Positions 1-64,000 of a stretch of DNA of 64,000 nucleotides are shown piece by piece. Position 1 is the first letter of the stretch. Each line of letters starts with the position of its first letter. A model generated the notes under the pieces. It made no database searches. It saw only the letters and a list, made by a program, of their open reading frames with translations, and had not been told where the DNA came from. This DNA comes from Anaerolineae bacterium (GTDB taxonomy: Bacteria; Chloroflexota; Anaerolineae; Aggregatilineales; Phototrophicaceae), in contig JAIOHM010000083.1 of the NCBI GenBank assembly GCA_019912965.1, forward strand, positions 1-64,000. Reading direction: 5' to 3'. The translations under genes and the position numbers were made by a program.

Positions 1-139
1 GTTTGAGTTCATTGAGGTGTTCTACAATCGTCAGCGCTTGCACTCGTCTCTGGGCTACCGCAGCCCACTGACATTTGAAACCGCTCATTTATCCTGAGGG
101 TGTCTCTTATTCATCCTCCACCAAAACGGGTCAAGTCCA
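1..139 (+). mobile_element. Right end of an IS3-family insertion sequence (partial)
   Basis: The window opens inside an IS3-family element. Bases 2-97 encode the end of its DDE transposase, and the remaining bases to about 139 are the non-coding end. On the minus strand the outer edge reads TGGACTTGACCCGTTTTGG, which starts with TG as IS3-family ends usually do. The exact boundary is inferred because the left end is outside the window and no target duplication can be seen. The element reaches into the 3' end of the neighbouring minus-strand gene. Confidence 0.6.
2..97 (+). CDS. IS3-family transposase OrfB, C-terminal 31 residues (5' end outside window)
   Basis: Reading from base 2 gives 31 codons ending in TGA. 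The segment [20 protein letters not shown] is the signature tail of the rve/DDE integrase core of IS3-family OrfB proteins, with the final glutamate of the DDE triad lying just upstream in such proteins. The protein catalyses cut and joining of the element's ends. Only the tail is visible, so it cannot be said whether the transposase is intact. Confidence 0.85.
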
Positions 140-737
140 AGGTGTCCCTTGTGATTAGCAACTTATTTGGAAAGGTTGTATGTGCAATCGGATTACGAGT
201 CTGGTGATAGAATGAATTGCAGAATCTTGCCCAACCTGCACTGGTTTTTGCCTTACGGTTCGTTGATATGAATTTTTTGTATTCTTCATAAAGCACAACA
301 GTTAGACCATACCAAACACAACGCGTTGTTTCGGGTGTGTGGTCTTTGTTATCGGGAGGATTATCCCATAATTTCCAATTGCGGTTACTGTTTATTGCAA
401 ACTTTTGAAATTTCCCCTTATTTGACTGACGATAACAATCATATTGGTCGCCATCATTGCCGCAAAGCTGCCCGATCATATCAAAATATCCATTTGCCAA
501 AGCCAAGAAAGCATATCCAGCATCATTTACGAATATGGGTACATAAGTATCACCTACTGTTTCGGTATTTTCAAATGCTTTTATGCCTCTACCGTTGATG
601 AGAGTCTCAGCATAATCAAGAATCCAATATCGGTAGTTACTATAGAAATAAATGATTCTCGCATCAGTTTTGTTTTTGATAGGGGTTTTTCCGGGTAATC
701 TTTCAATTGGCAGATCGACATGATTAACTATGTTCAT
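111..737 (-). CDS. Hypothetical protein, 3' end probably replaced by IS end
   Basis: I do not recognise this 208-residue protein. An ATG at 752 opens the frame, but the ATG at 737 has GAGGG eight bases upstream and is preferred. It has no signal peptide or clear membrane segment and is rich in aromatic residues and asparagine. The last nine or ten codons (after about base 140) lie inside the IS terminal sequence and end in the peptide LTRFGGG, so the native C-terminus has probably been lost. It lies downstream of the tRNA-Gly terminator on the same strand, and no separate promoter is obvious. Function unknown; it may be a decaying gene. Confidence 0.6.
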   Translation of the reverse strand: MNIVNHVDLPIERLPGKTPIKNKTDARIIYFYSNYRYWILDYAETLINGRGIKAFENTETVGDTYVPIFVNDAGYAFLALANGYFDMIGQLCGNDGDQYDCYRQSNKGKFQKFAINSNRNWKLWDNPPDNKDHTPETTRCVWYGLTVVLYEEYKKFISTNRKAKTSAGWARFCNSFYHQTRNPIAHTTFPNKLLITRDTLDLTRFGGG

Positions 738-755
738 AGATTTAACCCTCATAAC

Positions 756-783
756 AAAAAAGCCCCCAATTCTGGGGGCTTCC
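756..783 (-). terminator. Rho-independent terminator after tRNA-Gly
   Basis: Read on the minus strand, GGAAGCCCCCAGAATTGGGGGCTTTTTT forms a stem of about eight pairs (AAGCCCCC with GGGGGCTT) followed by a T-run. It sits 12 bases past the 3' end of tRNA-Gly and just before the hypothetical gene's start, so it should end tRNA transcription. Confidence 0.85.
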
Positions 784-794
784 GTTTCAATTTA

Positions 795-867
795 AGCGGG
801 TAATGGGACTCGAACCCATGACATTTTGCTTGGGAAGCAAACGCTCTACCAACTGAGCTACACCCGC
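795..867 (-). tRNA. tRNA-Gly, anticodon CCC
   Basis: The minus strand folds into a full cloverleaf: acceptor GCGGGTG paired with TACCCGC, a D-arm with AGCTCAGTTGGTAGAGC, an anticodon stem TTTGC/GCAAA around the loop TTCCCAA (anticodon CCC, decoding GGG), and a T-arm with GGGTTCGAGTCCC. The discriminator base is U, as expected for bacterial tRNA-Gly. The CCA end is not encoded. A consensus promoter lies at 879-907 and a terminator at 756-783, so the gene is a single-tRNA unit. Confidence 0.97.
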
Positions 868-878
868 GTATATGTCGC

Positions 879-907
879 ATTATAGGATGCAGGGCAGGCG
901 ATGTCAA
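879..907 (-). promoter_or_regulatory. Consensus sigma-70-type promoter of tRNA-Gly
   Basis: The minus strand shows TTGACA (907-902), a 17-base spacer and TATAAT (884-879), a perfect match to the housekeeping consensus. The -10 box ends 12 bases before the mature tRNA 5' end at 867, so transcription should start only a few bases upstream of it. Confidence 0.93.
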
Positions 908-938
908 GAATATTCCCTGCCCATAATTCGTTTCACCT

Positions 939-1040
939 TTACCTCAGATCACGAGCAATCTGCACAACAGATTTGTCGCTGGTTTCGATTAACCGAACCG
1001 CTTCGCCTTTGAAGGCTTCATCTATGTTGACAAAAGACAT
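939..1040 (-). pseudogene. IS3-family OrfA N-terminal remnant
   Basis: A minus-strand frame starting ATG at 1040 encodes 33 residues and stops at 939. The segment FKGEAVRLIETSDKSVVQIA matches the N-terminal helix-turn-helix start of IS3-family OrfA proteins, which runs on for some 60 to 90 residues in intact copies. The rest of the element is absent; directly downstream lies the tRNA-Gly promoter. It is a relic of an insertion distinct in orientation from the IS end at position 1. Confidence 0.75.
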
Positions 1041-1054
1041 CAGTTCACATAAAC

Positions 1055-1081
1055 TGAACGACGTTCAATTTTGAACGACGT
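1055..1081. promoter_or_regulatory. Palindromic operator candidate for the TetR regulator
   Basis: Bases 1055-1067 form a perfect 13-base palindrome, TGAACG-A-CGTTCA. Its left ten bases, TGAACGACGT, recur as a direct copy at 1072-1081. Immediately after comes TATAAAATAA, a plausible -10 region. The position about 50 bases before the tetR-type gene fits autoregulation, which is usual for that family. Binding is inferred. Confidence 0.55.
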
Positions 1082-1128
1082 ATAAAATAAACCGTTGGGC
1101 AAGAGCAGCATTGTCTAAAGAGAATGAT

Positions 1129-1758
1129 ATGAGTCGACAACCACACGTAGCTGATGAAAGCCGAATGGGTCGCAAAAAACAAGCCATGCAGCAGAAAATT
1201 CAGACTGCGGCGATTGCCTTGTTCAAAAAGCAGGGCTTCGAACATACGACGATGGAACAGATTGCGGATGAGGCCGATATTGCAAAGGGAACGTTATACA
1301 ATTATTTTCCCGTGAAGGAGGCCATCCTGAGCGATTATGTGCAGCAGTCGTTTAGTGACAGGCACATAGATCGCATTCAGTTGCTGCGAGACCTTCCGAA
1401 TACCCGATCCCGGCTGACTGTGATTTTGACGGAATTAATGAATCGGGTAAAAACGCAAAGTGAGATTTTCGAAATATACCTGACCTATCGAATTCGAACC
1501 ATCGTTTCGCTGCGACCTCATACCGATGCCAGTGGAAGAAGTGGTCTTGACCAATTGGCAGCAGAAATCATCGAACTCGGTCAGCAGAGCGGCGAAATAA
1601 GAACAGACGTGCCCGTGAGTATGTTAATGGATCTTTTTGAATTTATTTTTGTTGAAGTGGCAAAGCCATTTTATGCCTCCCCAGAGAACTTTAACGCCGA
1701 TGAATGGATTGAACAGGGTGTCGATTTGTTCATCAGTGGGGCCAAACAGAGCGGTTAA
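1129..1758 (+). CDS. TetR/AcrR-family transcriptional regulator
   Basis: This is a one-component repressor of about 209 residues. The N-terminal HTH is clear: the segment TMEQIADEADIAKGTLYNYF is the TetR recognition helix region, with the usual phenylalanine-rich end. The C-terminal half is the variable ligand-binding and dimer domain. A TTG at 1111 would add six residues; the ATG at 1129 is preferred because AAAGAGA lies upstream at good spacing. It precedes an alpha/beta hydrolase gene in the same direction with a 49-base gap, so it probably controls that gene and itself through the palindrome at 1055-1081. The ligand is not known. Confidence 0.88.
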   Translation: MSRQPHVADESRMGRKKQAMQQKIQTAAIALFKKQGFEHTTMEQIADEADIAKGTLYNYFPVKEAILSDYVQQSFSDRHIDRIQLLRDLPNTRSRLTVILTELMNRVKTQSEIFEIYLTYRIRTIVSLRPHTDASGRSGLDQLAAEIIELGQQSGEIRTDVPVSMLMDLFEFIFVEVAKPFYASPENFNADEWIEQGVDLFISGAKQSG

Positions 1759-1807
1759 TGGTATTTGCAGTCAAACAACTTGTAGAATGCACAACTCAGG
1801 GGGACAA

Positions 1808-2767
1808 ATGCTAGGTTTAACGAGTCGTTTCGTTATCTTTATGTTGAGGCATCGTCACTGGTTGCGTTTGCAGTCGAAACCGAAAAAAGCCTTCGACAAA
1901 AACACGCCAATTGGTGATTTCCGCCAGCGGACTGAAAAAGGCACGAAACTGTTCGGGAAAATCCCGGATGACGTTGAAGTCTTGCCGGTTAAGATTGATA
2001 GTCTTTATGCGGAATGGATTATCCCTGCCAAAGCCCCCAAAGAGAAAGTCATCCTCTATTTTCATGGAGGTGGTTACGTCTCAGGAAATTGCCATACGCA
2101 CCGAACGTATGTTGCTAAAGTCGCGCAGGAAACAGGGATTCGAGCGCTCCTGTTTGAATATCGTCTCGCTCCTGAACATCCTTTCCCGGCAGGGCTTGAC
2201 GATGCCATTACCGTTTATACAGGGTTGCTGTCGCAAGGGGTTTTACCTTCTGATATTGTCTTTATGGGTGACTCAGCCGGGGGCGGCCTTTCATTAGCGA
2301 CTTTGATTGCGTTGCGGGATAAAGACTTGCCGCTGCCCTCTGCCACAGTCGCGCTTTCGCCTTGGACAGACCTCAAGTGTACGGGCGAGTCACTGATAAC
2401 CAACGAGAAATTGGATCCATTCACCCCGCGAGACTCTTGGAGTGTTTTCAGTGACTATTACGTCGGGAACAATGATCCTTGTTTGCCTTGGATATCGCCC
2501 TTATACGGAGATCTTCAAGGCTTACCAGCTGTGCTCATCTATGCAGGGGGTCATGAAGTTCTAGTCGATGACTCGACCCGCTTTGCAGAAAAAGCAAAAC
2601 ACGCTGGAGTTGATGTGACGTTGCACATTGGGGAAGGCATGTTTCACTGTTATCCGGTTTTTGCTTCGCTCCTTCCAGAGGCTCAACAAGCGATGGCTGA
2701 GATTTGTACCTATATAAAAACGCGACTTACCTTGAACCCTGTCACAACGCATGTACCAATGATTTGA
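1808..2767 (+). CDS. Alpha/beta hydrolase, HSL (family IV) esterase type
   Basis: A 319-residue carboxylic-ester hydrolase of the hormone-sensitive-lipase group. The oxyanion-hole motif HGGG is at residues 86-89, the nucleophile elbow GDSAGGG at 154-160 (Ser156), the likely catalytic Asp at 254 in HEVLVDDS, and His280 in GMFHCYP. The downstream motif YRLAPEHPFP (118-127) is also typical. Start ATG at 1808 has AGGGGG just upstream; the frame is open further 5' but that part overlaps tetR and has no ribosome site. Probably co-transcribed with the TetR gene. Substrate unknown; likely short-chain esters. Confidence 0.9.
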   Translation: MLGLTSRFVIFMLRHRHWLRLQSKPKKAFDKNTPIGDFRQRTEKGTKLFGKIPDDVEVLPVKIDSLYAEWIIPAKAPKEKVILYFHGGGYVSGNCHTHRTYVAKVAQETGIRALLFEYRLAPEHPFPAGLDDAITVYTGLLSQGVLPSDIVFMGDSAGGGLSLATLIALRDKDLPLPSATVALSPWTDLKCTGESLITNEKLDPFTPRDSWSVFSDYYVGNNDPCLPWISPLYGDLQGLPAVLIYAGGHEVLVDDSTRFAEKAKHAGVDVTLHIGEGMFHCYPVFASLLPEAQQAMAEICTYIKTRLTLNPVTTHVPMI

Positions 2768-3688
2768 CGATGCCTCTTGCGGCGATGAAAATTTGCGCTA
2801 ATTTGTCCCGCTGTGAATCAGCAATGTGCAGCAGACCGAGGCCAATGCTGCGGTTTCGGTCTGGCAGCTCTGACACCCGAATCGCTCTCAAAGCCCTACA
2901 AATGCACAGGGTTGCGCGCTTTCCCGCAGCCCCTTTTACCGTTTACCAACCATCTCCTAACCCCCTTAACAATCCCTGTCCCTCAAAACCGTTGGTAACT
3001 TCCACCCCGAAAAACGTACCATTTGGTCACCCTTTTTCCCTCAAAACCTGCTAAACTGTTCTTATGAATGAACCCTGTATTTGTACACTTGCAGGCACAT
3101 TCTGTTCCGTCTTTTCTGGAAACTGGCAACGCGTAACTGGCAGTTATCCAGCAAGTATTGCAGCAGCACTCCAATCCCGAATCGCCGCAATACACCTTTG
3201 CGCGCAAACCCCTTTCGCAATCGCAATCGCCGCAAACCATTCCCGCATTTTCTGGAAACTGATAACTGGTAACTGGCAACTATTCACCGACATTGACGAC
3301 ATCTCCCCTCACCACTGACATTTTGCCCGACATTTTTGTCATGCAATTGATGCAATCTGTGCAAATTCCTGTCTGTATTTTCCTGTAGGCTGATGGCTAA
3401 AGGCTTATTGGCGGCCAAACCCACTTTCGCCATTGTCCGCGCCGCCGCCGCCGCCGCCACTTAGGCGTAAAATGCACAAAAGCCAGTCTCGCATTTGTCG
3501 CATTTGCAGAATCTTTCGCATGTTGCGAATCAACTAATACCCGTCCCGTAATAATTCATAATTCTTCTTAATAACCAGTATTTTTGCTTCCCATCTTGTT
3601 AGCGCCTCTAAACAATGACGCTCGGCAAGCAATCCGCAGGGGTTGTATAATGCAAACCTGATCTTTTGCATCAAGGAACTCCTCACGG
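2768..3688. other. Gene-free region with degenerate repeats
   Basis: About 920 bases hold no convincing gene. Short frames on both strands lack ribosome sites and recognisable motifs; one on the minus strand (2983-3279) is cysteine-rich but looks like chance. The sequence is pyrimidine-rich on the plus strand, contains a (GCC)6 run at 3441-3458, repeated CGCATTTG words near 3490-3520, and two copies of a CTGGAAACTGG-type repeat (see 3112-3283). It may be an eroded gene or mobile-element scar. Confidence 0.6.
3112..3283 (+). repeat. Two degenerate copies of a TTTTCTGGAAACTG/GTAACTGGCA repeat
   Basis: Copy one (3112-3149) reads TTTTCTGGAAACTGGCAACG then CGTAACTGGCAGTTATCC. Copy two (3247-3283) reads ATTTTCTGGAAACTGATAAC then TGGTAACTGGCAACTATT. 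Each copy itself contains two to three AACTGG units, so the pattern looks like a tandem AACTGGTAACTGGCAACTG type repeat that has decayed. No coding sense is apparent. Confidence 0.55.
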
Positions 3689-4762
3689 GTGAAACGCTGG
3701 CGTATCGGGTTGCTGGGTTTGGCGGTTAGCCTCCTCGCAATCTATTTTGTTGTTCGGCAGGTAGATGTCGCCGCGCTGGAAACCGCGTTGACGCAGGCGC
3801 GTTACGTCTACATCCTGCCCACTGTCCTTTTTCTGCTCATCGGCTTGCTCACCAGAGCCATGCGCTGGCGAGGCCTGCTCAGTGGTGGCCTCCCGTTTTG
3901 GCGCACCTTCAGCATCATGAATGTCGCCTATCTGGTGAACGGTGTTCTCCCCCTGCGGATAGGGGAGGTCGCCCGCATGTACCTTGCTAACCGCGCCCAA
4001 CCCCCTGTCCCCATCTTCAAAACAGCCAGCACCATCATCCTCGAACGCCTGCTGGATTTATTAGCTGTCGTGGTGATGTTGCTTCTCGCGCTGGCAGGCG
4101 GCCCTGTCCCGGATGAACTCCGCACAGCCGCTTCAGTGTCCGCTGTGTTGGCTCTCATTGGCTTCGGTATACTCATATTAATTGCCCGTCAGCGTAACAC
4201 CGCCCAGCGCATTTTGAATATGCTTATAAGCTGGATTCCGTTGGAACGGGTTAAGGCTGCTTCTTCCCGGTTATCCGCATGGCTCGATCACTTTCTGGAT
4301 GGCCTCCAACCTTTAACCGGATTAAAGCCCTTGTTATCCGCCCTCGGTTGGACGGCTGTAAGTTGGGGATTTTCGGCACTTGCCGGGTATATACTGATGT
4401 TCACCTTCTACCCACAGGGGAGTTGGTCAGCTACCTTTTTATATATCGCCGCCGCTGCCTTTGCGATTGCTGTGCCCGCCGTTCCGGGTAATCTTGGCCC
4501 TTATGAGCTGTCGATTTTGCTGGCTTTGGGGGCGATGGGTTACGGTGAACCGGGGAGTACAGCCGCCGCTTTTGCTGTATTGGTGCATGGCCTGAATCTG
4601 GCCGTCCATGCTACCACCGGCGCGATAGGCTTTATTCAGGAAGGCATCACTCTCGAACAGCTTTCGCAGGGCGTGCGGGAAATGCGTCAAAAGGGGACAG
4701 AAAAGCAGGATGACAGTAGCCGAGAAACAGACGACCTCAGCGGAAAATCTGATGATCAATGA
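3689..4762 (+). CDS. Lysylphosphatidylglycerol synthase TM-region / flippase-like membrane protein
   Basis: A 357-residue polytopic protein of the PF03706 (LPG_synthase_TM, UPF0104) family with about eight membrane segments. Family marks are LPLRIGEVARMYL (87-99), ERLLDLLAV (119-127) and VPAVPGNLGPYE (262-273). It lacks the C-terminal aminoacyl-transfer domain of MprF, so it is more likely a lipid or lipid-linked-sugar transport or flippase-like partner than a lysyltransferase. The C-terminus after residue 320 is charged and hydrophilic. It starts at a GTG with AAGGA upstream and its end overlaps the next gene, making it the likely first gene of the glycan locus. Confidence 0.85.
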   Translation: MKRWRIGLLGLAVSLLAIYFVVRQVDVAALETALTQARYVYILPTVLFLLIGLLTRAMRWRGLLSGGLPFWRTFSIMNVAYLVNGVLPLRIGEVARMYLANRAQPPVPIFKTASTIILERLLDLLAVVVMLLLALAGGPVPDELRTAASVSAVLALIGFGILILIARQRNTAQRILNMLISWIPLERVKAASSRLSAWLDHFLDGLQPLTGLKPLLSALGWTAVSWGFSALAGYILMFTFYPQGSWSATFLYIAAAAFAIAVPAVPGNLGPYELSILLALGAMGYGEPGSTAAAFAVLVHGLNLAVHATTGAIGFIQEGITLEQLSQGVREMRQKGTEKQDDSSRETDDLSGKSDDQ

Positions 4763-5948
4763 ATATGTTGATGTGAGTACACAAGCTACGACTCGCAGAT
4801 TGAAAATCTTGATGAGCCTGTTGTACTATGTACCCCATCGCACCGGACTAACCATTCACGTCCAGCGGGTTGCGGAGGAGTTGGCTCGGCGTGGGCATGA
4901 AGTAACCGTGCTGACCGCTCGCTATAAAATCTCACTGCCGCGCGATGACGAGATGTATAACGGGGTTCGTGTGGTGCGTCTGTGGACTCCGCCCATTCCC
5001 ATCAGTCGCGGGATGGTCATGCCCGCCTATCCTTGGGCGGCTTTGGGGCTGATCTTGCAACATGATGTCGTCAGCATCCATACACCCATGCTGGAAACCG
5101 CGCTGATGAGTGTGCTGGCAGGTGCTGCCGGGCGCAAAGTTGTAGCGACCCATCATGGTGATTTGATTTTGCCAGAGGGCGGCCTAAACCGCTTTATCGG
5201 CAACACCATGTTTGCCATGTATAAATTTATGGCTAAACGAGCGGCTCGGCTGATTGCCTATAGTCAGGATTATGCCGATCATTCGTACTATCTTCAACCG
5301 TTCATCGACAAGGTAACGCCGATTTATCCGCCCATTCATATGCCCCCGCCGAACATGGAACGGGCACGCCAACTGCGGGCGGAATGGTCGAAAGACGGCG
5401 GGCCAATCATCGGGTTTTCCGGGCGCTTTGTGCAGGAAAAACGGCCTGATTTGCTCATCCGGGCGCTGGAGGTTGTCAATCAAACCTACCCGAATGCCCG
5501 CGTCGTTTTCGCGGGCGAGTACGATATTGCTTATGAAGATACTTGGGAACGGCATCAGGAACTGGTCAAACAGTACCAGAATCAGTTAATCTTTCTGGGG
5601 CTGAAGGACGATATGCAATATATGGCGGATTTTTACGCCGCCTGTGATGTGCTGGCGCTGACCAGTGATAGCGAATGTTTTGCGCTGGTGCAGGTCGAAG
5701 CCATGTTGAGTGGTACACCCGTCGTTATGACCAACACCCCCGGCGGACGTGTCCCGGTGCAGGCGACGGGTATGGGCAAACTGGCGAATGTGGGCGATTG
5801 GCGCTCGATTGGTGAGGCTCTGGTCGAGGTCATCCACAGCCGGGATCAATACATCCGTTCGCGGGAAGAAATCGAGGATATATTTTCCTTCCAGCAAACG
5901 GTTGACCAGTACGAAGCGATCTTTCAGGAACATGCACGGCAGAAATAA
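4710..5948 (+). CDS. Glycosyltransferase family 4 (GT-B fold)
   Basis: A 412-residue retaining glycosyltransferase, predicted cytoplasmic or membrane-associated. The N-terminal acceptor half has the usual TGLTIHVQRVAEELARRGHE start (45-64). The C-terminal donor half shows GFSGRFVQEKRPDLL (235-249) and the E-x7-E nucleotide-sugar motif SECFALVQVEAMLSG (Glu322, Glu330). The start is uncertain: ATG 4710 overlaps the previous gene by 53 bases, while ATG 4752 (residue 15) leaves an 11-base overlap; the first 30 residues are not conserved in type. It probably adds a sugar to a lipid-linked acceptor in the locus. Donor and acceptor unknown. Confidence 0.9.
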   Translation: MTVAEKQTTSAENLMINEYVDVSTQATTRRLKILMSLLYYVPHRTGLTIHVQRVAEELARRGHEVTVLTARYKISLPRDDEMYNGVRVVRLWTPPIPISRGMVMPAYPWAALGLILQHDVVSIHTPMLETALMSVLAGAAGRKVVATHHGDLILPEGGLNRFIGNTMFAMYKFMAKRAARLIAYSQDYADHSYYLQPFIDKVTPIYPPIHMPPPNMERARQLRAEWSKDGGPIIGFSGRFVQEKRPDLLIRALEVVNQTYPNARVVFAGEYDIAYEDTWERHQELVKQYQNQLIFLGLKDDMQYMADFYAACDVLALTSDSECFALVQVEAMLSGTPVVMTNTPGGRVPVQATGMGKLANVGDWRSIGEALVEVIHSRDQYIRSREEIEDIFSFQQTVDQYEAIFQEHARQK

Positions 5949-5950
5949 AC

Positions 5951-6805
5951 ATGGTAGACCTGAAGTTGATTGAACACATGACCCGTAACGAGGCTGATAT
6001 GGCCTTCAAGAAACGGGTACGCACCATTTTTGAATGGATTGAACCGCGTGACGACTCGGTAATCCTGGATTGCGCCTGTGGACGTGGCTTTTATCTGAAC
6101 ATGTTCCGCTATGTCAGCCAATGTAAGCTGGTTGGTCTGGAATTGGAGTGGCCGATTATCCAGAAGGCGCACCACAATGTAGGCCATCTGTCGAATCTAT
6201 TGTTGACCAATGCCAATATTTACGCGCTGCCGTACCCGAATAACACCTTTGATGGGGTGATACTCTCAGAAATTCTGGAGCATATCGAGCGCGATGTCGA
6301 AGGGTTAAAAGAAGTTTATCGGGTGCTGAAACCGGGCGGGGTAGTGGCAATCACGGTTCCAAACGCCAATTACCCCTTCTGGTGGGATCCGATCAACAAG
6401 ACACTGGAAACCATGTTTGATAAACATATCGGCAGTGGCCCATGGGCGGGCATCTGGGCGAACCATGTTCGTCTGTATACGGCTGAACAGTTGCGCCAGA
6501 GTGTGCTGGATGCTGGATTTGTCGTGGAAGAAGAACGCGCATTCACTCACTACAGTTTCCCCTTCATTCACAATCTGGTGTATGGTTTGGGGAAGCCGCT
6601 GCTGGAATCCGGCGCACTGCCAAAGTCAATGGCAAACGCTGCCGACCGCACGACCTTTGACAAGAATGACGGCAGTTTGCTCAACCCCATTAACCTGGGT
6701 TTGAAGGTGCTTAATTTTTTTGATCGCCCAAATAAGATAAACGAACCAGTGGGACGCTCTACTGTGAATCTGTGCATTAAAGGGCGCAAACACCAGGAAA
6801 GATGA
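5951..6805 (+). CDS. Class I SAM-dependent methyltransferase
   Basis: A 284-residue methyltransferase of the Methyltransf_11 type. Motif I is VILDCACGRGFYL (37-49), followed by the acidic end of strand 2 (GLELE, 62-66) and the post-motif YRVLKPGGVVAITVPN segment. It starts two bases after the glycosyltransferase stop and ends three bases before the next gene, so it belongs to the same transcript. The context suggests methylation of a sugar or lipid-linked intermediate, but the substrate is not shown by the sequence. Confidence 0.88.
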   Translation: MVDLKLIEHMTRNEADMAFKKRVRTIFEWIEPRDDSVILDCACGRGFYLNMFRYVSQCKLVGLELEWPIIQKAHHNVGHLSNLLLTNANIYALPYPNNTFDGVILSEILEHIERDVEGLKEVYRVLKPGGVVAITVPNANYPFWWDPINKTLETMFDKHIGSGPWAGIWANHVRLYTAEQLRQSVLDAGFVVEEERAFTHYSFPFIHNLVYGLGKPLLESGALPKSMANAADRTTFDKNDGSLLNPINLGLKVLNFFDRPNKINEPVGRSTVNLCIKGRKHQER

Positions 6806-6808
6806 AGC

Positions 6809-9310
6809 ATGGATACGCCACCTGAAATCATAGGCGAAACGCTACCAGATGAAAACCTTCCAGCTAATCCGCCACAATCCATAGAGCGGAATATAGAAGA
6901 TTTGACGCTGGCAGAACTCGTCAGTATATTTTTTCGTGCGCCACGTGAAACACTGACTGCCCTGACCACAACGTTGCAACGAACTGAGGCACTTCCCTCT
7001 GAAGTTGTTGTACCGGCTCTTCTTCCTGTGCGTCCCATTCCACGCCGGGCAGAGCGTTCTGCAACGGTTCCGCTTACGCCGGAAGAACGCAGTCAACTTC
7101 AGATTGAACTCATGCAGCTTGGTTTACGAATTGTAGCCTTTCTGGTTGCGCTCTATGGTAGCGGTATCCTGACGAGGGAGCGAGTCGAGCAGTTTGGTTT
7201 GGATGTAGGGATTCCCTATCTGCTAACCGGTTTCCTGATCTGGTTTTTCGCGGAATTTCTGGGTGCTGCCCCCAAAATTAAAAAATGGCTGGATGGTGAA
7301 TCGGTCGGACAATCCACCGCCGCCGATGTGATTGAAGATGAAACGCCAGCATTGCAAACCATAGGTGGCCGTTTGCTGATGTTGGGTGGGGGACTGCTGT
7401 TCAGTTTACTGACGCTGGGCTTTACAGCCGATAATCGTTTTCGATTGGAAGGGCTTATCACCTGGTTTTTGAGCATTGGGTTTATCACCTCAGCCCTTGC
7501 CCCATCGAATTGGAGTCTGCAAGCAGGTTGGGCAGCCGTGCGGGGCATCCGCATTAAGCCCGGTTACACACTGTATATACTGATTGTTGTTATGGTGTTA
7601 GGCGCATATCTCCGTTTAGCCAATCTGGATTCAAATCCACCGGAGATGACCAGCGACCATGTTGAAAAAATTCTGGACTCGCAAAGCATTCTGGATGGCC
7701 AGCCACAAGTCTTTTTCCCCAACAACGGTGGGCGCGAACCCATTCAGTTTTACCTCATGGCTTTCCTTTCGCAGTTACCCGGTCTGGGTATGAATTTTTT
7801 CACGCTCAAATTTCTCTCAGTCCTGGAGGGTCTGATCACCATTCCGATCATGTGGTGGTTGGGGCGTGCCATGATCGGGGATGATGAACCCGAATTGGGT
7901 AATGTGGTTGGTCTGGCGCTGGCTGCGCTGGTCGCGGTAAGTTACTGGCATGTTGCTTTAAGTCGTCTGGGATTGCGGATTGTGCTGACGACTCTGTTCA
8001 CCGCCCTTATCATTATCTTTTTTAGTCGGGCGCTGCGGTACGGGCGTCGGGGCGATTTCATCAAAACGGGATTGGCACTCGGATTTGGTTTGTATGCTTA
8101 TCAGGCCATGCGTATAGTGCCAGCAGTCATTATCGCTGGCATTGTATTAGCCGCTGTTTTTCAAACCCTGCGTTATTTTATTGGACGCCAGCCCGAATGG
8201 GGTTTGCAGAAGCTCATTTTTAATACAGCCGTACTGGTGGGTATATCGCTGGTCGTATTTGTGCCGTTGTTGGGTTTCTCGATTCAGCATCCTAACGATT
8301 TCTGGCGTCGAACGCAGGGGCGTTTGTTGGGCGATGACATTATACTGACCACCGATGAAGCCGGTAATCCGGTCGAACGACAAGCCACACTTCAGGAACG
8401 GATTGATGCTTTTAACCAGAATGTGCCAATTCTGATGAGCAATATTCGCAATGCCCTGTTGATGTACAACTGGAAAGGGGATGTAGCTTGGATTAACGCC
8501 GCCCCGAATCGCCCGGCAATGGATCCGCTAACCTCTGCTTTGCTGATTGTGGGTCTGGCGGCATGGCTGGCGCGAATGCTCCTGCGCCGTGATGTGGCCG
8601 ACTGGTTAATGCCCATCATGCTGTTCCTGATGCTCTTGCCTTCCGCGCTGTCGATTGCATATCCGATTGAAAACCCCAGCGCCACCCGCGCCAGTGGGTC
8701 TTTGCCAGAGGCCTATTTGTTCGCGGCACTCCCATTAGGGATGATGGTCGTTTCGATCCATCGCGTCACGCGCGCGCAGTGGGGTAGAGTAGCCGCGTTG
8801 GGTGTAGCAGGCTTGATAGTGATGTTAGCCTTTATTGCCAACCGAAACACCTATTTTGATGATTACTCCCAATCCTATCTGATTTCTTCGCCCGCCCCTT
8901 ATTCGGAAGCAGGTGATTTCTTACGGGGTTTTGCGGAAAGTGGTGGTAGTGCCGGGAATGCGTTTATGATCGCCTATCCATACTGGTGGGATCATCGGGC
9001 TGTGGGAATTGAGGCGGGATTGCTGGATTGGCCGAACGGTATTGTCACACGTGACGATGTGCCGCGCTTCCTGTATGATGCCTCACAGCGAACGGATAGG
9101 TATATGCTTGACCCGGCCAAAGACCTGTTGTTCTTTTATTCAGTGAGTGACATAGACACTGATTCACAACTGCGGGAATGGTTCCCCAATGGCTATGGAC
9201 AGCGCGTAACCAGTTACAAACCGGGTGATGATTTCACAATTTATCGAGTCCCTGCACTGGGTTTTGAAGGATTAATCAATTTCGCGGTACAGAGTGGTGC
9301 TGCCGGGTGA
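6809..9310 (+). CDS. GT39-like polytopic glycosyltransferase with cytosolic N-terminal extension
   Basis: An 833-residue membrane protein. The first 100 or so residues are hydrophilic and proline/glutamate-rich, then three to four hydrophobic segments precede a GT-C/ArnT-like core. In that core the first outer loop carries MTSDHVEKILD (280-290) and GREPIQFYLMAF (308-319), matching the acidic-loop and GREP motifs of GT39 / dolichyl-phosphate-mannose-type transferases. The C-terminal 130 residues look extracytoplasmic. It should use a polyprenyl-phosphate sugar on the outer face of the membrane. It lies between the methyltransferase and the giant fusion protein. Acceptor unknown. Confidence 0.82.
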   Translation: MDTPPEIIGETLPDENLPANPPQSIERNIEDLTLAELVSIFFRAPRETLTALTTTLQRTEALPSEVVVPALLPVRPIPRRAERSATVPLTPEERSQLQIELMQLGLRIVAFLVALYGSGILTRERVEQFGLDVGIPYLLTGFLIWFFAEFLGAAPKIKKWLDGESVGQSTAADVIEDETPALQTIGGRLLMLGGGLLFSLLTLGFTADNRFRLEGLITWFLSIGFITSALAPSNWSLQAGWAAVRGIRIKPGYTLYILIVVMVLGAYLRLANLDSNPPEMTSDHVEKILDSQSILDGQPQVFFPNNGGREPIQFYLMAFLSQLPGLGMNFFTLKFLSVLEGLITIPIMWWLGRAMIGDDEPELGNVVGLALAALVAVSYWHVALSRLGLRIVLTTLFTALIIIFFSRALRYGRRGDFIKTGLALGFGLYAYQAMRIVPAVIIAGIVLAAVFQTLRYFIGRQPEWGLQKLIFNTAVLVGISLVVFVPLLGFSIQHPNDFWRRTQGRLLGDDIILTTDEAGNPVERQATLQERIDAFNQNVPILMSNIRNALLMYNWKGDVAWINAAPNRPAMDPLTSALLIVGLAAWLARMLLRRDVADWLMPIMLFLMLLPSALSIAYPIENPSATRASGSLPEAYLFAALPLGMMVVSIHRVTRAQWGRVAALGVAGLIVMLAFIANRNTYFDDYSQSYLISSPAPYSEAGDFLRGFAESGGSAGNAFMIAYPYWWDHRAVGIEAGLLDWPNGIVTRDDVPRFLYDASQRTDRYMLDPAKDLLFFYSVSDIDTDSQLREWFPNGYGQRVTSYKPGDDFTIYRVPALGFEGLINFAVQSGAAG

Positions 9311-9378
9311 AAAGTTTCTGAGGAATATTGGCTATAGCTGTGTATTTGTATGGGCATGTTAAACGTTCGTAGGTGACG

Positions 9379-12300
9379 ATGGTGGAAGTAGTTGCAAGTC
9401 CGGCTGAAAAGCGAACATTGAATTTGGGGTTGACGCGTAGCGACGTACTGGTAGGCATACTGCTGGTACTGGTTATGTTGATGGGCGGCTATTTCCGCTT
9501 CGTTGGACAGAACTGGGATGACTTTGTACGTTGGCATCCCGATGAGCGATTCCTTTCCGGTGTTGCGGCATCAATGGGTGGCCCGCTGGCTTTTACCGAT
9601 GCCGCCATTGAAGAGCAGTATGCTACCTGTCTGGCGCGCTACCCGGATACAGGCGGACGTGGTGGTTTCTTTGATGCCCAATGTTCGCCCATGAATCCCA
9701 ACAATACAGGCAGTGGTTTGTATGTCTATGGCACGCTGCCAAGTTTCATGGTGCGCTGGTCGGCTGATTTGGTAATCGCTGTAACTGGCGAACCCGTATG
9801 GGGAACTTACACCGCTATCCATCTGGTTGGTCGGGCTTTGTCTGCACTGGCCGATATGGGTGTCGTGTTAGTGGTCTTCTTTATTGGTGTCCGGTTGCAT
9901 GGCAAATGGGTTGGCATATTGGCGGCCTTGCTTTATGCCTGTGCAGCTTTCCCCATTCAGCAATCCCATTTCTGGACATCGGATGCCATCGCCAACCTGT
10001 TTTGTGCCTTAACCATATGGGCAGCAGTACGGGTGCAGGATTCGGGCCAACTGAGTTCATATATCGAATTTGGTATCTATTTCGGTGCAGCACTGGCGAG
10101 CCGAATCAATACTGCCCCGCTGGTGGGTTTGTTGTTGTTGGCTGCTGGGCTGCGCTTGCTGCCACTGTTCGATGCCCGCATGGCCTGGAACGAACGCCAG
10201 AATATTCTGGCGTCAACCACCATTGGTCTGGCATTGGCGGGTCTGCTCACCTTTTTGATTTTTCGTATTTTTAATCCCTATGCTTTTACTGGGCCGGGAT
10301 TTTTCGGTCTTATACCCAATCCTCGCTGGTTGGAGGATATTGGTCAGGCGCAGCATCTTGTAAGCGGAAACGCTGAATCGCCGCCGAACTGGCAGTGGGC
10401 AGGGCGTACCCGTTACCTGTTTGCGTTTACCAATATGAATTTGTGGGGTCTGGGTATCCTGCTTGGCATAACCGGGTGGGGTTCGTGGCTCTGGAGTGGT
10501 TGGTTGTTGGTGCGTGGTAAGGCAGGTGGGATTCGTAACCTGCTGCTGTTTGCTTGGGTGTTGGTCTATTTCGGCTGGCTGGGCAACCTTTGGGTTATGT
10601 CCATGCGTTACTATCTGCCGATGTATCCTGTACTGGCGGTGCTGGCGGCTTGGGGATTAGTAGAGTTGGTTCGCCGTGCGGCACAATCACAAATCGCGTG
10701 GCGTAAATTAGCTGCTTGGGGCGCACTGGTCGGTGTAACTGGTTTTACAGTTGCTTGGGCGATCATGTTCACCAACATCTATCGTCATTTGCATACCACC
10801 GCTCAATCAACCCATTGGGTAGCGGAAAATCTGCCTGCTGACTTTTCAATGACGGTTGAAGGCACAGATGCTCCACTGGTGAATATCACGGTGCTGAATC
10901 GTGGTGGTGGGAATGATACTCCCCTTGAGACCCAAGCCTCTCGTTATGAAAGTGGACAACCATTTACGCAGATGTTCATTGCGCCTGCGGACGGCGTAAT
11001 TCGTGCCGTACATTCGCCTCATTTGGGTGACCCCAATGATGATCCCGGCGATGAAATTTTACGTATTCGCATTGCCCCACCGGAAAGCAACATCATCTTG
11101 GCGGAAGCCGTTTTGACTGCGGATTTGAAGCGCGAAAATTCGGTGCTGGGTGGAGCTTATGACATTCCTTTTGATCAGCCGTTTGAAGTGCAAAAGGGGC
11201 AGAGTTACGTTTTTACAATTGAGGTGATTTCTGGTGGGCCAGTGATTAGTGCTGGGCCAGTTTTTGCTTGGGAAGGGGAGTGGGATGAAGTCTCGCTGCC
11301 CAAGACTTGCCAGTTCCCAACTGATGTAACATTAGCCGATGATCCGCCGCCGGGACTCTCTGGCCCAACGAACTGTGGCGGGTTGGATTTGTGGTATACC
11401 CAACTGCACTCGCAGGCACTGCAAATTTACTACGACGAAACACCTTTCAAGCGCGACCTGATGCAGCGAGGGCTGGATAACAGTGATTATCTGATTATCT
11501 CCACCAATCGCCGCTATGATTCCCAATCGCGCATTCCCTATCGCTGGCCGATGACCATGCGTTTTTATGATGCCTTGTTTAGTGGTCAGCTAGGCTATGA
11601 ATTGATCGAAACCTTTGAGTCCACTTTCCAGATTGGGCCAATCAAGGTTTCAGATCAGTATTTGCCCACTTATAACGCCCCAAAATGGTTGAATGAGTTC
11701 GAGGCTGAAGAAGCTTTCCATGTCTACGATCATCCAACCGTATTCATCTTTCGCAAGACGGATGCCTATTCGACCGAATTTACGCACAGTGTCCTGAATA
11801 GCGTGACACTGAACCAGATTGAGGCTGCGCCGCAGCTTTTGTCGTGTCCGGAATTGCCCCGTAACCCCGATATTTCGCCCGAAATGCAAAGTCCGGCGGG
11901 TTATTTCTGCGACTCAACACTGATAGATGTTGTGCCGTTGTACTCTGTTCCGGCCAGCAGTGTGCCGACATTGCTGGAATTTCCCCCGGACTTAGCCCGG
12001 ACTCAATACCAGAATGGCACATGGTCAGAACGATTTCACAGTGAAAGCCTTTTGAATACCCAACCTGTCGTCACCATATTGGCTTGGTGGCTAACCATCA
12101 TGGTTTTTGGGTGGGTAGTGTGGCCGCTGTTGTTTGTATTGTTACCCGGCTTGTCCGACCGGGGCTACAGTTTCGCCAAAGCAGCAGGTTTGCTGATTGT
12201 CGGTTGGTTGGCGTGGTTTATCTCCAGTGCCCGTATTCCGTTGTGGTCGCAAACCGGAGTGCTAACAACCTTGCTGATTGTGGCAGCCTTTAGTGTGGGT

Positions 12301-14856
12301 GTTGCATGGCGCAAGCGGGCAGATTTGCTGAGTTATGTGCGAGCCTATGCATTGCGTTTAGCCTGGATCGAAGCATTAACACTGCTGGCATTCGCAATAT
12401 TTTTGGTCATCCGCTTGAGCAATCCTGATTTATGGCATGTCAGTTTCGGCGGTGAAAAGCCGATGGATTTTGCCTACTTTAATGGGGTACTCCGGAGTAG
12501 TGTCTTTCCACCAATTGATCCCTGGCAATCTGGCGGCTATATCAACTACTACTATTTTGGTTATGTAATCGTCGGATCGCCTGTTTTGCTGCTTGGGATA
12601 ATGCCGTCGATTGCTTATAACCTGATTTTGCCCACATTGTTTGCGCTGGCTGGAATGGGAGCATTTTCGGTAGCTTTTAATCTTGTGAGTGCATTTAGGG
12701 ATAAAGCGCTGAATCCTGATGTAACCATTAGTGATTTTCAATTACCCGACGAAAGCGAAACTGAGGGTTTCCAACCTGTCGAAGAGAAGCCCAAGAAGGG
12801 CCGATTGGGTAATCCCTGGGTTGCTGGTGTAGCGGCGTTTCTGCTGGCAGTTGTCTTGGGTAATCTGGATACACCGCGAGTTTTCATCAGCGAAGGTCTG
12901 TTGAATATGGGCGGTTACAATCAGGTGGTCTATGTACAGGATCAACTGATCCGCGAATATACCGAGCAGCACGCTGGGCAGACCCCTCAGGGTGATGAGC
13001 TGACTCGAATTACGCAGCGTGCTACTGAAGAAGCGGCATCCCCTTGGCTGAGCGCTTGGCGAGGTTTGCGCCGTCTACTCGATGGCGACCCCATTAGTGT
13101 TGCCCCGAATCGGTGGTATTGGGCGCCAACCCGTGTCATCAGTGAACCTTCCAACGGCACGGATGCCGCGATTGCCGAGTTCCCTTTCTTCACCTTCCTC
13201 TATGGCGATTTACACGCCCATATGATCTCCATGCCCATGATGTTTATGGCGATGGTGTTTGTGCTCAATGAAGTCCTTTTGGCTGGGAACGATCCGCGTG
13301 GACGCTGGACTATGTTCCTGGCGTTGGCTTTTGGAGCGATTGTCATTGGAATGCTCCGGGCAACCAATACTTGGGATTGGGTCACATTCATGCTGTTGGG
13401 CGTTTTGGGGTTGGGTTTTGCCTGGTGGCTGACTTTACGGCGCACATCTGAAGCGAAATGGTCGGAATGGGCGGTGATGCAAACGTCTAACACGATGCGG
13501 GCATTGGGCACACCAACATTGTGGCGCTGGTTCTGGGGCATTGGCTATGGGGTAAACCGGATAGGGCTTACGCGGCGCGCACTGATAACCTTGCTGGTGC
13601 GTGTGGGCGGATTTGTGATTTTGAGTTTTATCGCGGTGCTGCCTTATACAACCTGGTATGCTGCGGTTTATAACCGGGCTTTACCTTGGAGCGGCCCTCG
13701 TACCCAGATGTGGTCGTACATGACCATTCATGGCTTGTTTCTGTTCATTCTCTTCACGCTACTGGTTTGGGATACTGGACGATGGTTGCGAAGTGTCTAT
13801 GTGCGGTCACTTCGCGGGCAATGTATGGTAGTTGTTGCGCTACTGGTAATGATCTTCATGATTTTGCTAGGCGCACTTGTCTTGAGCCAGACTGCACCCA
13901 TTACCATTGTAGCTGTTCCATTCTTGATCTGGATTGCATTGCTTTTCATTCGAGAGGGGCAATCGCGCGAGATGCGCTATGTGCTGGCATTGGCCGGATT
14001 AGCAGTGGGCTTGACTCTTGGTGTTGAATATATCGTTCTTGATGGAGACATTGGGCGGCAGAACACCTTATTCAAATTCTATATTCAGGCATGGCTGTTG
14101 TTCAGTGTAGTGGGCGGTGCGGCGCTGGCATGGCTTATTCAAGGTTCGGGTTATTGGCCGGTTTTGCCACGCACGCTATGGTACGGTGTTGCTGGAATGT
14201 TGTTGTCGGTAGCCGCGCTTTATCCCATGATGGCGAGTCGCGGACGGGCACTTGACCGGATGACACCGCAACCGCCTCAAACGATGAGCAATGTGCCGCT
14301 AACGTTGGATGGTATGGCCTATATGCAGTATTCGTGGTTATTTGAAGGTGACCCGAATTTAATTCAGGCTGACCCAACTCTTGCGCCATTTTCATTGGCG
14401 GATGATTATGCAGCGATTCGTTGGTTACAGGAAAATGTGGTGGGTAGCCCAACCATTATGGAAGGTCGAGCTGACCGTGAATATCGTTGGGAAGCCCGGA
14501 TTGCCATCAATACCGGATTGCCATCTGTTGTGGGCTGGAATTTCCATCAGCGCCAGCAGCGTACTTTCGATCCGCTGCCCCGCTTGGTACAGCAGCGTGT
14601 CGCTAATGTGAACGCTTTTTACGTCACAACCGATATTGCAAAAGCCTGGGCGATCCTTCAGCATTATGATGTCAGTTATGTGATCGTCAGCGCGATGGAA
14701 AAAGCCTATTATCCGGCGGCTGGGTTGGAAAAGTTGGATATGATGGTTGAGCAGGGAATGATGGCAGTAGTTTACGAACAGGGCGCGGCGCGCATATATC
14801 AAGTGAATAAAGATGCACAGTTTGATCTAGACGAGGAAGTGCCCGGTGGTGTTTGA
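9379..14856 (+). CDS. Giant GT39-like / DUF2298 (Chlor_Arch_YYY) fusion membrane protein
   Basis: A protein of about 1825 residues. Residues 1-490 form a GT-C-like membrane half with the loop motif RWHPDERFLSGVA (51-63). Residues 490-880 are a hydrophilic, beta-rich part without membrane spans. From about 890 on comes a complete DUF2298 region with its marks: EKPMDFAYFN and INYYYFGY (about 1025-1062), FLYGDLHAHMIS (about 1273) and RQNTLFKFYIQAW, then a soluble tail. GTG at 9373 is possible, but ATG 9379 has AGGTG upstream. It overlaps the next DUF2298 gene by 11 bases. The function of DUF2298 is unknown; its GT-C-like look and location suggest surface glycan work. Confidence 0.85.
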   Translation: MVEVVASPAEKRTLNLGLTRSDVLVGILLVLVMLMGGYFRFVGQNWDDFVRWHPDERFLSGVAASMGGPLAFTDAAIEEQYATCLARYPDTGGRGGFFDAQCSPMNPNNTGSGLYVYGTLPSFMVRWSADLVIAVTGEPVWGTYTAIHLVGRALSALADMGVVLVVFFIGVRLHGKWVGILAALLYACAAFPIQQSHFWTSDAIANLFCALTIWAAVRVQDSGQLSSYIEFGIYFGAALASRINTAPLVGLLLLAAGLRLLPLFDARMAWNERQNILASTTIGLALAGLLTFLIFRIFNPYAFTGPGFFGLIPNPRWLEDIGQAQHLVSGNAESPPNWQWAGRTRYLFAFTNMNLWGLGILLGITGWGSWLWSGWLLVRGKAGGIRNLLLFAWVLVYFGWLGNLWVMSMRYYLPMYPVLAVLAAWGLVELVRRAAQSQIAWRKLAAWGALVGVTGFTVAWAIMFTNIYRHLHTTAQSTHWVAENLPADFSMTVEGTDAPLVNITVLNRGGGNDTPLETQASRYESGQPFTQMFIAPADGVIRAVHSPHLGDPNDDPGDEILRIRIAPPESNIILAEAVLTADLKRENSVLGGAYDIPFDQPFEVQKGQSYVFTIEVISGGPVISAGPVFAWEGEWDEVSLPKTCQFPTDVTLADDPPPGLSGPTNCGGLDLWYTQLHSQALQIYYDETPFKRDLMQRGLDNSDYLIISTNRRYDSQSRIPYRWPMTMRFYDALFSGQLGYELIETFESTFQIGPIKVSDQYLPTYNAPKWLNEFEAEEAFHVYDHPTVFIFRKTDAYSTEFTHSVLNSVTLNQIEAAPQLLSCPELPRNPDISPEMQSPAGYFCDSTLIDVVPLYSVPASSVPTLLEFPPDLARTQYQNGTWSERFHSESLLNTQPVVTILAWWLTIMVFGWVVWPLLFVLLPGLSDRGYSFAKAAGLLIVGWLAWFISSARIPLWSQTGVLTTLLIVAAFSVGVAWRKRADLLSYVRAYALRLAWIEALTLLAFAIFLVIRLSNPDLWHVSFGGEKPMDFAYFNGVLRSSVFPPIDPWQSGGYINYYYFGYVIVGSPVLLLGIMPSIAYNLILPTLFALAGMGAFSVAFNLVSAFRDKALNPDVTISDFQLPDESETEGFQPVEEKPKKGRLGNPWVAGVAAFLLAVVLGNLDTPRVFISEGLLNMGGYNQVVYVQDQLIREYTEQHAGQTPQGDELTRITQRATEEAASPWLSAWRGLRRLLDGDPISVAPNRWYWAPTRVISEPSNGTDAAIAEFPFFTFLYGDLHAHMISMPMMFMAMVFVLNEVLLAGNDPRGRWTMFLALAFGAIVIGMLRATNTWDWVTFMLLGVLGLGFAWWLTLRRTSEAKWSEWAVMQTSNTMRALGTPTLWRWFWGIGYGVNRIGLTRRALITLLVRVGGFVILSFIAVLPYTTWYAAVYNRALPWSGPRTQMWSYMTIHGLFLFILFTLLVWDTGRWLRSVYVRSLRGQCMVVVALLVMIFMILLGALVLSQTAPITIVAVPFLIWIALLFIREGQSREMRYVLALAGLAVGLTLGVEYIVLDGDIGRQNTLFKFYIQAWLLFSVVGGAALAWLIQGSGYWPVLPRTLWYGVAGMLLSVAALYPMMASRGRALDRMTPQPPQTMSNVPLTLDGMAYMQYSWLFEGDPNLIQADPTLAPFSLADDYAAIRWLQENVVGSPTIMEGRADREYRWEARIAINTGLPSVVGWNFHQRQQRTFDPLPRLVQQRVANVNAFYVTTDIAKAWAILQHYDVSYVIVSAMEKAYYPAAGLEKLDMMVEQGMMAVVYEQGAARIYQVNKDAQFDLDEEVPGGV

Positions 14857-17527
14857 TTGGATCGCCCGCGAGGGCTGGATTGTCTTCAATTGGTGGGCAT
14901 TGGTCACGCTGGCAGGAGCGGCAGTATTGCCCTTGTGTACCCGCCTGTTCGGCGGCCTGCCTGATCGGGGTTACACATTGGCACGCGCGGTCGGAATGCT
15001 GCTGACTGGTTTTGCATTCTGGTTGTTGGCTAGTCTCGGTTTCTTGCGGAACGATAATGGTGGCATTTTGCTGGCATGGCTAGTTGTTCTAGGTGTTTCG
15101 CTGGCCGTTTATTTTCGTGCTCCCGAGCGTTTTGATTGGCGGGCTTGGTGGCGGGAGAACCGTTCAGCCGTAATTGCTGCCGAGGTATTGTTTGTGGTTC
15201 TACTTTTGGGTTGGACATTAGTACGGGCACATCAGAATGGCCTGACCAACACTGAAAAACCGATGGACTTAATGTTCATCAGCAGCATTATGCGAAGCCC
15301 AGTACTGCCCCCGAACGATGGTTGGATGGCCGACTACTCCATCAGTTACTACTATTTTGGCTACCTGATGGCGGCGATGCTTTCGATGATGAGTGGTATC
15401 ACCAGCACAGTTGGCTTCAATATGACCATTTCGATGGTATTCGCCCTAACTGGATTGACGGCTTTTGGTGTCGTCTACAATTTGGTGCGTTCACGGGCAT
15501 TGCATGATCCGGTTGATGGCTCAAAACATGAAGATGCCTCTGATGGAGAAAGGCCTCGCGCATCGCATCTGCCCGCACTTGCAGCGGGTATTCTGGCAAC
15601 TGTTATGGTTGTGTTGATGGGTAACTTTCAGATGGCGCTGGTTGAATATCCCTATCAGGCCAAGATTGCGCCGGAGTGGTATCTCTCATTGACGGGAACG
15701 CAGGCACGTGAGGTTTATCCAGAGCGTGAGCAAGCGCGGTCTGCGGGCATTCCAGATGACCAGCCTGTTACGCTCGGCTCCGGCAAACCTGACCCAACTG
15801 CATGGGAATTTTGGTGGTGGTTTCGCGCCAGTCGTGTTTTGAACGATTACCAGATTGACGGGCAAGTTCAACCCGATTGGTATGCACAGCCGATTGATGA
15901 GTTCCCACAGTTCAGCTTTTTGCTTGCGGATAATCATCCACATGTATTGGCGCTACCGTTTGTATTGTTAGCATTAGGTATGGCGCTGAACGTGCTGCTT
16001 TTGGGACGTGCCCCCAATACTTTTGAAACTATTTTCTATGCACTGGGTATCGGTGCGCTGGTATTCCTGAATACTTGGGATGGGCCGATTTATCTCGCGG
16101 CACTGGTTGGAGCGGAAGGATTGCGGCGATTAATGCGTGGGCAGGGGCGTCTAACGACCGCTGATCTGCTATCGCTTGTGCGTTTTGGGGCAGTGATTGT
16201 TGGGCTGATGGTGTTGTTCTATCTTCCTTTTATCATTAGCTTCCGGTCACAGGCATCCGGTTTACTGCCCAATATAATCGCTCCCACCTTCTTCCAGCAT
16301 TTTTTTATCATGTTCGGTCCGTTTATCCTCATTCTCGCCTTTTTTCTGATGGTTGAAGCCTGGCGTGGAGGTTGGCGTTTCAACCGACGAATGGGCTTGA
16401 TCGGGGCAGGCGGCCTTCTGTTAGCATTAACTATTGTTATGCTCACCATGCTGCTGGTTGCAATGCTTACGCCAGCTTTATATGAAGTGGTGCTGCGCTT
16501 TGCCGATCAATATGGTGGCATCAATAATGCGCTTCCGTTGGTGCTCCGCCGCCGTGCTGAAGGGTTGCTGACCGCTTTCGTGCTTTTGGGTGGGGTTTTT
16601 CTGATTATCGGTCGTTTGTTCCCGCGCCGAATGCCTGTCAGCCAAAAAGTTTCCTTTGATGATGGCGAATTGGTTGATGAACCCGCTAGTCGTGAAGAAC
16701 GCATTGTGGTTACCTATCCACCCGCCACTGCTTTTACCTTGTTGGTTGCCTTGATTGGTTTGGTCTTGGTGCTGACGCCAGAATTTTTCTATCTGCGTGA
16801 TAATTTTGGCACTCGCATCAACACTATTTTTAAATTCTATTTGCAGGCGTGGGTGGTGTTCAGTGTTGCCAGCGCCTATGCTGTATTCAGCGTGTTAAGT
16901 GACAGTCGCTTTCCAAAACCTATGCCTGTTGTACGCGGCTTGTTTGGGGTAGTGGCATTTGTTGCGGTCGGTTTAGGTTTGCTTTATCCAGTATTTGGTA
17001 TCCACCAGCGGATGTTTATCGAAAGTGGTCGCGCATTCAACCCAACACCACTGACTCTCGATGGTGGTACTACATTGGTTTCGGCCAGCGATTATCAATC
17101 TATTCGCTGCTTTGAGGGCTTGGCGCTTGAACCTGATTTGGTGGTTGCGGAAGCGCTCGGCCCAGCGTATAACTCCGGCTATGGGCGTGTGGCCGGGTTG
17201 ACGGGTGTGCCAATTGTGTTGGGCTGGGAAAACCACGAACGTCAATGGCGCGGTGCAACCTATGATGAGGTTGCGGGTTCGCGCGGGCAGGACATCCCAC
17301 TTTTATACACCGATTTGCGTTGGGAAAGCGCTCAGGAGATTATCCAGCAGTATAGTATTGATTATATTTTCTACGGTGCCAGTGAACGTGCCTCCTACAG
17401 CAGTGCCGGGGAAGATAAATTCCGCGAAAACTTGGAAGCCGTTTGCGCTGTGACCGATGACGGGGGTCGTCCGTTAAGTGTGTTCTATCGGGTAACAGAT
17501 CCGGACTTGGCGGCGGTAAGCCAATAA
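14846..17527 (+). CDS. DUF2298 (Chlor_Arch_YYY) membrane protein
   Basis: An 893-residue stand-alone DUF2298 protein and paralogue of the C-terminal half of the preceding protein. Shared marks are EKPMDLMFISSIMRS, SISYYYFGYLM, FSFLLADNHPHVLALP, RINTIFKFYLQAW and, near the end, GVPIVLGWENHERQWRG. It has about 14 to 16 hydrophobic segments and a soluble C-terminal tail. The GTG start at 14846 has GAGGAAG upstream and overlaps the previous stop, which suggests translational coupling. A role as a membrane glycosyltransferase-like enzyme is inferred from family resemblance to GT-C proteins and is not proved. Confidence 0.85.
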   Translation: MVFDWIAREGWIVFNWWALVTLAGAAVLPLCTRLFGGLPDRGYTLARAVGMLLTGFAFWLLASLGFLRNDNGGILLAWLVVLGVSLAVYFRAPERFDWRAWWRENRSAVIAAEVLFVVLLLGWTLVRAHQNGLTNTEKPMDLMFISSIMRSPVLPPNDGWMADYSISYYYFGYLMAAMLSMMSGITSTVGFNMTISMVFALTGLTAFGVVYNLVRSRALHDPVDGSKHEDASDGERPRASHLPALAAGILATVMVVLMGNFQMALVEYPYQAKIAPEWYLSLTGTQAREVYPEREQARSAGIPDDQPVTLGSGKPDPTAWEFWWWFRASRVLNDYQIDGQVQPDWYAQPIDEFPQFSFLLADNHPHVLALPFVLLALGMALNVLLLGRAPNTFETIFYALGIGALVFLNTWDGPIYLAALVGAEGLRRLMRGQGRLTTADLLSLVRFGAVIVGLMVLFYLPFIISFRSQASGLLPNIIAPTFFQHFFIMFGPFILILAFFLMVEAWRGGWRFNRRMGLIGAGGLLLALTIVMLTMLLVAMLTPALYEVVLRFADQYGGINNALPLVLRRRAEGLLTAFVLLGGVFLIIGRLFPRRMPVSQKVSFDDGELVDEPASREERIVVTYPPATAFTLLVALIGLVLVLTPEFFYLRDNFGTRINTIFKFYLQAWVVFSVASAYAVFSVLSDSRFPKPMPVVRGLFGVVAFVAVGLGLLYPVFGIHQRMFIESGRAFNPTPLTLDGGTTLVSASDYQSIRCFEGLALEPDLVVAEALGPAYNSGYGRVAGLTGVPIVLGWENHERQWRGATYDEVAGSRGQDIPLLYTDLRWESAQEIIQQYSIDYIFYGASERASYSSAGEDKFRENLEAVCAVTDDGGRPLSVFYRVTDPDLAAVSQ

Positions 17528-17592
17528 GGGCTTAAAAGTATGTATCCGTTCATGAACTTGTAATATTTCGCATAGACAATCGAGCAAAACAC

Positions 17593-19449
17593 ATGAGCGC
17601 TACACAAGCGTTAGGACAGGAATCCAAAATCATCACCCGGCGGGAAATCGCCATCAGTGTCGAGGTTGTTGCCTATATTGCGCTGATTGCATTGGCGGTG
17701 ATACTGCGTATTGCACAGATAGATTCTGTGCCAATGACGGGCAACGAGGCGCGGCAGGCATTAGCTGCGTGGCGTACCGTCTATGCTGAAGCCCCCGGCA
17801 GCCCAATTACACCAGAAAGTCCGCTGCTGTTCGCACTTCACAGTCTGTCATTTACCGTGTTAGGGGCATCTGAATTTTCGGCTCGTATTTGGACAGTATT
17901 GGCTGGGATTGGTTTGTTGCTTTCGCCGCTGTTATTTCGGGATTTACTAGGGCGGGCACGAACATTTATGTTCTGTCTGATGTTGGTTTTCTCGCCTGTT
18001 ATGCTTGTTGCAACGCGGACAGATAGTCCGGTTGTTTGGACGATGCTGGTAGTGCTAATCGGTTTATGGGCATTATGGCGTTACCACCGGATGGGGCAGG
18101 AGCGTTATGCGGTTGGCACAATCCTTTGTTTGGCAGTCACACTATTTCTGACAGACCCAACTGGCCCATTCTATGTGTTGGTGCTGGTATTGGCTGCTTC
18201 TTTTGCTTTCTGGTTGCGAATGCGGGATGTACAGACAGATGCAAATTCTGAACCACCTCGCTTCATAAGGCTGAATGATTGGCCTTGGGGTAGGGCCTTG
18301 CCCATCGCTGGATTGGTCGTTTTTCTAGTGGGCACACAGTTTATGTTATACCCGGCAGGTTTGAGTATCATAGGTGAACTGCTCAACACTGCTGTGCGGG
18401 GGCTAACCACACCACGACCACAAATCCCGGCAATCTTTCCGTTGCAGATCACACTGTTTTATGAGCCTTTTACCATTTTTCTGGGTGTTGCTTCCGTTTG
18501 GTGGCTTATTCAGAAAGATCGGTTTTCAACCGTAGATCGTTTTTTGGCGGGGTTAGCAATTTTCGGTACTGCGTTGAGCATCATTTATGCGGGCGTAGGG
18601 GCAGAACACTCTTTGTGGCTTGTGATGCCGCTGGTTGGGTTGGGTAGCGCGGCAGCGGCAGAACTGCTGACAAAACCGAGTGATTTATTGTGGTGGCGTG
18701 CCCCGGAATGGAGTCGCTGGTTGCTGGCATTGGCGATGATTGCACTTTTGGGTATGTTTGCCATACATGGGCAGGCCTTAGGGCGTTCTCTGCTTTTCCT
18801 GTCGGATTCGCCGCTGGATTTCACCCAACTCAGCGGTTCAATCAATGTTGTGTGGGTTATTATCATTATTCTCTTCACCGTGATTGGTTATTTCCTGGCG
18901 GCGGGCGTGTGGGGCATCGGCATGACGACGCGCGGTGGTTTGCTGGGAATGATGGTGTTTTTGCTGGTGACGAGTTTGAGCGGTGGATGGCGGGCAGCGG
19001 TTTTTAGCGCTGCTGACCCCGTAGAATTATGGAATCGGCAGGCCATCAATGGCGATACCACTTTGCTGAGGCAGACATTGTGGGAGTTTTCAGCGCGAGA
19101 AACCGGCGGTTTTCCCAAGATTCCGATTGTCGCTTTGACCCCGGATGATGGTGTGGTTGCTTGGTTGCTGCGTGATTTCCCGAATGCGCGCTTTATCCCG
19201 GATGCAGCGGGCGGTAAACTGGAGGAGATTGTATTATTACCGGCTGTGTTAGAACTGCCTGATCTGGGCGGAAGTTATGTTGGTCAACGGTTTACGATTA
19301 GTAGCACTTGGGATTTGCGTAGCCTTCGTTTCATCGATCTTCCAGCATGGTGGTTACAGCGGCGTACCCGGACAGGGGGTGTTCCTGCTGACGAAATGGT
19401 GTTATGGGTGCGCCAGGATGTGTATGATGGGGTACAGCAGGAGCAGTAG
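17593..19449 (+). CDS. GT39-like polytopic glycosyltransferase
   Basis: A 618-residue integral membrane protein with about 12 hydrophobic segments. After the first one comes the acidic outer-loop motif VPMTGNEARQALAAW (residues about 50-64), in the place where GT39/ArnT-type enzymes carry a DE pair; here Glu is kept but the neighbouring Asp is Asn. A short hydrophilic C-terminal part follows residue 480. It has a 65-base gap from the DUF2298 gene and the same orientation. I infer transfer of a polyprenyl-linked sugar outside the membrane; the weakened acidic motif lowers confidence in activity. Confidence 0.75.
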   Translation: MSATQALGQESKIITRREIAISVEVVAYIALIALAVILRIAQIDSVPMTGNEARQALAAWRTVYAEAPGSPITPESPLLFALHSLSFTVLGASEFSARIWTVLAGIGLLLSPLLFRDLLGRARTFMFCLMLVFSPVMLVATRTDSPVVWTMLVVLIGLWALWRYHRMGQERYAVGTILCLAVTLFLTDPTGPFYVLVLVLAASFAFWLRMRDVQTDANSEPPRFIRLNDWPWGRALPIAGLVVFLVGTQFMLYPAGLSIIGELLNTAVRGLTTPRPQIPAIFPLQITLFYEPFTIFLGVASVWWLIQKDRFSTVDRFLAGLAIFGTALSIIYAGVGAEHSLWLVMPLVGLGSAAAAELLTKPSDLLWWRAPEWSRWLLALAMIALLGMFAIHGQALGRSLLFLSDSPLDFTQLSGSINVVWVIIIILFTVIGYFLAAGVWGIGMTTRGGLLGMMVFLLVTSLSGGWRAAVFSAADPVELWNRQAINGDTTLLRQTLWEFSARETGGFPKIPIVALTPDDGVVAWLLRDFPNARFIPDAAGGKLEEIVLLPAVLELPDLGGSYVGQRFTISSTWDLRSLRFIDLPAWWLQRRTRTGGVPADEMVLWVRQDVYDGVQQEQ

Positions 19450-19520
19450 TGAGGAAAAGTAAAGTTGGGTATGTATATTCATCGATTGACCGCATAAGCA
19501 GCGTTTAACTGGAATACAGC

Positions 19521-20117
19521 ATGAACCAGCAACCTGAAGTTATTAACGCGCTCATCCCGCGCTGTCTGAATGGTGACCAGACTGCTTTTGCTGCCCTGTA
19601 TGAATTGTGTGCGCCCATCATTTATCGTCTGTGTTATGGACTGTTGGTGAATCGACAGGATGCTGAAGATATAACACAGGAAGCGTTTGTCTATGCTTTT
19701 AAGAACCTGAAACGGTATGACTCAACCCGTGCATCCTTCAAAACATGGTTGTATACCATTGCTCTGAGCCGCTGCCGAAATTTATACCGTCGTAAGCGAT
19801 TGCCCTGGATGGATTTTGCCAGTTTGCTTTCTGCGGATTTGCCCGCGCCGAAGTCCGAAGCGCCGGAGTCGAAACTGGCGCAGCGCGATGTGAAAGCAAT
19901 GGTGGAGAATGCACTTTCCGAACTGACCCCCCGACTCCGTGAGGCAGTTGTACTGCGTTATGGACATGGGTTGACTTATCGGGAAATGGCGGAAGTAATT
20001 GGTTGCCCGCAGAAGACTGCTGAAAGCCGCGTTCGCTTGGCGCATGAACGATTGCGTGGGACGTTGCAACCAACAGGTGAAAGTTTGCTGGAAGAGTTAA
20101 TTGGTATTGAAGTGTAA
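19521..20117 (+). CDS. ECF-type RNA polymerase sigma factor
   Basis: A 198-residue sigma-70-family protein with region 2 (about 22-93; NRQDAEDITQEAFVYAFKNL for 2.2, and FKTWLYTIALSRCRNLYRR for 2.3-2.4) and region 4 (about 129-180; LTYREMAEVIGCPQKTAESR is the HTH). Regions 1 and 3 are missing, as in extracytoplasmic-function factors. The next gene, two bases downstream, is a zinc anti-sigma factor, forming the classic pair. It lies inside the glycan locus just before the Agl23-NHL gene, so it may control the locus in response to envelope state. Target promoters are not identified. Confidence 0.93.
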   Translation: MNQQPEVINALIPRCLNGDQTAFAALYELCAPIIYRLCYGLLVNRQDAEDITQEAFVYAFKNLKRYDSTRASFKTWLYTIALSRCRNLYRRKRLPWMDFASLLSADLPAPKSEAPESKLAQRDVKAMVENALSELTPRLREAVVLRYGHGLTYREMAEVIGCPQKTAESRVRLAHERLRGTLQPTGESLLEELIGIEV

Positions 20118-20119
20118 TC

Positions 20120-20632
20120 ATGATGCGTTGTATGTATTGTCAATCGCGCCTGGTAGCCTACATTCATAATGAACTGCCCATAAAACAGCGTCGGGAAGTT
20201 TCGCGGCATTTAGATAACTGCGAAACCTGTTATGCTGTCTACCTTCAGCAGCAGGATTTGGTGCACGATTTAGCAAATGCTATCCCATCAATTGGTGCTG
20301 GTTTTAAGCCGGATTTCAGCCGTGTTTGGGTGGCAATGCATAACCATAGCGCCCGTTCTCGGTCACTCTCTGCCCCATACTCCTTGCATTATGGACTGGT
20401 GGCATTGGTTGTAACCCTGTTATTCTTAATACCGTTGACGATGGGTAGTAACCACATTACACTGGCCGCGCCGCCCACTCAACCTGCACCGTTGACACTG
20501 CGGGCGACACCTGGCAGCACTGCATCGAATATCGAAGGCACAGTTGTTGCCTTACAACTCAGCACTGAAGTAACACCAGAAGCGGGACAACAAACCGTCG
20601 GCCCGTCTTTGGATGTGGCAAATACACCTTAA
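20120..20632 (+). CDS. Zinc-containing anti-sigma factor, single-pass membrane protein
   Basis: A 170-residue protein with a ZAS-type zinc site: CMYC at 4-7 and H-x3-C-x2-C at His30, Cys34 and Cys37. One hydrophobic span at about 90-108 puts the N-terminus inside and a Pro/Thr-rich tail of about 60 residues outside. Such proteins hold their partner ECF factor inactive until an envelope signal releases it, here most probably the sigma factor encoded two bases upstream. The external tail is short and has no recognisable sensor domain. Confidence 0.88.
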   Translation: MMRCMYCQSRLVAYIHNELPIKQRREVSRHLDNCETCYAVYLQQQDLVHDLANAIPSIGAGFKPDFSRVWVAMHNHSARSRSLSAPYSLHYGLVALVVTLLFLIPLTMGSNHITLAAPPTQPAPLTLRATPGSTASNIEGTVVALQLSTEVTPEAGQQTVGPSLDVANTP

Positions 20633-20702
20633 CCTGATCTCCCCTTATTTTCTCCCCGACTTGGAGAGGAATGTGTATAGGGCGACGAATTTTTGAGGCA
20701 TT

Positions 20703-23700
20703 ATGGCAAGCATTAGTCAGGATTTCGCAGACTATACAACTAACCCATTGGAACAGACGTTGACCAGTCGTTTTCGTCTGAATTGGGAAACGTGGGTTTA
20801 TATTCTCATTTTTGTGTTAGCGGTCTTTACCCGGTTTTACATTCTGGGCGACCGGGTGATGAGCCATGATGAGAGTCTACACACCAAATTTTCCTGGGAT
20901 TTATACAGCAGCGGTAATTTTGCCCATACCCCGTTGATGCATGGGCCGATCTTGTTCCATGTCACTGCGCTGAATTATTTCCTCTTTGGTGATAACGACT
21001 TCACAGCGCGGATTTATCCAGCAGTTCTGGGTATCCTGATGGTGATGTTTCCATTGCTATTCCGGCGCTGGTTAGGGCGATGGAGCGCGATTCTCGCGTC
21101 AATTATGTTCCTGATATCACCCCTGATTCTTTACTACAATCGCTATATCCGCGAAGATACACCCTCGATTTTCTATACGCTGGTGATGGTGTACTGCACC
21201 TTCATGTACTTAAACGGGCCAGCGCATCTACGGCGTAAGGCACGCTGGTTATACATCTTCTCAGCGGCTATGCTGGCGAGTTTGGCGACTAAAGAAGTAG
21301 CCTTCATGTATATCGCCATTTTCGGCAGCATTCTCACACTGTATTGGCTGGTACGCATGGGGCAGCATTTTTTCAAACTGCCCGGCAAAACCTTGATGTA
21401 TTTTGTGTCGTTGGCGGCACTTCTGGGTGGGGTAGCAGCTCTGGGAATGTATGTCGTGCTTTCGCTGATCCCGCTGGATAACGCACTGCAATTAGGATCA
21501 GGCTCACTGGAATTTACCAGTTTGCTTCGGTGGACAATTGCTATTGCGGTCATCATTGTATTGTTTGTGGTTGGTACAATGGTTTGGGCTTTCCGGCGTA
21601 GCACCGCTTCCATCCCTTGGATGGAAATGGTGTTGCTGTTCGCGTTGACAGTCGTATTTGCTGCTGTCTTCGTCATTGTCGAAGAACGCTCACATGTACT
21701 TAGTCAGGATTCGTCTACAACCTCCGCCCCTGTTGTACCCGGTGAAGATGGCGCAGTCTCGATAGGTGTGCCTTATGTGGCGTGGCCGTTGTATCTTTTC
21801 TGGATAGTGTGTCTCGCGATCATCGCTCTCGTTGCTTATTTGAAGGCTTCTGGTTTGTGGCGTAAGCTGTACCGTTTTGCGGAATTTGACATACTCATCT
21901 TGATGGGTACATTAATTCTGCCTTGGGGAACGCCTGTCATCATGAAACTGATGAACGCCAGTCCCATGTCGCCTCCTCAGGTGGCCTCGGCGGTACAGGC
22001 CGCCATACCTTTTGTTCAGTTTGATCTAACGCAGTTTAGCGTTCAGATTTTGCTTTCTTTCGTGCCGGTTGCTCCCGCTTTCTTGGTTATGATCGTGGTG
22101 GGCTTACTCTGGAACTGGAAACGTTGGCTCATCAGCGCGGCGATTTTCCATGTTTTGTTCGTGTTTTTCTTTACGACTGTTTTCACCAATATCAATGGCT
22201 TGGGTTCAGGCATGATCGGCAGTCTTGGCTATTGGCTGGAACAGCAGGCCGTTCGGCGTGGCAATCAGCCGCAGTATTACTATCTCGTCCTCATCATGCC
22301 TTTTTACGAATTCCTGCCGGTTATTGGTAGTGTTCTGGCGATGTTGAGCGGTTTGGGGATTTACTGGCGTCATCGTCGGAATCGTCTTGAAGCGCAGCAA
22401 CCATTTATTAGTTATGACCCAATTGATGAAGCTGGAGAGCTAAACCCGTCAATAAACGGTGAAGAACAACCATTAGGCGGAATGCTCGATGAGAGTGCTT
22501 CACGTAAGCCAAAGCCCTGGTTTAATGTCGCCAGTGAGAAGTTAAAGGAAATGCCCTTCCTGTTATTTGTATCATGGTGGGCAGTTTTCAATTTGATTGC
22601 TTACACGCTGGCTGGGGAAAAGATGCCTTGGCTGGCTACGCATATGACAACGCCTATGATCTTTTTGGCTGCATGGTATTTTGGAGGCTTTGTCGAACGG
22701 ATTGATGCTCATGCTTTCTGGAAACGTAATTGGCAGTATTTACTTTTGCTCCCAATTTTGTTTGTTGCCGGGGTGCAGTTGATCTCACCATTTGTGGTGG
22801 GAAATGGGGTAGGTGGTCTCGAACAGGTACAGCTTACGCGTACTTTCCAGTGGTTTGCTGGCATTGTGATTGCTTTCGGCGCTTTCTATTTCGTCTGGCG
22901 TTTAGTCGAAACCAGCGGTTGGGTACAACTGCGGATTATGGTTGGCGTTGTGTCGTTCATCTTTCTGTCATTCCTTACTTTCCGTTCGGCGTGGATGGCA
23001 TCTTTCATTAACTACGATCTCGCAACTGAGTTTCTGGTTTATGCACATGGGGCACCTGCCAATAAGCGTGTGATGGAAGAATTGCAGGAACTGAGTGAGC
23101 GCATCACGGGTGGTATGGAATTGAAGTTCGCTTATGACTTCAAGATTTCCTGGCCGGGAGCTTGGTATTTCCGCAATTTCAAGAATGCCGTTTATCTTGG
23201 GGAGAACCCCAGCCCACGCAGTTTGGATGATACAGCAGTTGTGATTGTCGGGGATGAGAATCGTGCTGCTGTAGAAGCGATGCTGGAAGATCGCTACTAT
23301 AAATTTGATTATCCACGTTTGTGGTGGCCGATGCAGGATTACTTTAACCTGACGCCGCAGCGAATTATCAACACCTTTGATTTTTCGCCGGAAAATCCGC
23401 AGGCAGCGCAAATTCGGCAAGGCATGTGGAACATCTGGTGGTCACGGGATTACACAACCTATGGCACTGCTCTAGGGCGTGATTTCAGCATTACTGAATG
23501 GCCCGTTTCTGACCGGATGTATGTTTTCGTCCGCAAGGATATTGCCGCTCAGGTCTGGAACTTGGGTGTGGGCGATGGCGCAGCCTTTACAGGTGCGCCA
23601 GAAGAAGTCAACCTCTGCAATGAAAACTGGCAACCGCTGGCCGCTAACTTGATTATCGATACCAGCGGCGCGCAGACTGCTCCGCTGAATCGTCCACGAC

Positions 23701-24698
23701 AGATTGCCATCAATGCCGATGGACAGCTTTATGTGGCGGAAGAATTTAACCATCGTATTTCAGTATTTAACCCGGATGGTACATTTGCTTTTGATTTCGG
23801 TAGTCAGGGATCACAGCAAGGTCAGTTTGAACGTCCCAACGGCGTAGCTATTGGCCCAAGTGGCAACATTTACGTTGCTGATACCTGGAACTATCGTGTT
23901 CAGGTGTTTACTCCGACGGGTGAATTTATCACATCCTGGGGGCAGCGGGGCGAGTATGGACAGGCCGCAGCTCCACAACCTTTTGATGGCCTTTGGGGGC
24001 CGCGCGCCATTGCCGTAGATGCCCAAGAGCAGGTTTATGTAGCTGACACAGGCAATAAACGCATTCGTGTTTACACAGCTACAGGGGCATATCTGCGTGA
24101 TATCGGTAGTGGTGGTAGCAACCTCGGTCAACTTGATGAACCAAGCGGGGTTGTTGTTGGTTCCGATAGTTTACTCTATGTCGCGGATACCTGGAATCGG
24201 CGTGTCTCGGTGTTTTCTCCCGATGGTTTGCCTGCTTTGAAATTTGTCGGAGCAGATGGACTACAAACCAATAACTTCCGTGTACGGGGTTGGTTTGATG
24301 ACTTGGGTAATCGACCCTATCTGGCGATTGATTCTGCACGTAACTTGGTCTATGTGACCGACCCGGATGCTGGTCGAGTGTTGGTCTACAATACTGCTGG
24401 GAATTGTGTGGGTTCATTTGGCCAATTAGGACGCGAAAATCTGGATACAACCCAATTCAATAGTATTGGGGGTATTCTGGTTGATGCTCAGGGTAGTGTA
24501 TTTGTGGCCGATGCAGGTGCAGGGCGTATTGTACGCTTCGCACCCTTTGATTTTATCCCGGCAGGTGTACCCGGTGTGATAAATGAAGTGCCCGAAGTGA
24601 CTGTTGAGATGATTGCCCCACTAGAGCAGGAAGAAACACCGGAATTGTCCCCGGCTGATTCAGAAGTTACTCCGGAGGTCACAGAGGCAGTCGGATAA
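20703..24698 (+). CDS. Agl23-like membrane protein fused to NHL-repeat propeller
   Basis: A 1331-residue protein. The first 780 or so residues form an Agl23/TIGR03663-type GT-C-like membrane part, with VMSHDESLHTKFSW near residues 52-65 and LYYNRYIREDTPSIFYTLVM near 140-160. Residues 780-980 are soluble. From about 1000 to 1290 come five or more NHL repeats with the pattern YVAD-x-N-x-R-x-x-V (for example NIYVADTWNYRVQVF and QVYVADTGNKRIRVY), which fold into a beta-propeller. The C-terminus is Glu/Pro/Thr-rich. GAGG lies upstream of the ATG. The family is linked to archaeal-type protein N-glycosylation loci; the exact reaction is unknown. Confidence 0.87.
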   Translation: MASISQDFADYTTNPLEQTLTSRFRLNWETWVYILIFVLAVFTRFYILGDRVMSHDESLHTKFSWDLYSSGNFAHTPLMHGPILFHVTALNYFLFGDNDFTARIYPAVLGILMVMFPLLFRRWLGRWSAILASIMFLISPLILYYNRYIREDTPSIFYTLVMVYCTFMYLNGPAHLRRKARWLYIFSAAMLASLATKEVAFMYIAIFGSILTLYWLVRMGQHFFKLPGKTLMYFVSLAALLGGVAALGMYVVLSLIPLDNALQLGSGSLEFTSLLRWTIAIAVIIVLFVVGTMVWAFRRSTASIPWMEMVLLFALTVVFAAVFVIVEERSHVLSQDSSTTSAPVVPGEDGAVSIGVPYVAWPLYLFWIVCLAIIALVAYLKASGLWRKLYRFAEFDILILMGTLILPWGTPVIMKLMNASPMSPPQVASAVQAAIPFVQFDLTQFSVQILLSFVPVAPAFLVMIVVGLLWNWKRWLISAAIFHVLFVFFFTTVFTNINGLGSGMIGSLGYWLEQQAVRRGNQPQYYYLVLIMPFYEFLPVIGSVLAMLSGLGIYWRHRRNRLEAQQPFISYDPIDEAGELNPSINGEEQPLGGMLDESASRKPKPWFNVASEKLKEMPFLLFVSWWAVFNLIAYTLAGEKMPWLATHMTTPMIFLAAWYFGGFVERIDAHAFWKRNWQYLLLLPILFVAGVQLISPFVVGNGVGGLEQVQLTRTFQWFAGIVIAFGAFYFVWRLVETSGWVQLRIMVGVVSFIFLSFLTFRSAWMASFINYDLATEFLVYAHGAPANKRVMEELQELSERITGGMELKFAYDFKISWPGAWYFRNFKNAVYLGENPSPRSLDDTAVVIVGDENRAAVEAMLEDRYYKFDYPRLWWPMQDYFNLTPQRIINTFDFSPENPQAAQIRQGMWNIWWSRDYTTYGTALGRDFSITEWPVSDRMYVFVRKDIAAQVWNLGVGDGAAFTGAPEEVNLCNENWQPLAANLIIDTSGAQTAPLNRPRQIAINADGQLYVAEEFNHRISVFNPDGTFAFDFGSQGSQQGQFERPNGVAIGPSGNIYVADTWNYRVQVFTPTGEFITSWGQRGEYGQAAAPQPFDGLWGPRAIAVDAQEQVYVADTGNKRIRVYTATGAYLRDIGSGGSNLGQLDEPSGVVVGSDSLLYVADTWNRRVSVFSPDGLPALKFVGADGLQTNNFRVRGWFDDLGNRPYLAIDSARNLVYVTDPDAGRVLVYNTAGNCVGSFGQLGRENLDTTQFNSIGGILVDAQGSVFVADAGAGRIVRFAPFDFIPAGVPGVINEVPEVTVEMIAPLEQEETPELSPADSEVTPEVTEAVG

Positions 24699-24792
24699 AC
24701 TATGTAGTACGCCGGATAAAATGATCGCACCGGTTTGTTGGTCTTGTCAGGCGAGAATCGGCGTGATACAATCAGAACATTGGTGAAGAAAG

Positions 24793-24815
24793 AAGTGGGC
24801 AACCCCCACTTTTTT
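24793..24815 (+). terminator. Rho-independent terminator ending the glycan locus
   Basis: AAGTGGG (24793-24799) pairs with CCCACTT (24805-24811) around a five-base loop and runs into TTTTTT. It lies 95 bases after the Agl23-NHL stop and 104 bases before nusA, so it separates the two transcription units. In the following 100 bases TATGATAGAAT (24863-24873) could serve as the nusA -10 region, without a convincing -35 box. Confidence 0.8.
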
Positions 24816-24918
24816 CGTATCTTTTGCCGTGCTCAAGTAGAGACGATTTGAGCGTTTTGTCGTATGATAGAATAAAGGTTGCTAAAATCCCTGTGAGGGG
24901 GAGCACAAGCTAGGAAGT

Positions 24919-26826
24919 ATGAAAAGCGAGTTTGAAGTCGCATTTAATGAAATAACCGAGCTGCGCTCATTGCCTCGTGAAGTTGTATTAGAGGCATTGC
25001 AAACAGCACTGATTTCTGCCTATCGGCGTGATGTAAGTGCCAGCGCGGCTCAGCGTGTCGAAGTAAATATTGACCCCAATACCGGGCGGGCGCGCATTTT
25101 TGTCGAAAAAGAAGTGGTGGATAGTATTGTCAATCCACACACTGAAGTTACGCTGGAAAAGGCGCGTTATTACGACCCTGAGTCCAATTTCGGCGATATG
25201 GTGATGGTGCAGGTTGAGGGCACAACCAAGAAATTTGGTCGCATCGCCGCACAGACTGCCAAACAGGTGATCTTACAGAAAATCCGTGAAGCTGAACGGA
25301 ATTCCCTGTTTGACGAGTATATTGGCCGCGAAGGTGATCTGATTACGGGTACGGTGCAAAGCGTTAATTCCACGATGATTACCATCAGCTTGGGACGCGC
25401 AGAAGCCATTCTGCCGCGTAATCAGCAGATTCCGGGCGAACGATACAAGCCGCATGACAAAGTGCGTGCTTATCTGATGGAAGTCAAGCGCAGTAATCGT
25501 GGCCCGCAAATTGTTGTCAGCCGTAGCCACCGTAATATGCTTCGCCGTCTTCTTGAATATGAAGTCCCCGAAATTTTTAATGGGCAGGTGGAAATTAAAA
25601 ATATCGCTCGTGAGGCTGGTTATCGCTCTAAAGTGGCAGTGGCTGCACTTCAGGAGGGCATTGATCCAGTAGGGGCGTGCGTTGGGATGCGCGGTATCCG
25701 CATCCAAAACATCGTCAAGGAACTCCACGAAGAAAAAATCGATGTTATCGAGTGGAATCCTAATCAGGAACAGTTCATCGCCAAAGCACTTAGCCCCGCC
25801 CGCGTGAGTGGGGTTTATTTGGAAGATGACCCTGATCAGGGACGCACAGCAGTTGTCATTGTGCCGGACGATCAGCTTTCATTAGCAATTGGGCGTGAAG
25901 GCCAAAATGCGCGCCTTGCCGCTAAATTGACAGGTTGGCGTATTGATATCAAGAGCGTCACCGAAGCTGTGCAAGAGGCGCTCAATAATCTGCATCATCC
26001 TGCACTGGCTGACCTGCCGTCTAAACAGACCGAAATGCTGGATGATGTCCGCCGCATTTTGGAGAAGAAATCGGCCAACAAGGCTATTGCCCCAGAAGAA
26101 TTCAGTGCTTTGGCGCGCTTCTCCGATATTGTCGAACGGCGAATGCTGGCGACCCGCGATGCTGCACGGCAAGCACGTATGGCAGAAATTAATTCGGTCA
26201 AATTGACCTTGCCGCAGCCTGCCTTTGCCATGCCAATTGGCTCACTTGCTCTGCCGGACGAAATTATTGAAGCACTGCAACCGCTGGAAAACGTCGGCGA
26301 AATCATGTGGCGTTTCTTAATTGACGAAGATCGTCTGCGCCAGTTGCTAAAAGACTTGCCAGATAATTCCTTGGCGCGTGTGCAGGAAGCCTTGGATAAG
26401 GTCGTCATTCCTGAAGACGATGCTCCTGTACCTGAACCGGTAGTTGAAACCCGGATCGAACCGCAGTTTGAAGCGGTTGCTGCACCACAGCTTGAAGAGG
26501 TCGAACCAGATATTGTTCTGGATGCCTTTGCTGATGAGCCGGAAATTGTATCGCCAGAGCATGTGGTGACTCGCAAGCCAGTTCAAAAGCCTGTTCAGAA
26601 AGAAGTCGTCCCGATTCTGGACGAAGATGACGACACTGAGGACGAGGACGCCAATGAAGAAGTCCTGATGGAGGACAATCAGCCTGGCAAGAAGGGAAAG
26701 AAAAAGGAAAAGAAGAAGGAACGTCAGCAGCGTCGCCAGCTCATCTTCGACGAAGAAATTGGTCAGGTCATTGCCAAGCGTCGCCGTAAGGGGTCGCGGG
26801 GCGTTGATGAGTGGGATGACGAATAG
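24919..26826 (+). CDS. nusA: Transcription termination/antitermination factor NusA
   Basis: A 635-residue NusA. The N-terminal RNA-polymerase-binding domain covers about 1-125, the S1 domain about 136-202 ([11 protein letters not shown] onward), and two KH domains about 228-350 ([18 protein letters not shown] and [19 protein letters not shown]). After 350 there is a long tail with helical stretches, then an acidic part and a lysine/arginine-rich end (about 595-625). It binds polymerase and nascent RNA and modulates pausing and termination. GAGGGG lies upstream of the ATG. The gene usually found before nusA, rimP, is not present; the operon starts here after a terminator. Confidence 0.97.
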
Positions 26827-26829
26827 CCC

Positions 26830-27111
26830 ATGACCACCGGGCAGCAGCCACGAGCCAGGCATATTCCCGTGCGAACGTGCGTGGTTTGCCGTGAAAAAGC
26901 CGGCAAGCGTGCATTGATGCGTGTGGTACGTACTGAACAGGGTATTCAGGTTGATTCAAGTGGGAAACTCAATGGGCGTGGAGCATATCTCTGTGAACGG
27001 GAAAATTGCTGGGAACGTGCCATGACGAGTGACATTTTAAACAAGGCGCTGCGGACAATACTGACGGCGGAAGATCGTGAATATCTACGACAGGCGAAGC
27101 CCAAACCATGA
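26830..27111 (+). CDS. ylxR: YlxR/RnpM-family RNA-binding protein (DUF448)
   Basis: A 93-residue DUF448 protein. The marks are RTCVVCREKAGKRALMRVVR (about 15-34) and GRGAYLC (56-62). In Bacillus this protein, RnpM, binds RNA including RNase P RNA and modulates its activity. It starts three bases after nusA and precedes infB, the standard nusA-ylxR-infB order. The usual ribosomal L7Ae-like gene between ylxR and infB is missing here. Confidence 0.94.
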   Translation: MTTGQQPRARHIPVRTCVVCREKAGKRALMRVVRTEQGIQVDSSGKLNGRGAYLCERENCWERAMTSDILNKALRTILTAEDREYLRQAKPKP

Positions 27112-27164
27112 TGGGCATGAACCATGATCGAGAGAAGGTGCTCAGCACCACCAGTAAATTATAT

Positions 27165-27213
27165 GCGATAGGTCAAACGAGGGGAACATAACCGTTCTTT
27201 CCTGGCCTATCGC
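27165..27213 (+). promoter_or_regulatory. Hairpin in the infB leader
   Basis: GCGATAGG (27165-27172) pairs with CCTATCGC (27206-27213), extended inward by a G-U and a C-G pair to ten pairs around a 29-base loop. The second arm ends 11 bases before the infB Shine-Dalgarno (GGAGG, 27226-27230). There is no T-run, so it is a leader structure and not a plain terminator. It may affect infB translation or mRNA processing between ylxR and infB. Confidence 0.5.
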
Positions 27214-27237
27214 TCCATAAGTATGGAGGCAGAAGAT

Positions 27238-29037
27238 ATGGCACAGGAAAAACAGGCTGTACTGTTACCCGATTATCTCACCGTTCGTGAGTTGGCAGAG
27301 TTGATCGATGCCAGTCCGATTGAGGTAATGAAACGCTTGATTGCAAATGGCATCATGGCGTCTATCAACCAGCAGGTTGATTTCGACACAGCGGCTATTG
27401 TTCTTGAAGAGATGGGCTTCGAGCCGCAGTCGGCTACTGTTATAGCTGTTCAGGAAGAGAAAAAGAAGGCTTCTGAAGCGCAGACCTGGCGCAAGAAGTA
27501 CACCGACGAAAAACCGGAAAGTCTTCAACGTCGCCCCCCCATCGTGACCATCCTCGGTCATGTTGATCACGGTAAAACCACTCTCCTTGATACTATTCGT
27601 AAAGCTGCTGTTGCCGCTGGTGAAGCGGGTGGTATTACCCAGCATATTGGCGCGTATCGGGTAATGCATAATGGTCGTCCCATAACCTTTTTGGACACGC
27701 CCGGTCATGAGGCTTTTACGGCTATGCGGGCACGTGGTGCACAGGGTGCCGATATTGCTGTATTGGTGGTGGCCGCTGACGACGGTGTAATGCCCACAAC
27801 CCGTGAGGCGCTTAACCATGCCCGTGCCGCTAACGTTCCGATTGTGGTCGCTATCACCAAGACCGATAAACGCAACGCCAATATCGAAAACGTCAAAAAA
27901 GAACTCTCTGAAGTGGGTCTTACACCCGATGAATGGGATGGAGACACACTGGTTGTTCCTGTCTCCGCACAGCAGGGTCAGGGTATCGATGACCTTCTCG
28001 AAGCTATTCTGCTGGTTGCTGATGATAATGAAATCGTTGCTAACCCCGAAGCAGACCCCTCAGGCATTGTGCTGGAAGCCCAAGTCAAGCCCAGCCAGGG
28101 AACACTGGCGACTCTGGTTGTGTTGAATGGTACATTGCATCGGGGTGACGTGGTGATCGCAGGCGAGGCTTACGGACGCATCAAGGCAATGTTTGATGAA
28201 AATAGTAAGCCACTGGACGAAGCTGGGCCATCTGTGCCCGTTCGTGTACTGGGTTTGAGTGAACCACCACAACCGGGCGACACTTTTGAGCGGGTCAAGA
28301 ACGACAAAACTGCCCGCCACATGTCTGAGGATCGTAAAGATGCTGATGCGGTTCTCCGGGCACAGCCAGATCGACCAGCATTCACATTGGAAGATGTTTT
28401 TGCACAATTTAACGCTGGACAGGCTAAAGAACTGAACCTGATCGTAAAAGCCGATGTGCAGGGTACATTACAGCCGATCATTGATTCGCTCAAACAATTA
28501 GCGGAGAAAGATGACAGCGGAATTGGCATTCGTATCCTTACCTCTGACATTGGTAATATCAGCGAAAATGATGTGATGCTTGCCAGTGCATCTGGTGCAA
28601 TCATTATCGGATTCACGGTGGGTATTGACCCGGCAGCACGTCGAACAGCCGATTCGAAAGGGGTAGATGTTCGTCAGTATGACATCATCTACAAACTCTT
28701 GGAAGATGTTGAACTGGCGCTGCATGGTCTGCTTGATCCGGTATATGCTGATAAAGTAATCGGTACAGCAGAAGTGCGTCAGCTTTTCAAGCTGAAAGCT
28801 GGGCAAATTGCTGGCAGCTATGTCAAGGAAGGTGAAGTTCGCCGTAATGCTCGTGTTCGCGTCAAGCGCGGGAACAAAGTATTGGGTGAAAACTTGACGG
28901 TTGCTTCGCTCAAACGAGAAAAGGAAGACGCCCGTGAAGTGCGTTCGGGTTTCGAATGTGGTATTGCTCTCAACAACTTTAATGACTATCACATTGGGGA
29001 CATTCTGGAATTCTATGTGACAGAACGTGTGAGTTAA
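27238..29037 (+). CDS. infB: Translation initiation factor IF-2
   Basis: A 599-residue IF-2, short for the family because the long linker before the G domain is nearly absent. A small IF2_N-type domain (about 12-62) precedes the GTPase domain: G1 GHVDHGKT (107-114), G3 DTPGHE (153-158), and G4 TKTD (207-210) where NKxD is the rule. Domains II, III and the C-terminal fMet-tRNA-binding part follow to the end. ATG 27238 is chosen because GGAGG lies nine bases upstream; ATG 27223 has none. IF-2 joins initiator tRNA to the 30S subunit and promotes subunit joining. Confidence 0.96.
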
Positions 29038-29071
29038 AAACAGACGGCTGTAGCCGGGGGAAACCCCAATC

Positions 29072-29097
29072 GAGGGGCTGTTGCCCCTCTTTGTTTT
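29072..29097 (+). terminator. Terminator or attenuator between infB and rbfA
   Basis: GAGGGGC (29072-29078) pairs with GCCCCTC (29083-29089) around TGTT and is followed by TTTGTTTT. It lies 35 bases after infB and 28 before rbfA. As the downstream genes are part of the same usual operon, it may only partly stop transcription. A second G/C-rich inverted element (CCGGGGGAAACCCC, 29054-29067) sits just before it. Confidence 0.7.
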
Positions 29098-29124
29098 GGG
29101 GTAGCCTCGCTGAAGGAGGTTATT

Positions 29125-29514
29125 ATGACAATCAAACAGGATCGCATGGGTGAACGCATTCAGGAGATTTTGAGCGAACTACTGCTTCGTGAAGTGGCCG
29201 ACCCGCGTCTGAAAAATATCACCGTAACCGATGTTCGTATTGATAATGAGCTGATGTTTGCCAATGTGTACATCAATGCATTGGGTGATGAAAGCCGTGA
29301 GCAACAGGTGCTGATTGGATTGGAAAGAGCGAAAGGTTTTTTGCGTCGTGAAGTCGCCAAGCGTGTTCGGCTGCGGAATGCACCTGAACTACGGTTTCAT
29401 TGGGATACAACCCTGGAGCATGGCGAACGCATTAACCGCATCCTTTCAACACTGGATATTCCGCCTGCGCCGCCGGAACCCGTACAGGAATTGAAAGCTG
29501 ACGATGACGAATAA
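29125..29514 (+). CDS. rbfA: Ribosome-binding factor A
   Basis: A 129-residue RbfA with the KH-like fold. It carries the N-terminal MGERIQEILSELLLREVADP (about 8-27) and the conserved TVTDVRIDNELMFANVYI strand pair, which mark the family. It binds the immature 30S subunit and helps 16S 5'-end maturation, notably in the cold. AGGAGG stands just before the ATG. Its last 11 bases overlap the DHH phosphoesterase gene, so both are co-translated. Confidence 0.95.
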   Translation: MTIKQDRMGERIQEILSELLLREVADPRLKNITVTDVRIDNELMFANVYINALGDESREQQVLIGLERAKGFLRREVAKRVRLRNAPELRFHWDTTLEHGERINRILSTLDIPPAPPEPVQELKADDDE

Positions 29515-30487
29515 GACACAGTGGAACGAAGCGACTGAGGCGGTACTCGGCGCTGAAAGTATTCTGGTTGTAACTCATGTCAAGCCCGATGGAGACGCTA
29601 TTGGCTCACTTCTAGGGCTGACGTTGGCATTGCGAGAACGGGGTTTGAATGTGGATGCCGCTGTCGATGGCGGCGTTCCCAAATTTCTCGAATATCTGTC
29701 AGGTACAGAAACCGTCTATTCCAAACTGACTGTAAGCAAATGGGATTTGATGATTTCGGTGGATGCCAGCGACGAAGAACGCACCGGGCTGGTGGGTGCA
29801 TATGGTCGCGAACACAGCGGTAAGATCATCAATCTTGACCATCACGCTACCAACACATTCTTCGGCAACATCTATCTGGTCGCTCCTGAGTCCGTTTCAG
29901 CCACTGAGATTGTGTATGATTGGCTGGTTCATATGGGTGGGACGATTTCGCAGTCTGCTGCTGCTGCGTTGCTAACCGGATTGGTCACAGATACGATTGG
30001 CTTCCGCACCAGCAATGTTAATCCGCGAACCCTGGAAATTGTCCGTGAACTTATGCTGCTCGGCGCGCCGCTCCACGAAATTATACAGCGAACCCTCGTT
30101 AGTCGCGATTACAACGATCTGGAATTGTGGAAGCATGTTTTCCCTTCCATTGAACTCAAAGATGGGATCATCTCGGCTGTCGTAACCCAGACAAATTTGA
30201 AGCAGGCTGGGCTGGATGATATGACCGACGGTGGTTTAGTGAGTACCCTCATCAGCGTTGAAGAAGCTAAAATTGCGGTGGTCTTCAAAGAACAATCGGA
30301 TAACCGGGTAGAGATGAGTTTTCGCAGTGTGGTCGGCTTTGATGTTAGTGCGGTAGCTTTTGCTTTAGGTGGCGGCGGACATAAGCAGGCTGCTGGGGCT
30401 ACTGTAGAAGGCACTATGGCCGAAGTACAGGCTCAGGTAATGCCGTTGTTGCAGATTGCTTTAAAACAAGGTGAGGCACTTGGCTGA
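29504..30487 (+). CDS. DHH-DHHA1 phosphoesterase, NrnA-like
   Basis: A 327-residue bifunctional oligoribonuclease / pAp-phosphatase type protein. The DHH domain shows THVKPDGDAIGS (24-35), ISVDASDEE and NLDHHATN (about 112-119) as metal ligands, and the DHHA1 domain ends in GGGGHKQAAGA. It lies between rbfA and truB, a frequent place for nrnA-like genes in Gram-positives and Chloroflexota. It would degrade short RNA oligomers (nanoRNA) and perhaps pAp or cyclic dinucleotide products. It overlaps rbfA upstream and truB downstream. Confidence 0.9.
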   Translation: MTNKTQWNEATEAVLGAESILVVTHVKPDGDAIGSLLGLTLALRERGLNVDAAVDGGVPKFLEYLSGTETVYSKLTVSKWDLMISVDASDEERTGLVGAYGREHSGKIINLDHHATNTFFGNIYLVAPESVSATEIVYDWLVHMGGTISQSAAAALLTGLVTDTIGFRTSNVNPRTLEIVRELMLLGAPLHEIIQRTLVSRDYNDLELWKHVFPSIELKDGIISAVVTQTNLKQAGLDDMTDGGLVSTLISVEEAKIAVVFKEQSDNRVEMSFRSVVGFDVSAVAFALGGGGHKQAAGATVEGTMAEVQAQVMPLLQIALKQGEALG

Positions 30488-31361
30488 ACCTTTCGGTTTT
30501 CTGAATGTCAATAAATCTGCCGGTATGACCAGCCATGATGTAGTGGCGAAATTGCGGCGTGGGCTGAAGCTGAAGAAAGTCGGCCATGCTGGAACGCTCG
30601 ATCCGATGGCAACAGGTGTACTTATAATCTGCATTGGTGGCGCGACGCGGCTAAGTGAATATGTCATGGCCTCTACCAAGCACTATCGGACTCGCATTCG
30701 GTTAGGTGTCACCACCGATACCTATGATGCCGAAGGGGAAATCCTTCAAACCCGTGATCCCTTTGGTATGACCAGAGAGCATGTTGAAGAGGCTTTAGGC
30801 GCTTTTCGTGGCAATATTCAGCAAGTGCCGCCCATGTACAGTGCCATCAAGCAGGGCGGGCGTAAACTCTATGATCTGGCACGGGCGGGTGAAACGGTTG
30901 AGCGTCAGCCGCGTTCAGTAATGATTGAACGTCTTGAAATGACTGATTGGTCATTACCAGAATTGACGCTTGATGTAGTATGCAGCGCTGGAACATATAT
31001 ACGCAGTTTGGCTTATGACTTGGGTGAAGCCCTCGGTGTTGGTGCACATTTAACCGGACTGGTGCGAAGTGCCAGCGGCGCATTTATGCTTGAACAGGCG
31101 ATTACTCTTGATGACTTGTTAAATGACGCGAATTGGTCGCAGTATTTGATCGACCCGCCGACTGCTCTGGCACAATATCCGTTTGTTCATCTAACCCCCA
31201 CTGATGTTGAAAATATTCGGCATGGACGGGCTGTGCCGGGGGCAGATGTTACTGAGGATCAAATAGCTTTTGCTTACGATCCAACCGGGCAATTGGTTGC
31301 TGTGCTGACCGCTTTCAGTGGTCTATGGCGACCACATAAGGTATTCTCTATACAGGAATAG
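30480..31361 (+). CDS. truB: tRNA pseudouridine(55) synthase TruB
   Basis: A 293-residue pseudouridine synthase. The catalytic motif GHAGTLDPMATGVL is at 35-48, with Asp41 as nucleophile, and the KHYRTRIRLG and CSAGTYIRSLAYDLG motifs follow. It makes pseudouridine 55 in the T-loop of tRNAs. The start is unsure: GTG 30471 adds three residues, but TTG 30480 has AAGGTGAGG at better spacing and is preferred. The gene overlaps the DHH gene by 8 bases. Confidence 0.94.
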   Translation: MAEPFGFLNVNKSAGMTSHDVVAKLRRGLKLKKVGHAGTLDPMATGVLIICIGGATRLSEYVMASTKHYRTRIRLGVTTDTYDAEGEILQTRDPFGMTREHVEEALGAFRGNIQQVPPMYSAIKQGGRKLYDLARAGETVERQPRSVMIERLEMTDWSLPELTLDVVCSAGTYIRSLAYDLGEALGVGAHLTGLVRSASGAFMLEQAITLDDLLNDANWSQYLIDPPTALAQYPFVHLTPTDVENIRHGRAVPGADVTEDQIAFAYDPTGQLVAVLTAFSGLWRPHKVFSIQE

Positions 31362-31365
31362 AATG

Positions 31366-31385
31366 GGGCGTCTTGCAGGACGCCC
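31366..31385. repeat. Intergenic GC hairpin between truB and ribF
   Basis: GGGCGTC (31366-31372) pairs with GACGCCC (31379-31385) around six bases. There is no T-run. Similar hairpins made of GGGCG and CGCCC arms occur at 38472-38498 and 56526-56550, each directly after a gene, so they may be transcript-end or mRNA-stabilising structures. Confidence 0.6.
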
Positions 31386-31413
31386 TTACGGTGTGTACTC
31401 AACAGGAAAAGCC

Positions 31414-32349
31414 ATGCCTCATCTCCTCAACCTGTCAGATGCCGCTCTTGAGCAGCCTTCCATTGTCACCATCGGTGTATTTGATGGGGTTCATCGGGGG
31501 CATCAGCACCTCATCAAACGGTTGGTAGAAGAAGCGCGGGCTTCCGGTCGTCTGGCGGTGGCTTTGACCTTCTTTCCCCATCCCGACATTGTGTTGCGGG
31601 GGTTACATGGGCGTTATTATCTGACTAATGCCGAGCAAAAAGCCAATCTGCTGATGGAACTCGGTGTGGATTATGTTGTCACTCATCCTTTCAACGATGA
31701 CGTGCGCCACATCCGCGCCGCTGATTTTGTCGGTCAACTGCTCCGTTATCTCAAATTATCGTCCCTTTGGGTTGGTTCGGACTTTGCAATGGGATACAAG
31801 CGCGAAGGCAACGTGCCTTTCCTGAAAGAGCAGGGGGCGCAAAATGGCTTCAGTGTTCACGAAATTGATCTGATTGCTGCCGAGGGTTTGACGATCAGCA
31901 GCACTGCCATCCGGGGTGCAATCGAGTCTGGTCAGGTGGAGCAGGCATCCGAATGGTTAGGGCGCGCCTACTCTGTGACAGGGGAGGTGGTACATGGCGA
32001 AAAACGGGGTCGCCAGATTGGATTTCCTACTGCCAATACAGCCGTTTGGTCAGAACAGGTTATCCCTGCGAATGGTATTTATGCCAGTTGGGTACGGCTA
32101 GGCGAAGAACGCTTTATGGCTGCGACCAATGTGGGTGTCCGTCCACATTTCGACGGCACAACTATTACAGTTGAACCCTATATTCTGGACTTTGACCGTG
32201 AGATTTATGGGGAACAGCTAGAAGTGACCTTCGAGACTCGTCTGCGCGCCGAAGCCAAATTCAACAGCTTGCAGGAACTCATTGACCAGATAGGCCGTGA
32301 TGTAGATAACGCGCGGTCGTATCTAACTAAACAAATTGCTATAAAATAG
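31414..32349 (+). CDS. ribF: Bifunctional riboflavin kinase / FAD synthetase
   Basis: A 311-residue RibF. The N-terminal nucleotidyltransferase domain carries GVFDGVHRGHQ (21-31) and ISSTAIRGAIESG (about 165-177); the C-terminal flavokinase domain carries GRQIGFPTAN. Together they convert riboflavin to FMN and then FAD. The ATG at 31414 has AGGA upstream; an open frame 5' of it overlaps truB and is not used. Last gene of the nusA-to-ribF run, with truB-ribF adjacency as in many bacteria. Confidence 0.96.
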   Translation: MPHLLNLSDAALEQPSIVTIGVFDGVHRGHQHLIKRLVEEARASGRLAVALTFFPHPDIVLRGLHGRYYLTNAEQKANLLMELGVDYVVTHPFNDDVRHIRAADFVGQLLRYLKLSSLWVGSDFAMGYKREGNVPFLKEQGAQNGFSVHEIDLIAAEGLTISSTAIRGAIESGQVEQASEWLGRAYSVTGEVVHGEKRGRQIGFPTANTAVWSEQVIPANGIYASWVRLGEERFMAATNVGVRPHFDGTTITVEPYILDFDREIYGEQLEVTFETRLRAEAKFNSLQELIDQIGRDVDNARSYLTKQIAIK

Positions 32350-32364
32350 CTTTTGCGGAGATTT

Positions 32365-32778
32365 ATGAGTGCTGTTTTCCAAGTCTCGGATTACTACAAG
32401 TTGTTGGCGCTTCATAAGGCTTTGATACACGCAAAGTTTGCGCGTCATCCGATTGATCCAATTATTTCTGGTAGTCCGTTTATTGCTGAAATGGCTGAAC
32501 AGATTGTCAGCACATTGGCTGCTATGGAAATTGAACGGGGTTATCCTGAGCGAGCCGAAGGTTGGAAAATGAGGATAGATCCTAATGGAGAAATTTGGCA
32601 GATAGCTTTAAGTCGTATTTTTATTGAGAAATGGGTATTTGATAAATGGAAGAGCTGGCCTTTTGAAGAGAAGAAGAATCTTGCTAAACGCCTTATCAGC
32701 CCATTTATGGTCGACGATGATCTGCTCCTAAAGTTTATTCAAGATGCAGATCAAAAGATGAAGGAACAAAAGGAGTAA
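32365..32778 (+). CDS. Hypothetical protein
   Basis: A 137-residue protein that I do not recognise. It is mostly helical in look, without signal peptide or membrane span, and has a lysine/glutamate-rich C-terminus. ATG 32365 has GGAG upstream and is preferred over the TTG at 32353. Codon use appears more A/T-rich than in its neighbours, which may point to recent arrival. It lies between ribF and the convergent era gene, ending one base from the end of era. Confidence 0.7.
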   Translation: MSAVFQVSDYYKLLALHKALIHAKFARHPIDPIISGSPFIAEMAEQIVSTLAAMEIERGYPERAEGWKMRIDPNGEIWQIALSRIFIEKWVFDKWKSWPFEEKKNLAKRLISPFMVDDDLLLKFIQDADQKMKEQKE

Positions 32779-32779
32779 A

Positions 32780-33727
32780 CTAATCCTCTTTCTTGGGTAT
32801 CCTGTATCCTAACCGTCGCATCAAGTCCTCATCACCGCGCCAGTTCTTCAATACCTTGACATGCAGTTCCAGATAAACCTGTGTACCCAGCATAGTGGCA
32901 AGTTCTTCTCGCGCCTCTGCTCCCAATCGTTTAATCATGTCACCGCCTTTGCCAATGATGATTCCCTTCTGTGAGTCGCGTTCCACGTAAATGATGGCGC
33001 TGATATAGGTCATCTTTTCAGAACGTTCTTTGTATTCATTTATTTCAACGGCAACCGAGTGCGGAATTTCCTGGTCAGTGTTGAGAATGATTTTTTCGCG
33101 AATGACCTCAGCGGCGATGAATCGCTGGCTCACTTCACTCACTTGGTCAATTGGATAATAACGCGGGCCTTTAGGTAGGTTATCCATTAGAAAATCGACC
33201 AATTCAGTGACACCCGTTCCCTCTGCTGCACTGACCAGCACAGCCGCATCATTGGGAATGAGTTCGCCATAAGCTGCTAACCGCGCTTCACGGGTTTTGC
33301 TGTCAACCAGATCGATTTTATTCAAGGCTAACACGAGTTCTGTTTCGCCGCGAAGTCGCGCAATGGTTTCCGCGATGTGGCGATCTGCTTCCTGTGGCTC
33401 AACTGAAATATCCAGCACCCATAGAATAATGTCGGCATCTTTCAGGGCGTCTTCAGCCATCGTGACCATGAATTCACCCAGCTTGTGCTGTGGCTTATGC
33501 AATCCCGGTGTATCCATGAATAGGATTTGCCCACGCTCTACTGTATAAATCCCTAACTGCTGACGCCGAGTCGTTTGTGGTTTTGGGCTGACGATAGCGA
33601 TTTTCTGCCCCAGAATGCGGTTGATGAGGGTTGATTTGCCCACATTCGGGCGTCCGGCTACTGCGATTATGCCGGAACGATGGTCAGGCGGGAGATTATC
33701 CTCGAAAACAGTATCCAGTTCACTCAT
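32780..33727 (-). CDS. era: GTPase Era
   Basis: A 315-residue Era. The G domain shows GRPNVGKS (25-32), DTPGLH, and NKID; the C-terminal KH domain has the GIIIGKGGDMIKRLGAEARE loop. Era binds the 3' end of 16S rRNA and helps 30S assembly. ATG 33727 forms an ATGA overlap with the stop of the upstream gene and is preferred over TTG 33745. It is translated together with the hypothetical protein encoded at 33724-34227. Confidence 0.96.
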   Translation of the reverse strand: MSELDTVFEDNLPPDHRSGIIAVAGRPNVGKSTLINRILGQKIAIVSPKPQTTRRQQLGIYTVERGQILFMDTPGLHKPQHKLGEFMVTMAEDALKDADIILWVLDISVEPQEADRHIAETIARLRGETELVLALNKIDLVDSKTREARLAAYGELIPNDAAVLVSAAEGTGVTELVDFLMDNLPKGPRYYPIDQVSEVSQRFIAAEVIREKIILNTDQEIPHSVAVEINEYKERSEKMTYISAIIYVERDSQKGIIIGKGGDMIKRLGAEAREELATMLGTQVYLELHVKVLKNWRGDEDLMRRLGYRIPKKED

Positions 33728-34227
33728 GAAGTCTTCGCCTGCCAATCTGAAAATGTGGGGTATAGGGGTAAATATGCTGGCAATCGTGCAGGCAAACTAT
33801 CAGTTGCCTGAGCAATCAGCGCGGAAGGGTTGGCGAGGGGCTTGTTTGCCGATTCGTCAACATAAATCAACACTTGTGGCTGAACGGCGAAATCCAGTGT
33901 GCGGAGAAAAACCATATCCTCGTTGCCATCATTTCGATAGCCAACTACCTCAGCGCGTGGATGCAAATTGCTGCGTTTGAGCAGGAATTCCCAGGCTTCT
34001 TCACCTGTTAGCATATCGCCATAATCCAGCACAACCAGACCTGGCACAATCGACTGATGTGGTTTGCCTAAGAATCGAATACCATAGCGTACCACAAAGG
34101 TGCCGCTGAAGGTTATTTCTATATTGGGCTGTGGAGCAGATGCTAATAACTGCTCTGTGCCGTATTGTAAGATCACACCTGTGAACAGATCACCAATGGG
34201 TTGACGCTCAGGAATATTGCCACTCAC
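33724..34227 (-). CDS. Hypothetical protein upstream of era
   Basis: A 167-residue protein without a recognised family, signal peptide or membrane span. The likely start is GTG 34227, five bases after the stop of the His-rich membrane protein; a longer open frame to 34332 would run into that gene. It contains LDYGDMLTGEEAWEFLLKR, which looks like a globular helix-strand domain. It overlaps era by four bases, so it is co-translated with era. Confidence 0.65.
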   Translation of the reverse strand: MSGNIPERQPIGDLFTGVILQYGTEQLLASAPQPNIEITFSGTFVVRYGIRFLGKPHQSIVPGLVVLDYGDMLTGEEAWEFLLKRSNLHPRAEVVGYRNDGNEDMVFLRTLDFAVQPQVLIYVDESANKPLANPSALIAQATDSLPARLPAYLPLYPTFSDWQAKTS

Positions 34228-34231
34228 TGAA

Positions 34232-34558
34232 TTAGTGATGCTCCGCGTGGGCGTGTTCGGTTTCAGTGTGTTCAGCAGGATGTTCTTCGTGACCATGATG
34301 TCCGCTGTCCTTCGGTACATCAATGTCATCAAAGTGCTTGTGTGGTTGGGTCAGGCCGAACCAACCGATAGCACCCAGAATAAAGAGTGCTACACCTGTT
34401 GCGAACAGTAACCCAATCGTGCTGCTGTCAGCGGCTTCGCCCTGCACAACGCCAACACCCAGCGCCACCATCACCAATGTGACGCCCAATCCTGCTACCA
34501 TCGACATGCCTAATACTGCTGGGTTGGGGTTATTACTGATTTTTTCGGATACTTTCAC
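34232..34558 (-). CDS. Small two-span membrane protein with histidine-rich tail
   Basis: About 108 residues. Two hydrophobic spans lie at about 16-38 and 46-68, followed by a soluble tail whose last 24 residues include nine histidines (for example SGHHGHEEHPAEH). The GTG at 34558 has AGGAG upstream; a TTG at 34585 would add nine residues. I do not know the family. The tail could bind metal ions such as zinc, nickel or copper, which is inference from composition only. Confidence 0.65.
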   Translation of the reverse strand: MKVSEKISNNPNPAVLGMSMVAGLGVTLVMVALGVGVVQGEAADSSTIGLLFATGVALFILGAIGWFGLTQPHKHFDDIDVPKDSGHHGHEEHPAEHTETEHAHAEHH

Positions 34559-34577
34559 TGAATTTTTGCTCCTTGAT

Positions 34578-34595
34578 TTGTACAAATTGGTACAA
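34578..34595. promoter_or_regulatory. Inverted repeat upstream of the His-rich protein gene
   Basis: TTGTAC (34578-34583) and GTACAA (34590-34595) are perfect inverted arms with a six-base spacer. The pair lies about 20 bases upstream of the GTG start, where a repressor operator could act. No T-run follows, so it is not a terminator. Confidence 0.35.
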
Positions 34596-34741
34596 TAGAG
34601 TGAGCTTGTAATCGTGCAGATTCAACAGACTGCTAAAAATGCAAGTTTATGCTGGCACGCCTCTTTATTTTGCCGCCAGAACAGAGGCGCGTCAACCCTG
34701 CACACCAGGCGATCATACAAGATGGGGTATACAGGAGTATA

Positions 34742-35392
34742 ATGACAAAAGTGAAACGGGTGTTGCTCATCCGGCATGGGCAGACCGATTGGAATATTGA
34801 CGGGCGCTGGCAGGGGGCTTTGCCAGTTGCATTGAATGCTGAAGGTTTTGCTCAAGCTCGGTTGTTGGCTAAACATTTGCGTCATCAGCCAATTGGCTCA
34901 ATTGTAACCAGTGATTTACCACGCGCGCTGGAAACTGCGACAACCATTGGGGATGCTCTGGGATTGCAACCCAGGATTGACTCCCGTTGGCAGGAATTCA
35001 ACCTTGGCATCTTTCAGGGTCATACCCGTGAGCAAATGATGGCAACGTTCCCGCGTGAATGGGAAGCCTTTAACGCCGATTATTGGGATTATTGTGTGCC
35101 ACAGGGCGAGTCTCGTCGTAATTTTCAGGCACGACTATTTGCTGCATGGCAGGATATGATCGCCAATACTGATGTAACAGAAATTCTGGCGGTATCACAT
35201 GGGGGTGCAATCAAAATGCTCCTGTTGAAATTATTCCCCGATGCTTCCGAGTTGAATAATCAACGTATTGAGAATACCTCAATAACTACACTGGAACGCG
35301 AAGGGGATAAGTGGCACTTGGTGGACGTTGCCTCAGTGCTGCATCTTAGCTTGCATACAGCGGCTGATGGTGGGGAAGTAAATACCTTGTGA
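34742..35392 (+). CDS. Histidine phosphatase family protein (phosphoglycerate-mutase-like)
   Basis: A 216-residue branch-1 histidine phosphatase. The catalytic RHGQTDWN is at 11-18, the second-half Arg in SDLPRALETA, the acid Glu in WQEFNLGIFQG, and the closing AVSHGGAI. Members act as broad phosphatases or, less often, as cofactor-dependent phosphoglycerate mutases; the short length favours a phosphatase of the CobC/GpmB type. AGGAG lies upstream of the ATG. An open frame further 5' has no ribosome site. Confidence 0.9.
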   Translation: MTKVKRVLLIRHGQTDWNIDGRWQGALPVALNAEGFAQARLLAKHLRHQPIGSIVTSDLPRALETATTIGDALGLQPRIDSRWQEFNLGIFQGHTREQMMATFPREWEAFNADYWDYCVPQGESRRNFQARLFAAWQDMIANTDVTEILAVSHGGAIKMLLLKLFPDASELNNQRIENTSITTLEREGDKWHLVDVASVLHLSLHTAADGGEVNTL

Positions 35393-35501
35393 TAAAAATC
35401 ACATGAAATAGCAGGCAATACTCACTCATAGTTGTTACCGTTCCGTCCTAGAATGAAAACTGTTTGATCGAGGCTGTTAGTAGAGAGGAACAGACGCCCT
35501 C

Positions 35502-37379
35502 ATGGTTCAACAATCCCACACTGATACTGTTCGAGAAAAGGCCAATATCGATTTTCCGCCGTATATTCAGCATCAGCGCCTCCGCGAATGGGTTGCGGAA
35601 ATGGTTGCGCTGTGCAAACCGGATAACGTTCACTGGTGTGACGGTTCTCAGGAAGAATACGATGATTTGTGTAATCTTCTGGTAGAGAACGGTACATTCA
35701 TCAAGCTCAATGAAAATCTGCGTCCCAATAGCTTTCTTGCGCGTTCAGACCCCAGTGATGTGGCGCGTATGGAAGACCGAACCTTTATTTGCAGCCTGAG
35801 CCGTACCGAGGCTGGCCCGACCAATAATTGGGTAGAACCGCGCGAAATGCACCGGACTCTGGATGTACTCTTTGATGGCTGTATGCGTGGACGAACGATG
35901 TATATCATCCCCTTCAGCATGGGGCCGTTGGGGTCGCATATTTCATACATTGGTGTTGAGCTTTCCGACTCCGCATACGTTGCTGTCAATATGCGAATCA
36001 TGACACGCATGGGGCGTCCAGTTTATGACGTGTTGGGTGAAGATGGTCCATTCGTGCCTTGCGTACATTCGGTCGGTATGCCGCTGGCTCCAGGGCAGGC
36101 GGATATTCCTTGGCCGTCTAACCCCAATAACCGCTATATTGTCCACTTCCCAGAGGAACGCGGAATCTGGTCGTATGGTAGTGGCTATGGTGGTAATGCG
36201 CTGCTAGGGAAAAAATGCTTCGCGTTGCGTATCGCTTCCAACATTGCTCATGATGAAGGCTGGTTGGCCGAACATATGGCGCTCGTAGGTGTCGAAGCCC
36301 CGGATGGCGAAAAGACCTATGTTGCAGCCGCTTTCCCAAGTGCTTGTGGCAAAACCAATTTCGCGATGCTTATCCCCCCGGCAGGTTTTGAAGGCTGGAA
36401 GGTAACGACCGTTGGCGATGATATTGCCTGGATTAAATTGGGTGAGGATGGGCAACTTCATGCCATCAATCCTGAGGCTGGTTTCTTTGGCGTTGCGCCG
36501 GGGACAAACTTCAAGACGAATCCCAATGCAATGGAAACTATCAGGCAAAACACCATCTTTACCAACGTTGCACTAACGCCAGAGGGTGATGTGTGGTGGG
36601 AAGGGATGACAGATACGCCACCCGCTAATTTGATTGACTGGCAGGGTCAACCTTGGACGCCGGACTCAGGTCGCAAATCGTCACATCCCAATGCGCGCTT
36701 TACGGCTCCCGCAAGCCAGTGTCCGTCGATTGATCCAGAATGGGAAAATCCCGAAGGTGTACCGATCAAGGCCTTTATTTTTGGTGGGCGTCGCAGTTCG
36801 GTTGCACCGCTGGTCTTCCAGGCCTTCAACTGGGCCTATGGGGTCTATTTTGCCGCTACGATGGGTTCAGAAATGACAGCCGCAGCAGCGGGAAAAATCG
36901 GTGAAGTACGTCGTGATCCATTCGCCATGCTGCCATTCTGTGGCTACCACATGGCGAGTTATTTCAATCACTGGTTGCAATTTGGACGCTATGTGCCTAA
37001 TCCGCCCCGTATTTTCCTGGTCAATTGGTTCCGCAAGGATGAAAACGGCAAATTCCTGTGGCCGGGTTTTGGTGACAATATGCGCGTCTTGCAATGGATT
37101 GTCTCCCGTGCCCGGACTCGTGCCGCTGGTTTGGAAACGCCGCTGGGGCGTACACCCCTGTACGAAGACCTTAACTGGGAAGGTTTAGAGGGGTACACCA
37201 AGCAGGATTTCAACCGCGCGATGAATATCGACAAGGAGTTGTGGAAGAACGAAATTCTCTCCCACGAGGAATTGTTCATCAAGCTTTATGATCGTTTGCC
37301 AAAGGAAATGGTGGCTGTTCGTGAATTGCTCCTCTCCAGTTTGTGGGGCGAACCCGAATGGCTTGACCGTTACGAGTAA
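35502..37379 (+). CDS. pckG: Phosphoenolpyruvate carboxykinase (GTP)
   Basis: A 625-residue GTP-type PEPCK converting oxaloacetate and GTP to phosphoenolpyruvate, CO2 and GDP at the start of gluconeogenesis. Seen motifs are FPSACGKTN (about 277-286, the P-loop with the mobile-loop cysteine), [21 protein letters not shown] and [15 protein letters not shown]. Length matches the GTP family and not the 530-residue ATP family. AGAGGAA lies upstream. It is followed by mdh, which supplies oxaloacetate, making a functional pair. Confidence 0.97.
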
Positions 37380-37413
37380 ACCGTGATTTCCCCTCTATTC
37401 GTATAGCACCATC

Positions 37414-37456
37414 GGAGCATGTACAAGTCTGAACATGCTCCGGTTTGTGTTATAAT
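37414..37456 (+). promoter_or_regulatory. mdh promoter region with inverted repeat
   Basis: GGAGCATGT (37414-37422) and ACATGCTCC (37433-37441) are perfect nine-base inverted arms with a ten-base spacer. Ten bases on stands TATAAT (37451-37456), an exact -10 box; the -35 position falls inside the repeat and is weak. The layout suits a regulated mdh promoter with a protein bound over -35. The repeat could also be a pckG terminator lacking a good T-run. Confidence 0.5.
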
Positions 37457-37499
37457 CTTCCCGTTTTCGCTCATATTACATAATGGAGAACAGAATACT

Positions 37500-38444
37500 A
37501 TGGCTCGTCAGAAGGTAACAGTGGTTGGCGCGGGCAATGTTGGCGCGACCTGTGCCCACTGGATTGTCAGCAAAGAACTGGCTGATGTTGTATTAGTCGA
37601 TATTGTTGAAGGTGTTCCACAGGGTAAAGCGTTAGACCTGTTGGAAGCTGCTCCAGTCATGAAATTTGATGTTAATGTAGTTGGTGCAACCAGCTACGAA
37701 GCCACCGCCGATTCAGATGTTGTGGTCATCACTGCCGGTGTCCCTCGCAAAAAAGACCCCGTTACGGGCAAATTCCCCAGCCGTGATGAATTGGTTAAAA
37801 CCAATCAGAAAATCGTTGGCGAAGTCGCCCGACAGGTTGCCAGGTATTCCCCTAATACAATCATTATCATTGTTTCCAATCCTTTGGATGCAATGTGCCA
37901 CGTCGCTTTGAAAGAAAGTGGTTTCCCCAGTGAACGGGTGATTGGACAGGCTGGTGCGTTGGATACTGCGCGCTATAAAACATTTATTGCCCAGGAATTG
38001 GGTGTCAGTGTGCGTGATGTTCATGGTATCGTGCTGGGTGGACACGGCGATACGATGGTGCCACTGCCTCGTCATACCTCGGTGGCGGGCATCCCTGTGC
38101 GTGAATTAATGGCTGAAGACAAACTTCAGGCCATTATTCAACGTACCCGTAACGGTGGCGGGGAGATCGTCGGTCTTATTGGTGTGAGTGCTTGGTATGC
38201 CCCATCAGCAGGCACGGTCGAAATGGTCGAAGCTGTATTACGCGATCAGAAGCGTGTTATTCCATCCGCCGTTCTGCTAAATGGTGAATATGGCTATAAT
38301 GGTCTGTATATCGGTGTTCCGGCGGTGCTGGGTGCGAAAGGTATCGAGAAGGTCATTACGATGGATTTGAATGACGAAGAGAAGACCATGCTTGATGTCA
38401 GCGCCAAAGCCGTACAGGATGTTGTGAATATTTTAGGCTACTAG
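37500..38444 (+). CDS. mdh: Malate dehydrogenase
   Basis: A 314-residue LDH-like (type 3) malate dehydrogenase, NAD-dependent. The Rossmann motif VVGAGNVGAT is at 8-17; TAGVPRKKDP has the arginine at the substrate-specificity site that selects malate over lactate; SNPLDAMCH and the catalytic GGHGDTMVP follow. ATG 37500 is in good register with GGAG upstream; an upstream frame extension to 37419 lies in the promoter. It links the TCA cycle with the adjacent pckG gene. Confidence 0.96.
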   Translation: MARQKVTVVGAGNVGATCAHWIVSKELADVVLVDIVEGVPQGKALDLLEAAPVMKFDVNVVGATSYEATADSDVVVITAGVPRKKDPVTGKFPSRDELVKTNQKIVGEVARQVARYSPNTIIIIVSNPLDAMCHVALKESGFPSERVIGQAGALDTARYKTFIAQELGVSVRDVHGIVLGGHGDTMVPLPRHTSVAGIPVRELMAEDKLQAIIQRTRNGGGEIVGLIGVSAWYAPSAGTVEMVEAVLRDQKRVIPSAVLLNGEYGYNGLYIGVPAVLGAKGIEKVITMDLNDEEKTMLDVSAKAVQDVVNILGY

Positions 38445-38471
38445 GTTTCAATACCGTTTGATGCGGTGTTG

Positions 38472-38498
38472 AAGGGCGAGCCGTAGCGGTTCGCCCTT
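38472..38498. terminator. GC-rich hairpin after mdh
   Basis: AAGGGCGA (38472-38479) pairs with TCGCCCTT (38491-38498), with an inner CCG/CGG stem around TAG. It lies 27 bases after mdh and has only a weak T-rich follow-on (GCTATTCTTGTT). Likely an mdh transcript-end structure. Confidence 0.6.
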
Positions 38499-38530
38499 GC
38501 TATTCTTGTTAGGATTTTGTGAGGTTGCTG

Positions 38531-39586
38531 ATGTCTCAACGGATCATTGATTTGACGGGCGGTACTGCGATGGTCGTGACTGATCTGCACGGCGCTTGGG
38601 ATGTGTACCGCCGTCTGCGTGACCTGTTTTTGCATCAGCGATCCAGAGGGGTGGTTGATCGTCTCATTATTTGCGGTGATCTGATCCACAGTGAGGGGCT
38701 CGAAGAGTTCGACTCAAGCTTGGACATGCTGCTTGATGTCATGGCTCTCCAAGCTGAACTGGGCAAAGATCGCGTGACCATGCTGCTGGGCAATCACGAA
38801 CTCCCGCATATTTATGGTTTGACATTGGCGAAAGGGTCAATTGAATATACGCCGCGTTTTGAAGCTGCCTTGACCCGACTCGATCAGCGCTATAAAGCTC
38901 CTCAAAACCGTAAATCGGTGCTTGATTTTCTTGCCAGCCTGCCATTTTTTGCCCGTACCAAAGCTGGGGTTTTGATTACCCACGCAGGTGCAGGCGCAGA
39001 TATTGCTTCGTCCAAGCATGTTGATCGTCTGTGTAATTTGAATCACAAGAATTTGATTGATCTCGCCGATACGGAACTCAAAAAGTTTGATATTGCTAGT
39101 TTGCAGCGTGGCTATTCACATTTCACGGGTGTATCTTACGAAGAACAGGCCAAGCGGTATCTGGCGGTGACTGGCCCGGATGACCTACGTTACAATGAGC
39201 TGTTGCGCGTCCTGTTCCTGAGTGGGCAGAACACCGATTTTGACTTGATGTGGAACACGTTGTTTTCCCAAAATGAGTTGGATGTGGGCGAAGGCACATA
39301 TCTAAAAACAGTCAAAAACTTTTTACAGTATTTTACCGAAGCCGGAACCATGGAACAGCGTGTCCTCGTCGCTGGTCACATTGGTGTAAAAGATGGTTTT
39401 GCCGAAATTGGCAAACAACAACTTCGGCTTGCCAGTTATACCCATGCTTTTCCCAAGCGTTCAGCACGTTACTTACTGTTGGATTGCGAAGCACCTGTTA
39501 AAACTGCTGCCGATCTTGTGCCATGTCTTCGTTTTGTGTTCGACGACGATCAAGGCTTAAGCGTTCCGCCGCTGAAATCAGCCTGA
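38531..39586 (+). CDS. Metallophosphoesterase (calcineurin-like)
   Basis: A 351-residue protein with the two-metal phosphoesterase motifs: VVTDLHG (15-21), CGDLIH (48-53), GNHELPH (about 84-90) and THAGAG. A second histidine motif, VAGHIGVKDG, comes near residue 280. The closest look is a serine/threonine-phosphatase-like calcineurin fold protein. The ATG at 38531 has GAGG upstream; GTG 38519 is less likely. The 3' end overlaps the convergent fmt gene by 37 bases. Substrate unknown. Confidence 0.85.
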   Translation: MSQRIIDLTGGTAMVVTDLHGAWDVYRRLRDLFLHQRSRGVVDRLIICGDLIHSEGLEEFDSSLDMLLDVMALQAELGKDRVTMLLGNHELPHIYGLTLAKGSIEYTPRFEAALTRLDQRYKAPQNRKSVLDFLASLPFFARTKAGVLITHAGAGADIASSKHVDRLCNLNHKNLIDLADTELKKFDIASLQRGYSHFTGVSYEEQAKRYLAVTGPDDLRYNELLRVLFLSGQNTDFDLMWNTLFSQNELDVGEGTYLKTVKNFLQYFTEAGTMEQRVLVAGHIGVKDGFAEIGKQQLRLASYTHAFPKRSARYLLLDCEAPVKTAADLVPCLRFVFDDDQGLSVPPLKSA

Positions 39587-40473
39587 CCCCGTACAAATTC
39601 TTCGGCTGTCATGGCCTTGCGCCCTGCAAGCTGGATGCGTTTGAGCAAAAATAAGCCCTTGCCTGTCCCAACTGCGATCCCATCGCGGGTTTGAACCACC
39701 TGACCCGGTTCTGCCTTACCCTCAATCACCATTCCGCTGAGAATTTTTAACTGCTGCCCATTCCAATGGCTGTAGGTTCCGGGCCATGGTGTAAAGGCAC
39801 GCACCAACCGCTCAATTGAAACTGCATCCTGTTCCCATCGAATATTGCCTTCCTCTTTTTCGATTTGTGGCGCATAAGTGACCAGTGTTTCATCTTGGGT
39901 TTTAGGCACAAATTCACCTCTTAAGTAACCGGGGAGGGTTTCAATCAGCATCTCTGCTCCAACAACTGCCAGTTTATCATGCAAGGATTGTCCGGTTTCA
40001 TCACTGCTCAGTTGGATAGAACGCTGCGTTAGCATTGGCCCGGTATCCAGTCCGGCATCCATCTTCATAATGGTCACGCCGCTTTCAGTATCACCCGCCC
40101 GGATAACTGCCTGAATAGGTGCAGCACCCCGCCAGCGTGGGAGTAGTGAAGCATGAACATTGATTGATCCATGTTCTGGAATATCAAGAATAGTTTGCGG
40201 CAAGATTTGACCAAATGCAGCTACTATGAATACATCGGGTTGCCATTGCTTAAGTTCAGCAATCGCTTCTGCTCGACGGATTTTCTCAGGCTGAAAAACC
40301 GGAATGCCATGCTGAAGCGCCAGTTGTTTGATGGGCGGCGGTTGTAACTGACGATTGCGTCCTGCTGGACGATCAGGTTGTGTAACCACCCCAAGAACTT
40401 CGTGGTGCTCAATAAGTTTTTGTAGGGTAGTGATGGCGAAATCTGGTGTTCCCATAAATACGACTTTTGCCAT
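39550..40473 (-). CDS. fmt: Methionyl-tRNA formyltransferase
   Basis: A 307-residue Fmt, which formylates the initiator Met-tRNA using 10-formyltetrahydrofolate. The start MAKVVFMGTPDFA, the catalytic INVHASLLPRWRGAAPIQ (104-121) with Asn105 and His107, and DTGPML are all present, and the C-terminal tRNA-binding domain is full length. It stands alone without def next to it. Its last codons overlap the end of the metallophosphoesterase gene on the other strand. Confidence 0.96.
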   Translation of the reverse strand: MAKVVFMGTPDFAITTLQKLIEHHEVLGVVTQPDRPAGRNRQLQPPPIKQLALQHGIPVFQPEKIRRAEAIAELKQWQPDVFIVAAFGQILPQTILDIPEHGSINVHASLLPRWRGAAPIQAVIRAGDTESGVTIMKMDAGLDTGPMLTQRSIQLSSDETGQSLHDKLAVVGAEMLIETLPGYLRGEFVPKTQDETLVTYAPQIEKEEGNIRWEQDAVSIERLVRAFTPWPGTYSHWNGQQLKILSGMVIEGKAEPGQVVQTRDGIAVGTGKGLFLLKRIQLAGRKAMTAEEFVRGQADFSGGTLKP

Positions 40474-40540
40474 TACGATTACTCCGGTTTAGTTGTATCG
40501 GCGAAAGCAAGGTGCTACTATTAATCCATGTGGTTTGCAC

Positions 40541-40558
40541 AAGGGGCTTTTGCCCCTT
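40541..40558. repeat. GC hairpin between fmt and recJ
   Basis: AAGGGGC (40541-40547) pairs with GCCCCTT (40552-40558) around TTTT. It lies in the 130-base divergent gap between fmt and recJ, so it is not at a transcript end. No T-run follows on either strand. It may be a leader structure for recJ or a stray repeat. Confidence 0.45.
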
Positions 40559-40603
40559 ATCCACTTTAAGGTTAAGTTCTTATTTTAAACAACGGGTTAT
40601 CGA

Positions 40604-42313
40604 GTGTCTACTTTATCAAAACGTTGGCTGGTTGCCACACCTGCCGCTTCTGAAATATTAGCTGCATACCGGGGAATTCATCCGGTGCTGGCACAAACCT
40701 TATACAACCGGGGCTTTACCGAACCGGACGAAGCACGCCGCTTTTTGGAAGCCCACAATGAAAATACGAACCCTTTCTTGATGAAGGGTGTAAATCTTGC
40801 TGTTGCCCGCATTCGGCAGGCCATCATGAACCATGAGCAAATTGTCGTTTACGGTGATTTTGATGCAGATGGTGTAACCTCCACCGCGCTGATGGTGCAA
40901 ACACTCACTGCGCTGAACGCTCTTGTCAAACCCTATATTCCGCATCGTGTCGATGAAGGTTATGGCCTGAACAGTCAAGCGCTGGTTAAACTGGCGCAGG
41001 CTGGAGCAAAATTAATTATAACGGTAGACTGCGGCATTCGTTCAGTGGAAGATGTCGAGGCGGGCAAGACCGCTGGGCTGGACATCATTATCACCGATCA
41101 TCACTCCATCGGCCCGGAAATTCCCAACGCCTACGCAGTGATTAACCCCAAACAGGAAGATTGCAAATACCCGGAAGATATGCTGGCTGGGGTAGGGGTA
41201 GCGTATAAACTGGCGGATGCGCTTCTACGTGCCGCCAAACAGGATCGTCCAGCTCCTCGTTTGGAAGTTGAAGAGTTGCTCGATCTGGTTGCCATTGGCA
41301 CAGTGGCTGACCTTGCACCCATGAACCGTATTGAAAATCGGGCACTGGTTCGTCATGGGCTTGCTGTGTTGAGTCGTGCAAATCGTCCAGGCATTCGGGC
41401 GTTGCTGGAGGTCTCTGGTGTAAAGCCTGCTGGCATCACATCTATGAATATTGGTTTCTCGCTGGGGCCGCGCATCAATGCCGCTGGACGGTTAGAAAGC
41501 GCTATGATCGCCTATAATTTGTTGGCTGCTAATGATTATGACGAGGCGCTCAAACTAGCCGAACAGCTTCAACAACTCAACAACCAGCGGCAGGATTTAA
41601 CCCGTTCTGCACAGGAAGTTGTGCGGGGGAGTGTCGAATCACAAAAGTCGGATCTGCCCTTAATCTTTGCTTCAGGCCATTTCCAACCGGGTATTGTTGG
41701 GTTGGTTGCTGGACGGCTGACCGAAGAATATTTCCGTCCAACGGTGATTATGGAAGAAGGTGAAACCGAAAGCCGTGCTTCTTGCCGCAGTATTCCCCAA
41801 TTTGATATTACGCGCGCCCTCGATCAATGTGCCGATCTGCTGGTACGGCATGGTGGACATGCTCAGGCTGCAGGTTTCACGGTGCTCAATCAGAACATTC
41901 CAGCGCTCAAGCAGCGGCTTGTCCAGCTTGCGACAGATCGGCTGGCGGGTCAGGAACTACTCCCGACTTTGGAGATTGACGCAGAAACAGATATTCATCA
42001 TCTCTCTGAATCGTTAGTAACAGAAATGCTGCTTCTGGAACCGACGGGTTATCATAACCCAACTCCCGTGTTGATGTCCCGGAATGTCCGTGTACTGGAA
42101 TCGCGTGGTGTTGGGAAAGAAAGCCAGCATCTCAAACTCAAGTTGGCGCGGGCAGGCCAACCGCCGCTGGATGCCATTGGCTTCGGTTTGGGCGGCTGGC
42201 TGGAAAATATGCCTGATCGAATCGATGTGGCATACCAATTGGAAATCAACGAGTGGAACGGTCATCGCAATCTGCAACTAAATTTGCAGGATATTCGCAG
42301 TTCGCGTGGATAA
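40604..42313 (+). CDS. recJ: Single-stranded-DNA-specific exonuclease RecJ
   Basis: A 569-residue RecJ, the 5'-3' ssDNA exonuclease of recombination and mismatch repair. The DHH domain shows VYGDFDADGVTS (82-93), ITVDCGI (139-145) and IITDHHS (162-168); the DHHA1 domain has GGHAQAAGFTV; an OB-fold follows. The GTG start at 40604 has only a weak ribosome site. mutS is also present in the window (48031-50664) but in another unit. Confidence 0.95.
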   Translation: MSTLSKRWLVATPAASEILAAYRGIHPVLAQTLYNRGFTEPDEARRFLEAHNENTNPFLMKGVNLAVARIRQAIMNHEQIVVYGDFDADGVTSTALMVQTLTALNALVKPYIPHRVDEGYGLNSQALVKLAQAGAKLIITVDCGIRSVEDVEAGKTAGLDIIITDHHSIGPEIPNAYAVINPKQEDCKYPEDMLAGVGVAYKLADALLRAAKQDRPAPRLEVEELLDLVAIGTVADLAPMNRIENRALVRHGLAVLSRANRPGIRALLEVSGVKPAGITSMNIGFSLGPRINAAGRLESAMIAYNLLAANDYDEALKLAEQLQQLNNQRQDLTRSAQEVVRGSVESQKSDLPLIFASGHFQPGIVGLVAGRLTEEYFRPTVIMEEGETESRASCRSIPQFDITRALDQCADLLVRHGGHAQAAGFTVLNQNIPALKQRLVQLATDRLAGQELLPTLEIDAETDIHHLSESLVTEMLLLEPTGYHNPTPVLMSRNVRVLESRGVGKESQHLKLKLARAGQPPLDAIGFGLGGWLENMPDRIDVAYQLEINEWNGHRNLQLNLQDIRSSRG

Positions 42314-42350
42314 TAACCCGTAGCACACCTCCTAAGGATATTTCGTAGTT

Positions 42351-43115
42351 ATGCGTAGGACTTTAAGACGAATTCTGGCGGATATCCGCGCCCGAAAGCA
42401 TGTTGATGTCTATGTTGTTTCGGGCTTGGCAATTATCTTCGCCATCCTGACGACTGTTGGCGATATTGTTCCTGAGCAGCTAAAAACGGCTGCTATCCTT
42501 GCTGCGCTTGGGCTTTTGGTGTTTAACATCAGTACACCGGAACATCAACTTGCCAGTGCTGATGATGTTTTGAATGATCGCACCAGCTTTATCCCATTGG
42601 GTGAGCGTCTAAAGGGAGTCCGTAAATTCTGGATTTATGGCCCTTCTGCTATTAATGTTCTCAGCCCGGAAAATTTAATGCTCATTAAAGACGAAATACT
42701 CGCCTATCCTGATGGTGAATTTCGCGTGCTTGTTCAAGACCCGGCCAAAACCGCTGCTGTCCAATTGTTGGTTCGTCAGCTTGATGAAGGGCTAACCTTC
42801 AGAATGCGGGATTTGCCTTCGGATATTGCTGAATCGATTAATCGACTGGAAAAAGTGTCATCCTGGAAAGCTCAGGGTGCGTTTGCCTATCGGTTGCTGG
42901 ATTATGGGCCGGGATTTAGCTTGATGGTGGTTGATCCTGATAAGCGAGATGGCTACATACTGGTAGAGTTTTTTGGTTTTCATAACGAGCAGGTCAGCAA
43001 TCGGATGCATATCCAACTGCGACGGACAGACTCGGAGCGCTGGTTTACCTATTGGGTTGGTCAGTTTGAGCATATGTGGAACGCTGCCCGCTTGCCTTCA
43101 GAGATAAGCGAATGA
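42351..43115 (+). CDS. Hypothetical two-span membrane protein with soluble C-terminal domain
   Basis: A 254-residue protein. Two hydrophobic segments at about 18-38 and 44-60 form a hairpin anchor after a basic N-terminus, and the remaining 190 residues are soluble and probably cytoplasmic. The soluble part (KFWIYGPSAINVL, then EFRVLVQDP) has a layout like phospholipase-D-type signalling domains, but no HKD motif is visible. No family named with confidence. Its stop overlaps the start of the secreted glycosidase-like gene (ATGA). Confidence 0.7.
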   Translation: MRRTLRRILADIRARKHVDVYVVSGLAIIFAILTTVGDIVPEQLKTAAILAALGLLVFNISTPEHQLASADDVLNDRTSFIPLGERLKGVRKFWIYGPSAINVLSPENLMLIKDEILAYPDGEFRVLVQDPAKTAAVQLLVRQLDEGLTFRMRDLPSDIAESINRLEKVSSWKAQGAFAYRLLDYGPGFSLMVVDPDKRDGYILVEFFGFHNEQVSNRMHIQLRRTDSERWFTYWVGQFEHMWNAARLPSEISE

Positions 43116-44488
43116 AAAAAATCCTTATCCTGTGTTGCCTATGGTTGTTTTCTTCCAATCTCTCTGCTCAGGAAGCTGGAAATATCTTTGGTGTTGTTGA
43201 AGGTTTTTGGTTGCCCGATGAAGTCTGCGAACTTCACCCCGGTTGGGAACGTATCATCTTCGATTGGTCGCAGCATCAGCCAGAAGGTTCTGACGATTGG
43301 TACACACTCAATGTCGATGATCGCTGGTTAGCTGCCGCGCAGGATTGTGACCGTGAAGTCGTAGCTATTTTCAAACATACACCTGCTTGGGCAACGGATG
43401 GCACAGCCGGGCCGGGGGTGCCGCGCGGGCTGTATTTGCCGGTCGATGACCCCGGCAACCTGTGGGCACGTTTTGTCCGTAAGAGTGCCGAGTATTATGC
43501 CCCACGCGGCGTGAGTCGTTTTATCATCTGGAACGAACCAGACATCACCCGCGAAACTTATGGTTTTGAGTTCGAGGGTACGCTGGATGATTACTACCAG
43601 ATGCTCAAAGTTGCCTATCTGGCGCTCAAACAGGGTAATTCTGATGCTGAAATCCTGCTAGCAGGTATGACTTACTGGCATGATTTGAATGCGGGGCGTC
43701 GTTTGTACCTTGACCGTTTATTGGAACGTATTACATCTGACCCCGAAGCGGTTGCCAACAATTATTACTTCGATATTGCCAGCCTGCATATTTATTTCCG
43801 ATCTGAAACGGTCTATGATATTGTGCGGCAAACGCGCGAGTTGCTGAACCAGTATGGCTTGACCGATAAACGCATCTGGATTACCGAAATGAACGCTGGG
43901 CCAACCGATGACCCGCTGTGGCCGGTTGTTCGCCCGCAGTATCAGATTGATCTGGATCAGCAGGCAGCTTATCTGGTGCAGGCGGCGGCGTTGGGTGTGG
44001 CAGCAGGTGCGGAACGGATGGCAGTCTACAAATTCTATGATTGGAATTTGCCGCCAGGGGGCGAGGCTTTTGGTCTACTGCGCGCGGATAGTTCTCGTCG
44101 TCCAGCCTTTGATGCTTGGGGAATGATTATCCGCGAATTTAACAATGTAGAATCAGCCCTGCATGCACAGACTGAGCGTGCCGAAGTAGTGTTCCTAAGG
44201 CGCAGTGATGGACAGCAGCTTATTGTCGCTTGGTCACGGACAGCCGAACCAACTCAAATCCGTATTGCAGATAATGGGGAGATTGCTACCTTATTCGATC
44301 TTTATGGTCGCCCAATCGGTATTGAATCAGCGGAGGGTGTTTATACCTTAACGCTGGAAGGTGCGCGTTGCAACACGGTTGACGGATGTGCTGTCGGTGG
44401 AAAGGTTCAGATTTTTACCCAACCTGTTGGGGAAATTTTAATTCAGGAAATCACATCGTCTGGGATGGTTGATCTGGTATTTGAATAG
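43112..44488 (+). CDS. Secreted glycoside-hydrolase-like protein, clan GH-A fold
   Basis: A 458-residue protein with a clear signal peptide (MKKILILCCLWLFSSNLSAQ). The TIM-barrel part has FIIWNEPDI with Glu142 as candidate acid/base and IWITEMNAG with Glu259 as candidate nucleophile, the spacing seen in GH39/GH5-type enzymes. The last 100 residues form a beta-rich domain. The ATG at 43112 overlaps the previous stop. Substrate cannot be told. A second protein of similar layout is encoded at 55063-56472. Confidence 0.8.
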   Translation: MKKILILCCLWLFSSNLSAQEAGNIFGVVEGFWLPDEVCELHPGWERIIFDWSQHQPEGSDDWYTLNVDDRWLAAAQDCDREVVAIFKHTPAWATDGTAGPGVPRGLYLPVDDPGNLWARFVRKSAEYYAPRGVSRFIIWNEPDITRETYGFEFEGTLDDYYQMLKVAYLALKQGNSDAEILLAGMTYWHDLNAGRRLYLDRLLERITSDPEAVANNYYFDIASLHIYFRSETVYDIVRQTRELLNQYGLTDKRIWITEMNAGPTDDPLWPVVRPQYQIDLDQQAAYLVQAAALGVAAGAERMAVYKFYDWNLPPGGEAFGLLRADSSRRPAFDAWGMIIREFNNVESALHAQTERAEVVFLRRSDGQQLIVAWSRTAEPTQIRIADNGEIATLFDLYGRPIGIESAEGVYTLTLEGARCNTVDGCAVGGKVQIFTQPVGEILIQEITSSGMVDLVFE

Positions 44489-44500
44489 AGGATTTATAGG

Positions 44501-45535
44501 ATGTCACAAAACGGACAAAACGGGGCGAACAGTCGCGTAGATTCTAAAGGAGAAATGAAATTCTCCTATGGTGGGCAAGCGGTCATCGAAGGGGTGATGA
44601 TGCGCGGCGCACACACGGCAGCCATTGCCGTCCGCGACCCAAATGGGCAGATTGTTGTTCATGAGCAGCCCTTGAATGCAACACTGTATCGGGGACGAAT
44701 TGCCAAGACACCTTTTGTGCGTGGTGTCGTTGGATTGTGGGATGCACTTGGCCTCGGCACTCGTGCACTAATGTGGGCGGCGGATGTAGCACTGGGTGAG
44801 GAAGAAGAGTCAGTCAATTTTAATGGCCCAATTGGTTGGGCAACAGTGGCTTTTTCCCTGCTTATCGGGATTGGCTTGTTTTTCCTGCTGCCGACTGCAG
44901 GGGCATCTTGGATTGGTAATTTGCTTGGTTTGACGCCTGATGGCTCTGCGCCGATTGGTATGGCCGCTTTTATCATCAATCTGATTGAAGGTGTCATCCA
45001 GTTAGGTATTTTGATTGCCTATATCTGGGCGATTGGGCGCATCCCTGATGTTAAGCGCCTGTTCGGTTATCATGGTGCGGAACACAAAACCATCAATGCT
45101 TATGAAGCAGGCGCGGAGTTGACCCCGGAAGTGGTGGCACAATACCCGATTGAGCACCCACGCTGCGGAACAGCTTTTCTACTGACAGTAGTATTTGTCA
45201 GTGTGTTTGTTTTCTCGTTGTTGGGTCGTCCACCCTTTCTGCTGCTGATTTTGTCCCGTGTGATCTTTATTCCAGTCATCGCCGGGATTGCCTACGAATT
45301 GCTGCGGTTTACGGCTCGGAACATCAATAACCCGATTATTCGCATTATCGTCAAACCCAATTTGGCATTGCAACACTTGACCACCCGCCAACCGGAACTT
45401 CATATGGTCGAAGTTGCGATTGTAGCATTCAAGCGGGTGTTGGTTTCGGAAGGTTTGTTGAATGAAGCCGAAGCTGTCATTCCTGAACCACGACCAGAAG
45501 CGGTTTCGCCTACCTTGGCGAGTGTAAAAAATTAG
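44501..45535 (+). CDS. DUF1385 family membrane protein (YqhQ-like)
   Basis: A 344-residue DUF1385 protein. The family marks are GGQAVIEGVMMRG (24-36) and YHGAEHKTINAYE (about 190-202), with several membrane spans between and after them. The His/Glu cluster in the second motif looks metal-binding. The biochemical role is not established. In many bacteria the gene lies near prfA or rpmE, but not here. It starts 12 bases after the glycosidase-like gene, and its stop overlaps the convergent MFS gene by four bases. Confidence 0.92.
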   Translation: MSQNGQNGANSRVDSKGEMKFSYGGQAVIEGVMMRGAHTAAIAVRDPNGQIVVHEQPLNATLYRGRIAKTPFVRGVVGLWDALGLGTRALMWAADVALGEEEESVNFNGPIGWATVAFSLLIGIGLFFLLPTAGASWIGNLLGLTPDGSAPIGMAAFIINLIEGVIQLGILIAYIWAIGRIPDVKRLFGYHGAEHKTINAYEAGAELTPEVVAQYPIEHPRCGTAFLLTVVFVSVFVFSLLGRPPFLLLILSRVIFIPVIAGIAYELLRFTARNINNPIIRIIVKPNLALQHLTTRQPELHMVEVAIVAFKRVLVSEGLLNEAEAVIPEPRPEAVSPTLASVKN

Positions 45536-47766
45536 CTTGTCGCTGCTGAAAGAGTGTGCAGCGCCAGCAGCAGATACTCAAGATGTGCAGCTTGGTACGT
45601 TTCCATCTGGGCTGCACATTCTATTAGGATCGTGCGTCCTGTGGGGCTGTGTTCGTCTGTGGGTAGCTGGCGAATCAGACTGATGAGCTGACTAATTCCT
45701 CGGTCAAAATCACCTTCAGCAAAAGCATTAGCACATTCTGTGAACAACCTGTCGAGTTCATTATCACTGATATGCAGGTGTCGCTTTGTTGCATTGAGGG
45801 ATTGGCAGGCTGCTGTTGCTTTGTCCTGTCTGAACTGTCGCAGTAGCCGGGTAAAATGATGTTCATGTCCAACGATACGCGCTATCGCCAGCGCCAGTTC
45901 AAGGCGTGCCCCTTCGTTGGTGGTATGTGCCAGAATATCCAGCAGCATAGGGACAGCCTCGGATGCCCGTAGATTGCCTAGCGCCGATGAGTACGCAATC
46001 CGTAACCCTTTATCTGTTTCGGTTTGAAGTCGCGTAGTGAGCAAAGGGATAATTGTCTTGTCCCCAAGTGTACCCAGTGCGCGGGCGCAGTGGGCTTGAA
46101 TCGAACGATAAGGTGAGTCCAGCCCATGTCGCAGGGAAATGACTGCCCGTGCATCCCCAATACGACCCAGCGCCCAGGCTGCGACCACACTGAGTGATAA
46201 TTCCGTTCCGTCCAGAATATTGCACAGGGCTTCTACCAGCCTCGGATCGGATTCCATCCGTGCAATCGAGATCACTGCTTCAAAGCGAACATTGAATCGT
46301 GGGTCTTTGAGAGCCTCAAGCAGTTCATCAACGGTAAGCGGGCTTTTGGTTTGTCCCATCCGTTCGGTCATTACTACGGTTTCGCGTTCATCCCGTGCTC
46401 GGTAATAGCGGAACATGGATTCCAGTGCCAGTACTGGATTGCCATGAATGAATAGTCCTGCAAATTCGCTCACGCTAACCCGGCTATCTGCTTCGACTCG
46501 ACTGAAAATGATAATGCTCACTACTGTTAAAACAATCGCCATGACAAATAATGGAAAAAACGGATCAAGAGCGAAAAATAGAAATTGGCCGGAAAGATTC
46601 TGTGTGTAATCCAGCAGGCGTCCACCAAAGACTTGACTCACCCCGCCGATCAAGCCAATTGCCGCATAATAAACCGCCATATATTCGGAGCGTTTCTCTG
46701 GCGGTACAACTTTGACGTACAGCAGTCGGCTTGCACCAATGGCCCATGCAATATCCACGCTGCCACTAATGAGGGTAATGACCAGCGCGATGGGTTGACT
46801 CAGATCAGTAGCACGGGGAATGAGTAACCATGCCAATGGTATGAATATTTTGATGTACAGACCGGAAAGCATAATGGGTTTGCTGCCGTAGCGGTCGGAT
46901 GCCCAGCCGAGCAGATAGGTGGATGCCAACCCGCCCACCAATGTGCCGATTTGCAGCAAGACAACCTGACTGTCGCTCAAACCTACTTGTTGCTCCATAA
47001 ACAGCGGCAGAAACGAGGCCATTGGGGTAGTGCCGATGGTCAATATGCCTAACCCGGCTACATACAAAAGGAAATTTTTATCGCGTAGCACCCGTGCGAG
47101 ATGACGATAGGAGATGGCTTCACTGTGTGTTTGGTGAGCAGGTGCGCCACCGGGGATATGTGAAGCCGACCATACAGCCAGAGCACCAAATACCAGTGCG
47201 ACAATAAACAACAGCATGAATCCATCAAGGCCGAGCGATAGTCCCAGCACATAGCTGGCGAAGGCTGTAGTAGCGATTCCGGTGAGGCGCGAAACAATAT
47301 CGTTGATTGCGGAGTAGCGGCCTCGTATCGTGTCAGGAATAAATTCCTGTGCCCAGGGGTACATACCCGTCTCGGCAATTGCTCTACATAGTGCGAACCC
47401 GGCTACGATAAGGGTGACATAAATCAGGAGGGTGTGTGTTCCAAATTCGGATAGCACCCAGGGCACCAGCAGTAAACCCGCACTGACAATTTTGCGGATT
47501 CCGAAGAAGGTGACAAAAGTGCGCTTGTAGCCAAATTGTGCCACCCAGGGAGCAATAACTGGCGCGACTAGACCTGTGAACGGCAGCAGTGAAAGGAGAA
47601 ATCCAATCTGTGTATTGCTGAAACCCAGTTCGTTCAGAAAGAGCACAAAAGCTGGGCCAAAATAAATCAGCAGTGCGAACACTGTGTTGTTTGCGTTGAG
47701 GGCTGTGTTCCAAGGTAAGCGACGAATTTTTTCAGCGTTGGTGAGTATCATGGAGAAGTGAGCCAT
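45532..47766 (-). CDS. MFS transporter fused to C-terminal HEAT repeats
   Basis: A 744-residue protein. Residues 1 to about 420 form a 12-span major-facilitator domain, with the loop 2-3 region WVAQFGYKRTFVTFFG and a mid-protein LLGWASDRYGSKPIM motif. From about 480 to 680 there are HEAT/PBS-lyase-type repeats (EALKDPRFNVRFEAVISIAR, VVAAWALGRIGDARAVISLR and others), predicted cytoplasmic. A helical tail ends the protein. Such fusions are uncommon. ATG 47751 would give an ATGA overlap with the upstream gene and is an alternative start. Substrate unknown. Confidence 0.85.
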   Translation of the reverse strand: MAHFSMILTNAEKIRRLPWNTALNANNTVFALLIYFGPAFVLFLNELGFSNTQIGFLLSLLPFTGLVAPVIAPWVAQFGYKRTFVTFFGIRKIVSAGLLLVPWVLSEFGTHTLLIYVTLIVAGFALCRAIAETGMYPWAQEFIPDTIRGRYSAINDIVSRLTGIATTAFASYVLGLSLGLDGFMLLFIVALVFGALAVWSASHIPGGAPAHQTHSEAISYRHLARVLRDKNFLLYVAGLGILTIGTTPMASFLPLFMEQQVGLSDSQVVLLQIGTLVGGLASTYLLGWASDRYGSKPIMLSGLYIKIFIPLAWLLIPRATDLSQPIALVITLISGSVDIAWAIGASRLLYVKVVPPEKRSEYMAVYYAAIGLIGGVSQVFGGRLLDYTQNLSGQFLFFALDPFFPLFVMAIVLTVVSIIIFSRVEADSRVSVSEFAGLFIHGNPVLALESMFRYYRARDERETVVMTERMGQTKSPLTVDELLEALKDPRFNVRFEAVISIARMESDPRLVEALCNILDGTELSLSVVAAWALGRIGDARAVISLRHGLDSPYRSIQAHCARALGTLGDKTIIPLLTTRLQTETDKGLRIAYSSALGNLRASEAVPMLLDILAHTTNEGARLELALAIARIVGHEHHFTRLLRQFRQDKATAACQSLNATKRHLHISDNELDRLFTECANAFAEGDFDRGISQLISLIRQLPTDEHSPTGRTILIECAAQMETYQAAHLEYLLLALHTLSAATS

Positions 47767-48002
47767 TCCAGTTCGATTAATCCGGCATAGGCTTCGTCAG
47801 CAGTGTGTTGGCACATTTCCTCTGAGGGGCGCAGGCGAATACAGACTGAGGGGCGGTCAGGATGGCCGAATAACTGACATCGGTTGTCTGCTGTCAATTG
47901 TACACAGCGTACACCTGCGGGTTTACCGTTTGGCATCCCCGGAATAGGGGACGAAATAGACGGTGCGATGCAGCACGCACCACACCCGACTCGGCATTCC
48001 AT
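47748..48002 (-). CDS. YkgJ-type cysteine-cluster protein
   Basis: An 84-residue protein with eight cysteines (3, 7, 10, 11, 33, 42, 54, 64), beginning MECRVGCGACC. This matches the CxxCxxxCC-type metal-binding family YkgJ/UPF0153, thought to bind zinc or an iron-sulphur cluster. ATG 48002 has GGAGGA upstream; the GTG at 48017 is less likely. It lies 28 bases after mutS and overlaps the MFS gene, so the three form one unit. Role unknown. Confidence 0.85.
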   Translation of the reverse strand: MECRVGCGACCIAPSISSPIPGMPNGKPAGVRCVQLTADNRCQLFGHPDRPSVCIRLRPSEEMCQHTADEAYAGLIELEWLTSP

Positions 48003-48030
48003 AATGGCTCCTCCCACTTAACCGGGGATT

Positions 48031-50664
48031 TTACCCTTCGCCGGCCATCCGTTTCAACTCATAGAGTTTAGTCAACGCCTCCAATGGACTTAAATTATCC
48101 ACTTGTAGCTTGCGGATTGCCTCTAAGGCTGGGTTGCTTGGCTCGTTGAATAAACGCATCTGCCCCGCCTCTTCTTTTTGACGTTCTTTGCGTGTAGGCG
48201 GCGTAGTTTGCCCGGTTGGTAGTTTGAAATCACTTCCCTGTGATTCGAGGTGATTCAAAAGTTCACGTGCACGTTCCACTACCGGGCGCGGCATTCCCGC
48301 TAACTGTGCCACATGGACACCATAACTGCGGTCAGCGCCGCCCGGAATAACTTTGTGTAGGAAGATAATATTTTCGCCATCTTCGCTGACTGCCACATTG
48401 AAATTGCGGGTGCGTGGCAAGATGTTGGGTAATTCGGTCAGTTCATGATAGTGGGTAGCAAACAATGTCCGGCAGTTCAGTCGTGGATTGTTATGGATGT
48501 ACTCAACAACAGCGCGCGCAATCGCCAGACCATCATAGGTAGATGTGCCGCGCCCAACTTCATCCAGAATGAGCAGACTCCGTTTCGTACTGCCCGAAAG
48601 TAACCGTGCTGTTTCCACCATCTCTACCATGAACGTGCTTTGCCCAGCGTGAATCTCATCCTGTGCGCCAATCCGGGCGAAGATGCGATCAACCAAACCG
48701 ATAGTCGCCTCATCTGCTGGAACAAAACTGCCGATTTGCGCCATGAGAGTGATAATGGCTACTTGGCGGATATAAGTCGATTTGCCGGACATGTTTGGCC
48801 CGGTGATGATCTGGATGCGTGATTGGGTGTCGAAATGGGTATTATTAGGAACATAACGGATGCCATCATCCAGTAATTTTTCGACTACTGGATGGCGACC
48901 ATCTTTGATGAGTAGTACATCATCATCAGTCAGGGTAGGGCGGGTGTAACCTTCGCGTATCGCCACATCTGCCAGTGATAGAAAGGCGTCCAGATGAGCC
49001 ACCGCCCGCGCAGTTTGCAATAATCGCGGTGCAGCCTCCGCCAGTTCAGCACATAATCGCTCAAACAGATCGCGTTCCACACGCATGATTTCTTCTTCGG
49101 CGTTAAGCACCAGTGTTTCATATTCTTTCAGTTCTGGGGTGATGTACCGCTCTGCATTCACCAGTGTCTGCTTGCGTATGTAATCGGATGGCACTTTGCC
49201 AGTGTTAGCGTTGCTCACCTCAATGTAATAACCAAAGACCTTGTTAAACCCGACCTTGACGCTGGCAATGCCTGTTCGGCGGCGTTCTTGTGGTTCTAAA
49301 TTAGCTATCCATTCTCGCGCATGTTGTGTGGCTTTTAGAATTTCATCCAGTTCTGGTGCGTAGCCGGGACGGATTGCCCCCATCGAATTCAAGGTGGCGG
49401 GCGGTTCATCCGCAATCGCGCGAACAATATGCTCGTTCACATCCTCACAGCTATGCATCGTTTTGAGCAGTGCCGCCAAACTCGGAATTTGTTCAATTAA
49501 CTGCTGAATGTGGGGAATAACATCCAGACTTGCTTTGAGTCCCAGCAGATCGCGCGGCCCGGATTTACCGATCACCAATCGGTTAGTCAGCCGTTCAATG
49601 TCCGAAATGCTTTTTAACATCTCCTGAAGCTCTACCCGTAATGCTTCGTTTTGCGTCAACGCATCAACCGCATCCAAACGGGCGTTTAGGCGGCTAAGTT
49701 CTAGCAGGGGTTGGTTCAGCCATGTTCGCAGCAATCGTGCACCCATAGCCGTTACTGTCCGATCAAGGATGCTTAGCAGACTTCCTTCGACCTTACGGCT
49801 GCGAATCGTTTCTGTCAGCTCAAGATTACGCCGGGTGAAGGGATCAAGCACCATAAAATTAGCGGTTGAATAGGCGCGGATGCTCGTCAACTGTGAGAGT
49901 GAACTGCGCTGGGTTGTACCAACATATTGCAGTACCGCGCCCGCCGCACATACGGCAATCATCTGTTCACCTAACCCAAATCCATCCAGTGTTCGAACCT
50001 CAAAATGAGTTGTTAATGCCTGTTCTGCTGTACTTTTCTCAAATCGCCAATCAGGAACGGGGGTCAAATGGGTACCTCCCGGTAGCGATACACCGCGTTC
50101 GACCCAACTTTGTGGCATCAGCACTTCACGGGGCTGCAATCGTGCCAGTTCTTCCAGAACCAATACACCTGCGTTATCACCTTCCAATTGGGTCGCCGCA
50201 AATTCTCCTGTCGAAATATCGACATATGCGATTCCTGCGCGGCTCCATTGGCCGCTTTCCACATCTCCAACGGGCATAATGCCCATTAAATAATTGGCGC
50301 GATCTTCTACCAATAGTTCGGGTTCAACGATTGTGCCGGGTGTAATGACGCGGGTGACTTCGCGTTCGACAATCCCCCGCCCATCTGGTTCGCTCATCTG
50401 CTCGCAGACTGCGACGTGATACCCTTTTTCGATTAATCGGGCGATGTAGCTTTCCAATGCATGATGAGGCACTCCCGCCATGGGTACGCGCTCCTCTTTG
50501 CTCACTGGACGTCCTGTCAATACGAGGTCAAGTTCTCGTGCAGCTACCTCAGCATCTTGATCAAATGTCTCATAAAAATCACCCAGCCGGAAAAATAGGA
50601 TACAATCTGGATATTCTTTTTTAATGTCCAGATATTGCTGGCGTAGGGGAGTCACACGCGCCAT
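48031..50664 (-). CDS. mutS: DNA mismatch repair protein MutS
   Basis: An 877-residue MutS1. The N-terminal mismatch-recognition loop is FFRLGDFYETF (24-34, with the Phe-x-Glu motif), followed by connector, lever and clamp domains. The ATPase has ITGPNMSGKSTYIRQ (about 620) and LLILDEVGRGTSTYDG as Walker A and B. The C-terminal tail near 860 has the LSPLEALTKLYELK motif used for tetramer formation. It finds base mismatches and starts repair. No mutL lies in the window. Confidence 0.97.
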   Translation of the reverse strand: MARVTPLRQQYLDIKKEYPDCILFFRLGDFYETFDQDAEVAARELDLVLTGRPVSKEERVPMAGVPHHALESYIARLIEKGYHVAVCEQMSEPDGRGIVEREVTRVITPGTIVEPELLVEDRANYLMGIMPVGDVESGQWSRAGIAYVDISTGEFAATQLEGDNAGVLVLEELARLQPREVLMPQSWVERGVSLPGGTHLTPVPDWRFEKSTAEQALTTHFEVRTLDGFGLGEQMIAVCAAGAVLQYVGTTQRSSLSQLTSIRAYSTANFMVLDPFTRRNLELTETIRSRKVEGSLLSILDRTVTAMGARLLRTWLNQPLLELSRLNARLDAVDALTQNEALRVELQEMLKSISDIERLTNRLVIGKSGPRDLLGLKASLDVIPHIQQLIEQIPSLAALLKTMHSCEDVNEHIVRAIADEPPATLNSMGAIRPGYAPELDEILKATQHAREWIANLEPQERRRTGIASVKVGFNKVFGYYIEVSNANTGKVPSDYIRKQTLVNAERYITPELKEYETLVLNAEEEIMRVERDLFERLCAELAEAAPRLLQTARAVAHLDAFLSLADVAIREGYTRPTLTDDDVLLIKDGRHPVVEKLLDDGIRYVPNNTHFDTQSRIQIITGPNMSGKSTYIRQVAIITLMAQIGSFVPADEATIGLVDRIFARIGAQDEIHAGQSTFMVEMVETARLLSGSTKRSLLILDEVGRGTSTYDGLAIARAVVEYIHNNPRLNCRTLFATHYHELTELPNILPRTRNFNVAVSEDGENIIFLHKVIPGGADRSYGVHVAQLAGMPRPVVERARELLNHLESQGSDFKLPTGQTTPPTRKERQKEEAGQMRLFNEPSNPALEAIRKLQVDNLSPLEALTKLYELKRMAGEG

Positions 50665-50797
50665 TGCTTATTATTCCTATGGTTGCAAAAGGTACTTTTG
50701 TTCTGGTGCATTGTAACAGTAGTGGATACACGCTTCAACAGCAATAATCAGGCGGGCGGATTGTAAGATCCGTGTCTTTTGAAGAAAGGTAATTCTT

Positions 50798-51784
50798 ATG
50801 TCTGAAGCCATCATCGCAGTTGATCTGGGCGGGACGCGTGTCCGGGCAGCGCGCCTTAGCCATGATTTGAGCATTCTTACCCGGCAGGAAACCTTGACTG
50901 AAGACGAGCGTGGTTTGGAAGCCACTTTGGAGCGCATTAAGGAAATGGTGCGTATCGTCTGGCCAAAGGATGGTGAAACCACTGTGGAAGGAATCGGTAT
51001 TTCCGCGCCGGGGCCACTCAATCCCCTGACTGGGGTTGTGGTCGCACCGCCGAATTTGAAAGGCTGGCATAATGTCCCACTTGGCGACATGTTGCGTGCG
51101 GAATTTGGTGTGCCCGTGTATGTTGGAAATGATGCTAATGTCGCCGGATTGGCTGAGTCTATTCTGGGGGCAGCGCGGGGTTATCGCAACGTCATTTTTC
51201 TGACAATCAGTACGGGTATTGGCAGCGGGATGATTTGCGATGGCAAGATGTTGTTGGGTACCGTTGGTTTGGGTGCTGAAGCCGGACACATCATTATGAT
51301 GGTTGGTGACGAAGTAAGCTCACTGGAAAAGGAGGCGGCTGGCCCCGCGCTGGCTCGGAAAGCCGTAGCACGTATTCAAAAAGGCGAGAAGTCACAGATT
51401 GCGGATATGGTAAATGGCGATCTGGCGCTTGTTACCGGGGCGACCGTTGGCAATGCCGCTATGCAAGGAGACGTACTGGCGCTGGATATTGTCAAAACTG
51501 CTGGACGGGTTATTGGGCTTGGCATTGTCAGTCTGTTGCATTTGTTCAATCCGGAAATTGTTGTATTGGGTGGTGGTGTAAGCATCAATTTGCGCGAATT
51601 GCTGTTCGATCCCATGCGGCAGGCTATTCGTGAACATTGCATCGACCGCGCTTATTGGGAAAGCCTGCGTATTGAGCCTGCGGCGTTGGGTGAAAATGTC
51701 AGCCTTATTGGTGCGGGCGCATTAGTCGCCACGCAGGGTGGTGTGATGGATGTGGCCCGTGTGATCGAAAAACTGAATAGCTAA
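50798..51784 (+). CDS. ROK-family sugar kinase (glucokinase-like), lacks zinc motif
   Basis: A 328-residue ROK protein. The phosphate-binding start is AVDLGGTRVRAA (7-18); GNDANVAGLAE, GTGIGSGMICDG and GAEAGHI follow, so the ATP and sugar sites look intact and a free sugar such as glucose is a likely substrate. The zinc-binding CxCGxxGC segment that normally follows GHI is missing: the protein goes straight from GHIIMMVGDE to LEKEAAGPALARK. No N-terminal HTH, so it is a kinase and not a repressor. Divergent from mutS with a 133-base gap. Confidence 0.87.
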   Translation: MSEAIIAVDLGGTRVRAARLSHDLSILTRQETLTEDERGLEATLERIKEMVRIVWPKDGETTVEGIGISAPGPLNPLTGVVVAPPNLKGWHNVPLGDMLRAEFGVPVYVGNDANVAGLAESILGAARGYRNVIFLTISTGIGSGMICDGKMLLGTVGLGAEAGHIIMMVGDEVSSLEKEAAGPALARKAVARIQKGEKSQIADMVNGDLALVTGATVGNAAMQGDVLALDIVKTAGRVIGLGIVSLLHLFNPEIVVLGGGVSINLRELLFDPMRQAIREHCIDRAYWESLRIEPAALGENVSLIGAGALVATQGGVMDVARVIEKLNS

Positions 51785-51835
51785 CGATTCATCGTCAGAA
51801 ATCTGATAGAATCTTCGTAGGTGCTTTATTCGCCA

Positions 51836-51861
51836 ATGGCATCATGATACAATGATGCCAT
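51836..51861 (+). promoter_or_regulatory. Perfect inverted repeat over the sensor kinase start codon
   Basis: ATGGCATCAT (51836-51845) and ATGATGCCAT (51852-51861) are perfect ten-base inverted arms around GATACA. The second arm includes the first two bases of the kinase ATG (51860). As RNA it would hide the start; as DNA it is a good dimer-binding site. No Shine-Dalgarno sequence is seen before this ATG. A second in-frame ATG at 51866 lies just outside the repeat. Confidence 0.55.
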
Positions 51862-53428
51862 GTTAATGCTCCCCGATTTCCGAGTGCGCCAGCGCGATTT
51901 CCTGCTCGAAATTTCGCGTGCCATGACTGCCCAGCTTGATCTGGAGGAAGTGTTGCGTCTGGTGCTCAAGGCGTCAATCATCATGTTGGGTGGTGAGGTT
52001 GGCTTGGTTGCTTTGCGTGCATCCAATGACCGTTATGCTATTCGTGCGACCATTGGTGTGGATGCCGAACGGGTGCCAGATTTGAACACCCGCCTTGATG
52101 AATTGGTGAGTAATGCTGGGCAAAGTATTGACCGCGATTTTCTCAACGTCAAACTTAAACAAATGGCCGTTTCGCTGAATCGCAAACTGCGCCAGTCTTT
52201 GTTTCTGCCATTGCTGATTGCTGGTGAGCCTGTTGGTTTGCTCATCATCTTTCGCTCCCAAACGCTGGAAACCACCGAAAACGAATTCCAGATTTTGCAG
52301 AGTTTTGCCGATCAGGCTGCAATTGCAGTTCACAACGCACAGTTATATGCACGGATCGATCAGGAACGTCAACGATTAGCTGCGCTTGTTGAGTACAGCG
52401 CCGATGGGGTAATGTTTCTGGATTCAAATTTGCGTATTTTAGGTTTCAACCGTGCTTTGGAGCGTATGACTGGGTGGTCAGTGCAGGATGCATTGGGTCA
52501 GGATCAGGACACGGTAATTAGCTGGAAAAAGCTGGAGAAAAACGATCTTCGTGCTGCGCTGGATGACGGTTGGCCTTGGCGCTTGCCGTCGGATGCACCT
52601 GCTGAAACCTTGTATGTGGAAGGTGATTTGCTCCGTCGTGATGGTCTGACTTTGAGCATAGGCATCACGTATGCACCACTCTTGGGAGAAGATCAAAAAC
52701 TCGTTAACATCATCGCCAATGTGCGCGATATTACCCACTTCCGCCGTGCTCAGGAGATGCAAAACGTGTTCATCTCCACCATTTCCCACGAACTCAAAAC
52801 CCCGGTTGCGCTCATCAAAGGGTATGCCGGGACGCTGCGCCGGGACGATGCCGAATGGGATCCACAGGTTATTCGGGATGGGTTGGCCGTTATCGAAGAC
52901 GAATCAGATCGTCTAACCGGGTTAATCGAAAACCTGCTGGCCGCCAGCAAACTTCGGGCTGAACGGATGCGGTTGGATATAAGCGATGTGTGGTTAGATA
53001 AACTGGCTGCACAGGTGGTAGAACGTTTTCAAACCCAGACCCAAAAACATACCCTCCAACTGGATTTCCCTTCAGATTTCCCATTTGTTCAGGGAGACGA
53101 AATCCGTTTGCGACAGGTACTGGATAATTTGGTCAGCAATGCGCTTAAATATTCGCCAGAAGGCGGCATAATTACCGTCGGCGGCGAGGTGGATGATAAA
53201 TCTGTAACCATATTTGTCCATGATTCGGGTGTGGGTATTTCGGAAACCGATCAGGAACACATCTTTGATCGCTTTTTTCGTGTTGATGGTACATTGAGCC
53301 GCAAAACGCAAGGAACAGGTCTGGGTTTATATCTTGCTAAAGCTATTATAGAAGCGCATGGCGGCACAATACGTGTCCAGAGCAAACCGGGCACCGGTTC
53401 CACTTTCTATTTCACGGTTCCCCTTTAA
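51860..53428 (+). CDS. Sensor histidine kinase with GAF and PAS domains
   Basis: A 522-residue soluble two-component kinase. A GAF domain covers about 20-165, a PAS domain about 172-295, HisKA about 300-365 with the phosphoacceptor in STISHELKTP (His310), and HATPase about 410-520 (N-box LDNLVSNALKYSP, G1 DSGVGIS, F-box IFDRFFRVDG, G2 GTGLGLYLAKAI). It has no membrane span, so it senses a cytoplasmic signal. No response regulator is next to it; the nearest in the window is the OmpR-type regulator at 61336-62031. An inverted repeat lies over its start codon. Confidence 0.93.
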   Translation: MLMLPDFRVRQRDFLLEISRAMTAQLDLEEVLRLVLKASIIMLGGEVGLVALRASNDRYAIRATIGVDAERVPDLNTRLDELVSNAGQSIDRDFLNVKLKQMAVSLNRKLRQSLFLPLLIAGEPVGLLIIFRSQTLETTENEFQILQSFADQAAIAVHNAQLYARIDQERQRLAALVEYSADGVMFLDSNLRILGFNRALERMTGWSVQDALGQDQDTVISWKKLEKNDLRAALDDGWPWRLPSDAPAETLYVEGDLLRRDGLTLSIGITYAPLLGEDQKLVNIIANVRDITHFRRAQEMQNVFISTISHELKTPVALIKGYAGTLRRDDAEWDPQVIRDGLAVIEDESDRLTGLIENLLAASKLRAERMRLDISDVWLDKLAAQVVERFQTQTQKHTLQLDFPSDFPFVQGDEIRLRQVLDNLVSNALKYSPEGGIITVGGEVDDKSVTIFVHDSGVGISETDQEHIFDRFFRVDGTLSRKTQGTGLGLYLAKAIIEAHGGTIRVQSKPGTGSTFYFTVPL

Positions 53429-53446
53429 GCTATTTTCGGAGTTCGA

Positions 53447-54802
53447 ATGTCAAAAGTAATCCAGACCACCATTCAGTGTATACAGTGCCGTCAACCTGTC
53501 CGCGCATCTGTGCAGGGGTTGATTGACGCTGCCCAGGATCCGCAGGCGAAAATTGCGATGCTTGCTGGACGCTTGAATGTTACCCCCTGCCCAAACTGTG
53601 GTGCGCCCAATACCATCCTGACCCCATTGTTGTTTCATGATGGCAGCAAAGAACTGCTGATTTCTTATGTGCCAATGGAACTCGGCATGAGTAAAGATGC
53701 TCAGGAAAAAGCAATGGGTGAGCTGATGCGGGAGTTGACTACCAATTTGCCGCAAGGTGCTTTCAAAGCCTACATGCTTCAGCCTCGTCAGGCATTGACC
53801 ATGCAGGGTTTGGTTGAGCAGGTGTTGCAGTCTGATGGTGTCACACCAGAAATGATGGAAGCCCAACGTAATCGTGTGCGTTTGGTCGAGACTTTTATTC
53901 AGTCCTCACCTGACCAACTTCCAGACCTTGTGAAGCAGAATGATGATAAGATTGATGCTGGCTTTTTCCAGACGATGACCCTCATCATTCAACAGCTTGC
54001 GGCGGAAGGTCGTGAAGGTGCAGTGGAACAGATCATCGAGATTCAGAATCGTATTGTCGAACTTTCCACTTTTGGCAAGGAATTGCTGGAAGAAAATCGT
54101 CTGCAGGAAGAAATTGTTGCAGCTGTTGCCAGTGATGTGAATGCTTTAGGGCAGGGCGCGACCCGCGAGGATTTCCGCAAACTGGCTGTCAAATATGCCG
54201 AGGATGATCAACGGTTGCAGGCTTTGGTTGGCCTGATACGCCCGGTTTTTGACTACACTTTCTTTCAGGATTTCAGCACCTACATTGCACAGGCTCCAGC
54301 GGAAGAACGCGACAAGTTAACCGACGTGCGTGAACAATTGCTGGAACTGACGGCGATGATCGATCAGCAGTCCCAGATCGCACTGCAAGAAGCTGCCGGA
54401 TTCCTGCGTGTGCTGTTGAGCAGCCCCGATCCTGACGCCCTCATCGCTGAGAACCTCCCCGCCATTGATTACACTTTTATGCAGGTGCTTTCTGCCAATG
54501 TTCAGGAAGCGCAGCGACGCGGTGACTTGAACGCCAGTGCCAAGCTAAAAGACCTGTATAACCGGGTGGTTTCAGCGTTGCAGGCCAACATGCCGCCTGA
54601 ACTGCGTTTTATCAATGAACTGCTCTCTGCCCCGTCCAATGATGTTGCCCGCGATATGATTGCCCAACGTGCCAGTGAATTTGGCCCTCCGTTGCTCGAT
54701 GCAATGGGAGCTGTCGAAGATCAGCTTGCTGGACAAGGTAATCCTGCGCTGCTGGAACGTTTTAATTTTGTGCGTCAGCAGGTCACCCAAATGTTTGGCT
54801 AA
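53447..54802 (+). CDS. CpXC domain protein
   Basis: A 451-residue protein. The N-terminal CpXC domain (about 1-130) carries two cysteine pairs, CIQC (11-14) and CPNC (48-51), likely zinc ligands, with the typical FHDGSKELLISYVP stretch. The rest is a long helical region without a recognised family. It begins 18 bases after the kinase gene, so both are probably co-transcribed. The role of CpXC proteins is unknown. Confidence 0.85.
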   Translation: MSKVIQTTIQCIQCRQPVRASVQGLIDAAQDPQAKIAMLAGRLNVTPCPNCGAPNTILTPLLFHDGSKELLISYVPMELGMSKDAQEKAMGELMRELTTNLPQGAFKAYMLQPRQALTMQGLVEQVLQSDGVTPEMMEAQRNRVRLVETFIQSSPDQLPDLVKQNDDKIDAGFFQTMTLIIQQLAAEGREGAVEQIIEIQNRIVELSTFGKELLEENRLQEEIVAAVASDVNALGQGATREDFRKLAVKYAEDDQRLQALVGLIRPVFDYTFFQDFSTYIAQAPAEERDKLTDVREQLLELTAMIDQQSQIALQEAAGFLRVLLSSPDPDALIAENLPAIDYTFMQVLSANVQEAQRRGDLNASAKLKDLYNRVVSALQANMPPELRFINELLSAPSNDVARDMIAQRASEFGPPLLDAMGAVEDQLAGQGNPALLERFNFVRQQVTQMFG

Positions 54803-54900
54803 TGCCATCAGGTGTAGCGGTATTTAACAAAACTGCTGCCAAAACATGAGTTGTGTCATGACGTGCCCCATCTTATTCCCCTATGATTGCCCTACGCCTG

Positions 54901-54932
54901 CCGGGTTCGCTTAGCTGTTGACCCGAACCCGG
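54901..54932. repeat. Hairpin in the 260-base gap after the CpXC gene
   Basis: CCGGGTTCG (54901-54909) pairs perfectly with CGAACCCGG (54924-54932) around 14 bases. No T-run follows, so a rho-independent terminator is unlikely unless assisted. The rest of the gap, 54803-55062, shows no gene; it should hold the promoter of the next gene, but I find no clear -35/-10 pair. Confidence 0.5.
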
Positions 54933-55062
54933 TGGATGTACCCCTATATTCCATCAGTTGCATTTGGTAAAATTCATATTTTGCAGTAGATTCTGCCGTT
55001 TACAAGCGGCTTCGCGCTGTTAATGGACAGATTTCAATAGACATGTAATGAGGTTGAGAGTA

Positions 55063-56472
55063 ATGCAACGAAATTCCCGATCTATTATTGGAATATGCAG
55101 CGTAGCTGCACTGGCGTTGTTGCTGTTGGCGCTTTCTTTCCCAACAGGCGGCAGTGTGCTGGCGCAGGGTGTTCCCACGCCCACACCCAATGACCCCATT
55201 TGGCGCGGCTTTTCCGCAGTGCGCGATGCCATAGAGGAAGCCCGCTCGGTTGATTTGACCATTGTCCGTTCCTACGACTGGGAACAGAGCGAATGGAAGG
55301 GTGGCATTGATAGTTGCGTTGATTTGGAGGATATTACTCAAGCGCGCGAACTATACTTTGGCTGGACATACACAATTACCAGTCTGCGCGGCGAGGTTTT
55401 TCAGGCGCGTATCAGTTTTGACCTGAAGGAACTCGCTGTCTGTGATCGCTTGGATACAGTTGCTGCGACTCCTGTCCCCGGCACGCCAAATCCCAACCTG
55501 CCGACGCCTGTTGCGGGTAGTGCCGCTGTTGGTACATTTGAATTGGGTGGTCAGGTCTTGGATGCCAGTTTGAATACCTTCGGTTATATGAGCCGTGCGG
55601 GTATGAAGTGGATTAAGCAGCAGGTTTCCTATAGCCTCGGTGATGACCCCAGTAAAGTTACAACAATAATCAATGTGGCGCATTCCAATGGCTACAAAAT
55701 TCTGTTGAGTGTCTTGGGTGCTAAAGATCAACTCGCTGCCAGTTTTGACAGCTATGTCAATACCTATGCCCAATTCCTGGCGGGTGCGGCGGGTCTTGGC
55801 GCAGATGCTATTGAAGTCTGGAACGAGCCAAACATTGACCGTGAATGGCCTGCTGGTCAAATCAATGGTGGCAACTATACCAAAATGCTGGCTGCCGCTT
55901 TTAATGCCATCAAAGCTAAGAACGCCAATACCATCGTTATCAGTGCTGCACCTGCTCCGACAGGTTTCTTTGGTGCAGCGGGTTGCACCGATCAAGGCTG
56001 CAATGACGATACTTTCATGACGCAGATGGCGCAGGCAGGCGCGGCCAATTACATGGATTGTGTCGGGTTGCATTACAACGAAGGGGTTATTCCGCCGTCG
56101 CAGAATAGCAACGATCCTCGCGGTTCTTATCCTACCTACTTCTTTAGCTCGATGTTGAACCGGGGATATTCTCCCTTTGGTGGTAAGCAGGTCTGCTGGA
56201 CGGAACTCGGCTACCTCTCTGGTGAAGGCTACTCGACAGCTATTCCGGCGGGTTTTGCTTGGGCGCAGAACACGACTGTTGCCCAGCACGCTGCTTGGTT
56301 AGCGGAAGCCGCTACGCTCTCTGCTCAGAGTGGCAAAGTGCGGTTGATGATTGTGTTCAATGTGGATTTCCCATACTATACCGCCACTGATCCTCAGGGT
56401 GGTTATGCAATGGTTCGTCCCGGCGGTGCGTGCCCCGCCTGTGACTCGCTCGGCGCGGTGATGAAGAAGTAA
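55063..56472 (+). CDS. Secreted or anchored glycoside-hydrolase-like protein, clan GH-A fold
   Basis: A 469-residue protein. A hydrophobic N-terminus (about 8-35) ends in SVLAQG and serves as signal peptide or anchor. Residues 36-135 are a small separate domain, followed by a Pro/Thr linker (about 135-155). The TIM-barrel part has IEVWNEPNID with Glu255 and VCWTELGYLSG with Glu381, the acid/base and nucleophile places of clan GH-A. ATG 55048 would add five residues. It resembles the protein encoded at 43112-44488 in layout but not closely in sequence. Substrate unknown. Confidence 0.8.
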   Translation: MQRNSRSIIGICSVAALALLLLALSFPTGGSVLAQGVPTPTPNDPIWRGFSAVRDAIEEARSVDLTIVRSYDWEQSEWKGGIDSCVDLEDITQARELYFGWTYTITSLRGEVFQARISFDLKELAVCDRLDTVAATPVPGTPNPNLPTPVAGSAAVGTFELGGQVLDASLNTFGYMSRAGMKWIKQQVSYSLGDDPSKVTTIINVAHSNGYKILLSVLGAKDQLAASFDSYVNTYAQFLAGAAGLGADAIEVWNEPNIDREWPAGQINGGNYTKMLAAAFNAIKAKNANTIVISAAPAPTGFFGAAGCTDQGCNDDTFMTQMAQAGAANYMDCVGLHYNEGVIPPSQNSNDPRGSYPTYFFSSMLNRGYSPFGGKQVCWTELGYLSGEGYSTAIPAGFAWAQNTTVAQHAAWLAEAATLSAQSGKVRLMIVFNVDFPYYTATDPQGGYAMVRPGGACPACDSLGAVMKK

Positions 56473-56525
56473 TAGAGCAGACTTCGTAGGGACACGATAA
56501 TCCGTGTCTGATGTAAGAACTTTGT

Positions 56526-56550
56526 AGGGCGGGTTTTGTTGGCCCGCCCT
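56526..56550. terminator. GC hairpin between two convergent genes
   Basis: AGGGCGGG (56526-56533) pairs with CCCGCCCT (56543-56550) around nine bases. It lies between the glycosidase-like gene and the convergent VOC gene, whose stop is at 56553, so it can serve both strands. T-runs are weak on each side. Arms resemble the hairpins at 31366 and 38472. Confidence 0.6.
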
Positions 56551-56552
56551 TA

Positions 56553-57302
56553 TCATTTCACCAGTTCGATTCGTGCCCCATGTAAGATCGTCAGATCGAG
56601 CGACCGATTCTCCCCGCTTTTGAGCCAGATTGTGTTCAGTTTGTCGTTATCCAATGCGGGATTTAAGCGTAACTTTAAGCCAAATCCTGTGCCTGCAAAT
56701 TCGGCTTGAGCATCATCTTGCGAATCGGGTTCGCGCCCCAATATACATTGATAATAAGCTATTCCAGCCTTCAAGTCAGGGATTTCTATTTCGATGTTGG
56801 CTATGCCTGTTACGGCATTAGGTTGCAGTGTTTTTGCTGCTTCATTAGGGACTCGCAATTGGCGAGGTGTATCATCCTGAATGAAAAATGGCGTCATGGT
56901 GTTGCCGATCATCGCGCTCCGCCAGCGGAGTTCTTGTCCATCTGGGCGTAAACGTCCGCCGGGTGGTCGCATCTGGATGTTCAAACCCCGTGCTTGCATC
57001 GCCTTTGTCTCTGCTTCCAAATCATCCGCAAGCAGGGCATAACCCCCGAATCCTTCGCCCTGTGCGAACATAAACAGGAAGTTGCTGCGGTCAGCCATAT
57101 CGACAGTTTCGATGAATTTGGGATTGGTCGGGGCGAGCAATTCCAGATAAGTACCATCGTGAAAAACAATCAGGGCATTATGTGTTTTGCCATCTGCGTG
57201 TTCACCACCAAAAAACGGATTAAAGCCTGCTGTGCGGTAATCAGCTATTGCTGCCTCTAAATCGCGAACCAGAATCACCGCATGATCAAACCGTAGCCCC
57301 AT
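56553..57302 (-). CDS. VOC/glyoxalase-like domain protein
   Basis: A 249-residue protein of the Glyoxalase_3-like group (PF13468 type), with two VOC halves. The first starts LRFDHAVILVRDLEAAIADY (3-22) with a metal-ligand His and has HDGTYLELLAP with the ligand Glu. The second half is at about 160-249. It could be a dioxygenase, isomerase or binding protein; the sequence does not decide. First visible gene of a minus-strand run only in the sense of position, as genes upstream (57329 on) are in the same direction. Confidence 0.8.
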   Translation of the reverse strand: MGLRFDHAVILVRDLEAAIADYRTAGFNPFFGGEHADGKTHNALIVFHDGTYLELLAPTNPKFIETVDMADRSNFLFMFAQGEGFGGYALLADDLEAETKAMQARGLNIQMRPPGGRLRPDGQELRWRSAMIGNTMTPFFIQDDTPRQLRVPNEAAKTLQPNAVTGIANIEIEIPDLKAGIAYYQCILGREPDSQDDAQAEFAGTGFGLKLRLNPALDNDKLNTIWLKSGENRSLDLTILHGARIELVK

Positions 57303-57328
57303 CTTCCACTTCCCTTTTGACGATCACA

Positions 57329-58252
57329 CTAATCCCCTGGCACGGCGCTCGGTTGTGCTTCTAATCCATACTCCCGCAGGCGTGTATAATATTTTTGTAG
57401 CACTGGATGACCGTGATCGTCAAAATGGCCTTTAACATGGCTGTCATCCAGCTTTGCAGATGAATGTGGTTTTTGCATATCTTGGGCGAAGCGCTGTAGT
57501 TTCCGGCGATATTCCCAGTTCTCTAGCCAGTCACCCAATTGACCGCCGAGAATGGATTCGGCCATCCATTTCAAGCCGTTCCAGAACCAGCCTGTTTGCT
57601 GCTCAATTTCTTTATAAAATGCATCTGTGGCATTTGGCAGTTGTTCCCCAACCCACAGGTTCGCCGCTCGAAAGCGTTCGTAAAGCCTGTGACCATAAAG
57701 CGGCACCATCTGTACCACCTCATGAGCCATGAAAATATCATGTCGTTCCTGTGATAAGGCGCTTTCCGCCAGCACATAATTGGGGCAGACTTCCACACCC
57801 TGCACTCGCGCCAGTCGTACCAACGCAATAGCGAATCCGCGCGCCAGCCATACCCGCCCCGGTGCAGTCACGAGGATATAATCCAGATCATCGTCGTCCG
57901 CCGCTGCATTACGCATTGCCAGTGCCCCGGTTAAGGCTACCATCCGTACAAATGGCAGCCGCGCCAGCCATCGACCATACCGCATGGCGACAGGCCACAA
58001 ATGTTCCGACGCAGTTTCGCGTATCTGGCGAACAGCAATAATATCCGTGCGTTCACCGTATACTACATAGCCCTCAACCTGATTGAGCACTGTTTTTAAT
58101 GCTGTTGAAGTTGCCAGTGTGTTGCACACGGACTCTAGGCTAACCGGCTCATCATGGATCAGGAAGTGATGAATTTCTTTAGCAGTCATCGGAAAATTAA
58201 AAACATCTGCGTACAGCACCGTGCGTAATATCGCTGCCTCAATGCCTTCCAT
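57329..58252 (-). CDS. Nucleotidyltransferase-like protein
   Basis: A 307-residue protein. The N-terminal 70 residues look like a winged helix. At 106-127 lies VALTGALAMRN, then a run of four aspartates in DDDDLDYILV, the pol-beta nucleotidyltransferase pattern (G-S/A ... D-x-D) with Ala at the usual Ser. The C-terminal half is helical, with tryptophan-rich segments. It may transfer a nucleotide to protein, RNA or a small molecule, or be an inactive relative. It is 26 bases upstream of the VOC gene. Confidence 0.7.
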   Translation of the reverse strand: MEGIEAAILRTVLYADVFNFPMTAKEIHHFLIHDEPVSLESVCNTLATSTALKTVLNQVEGYVVYGERTDIIAVRQIRETASEHLWPVAMRYGRWLARLPFVRMVALTGALAMRNAAADDDDLDYILVTAPGRVWLARGFAIALVRLARVQGVEVCPNYVLAESALSQERHDIFMAHEVVQMVPLYGHRLYERFRAANLWVGEQLPNATDAFYKEIEQQTGWFWNGLKWMAESILGGQLGDWLENWEYRRKLQRFAQDMQKPHSSAKLDDSHVKGHFDDHGHPVLQKYYTRLREYGLEAQPSAVPGD

Positions 58253-58322
58253 TAAAACAACCCCTTATGATTATTTTGGGTAGTATACGCTTGATGCTGG
58301 GTAGCCGGATTGATTTTTTAAC

Positions 58323-59831
58323 CTAATTCCACCGCCATACCCAGGTTTCTGTGAATTGACAGGAGGTGCTGATGGGTTCAAAGTTGACGACTGCGTTGCC
58401 GACTGCACCTTCAACGGTCGGGCCGCTGCTGCTCCCGATATAGCGACCATCTACATAATAGATGATGTTTTCACCGCGCGCGATCACAACCAGTTGATGA
58501 CGATTTTGCGTCGAGGGCAGGGTTTCCCCAAATATGCCCGGCAGAAAGGTGTCATCATCGCGTTGCGAGACGCCGTAACCACCATTGCCGTCCACATAGG
58601 CCAGCATATAGTTGGTGTCATCAACCCCCCGGAATACCAGCCCACAGCCTGTCACGCCGCTCGATGCAGATTCCCAGGCTACAGTTGCCCCCATCGCGAA
58701 GTTTTCGTAGGTTGCGCCGCGTCCCAGCATCAGCCGTTCCACACCCGGTCTCCGTGATTCAACAAAACTCTCGTTGACGGTCAGTGCCATTTCGCCGCCT
58801 GATGGAATCACCAAACGCCGTTGAAGTTCCTGCGCCATATTGTTGGGTGTGCTGACGATCAACTGCTCCGGTAGGACGGATTGGTCATCAAGAATGAGGG
58901 GTTCGGTTATAGTCAGATCATCAAATCGTGCTTCCACACGGCTGGTGAGTGAAGATGGCGTTTCGATTCCTAGTCCGATTGTTCCCAGCTCGGTTAAAGT
59001 GCTGTCTGTTGCCCGTCCAAAAAACTGTCCATCATAGAAAAAATCGAACCCGATTCCATTGACCAGCATCCCTAGCGTGAAAGTAGCTCCGCCCGGAATA
59101 ATCGCTGGATGGGGTGTCCAGTCTCGCACAATTTGGCTGCTGCCATTTGATCGGAGGGAGAACCGCCACTGCCCCTGATTATTGATGTTGAGCACATAAT
59201 AGGTCTCATCATTTTGTTGCCGCGCCGTCATGCTGACGATCCAGCCACTTTCCCCGCTGACATTTACATTCACCTGAGCATAGTAGGTGTTCGGTGTTTG
59301 TATGTCCGTGTGTAAGGCAATGCCCGTTTGTTCAGGTTCGGCTAATGCCAGCACCAGTTGTCCATCTTCAGATTGAATTTCAAGGGGTTCTGGGGCTTCC
59401 CATTCCAGATTGCCATTGAAATTCTCGCTCTGCGCCAACTGGGTGAAACCGGGTGTCATCGTCAGTGTATAATCGCCTGAAGTGCCATCAAAGCCTGTGA
59501 CAGTTAGGGTATACGTGTCAAGTCGCGGAAAGGTAATGGCTTCCAGCAGTGCGTCATTTGTATCTGGATAATCATAATCATCATTGCCAATCAACGCGGT
59601 TCCTGCGCTGTTGCTGATGGTGAACGCCGGATCGAGATCGCCCGTTTCTGCCTGAATATGGAACGAAAAAACGGCTCCATCTGCCGCGTTGAACGTCCAG
59701 GATTGGGTGCCGCCGCTTTCGATCTGTCCTGTAACGGGGGATAATGGCTCAAGTGTATTGTTTTGTGCCAGTGTGGGTATGAAACCGATTAGCAGTCCGG
59801 CACAAGTCAGGATTACTTTTACGGCAGCCAT
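58323..59831 (-). CDS. Secreted PPC-domain protein with laminin-G-like modules
   Basis: A 502-residue exported protein. A signal peptide covers about 1-22 (ending LAQNN). A bacterial pre-peptidase C-terminal (PPC) domain follows at about 30-120, with SGGTQSWTFNAADGA and DTYTLTVTGFDGTSGDYTL. Two beta-sandwich regions come after it (about 130-320 and 345-500), each with an NYMLAYVDGNG or YYVLNINNQG core and a YYVDGRYIG or FYDGQFFG strand, like concanavalin/LamG folds. No protease domain is present. It may bind surface glycans or proteins. It overlaps the upstream gene by 13 bases. Confidence 0.78.
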   Translation of the reverse strand: MAAVKVILTCAGLLIGFIPTLAQNNTLEPLSPVTGQIESGGTQSWTFNAADGAVFSFHIQAETGDLDPAFTISNSAGTALIGNDDYDYPDTNDALLEAITFPRLDTYTLTVTGFDGTSGDYTLTMTPGFTQLAQSENFNGNLEWEAPEPLEIQSEDGQLVLALAEPEQTGIALHTDIQTPNTYYAQVNVNVSGESGWIVSMTARQQNDETYYVLNINNQGQWRFSLRSNGSSQIVRDWTPHPAIIPGGATFTLGMLVNGIGFDFFYDGQFFGRATDSTLTELGTIGLGIETPSSLTSRVEARFDDLTITEPLILDDQSVLPEQLIVSTPNNMAQELQRRLVIPSGGEMALTVNESFVESRRPGVERLMLGRGATYENFAMGATVAWESASSGVTGCGLVFRGVDDTNYMLAYVDGNGGYGVSQRDDDTFLPGIFGETLPSTQNRHQLVVIARGENIIYYVDGRYIGSSSGPTVEGAVGNAVVNFEPISTSCQFTETWVWRWN

Positions 59832-60484
59832 TGCGGAAATTGTCCATTCAATTGCTGAATGTATGCCTGAAAATCCTCATAAGTCATTTCCGCTCCATCC
59901 GTCCAGCGATGGGTCTCTGCGACCCGTAACCGTCGCTGTTCACCCGCCACCCGCAGCGAATCCTGTTTTACGTTGCTGGCCGTTTTCTCGCTCATAAGGT
60001 CGGTAAATCGTGTGATTTTATGTAGGGTTTCGGCTTGTTCCGGTGATGCGAAAGTGTAAACCGCCAGATAAAGATCATTCTGTTCCAGCGCGCAGGCCAC
60101 CATGTACCAACCCTTTGGTACACGGGTGCGCCGCGTAATTTTGAAACGCCATAACATCGCGCTCACAGCGTCATTAGAACGAACGACCGTCTCCACCTTG
60201 TCACGCAGCATCAGCCGGACGCCTTCAGCATCGACATGCACAGCGCGACCACTCGGCCACCTTGCTTTCAATGTGGGTTCGATCAAGCGACTGCCTAAAG
60301 CAGCCACCGCAAAAGCAATAATCCCCGCGATGATGTTGAAGCCCGCGCTGGAAATGATGGCGTTGGCAATCACGAAAGCAATCACCCATAACCCGGCGAA
60401 CAACAGGACGAGACTAAGGCGCAGCGCACCGTGTTCGCGGTCTACAGGAATCGACAGACTGGTTTCAGATGCAGTGTTTATCAT
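59819..60484 (-). CDS. Two-span membrane protein of unknown function
   Basis: A 221-residue protein with two hydrophobic segments at about 24-45 and 48-66 and a soluble domain after that (about 75-221). The soluble part has short strands and ends in EDFQAYIQQLNGQFPQWLP. I do not recognise the family. It lies 3 bases after the methyltransferase gene and overlaps the secreted PPC gene by 13 bases, so the three probably form one operon. Confidence 0.72.
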   Translation of the reverse strand: MINTASETSLSIPVDREHGALRLSLVLLFAGLWVIAFVIANAIISSAGFNIIAGIIAFAVAALGSRLIEPTLKARWPSGRAVHVDAEGVRLMLRDKVETVVRSNDAVSAMLWRFKITRRTRVPKGWYMVACALEQNDLYLAVYTFASPEQAETLHKITRFTDLMSEKTASNVKQDSLRVAGEQRRLRVAETHRWTDGAEMTYEDFQAYIQQLNGQFPQWLP

Positions 60485-60487
60485 ATC

Positions 60488-61255
60488 TTAGTTAGAGGAT
60501 GGTTTTTCGGCGACAAAAATGACTCGCGGCGCGCGTGACGAGCCGTGATCGTAGGATTCGAGATTGCTGTTGAGGATGGTGCGTAGGGTAAACCCGCTGC
60601 GTTGGAGTAGGGAGGCAATGGCTTGTACAGGGAATGCCCGCAGGATGCGTTTGGCCTCGCTGCGTTCCCAACCATTGCCTGCGCGTTGGAAGATGAAATA
60701 CTGTGTGGTTTGCATCTGCCGTTCGTAATCGTAGTCGGTAGTGCTAAACACGGTCAGATTTTGTGGATCATTGTGCAGCAGTCGATCACCGGATTCACCA
60801 TCTTGTGTCAAACCCTGTACCGTCAGCATGTCGAACAAAAACAGCTTGCCCGGTTCAAGGCTGCGTTGCACATTGCCGAAAACGGTTTCCAGATCGCGCA
60901 GACTGTTGAGTTCGTTCATCACATTCAGCGCCAGTGCCAGATCAACCGACCCGATTTGGGTGCCCAACTCCCGGATGTCTGCTTGCAGCCACTTGAGGCT
61001 CAATCCGGGGTCGTTCATCTTACGTCGCGCGGCATCCAGCATTTCCGCCGAGTTATCAACCCCAATCAGGTTGTACGGGTATTGGGACAAATACTCGATG
61101 CTGCTACCTGTCCCGCAACCCAGTACTGCAATCCGCCGTCCCAGCCAGTCAATCCGCTGAGCATAATCAATCAGGCGCGGTGTAATCCGCTGCCCAAATT
61201 CGGCCATGCCAATAGCATCATAAATAGGGGCTAGGACTGCGTAATCTCCGGGCAT
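60488..61255 (-). CDS. Class I SAM-dependent methyltransferase
   Basis: A 255-residue methyltransferase. Motif I is IAVLGCGTGSS (42-52), followed by GVDNSAEMLDAARRK (64-78) and the acidic motif WLQADIREL. The C-terminal part carries a beta-rich insert (TTDYDYERQMQTTQYFIFQR) as in the YcgJ/CheR-like small-molecule enzymes. It begins a likely operon with the two genes downstream. Substrate unknown. Confidence 0.88.
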   Translation of the reverse strand: MPGDYAVLAPIYDAIGMAEFGQRITPRLIDYAQRIDWLGRRIAVLGCGTGSSIEYLSQYPYNLIGVDNSAEMLDAARRKMNDPGLSLKWLQADIRELGTQIGSVDLALALNVMNELNSLRDLETVFGNVQRSLEPGKLFLFDMLTVQGLTQDGESGDRLLHNDPQNLTVFSTTDYDYERQMQTTQYFIFQRAGNGWERSEAKRILRAFPVQAIASLLQRSGFTLRTILNSNLESYDHGSSRAPRVIFVAEKPSSN

Positions 61256-61335
61256 GAGTGTTGATTTCCCTGTCGGTCAGGCATCTCGATTCCTGACAGC
61301 TAGGGTAGCATAAAGTTACCGAATCAGCCAATGCT

Positions 61336-62031
61336 TTAAACCGGCATTCGGTAGCCTTGTCCCGGCACGGTCACGATGTAGGTAGGGTGACGCGGATTTT
61401 GCTCCACCTTCTGCCGCAGCCGCGAGATATTGACGCGCAGTACCGAATAATCGCCTTCGTACTGTTCGCCCCATACTACCCGCAGCAGATCATCATGTGT
61501 TACCAACTGTCCTGCGTTCCGCATCATCGTCACCAGCAACCCGTACTCAATTGGTGTTAGATGCAGTCGTTGACCACGAATCATCGCCTGCCGCCGGGGA
61601 ATATCCAGCTCAAGCTGCCGAACCACCAATTTGGTTTCAGGTTGTGGTGTCCAGTCAATGCGGCGCAGCAGTGCTCCTACCCGTGCCACTAATTCTTCAG
61701 GTGAGAACGGCTTGGCGAGGTAATCATCCGCCCCGGCTTCCAGCGCTGTTACCTTATCCCGTTCCCGGCTGAACCCGCTCAACACGATCATCGGCAAAAA
61801 CGAATGTGTGCGTACTTGTCGCAGCACATCCAGCCCGTTGATGTCTGGCAGGTTAATGTCCAACAACACCAGGTCGGGCGGCCTGGAAGCGATATTGTAT
61901 AAAGCCTCTTCCCCCCGGTCGACTGTAAAAGCGTTGTATCCGGCCTCGCTTAACAGCGTACTGACCACTTCGGCGGTGTCTTCGTCGTCTTCCACAATCA
62001 GGATGTCACGGTTATCCCGTAGCGTCACCAT
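61336..62031 (-). CDS. OmpR/PhoB-family response regulator
   Basis: A 231-residue regulator. The receiver domain shows ILIVEDDED (10-18), the phosphoacceptor Asp58 in LVLLDINLPD, and AKPF with the conserved Lys near 105. The C-terminal winged helix (about 130-230) has LTPIEYGLLVTMMRNAGQLV and VLRVNISRLRQKVEQNP. It has no kinase neighbour; the GAF-PAS kinase at 51860-53428 is the only one in the window and may be its partner, by inference only. A CAAACCA/TGGTTTG repeat lies upstream. Confidence 0.94.
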   Translation of the reverse strand: MVTLRDNRDILIVEDDEDTAEVVSTLLSEAGYNAFTVDRGEEALYNIASRPPDLVLLDINLPDINGLDVLRQVRTHSFLPMIVLSGFSRERDKVTALEAGADDYLAKPFSPEELVARVGALLRRIDWTPQPETKLVVRQLELDIPRRQAMIRGQRLHLTPIEYGLLVTMMRNAGQLVTHDDLLRVVWGEQYEGDYSVLRVNISRLRQKVEQNPRHPTYIVTVPGQGYRMPV

Positions 62032-62070
62032 AGGTTATGTCCTGGGGGATAATCCCTTTTATACGGTTTT

Positions 62071-62094
62071 CAAACCAATATGTAACATGGTTTG
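62071..62094. promoter_or_regulatory. Inverted repeat upstream of the response regulator
   Basis: CAAACCA (62071-62077) and TGGTTTG (62088-62094) are perfect arms with a ten-base spacer, 40 bases upstream of the regulator's ATG at 62031. The centre-to-centre layout fits a dimer site and could be autoregulatory. Confidence 0.35.
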
Positions 62095-62174
62095 CCTAAA
62101 TATAGCCTATATCGGGGTGTCATAGCAATAAACCTTTATTTAGTTTTTGCAACTTGGTCTGCAAGGTTGAGGGT

Positions 62175-62208
62175 AAACAAAAACGCATACCTATGTTAGT
62201 ATGCGTTT
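62175..62208 (-). terminator. Rho-independent terminator after tRNA-Val
   Basis: On the minus strand AAACGCATAC (62208-62199) pairs with GTATGCGTTT (62190-62181) around eight bases and runs into TTTTTGTTTA. It lies eight bases past the tRNA 3' end, so the tRNA is terminated before the response regulator. Confidence 0.85.
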
Positions 62209-62215
62209 ATATATT

Positions 62216-62288
62216 TGGGCACACTAGGACTTGAACCTAGAACCCTTTGCGTGTAAAGCAAATGCTCTGCCAATTGAGCTATGCGCCC
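62216..62288 (-). tRNA. tRNA-Val, anticodon UAC
   Basis: The minus strand gives acceptor GGGCGCA with TGTGCCC (one G-U pair), the D-arm AGCTCAATTGGCAGAGC, an anticodon stem TTTGC/GCAAA around TTTACAC (anticodon UAC), and the T-arm TAGGTTCAAGTCCTA. The discriminator is A. CCA is not encoded. Promoter at 62298-62326 and terminator at 62175-62208 make it a single-tRNA unit. Confidence 0.96.
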
Positions 62289-62297
62289 ATTCCCGAT

Positions 62298-62326
62298 ATC
62301 TTACATCAACCATTCAGGTTTATCAA
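62298..62326 (-). promoter_or_regulatory. tRNA-Val promoter inside the end of the HTH gene
   Basis: The minus strand shows TTGATA (62326-62321), a 17-base spacer and TAAGAT (62303-62298), close to consensus. The -10 box overlaps the TAA stop of the HTH protein gene (62303-62301) and lies nine bases before the tRNA 5' end. Confidence 0.75.
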
Positions 62327-62978
62327 TCCCTGCATATTCCTGAATTGCACCAAATACATGCTGAACGAGCTGTGTTTTTGCAACATTGACTTTGCAAACG
62401 CCATAAGGAAGCTTTCTGCCTTTTTGCTGGCTACTTCTTGGTTGTGCATTGCTTATGGTTTTTCTCAAACAACTTGGGGGGAGGGAAAGTTGATTGAGCC
62501 AATATTGTTCGATAGTGGATACATCTAGTTCTGCGTTTAGATAACAATTAATGTGAAGCGTGATTTCTTCGTCTTCAACTTGCAAAGAGTCTCGCAGGAA
62601 ACGAACGTAGAATTTCAACATATCTGAGTCCGAATTTGTCAATACAAGCGCATTTTTGCTTTTTGTTCCCTCTGCCCAATACAGCATACATCCAGCCAAA
62701 TGCAGTGGATCCATTTCGCGCGCTTTTTGACGGCCTTCTTCTTGATATTGCTGCCGTAATGCGCGATGTTTTCGGGCGACTGCCTCGCTGCCCTTGTGTT
62801 GTCCATGATAGATCGGATTGCGCCGTTTCAGGGCGAGGATTTGTTCATCAGTCAGCGGAATATCCCGCACCCACACACTAACTGAAGATTTGGCGACACC
62901 TAACTCCCGGCATATTTCTTTGACCGAATGACCTGCTCGCCGGAGTTCCCTTGCTTGTTCACGTGTTTCTTTTCGCAT
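62301..62978 (-). CDS. HTH protein with LAGLIDADG-like segment
   Basis: A 225-residue protein. An N-terminal helix-turn-helix spans about 8-40 (AGHSVKEICRELGVAKSSVS). A basic helical linker follows, then LHLAGCMLYWAEGTKSKNAL (92-111) and TNSDSDMLKFYVRFL, which resemble the LAGLIDADG homing-endonuclease helix and following strand, with Glu103 at the acidic place. I do not know an assigned function for this protein type. ATG 62978 has GAGG upstream; an upstream ATG at 63005 is less likely. It lies between tRNA-Val and the intein-bearing dcd gene. Confidence 0.65.
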   Translation of the reverse strand: MRKETREQARELRRAGHSVKEICRELGVAKSSVSVWVRDIPLTDEQILALKRRNPIYHGQHKGSEAVARKHRALRQQYQEEGRQKAREMDPLHLAGCMLYWAEGTKSKNALVLTNSDSDMLKFYVRFLRDSLQVEDEEITLHINCYLNAELDVSTIEQYWLNQLSLPPSCLRKTISNAQPRSSQQKGRKLPYGVCKVNVAKTQLVQHVFGAIQEYAGIDKPEWLM

Positions 62979-63054
62979 AAAAAGAACCTCTATCCACATA
63001 TTCACTAGAATATTGAATAAGGGTTCAGATTGTCAAGTTTGTGTCTTGTAATGG

Positions 63055-64000
63055 CTACAATTTCGGCGGAGTGACCCCTGTCTGTCCCTGATACTTCCCT
63101 TTCTTATCCGCATACGAGACTTCGCATTCCTCGTCTGCCTCAAAGAAAATCACCTGCGCGATTCCCTCATTCGCATAAATCTTCGCGGGCAGGGGAGTCG
63201 TATTGCTGATTTCCAGCGTCACGAATCCTTCCCACCCCGGCTCGAACGGCGTAATGTTGGTTATGATACCACAATTTTTGACGAAAACCCCCGCTTCTAA
63301 GGCAAAGTTTCCAGCTTCGGGGACAGTCAAGCAGTAAACGTCGTGATCTCCGGGTAGTACACGAACAGCCGATACTTTGTGATTTTTCTGCTTTTGTTGT
63401 GTTCCCTTGAAGGCATGGATGATCTCTGGAAAACGTCGAAAAACAGCTCGATCACAGTTGAGCAGTCGTGAAGCCCCGCGAATTGAACCTGTTTCATCTA
63501 ATGCTGCTCGTACAATATCTGCCGTAATTTCTTCACGAATACGCATTCTTCGTGCAATTTCGCGTTGATTTTCTCGTCTTGTTCCATCATCATTAGCCCA
63601 CGCTTGACGTGACAGTTCCCCTTTTAGCAGGCGATTGACTGGATTTTCGTAATATTCACGCATTTGCGCGCTTTTAATGGCTCGTCGCTCATCCGTCCAT
63701 GCTGCAAAATACTTTTCGATGTGCTTTATGCGTTGTTCCGCATACTTATCATCATGCCAGTAGCTAATCATTTTTTCACGCTGTGATGCAGAAAATGCTT
63801 CTCGCCATTCAGCATCCTCCTGCCACAACCGCTGGATAGCTTCGCTGATAGCTTTACCGTGTGTATCAGGGTCAAAATCTGCACCATACGTCTCGCCATT
63901 ATGATGACGTATATGTTCGCTCGCATCCATTCGGGTAATATTCCATGGATTGTTGTTGCGCCGTAGGTGGTCAATGTGGTGGCGATGTGTATTAGGCGTG
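63055..64000 (-). CDS. dcd: dCTP deaminase interrupted by an intein (5' part outside window)
   Basis: The last 72 residues (63055-63273) are the C-terminal part of dCTP deaminase: [37 protein letters not shown] (its TLE glutamate matches the catalytic Glu of the family) and [13 protein letters not shown]. Directly before them comes an intein, ending [20 protein letters not shown] then K-N|C. The frame is open without a stop to base 64000, so the N-extein and intein N-terminus lie beyond the window. An internal ATG at 63930 is not the true start. The enzyme makes dUTP from dCTP for thymidylate synthesis; activity depends on splicing. The protein is the minus-strand gene 76 bases upstream of the HTH gene. 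Confidence 0.85.
63274..64000 (-). mobile_element. Intein with HNH homing-endonuclease domain (N-terminal part outside window)
   Basis: At least 242 residues of intein are visible. At the far end lies [20 protein letters not shown] followed by [10 protein letters not shown] (about 63900-63990), an HNH nuclease motif. A basic helical part and an HTH-like [20 protein letters not shown] (NUMOD-type DNA-binding) come next. [12 protein letters not shown] and [19 protein letters not shown] match the C-terminal splicing blocks; the splice site is Asn (63276-63274) before Cys (63273-63271). The penultimate residue is Lys where His is usual. The N-terminal splicing blocks are not visible. Confidence 0.85.

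Follow-up and report, generated by a model that had tools for sequence, protein, structure and literature searches.

At the end of the window, i.e., the stretch of 64,000 nucleotides that was analysed (G000:C15:1-64000, on a contig of 91,832 bases), a single open frame of 314 codons lies on the minus strand at 63055-64000, with its 5' end open and running off the window. When the contig was read past 64000, the frame was found to be free of stops up to an ATG at 64746. The complete gene (G000:C15:63055-64746, minus strand) encodes a precursor of 563 residues, which consists of an N-extein (1-112), an intein of 379 residues (113-491) and a C-extein (492-563). The N-extein is the N-terminal part of a dCTP deaminase and ends in VGKSTYAR, the intein begins with CFRGDTRVALVDG, and the C-extein, which is the C-terminal part of the same enzyme, opens with the Cys+1 of CGIITNITP. 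The preliminary description had proposed an HNH-type intein that interrupts dCTP deaminase in frame at its catalytic segment, with the junction just ahead of CGIITNITP and after GKSTYAR. The precursor, its splicing blocks and its domain matches bear out this proposal, and both the N-extein and intein blocks A and B, which were to be looked for beyond the window, are present there. The junction directly follows the Arg of GKSTYAR, a segment whose Ser and Arg presumably have catalytic roles in dCTP deaminase. The feature is a real, complete dCTP deaminase gene (dcd) carrying an in-frame intein.

The Pfam DCD model matches the precursor in two stretches (E 5.3e-29), its profile being interrupted at position 106, and Intein_splicing (PF14890) matches between the two halves (E 3.5e-16). 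Membership in the dCTP deaminases is given by NCBIfam TIGR02274 (dCTP_deam; 142.5 bits, cut-off 92.8) together with the GKS[ST]YAR segment. The intein models TIGR01445 (intein_Nterm; 30.9 bits, cut-off 24.5) and TIGR01443 (intein_Cterm; 19.8 bits, cut-off 15.6) also match. Among solved chains, the nearest are the dCTP deaminases 4dhk (E 6e-82) and 3km3, with a weak match to the Pho RadA intein. An AlphaFold2 model of a homologous precursor (L005; alignment A2, 11 rows) was judged unusable for fold searching, with a mean pLDDT of 44.9. The coordinates of the features are collected in the table.

Table. Features of the intein-bearing dcd gene; coordinates are those of the window, continued on the contig (G000:C15) beyond 64000.
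Feature	Coordinates	Strand	Basis
dCTP deaminase C-extein, residues 492-563 and stop	63055..63273	-	Pfam and NCBIfam matches; identity to relatives
Intein, C-terminal 242 of 379 residues, within the window	63274..64000	-	Profile A1 match, 63274-64410
Intein blocks F and G, penultimate Lys and terminal Asn	63274..63345	-	TIGR01443; alignment
Conserved segment, putative DNA-binding helix-turn-helix of the endonuclease	63406..63525 (approximate)	-	By eye from the alignment; no database match
HNH endonuclease motif region, residues 251-288	63883..63996	-	phrog_7545, E 1.2e-4; motif in the alignment
Remainder of the intein, beyond the window	up to 64410	-	
N-extein, beyond the window	64411-64746	-	

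The dcd locus is an ordinary chromosomal setting. Arginyl-tRNA synthetase is the upstream neighbour, while a small helix-turn-helix (HTH) protein, tRNA-Val and a response regulator follow downstream. The downstream gene, at 62301-63005 on the minus strand, encodes an HTH protein of 234 aa with weak resolvase-type HTH matches; it was weighed as a possible partner of the intein and rejected, as in several relatives it is also found near intein-free dcd. The genome (98.64% complete, 5.17% contamination) yielded one dcd in a PF22769 search, the only one detected, and one match to the intein profile. No match to dUTPase PF00692 was obtained in this 98.6% complete genome; the same search was positive in 11 of 14 control genomes.

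The intein carries the marks of class 1. Cys113 in block A (CFRGDTRV) is the nucleophile at intein position 1, block B (IYCTPDHEF) has the Thr-x-x-His within CTPDHEF, where TIGR01445 scores above its cut-off, and the terminal Asn is followed by Cys at +1 (VKN|C). The penultimate residue is Lys. In class 1 inteins, a penultimate His is usual but not obligatory. Block F (EAGNF) is also without its usual His. In PMC5222942, class 3 inteins are defined by Trp at B:12, Cys at F:4 and Thr at G:5, with no need for an N-terminal nucleophile and usually with Ser or Thr at +1. By the block positions that we assigned, the F:4 Cys is present in the window's intein, but B:12 is Phe, G:5 is Val, the +1 residue is Cys and Cys1 is in place; class 3 was, therefore, rejected. 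The HNH motif is seen in the alignment of the family as HRHHID..NNNPWN..HIRHHN, and phrog_7545, an HNH endonuclease family, matches the intein. Pfam HNH_3 gave no match on the window's copy up to E 1; on homologues (cut-off 24.8) it scores 35.7 bits in the intein of cyanophage CL131 and stays below the cut-off in L012 (21.3) and L013 (15.6). From these motifs, the insertion in the window's dcd is assigned to class 1, as an intein whose HNH homing endonuclease looks intact and would be expected to cleave intein-free dcd.

The same junction, after residue 112 of the window's protein, is here called site b. Inteins at site b were collected from 30 distinct bacterial and four viral dcd genes (L010 and L303 are the same, and L156 and L157 were counted once). 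In many Chloroflexota they are 59-78% identical to the window's intein, the copies lacking the endonuclease being compared over the splicing part only, and the C-exteins of the other site-b dcd in this bacterial group are 69-88% identical to the window's, that of CL131 54%. Among the viral contigs is L154, with an intein that shares 51% identity with the window's in a BLAST comparison. The profile of the family also matches DnaE inteins. Ten of the 30 bacterial inteins (L014, L015, L117, L118, L270-L273, L304 and L306) measure 199-242 aa and are missing the bulk of the HNH and helical region. Of the 154 genomes searched in the order to which the window's genome belongs, 139 have a DCD match, and dcd is interrupted at site b in 10 and at site c (see below) in one, with the weak matches of G017 and G527 left uninspected and the dcd of G100 cut by a contig end. 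Within the genus, three of 17 genomes carry the site-b intein. The counts per site are lower bounds; in the wider samples, the genomes inspected, 40 of 316 matching in the phylum and 18 of 240 in the class, were picked by weak scores. Cys already occupies the +1 position of site b in 82 of 89 intein-free dcd. One intein-free dcd (L280, in G424) is split over two reading frames, a frameshift or sequencing error.

It was suggested earlier that the penultimate Lys could slow or regulate splicing. The Lys is indeed present; its unusual status is not upheld, as the position is S in 10, H in nine, K in six, R in five and Q in one of 31 of the 34 site-b inteins, and H, S and H in the remaining three (L304, L306 and L307, respectively). 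The Lys is an ordinary variant of the family. It is compatible with splicing, because the CL131 intein, also with a penultimate Lys, has been reported to self-excise in E. coli; the proposed slowing of splicing finds no support in either observation. The view that an HNH intein in dcd is less usual is likewise weakened by the published CL131 case and by HNH inteins of the same family in a putative GyrB of the order. An HNH intein in dcd is thus not new, and the same holds for the penultimate Lys.

The site-b intein can be regarded as a homing element, because it is scattered on the extein tree and because empty, full and HNH-deleted alleles occur within one genus. The tree holds 122 rows (31 with site b occupied, 89 intein-free and two with other sites occupied). 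The intein label requires at least 15 changes on it, where shuffled labels require 28 on average, and just two label changes are forced by the well-supported branches. In genus g31, the alleles of G078 and G092 are empty, that of G083 is full (376 aa) and those of G067 and G073 are deleted (199 and 211 aa); the extein proteins are nearly identical across all three states. At the nucleotide level, an empty (L093) and a deleted allele (L117) differ 13 times in the 72 positions that lie within 36 bp of the site and 24 times in the remaining 471 (p 3.6e-4); the 36-bp span had been picked after the sequences had been viewed. The other three empty-deleted pairs of the genus show the same clustering at the site (p 2e-4 to 2e-3), and the two empty alleles differ from each other at 2/72 near the site and 30/471 elsewhere. 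The full allele (L119) is more distant overall from the empty ones, and its differences from them are not clustered (12/72 and 77/471, p 0.53; 13/72 and 76/471, p 0.4). Of six informative bases in the 36 bp upstream of the site, L117 agrees with the full allele at five and with the empty one at none; of six downstream, it agrees with the full at one and with the empty at three. This pattern suggests co-conversion in the course of homing or replacement, with its direction not proven.

GC3 of the gene is 67 and 64% in the exteins and 33-45% in the intein. In the HNH region, pN is 0.14-0.18 against a saturated pS in five of six pairs, while the L013/L016 pair gives a dN/dS of 0.07, and the region looks to be under purifying selection; the putative HTH segment also has low nonsynonymous change (pN 0.07-0.15). 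Such conservation, together with the patchy distribution, the low GC3 of the intein and the same allele in phages, argues against an inactive endonuclease and an intein kept by vertical descent alone. We consider this alternative unlikely, even with the points in its favour: intein and extein identities are correlated across pairs (r 0.85), which fits much vertical descent, though in the raw identities the copies without endonuclease are represented by their splicing part alone, and these values, being an unfair test of transfer, were not used as one; most of the endonuclease part has been lost in a third of the bacterial copies; and well-supported branches force so few changes.

Two further readings concern splicing itself. 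The splicing of the intein might act as a regulatory switch for nucleotide metabolism, via the Lys or the Cys in block F. A block in splicing would matter in a genome with only one detected dcd and no detectable PF00692 dUTPase, and F:4 is Cys in 31 of 31 site-b copies. The penultimate residue nevertheless varies freely, splicing in E. coli is reported for CL131, which shares the VKN|C end, and the intein is patchy in its presence even within a genus; a switch is, on this evidence, highly improbable, and there is no indication of a regulatory role for the window's intein. Still less credit is given to an intein that no longer splices and has left a dead gene or a split enzyme. In its favour, blocks F and G are atypical; against it stand the open frame, the splicing nucleophiles and Asn, the conserved extein, the status of this dcd as the sole copy detected, and a homologue reported to splice.

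The reading that we hold with high confidence is that of a class 1 HNH intein, predicted to be self-splicing and homing, between the Arg of GKSTYAR and Cys in the only detected dcd of its genome. The precursor would splice itself through a thioester at Cys1, transfer to Cys+1 and cyclisation of Asn, and the product would be an intact dCTP deaminase of 184 aa. The HNH domain would cut intein-free dcd alleles, which would then be repaired from the intein-bearing copy, and phages with the same dcd intein allele are possible vehicles. The position in the active site would make the intein hard to lose except precisely. It is probably an active homing intein of the kind already known in dcd from phage, and it extends the published phage case to bacterial chromosomes. 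The site-b family, with empty, full and endonuclease-deleted alleles in one genus, offers a natural series for watching the homing cycle.

Site b is not the only place where dcd is interrupted. In the phylum of the window's genome, four insertion sites lie over 17 residues (in the numbering of the window's protein, a at 107|108, b after 112, d at 119|120 and c at 124|125), and five intein types can be distinguished. At site a, one kind starts with Cys and ends before Ser+1; it is complete in L013 with a LAGLIDADG_3 domain, has one in-frame stop in L035, and in L029 shows its start alone before a contig end. The other kind at site a (346 aa, starting with Ala) is found in five genomes of family f40 (L264-L268), where block B contains His-Gln-Trp, block F contains RCI and the end reads THN|S, which is the signature of class 3 as described in PMC5222942. 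Site d is occupied in L278 and L279 (VIHS|...|TAGFID) by inteins of 491 and 482 aa with Ser1 and Thr+1. The positions in L264 and L278, whose exteins belong to another dcd subfamily, were verified by extein alignment. Site c is occupied in L013, L077 and L305. Its +1 residue is Cys in all three, and none of 89 intein-free dcd has Cys there (E in 64, G in 12, S and A in five each and Q in three); therefore, the intein probably brought its own Cys codon, much as is reported for MCM-d in PMC10643990. The dcd inteins cannot be called unrelated, since weak BLAST links join them, the best being between the site-c intein and that of L264 (E 2e-8, 24.5%) and between inteins a and c of L013 (E 0.002); 'distinguishable' and 'mutually distant' are used instead. 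Viral scans with the L013 site-a and site-c inteins, which cover close relatives, found none, and a scan with the L077 precursor returned two viral dcd genes, both intein-free. Distant phage inteins of other genes match the site-a and site-c inteins at 25-29%. Thus, no close viral donor was found in these scans for sites a and c.

Three of the sites are filled at once in L013 (JAUQXC010000528.1, a metagenome-assembled genome labelled Thermoflexales BIN19). The gene (L013:1459-5403, plus strand) lies in an unbroken frame of 1,327 codons with no ambiguous base, and is the sole dcd found in its genome, which is apparently 94% complete with 5% contamination. Counted from Met, the precursor has 1,315 aa. 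The deaminase accounts for 186 of them and the inteins for the other 1,129, with 412 aa at site a, 376 at site b and 341 at site c. The extein pieces between the inteins are STYAR (5 aa) and 12 aa, i.e., the inteins are 15 and 36 bp apart. Each intein is full-length with an endonuclease-like region. Intein a is closest to DnaB, GyrA and RecA inteins (LAGLIDADG_3 80.6 bits, cut-off 22.5), and intein b is a member of the window's HNH family. Intein c is Hint-like; its LAGLIDADG_3 score of 21.4 bits falls just below the cut-off, and none of its intein matches in Pfam or NCBIfam reaches the respective threshold. By BLAST, a and b are linked at E 0.06, and b and c above 1. From the target lengths of such endonucleases, the targets of the L013 inteins at these spacings very likely overlap, so that each later arrival probably inserted into an allele that already held an intein. 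The five-residue middle extein would have to be joined by two separate splicing events. We regard it as likely that the active-site strand of dcd in this phylum is a dense target, with these four sites and five types and with three inteins together in L013. The crowded sites, and L013 above all, would allow a stringent test of mutual blocking of homing between neighbouring inteins, and L013 also of the minimal length of a spliceable extein between two inteins. Literature searches, with MacGregor 2013 and Novikova 2016 outside their coverage, returned no paper on the crowded dcd sites or a triple-intein gene.

Among known systems, the closest is ORF069 of cyanophage vB_AphaS-CL131, which ranks first of 50,697 phage records and is the sole one with a place covering at least 80% of the query. 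Its published report describes HintN and HNH_3 in a dCTP deaminase, which in E. coli gave a product of about 25 kDa on a gel, the size of the spliced enzyme; its authors ascribe this product to homing endonuclease activity (PMC6293099). What the product demonstrates is splicing. The two inteins are alike in host gene, in junction (GKSTYAR|C...KN|CG), in Hint and HNH parts and in the penultimate Lys, the CL131 intein ending in GVFVKN|C in the alignment. They differ in that ORF069 is a phage gene with 36% identity over 96% of the precursor, and in that splicing was reported there and is predicted, by homology to it, for the window's precursor. Bacterial dcd inteins are also not wholly new, because the same report cites MacGregor 2013 for 'intron-containing' dCTP deaminases in two bacteria, one of the Proteobacteria and one of the Chloroflexi (PMC6293099).

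Within the order, HNH inteins at GDSAGG|C...HN|SAKQ belong to the same family by profile A1 (best E 5.7e-57); from the flanking motif, we take the host gene to be GyrB. They differ from the window's intein in host gene, in Ser+1 and in sequence, identity over the aligned region being about 30% in most cases. These inteins were seen in L134-L143, L148, L149 and L153, with short forms of about 145-192 aa in L141, L142 and L149.

For the crowding, the nearest parallel is haloarchaeal MCM, where four intein sites are described close together in one gene, with two neighbouring inteins in one allele, mutual interference between neighbours, and a +1 residue altered on invasion at MCM-d (PMC10643990). 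The overlap of targets in L013 bears on this interference. Both genes have four nearby sites, neighbouring inteins in one allele and a +1 change at one site. As described there, however, MCM is an archaeal helicase with LAGLIDADG inteins, whereas the four sites of dcd lie within 17 residues and, unlike in MCM, one dcd gene combines three inteins that are distant from one another and represent two endonuclease families.
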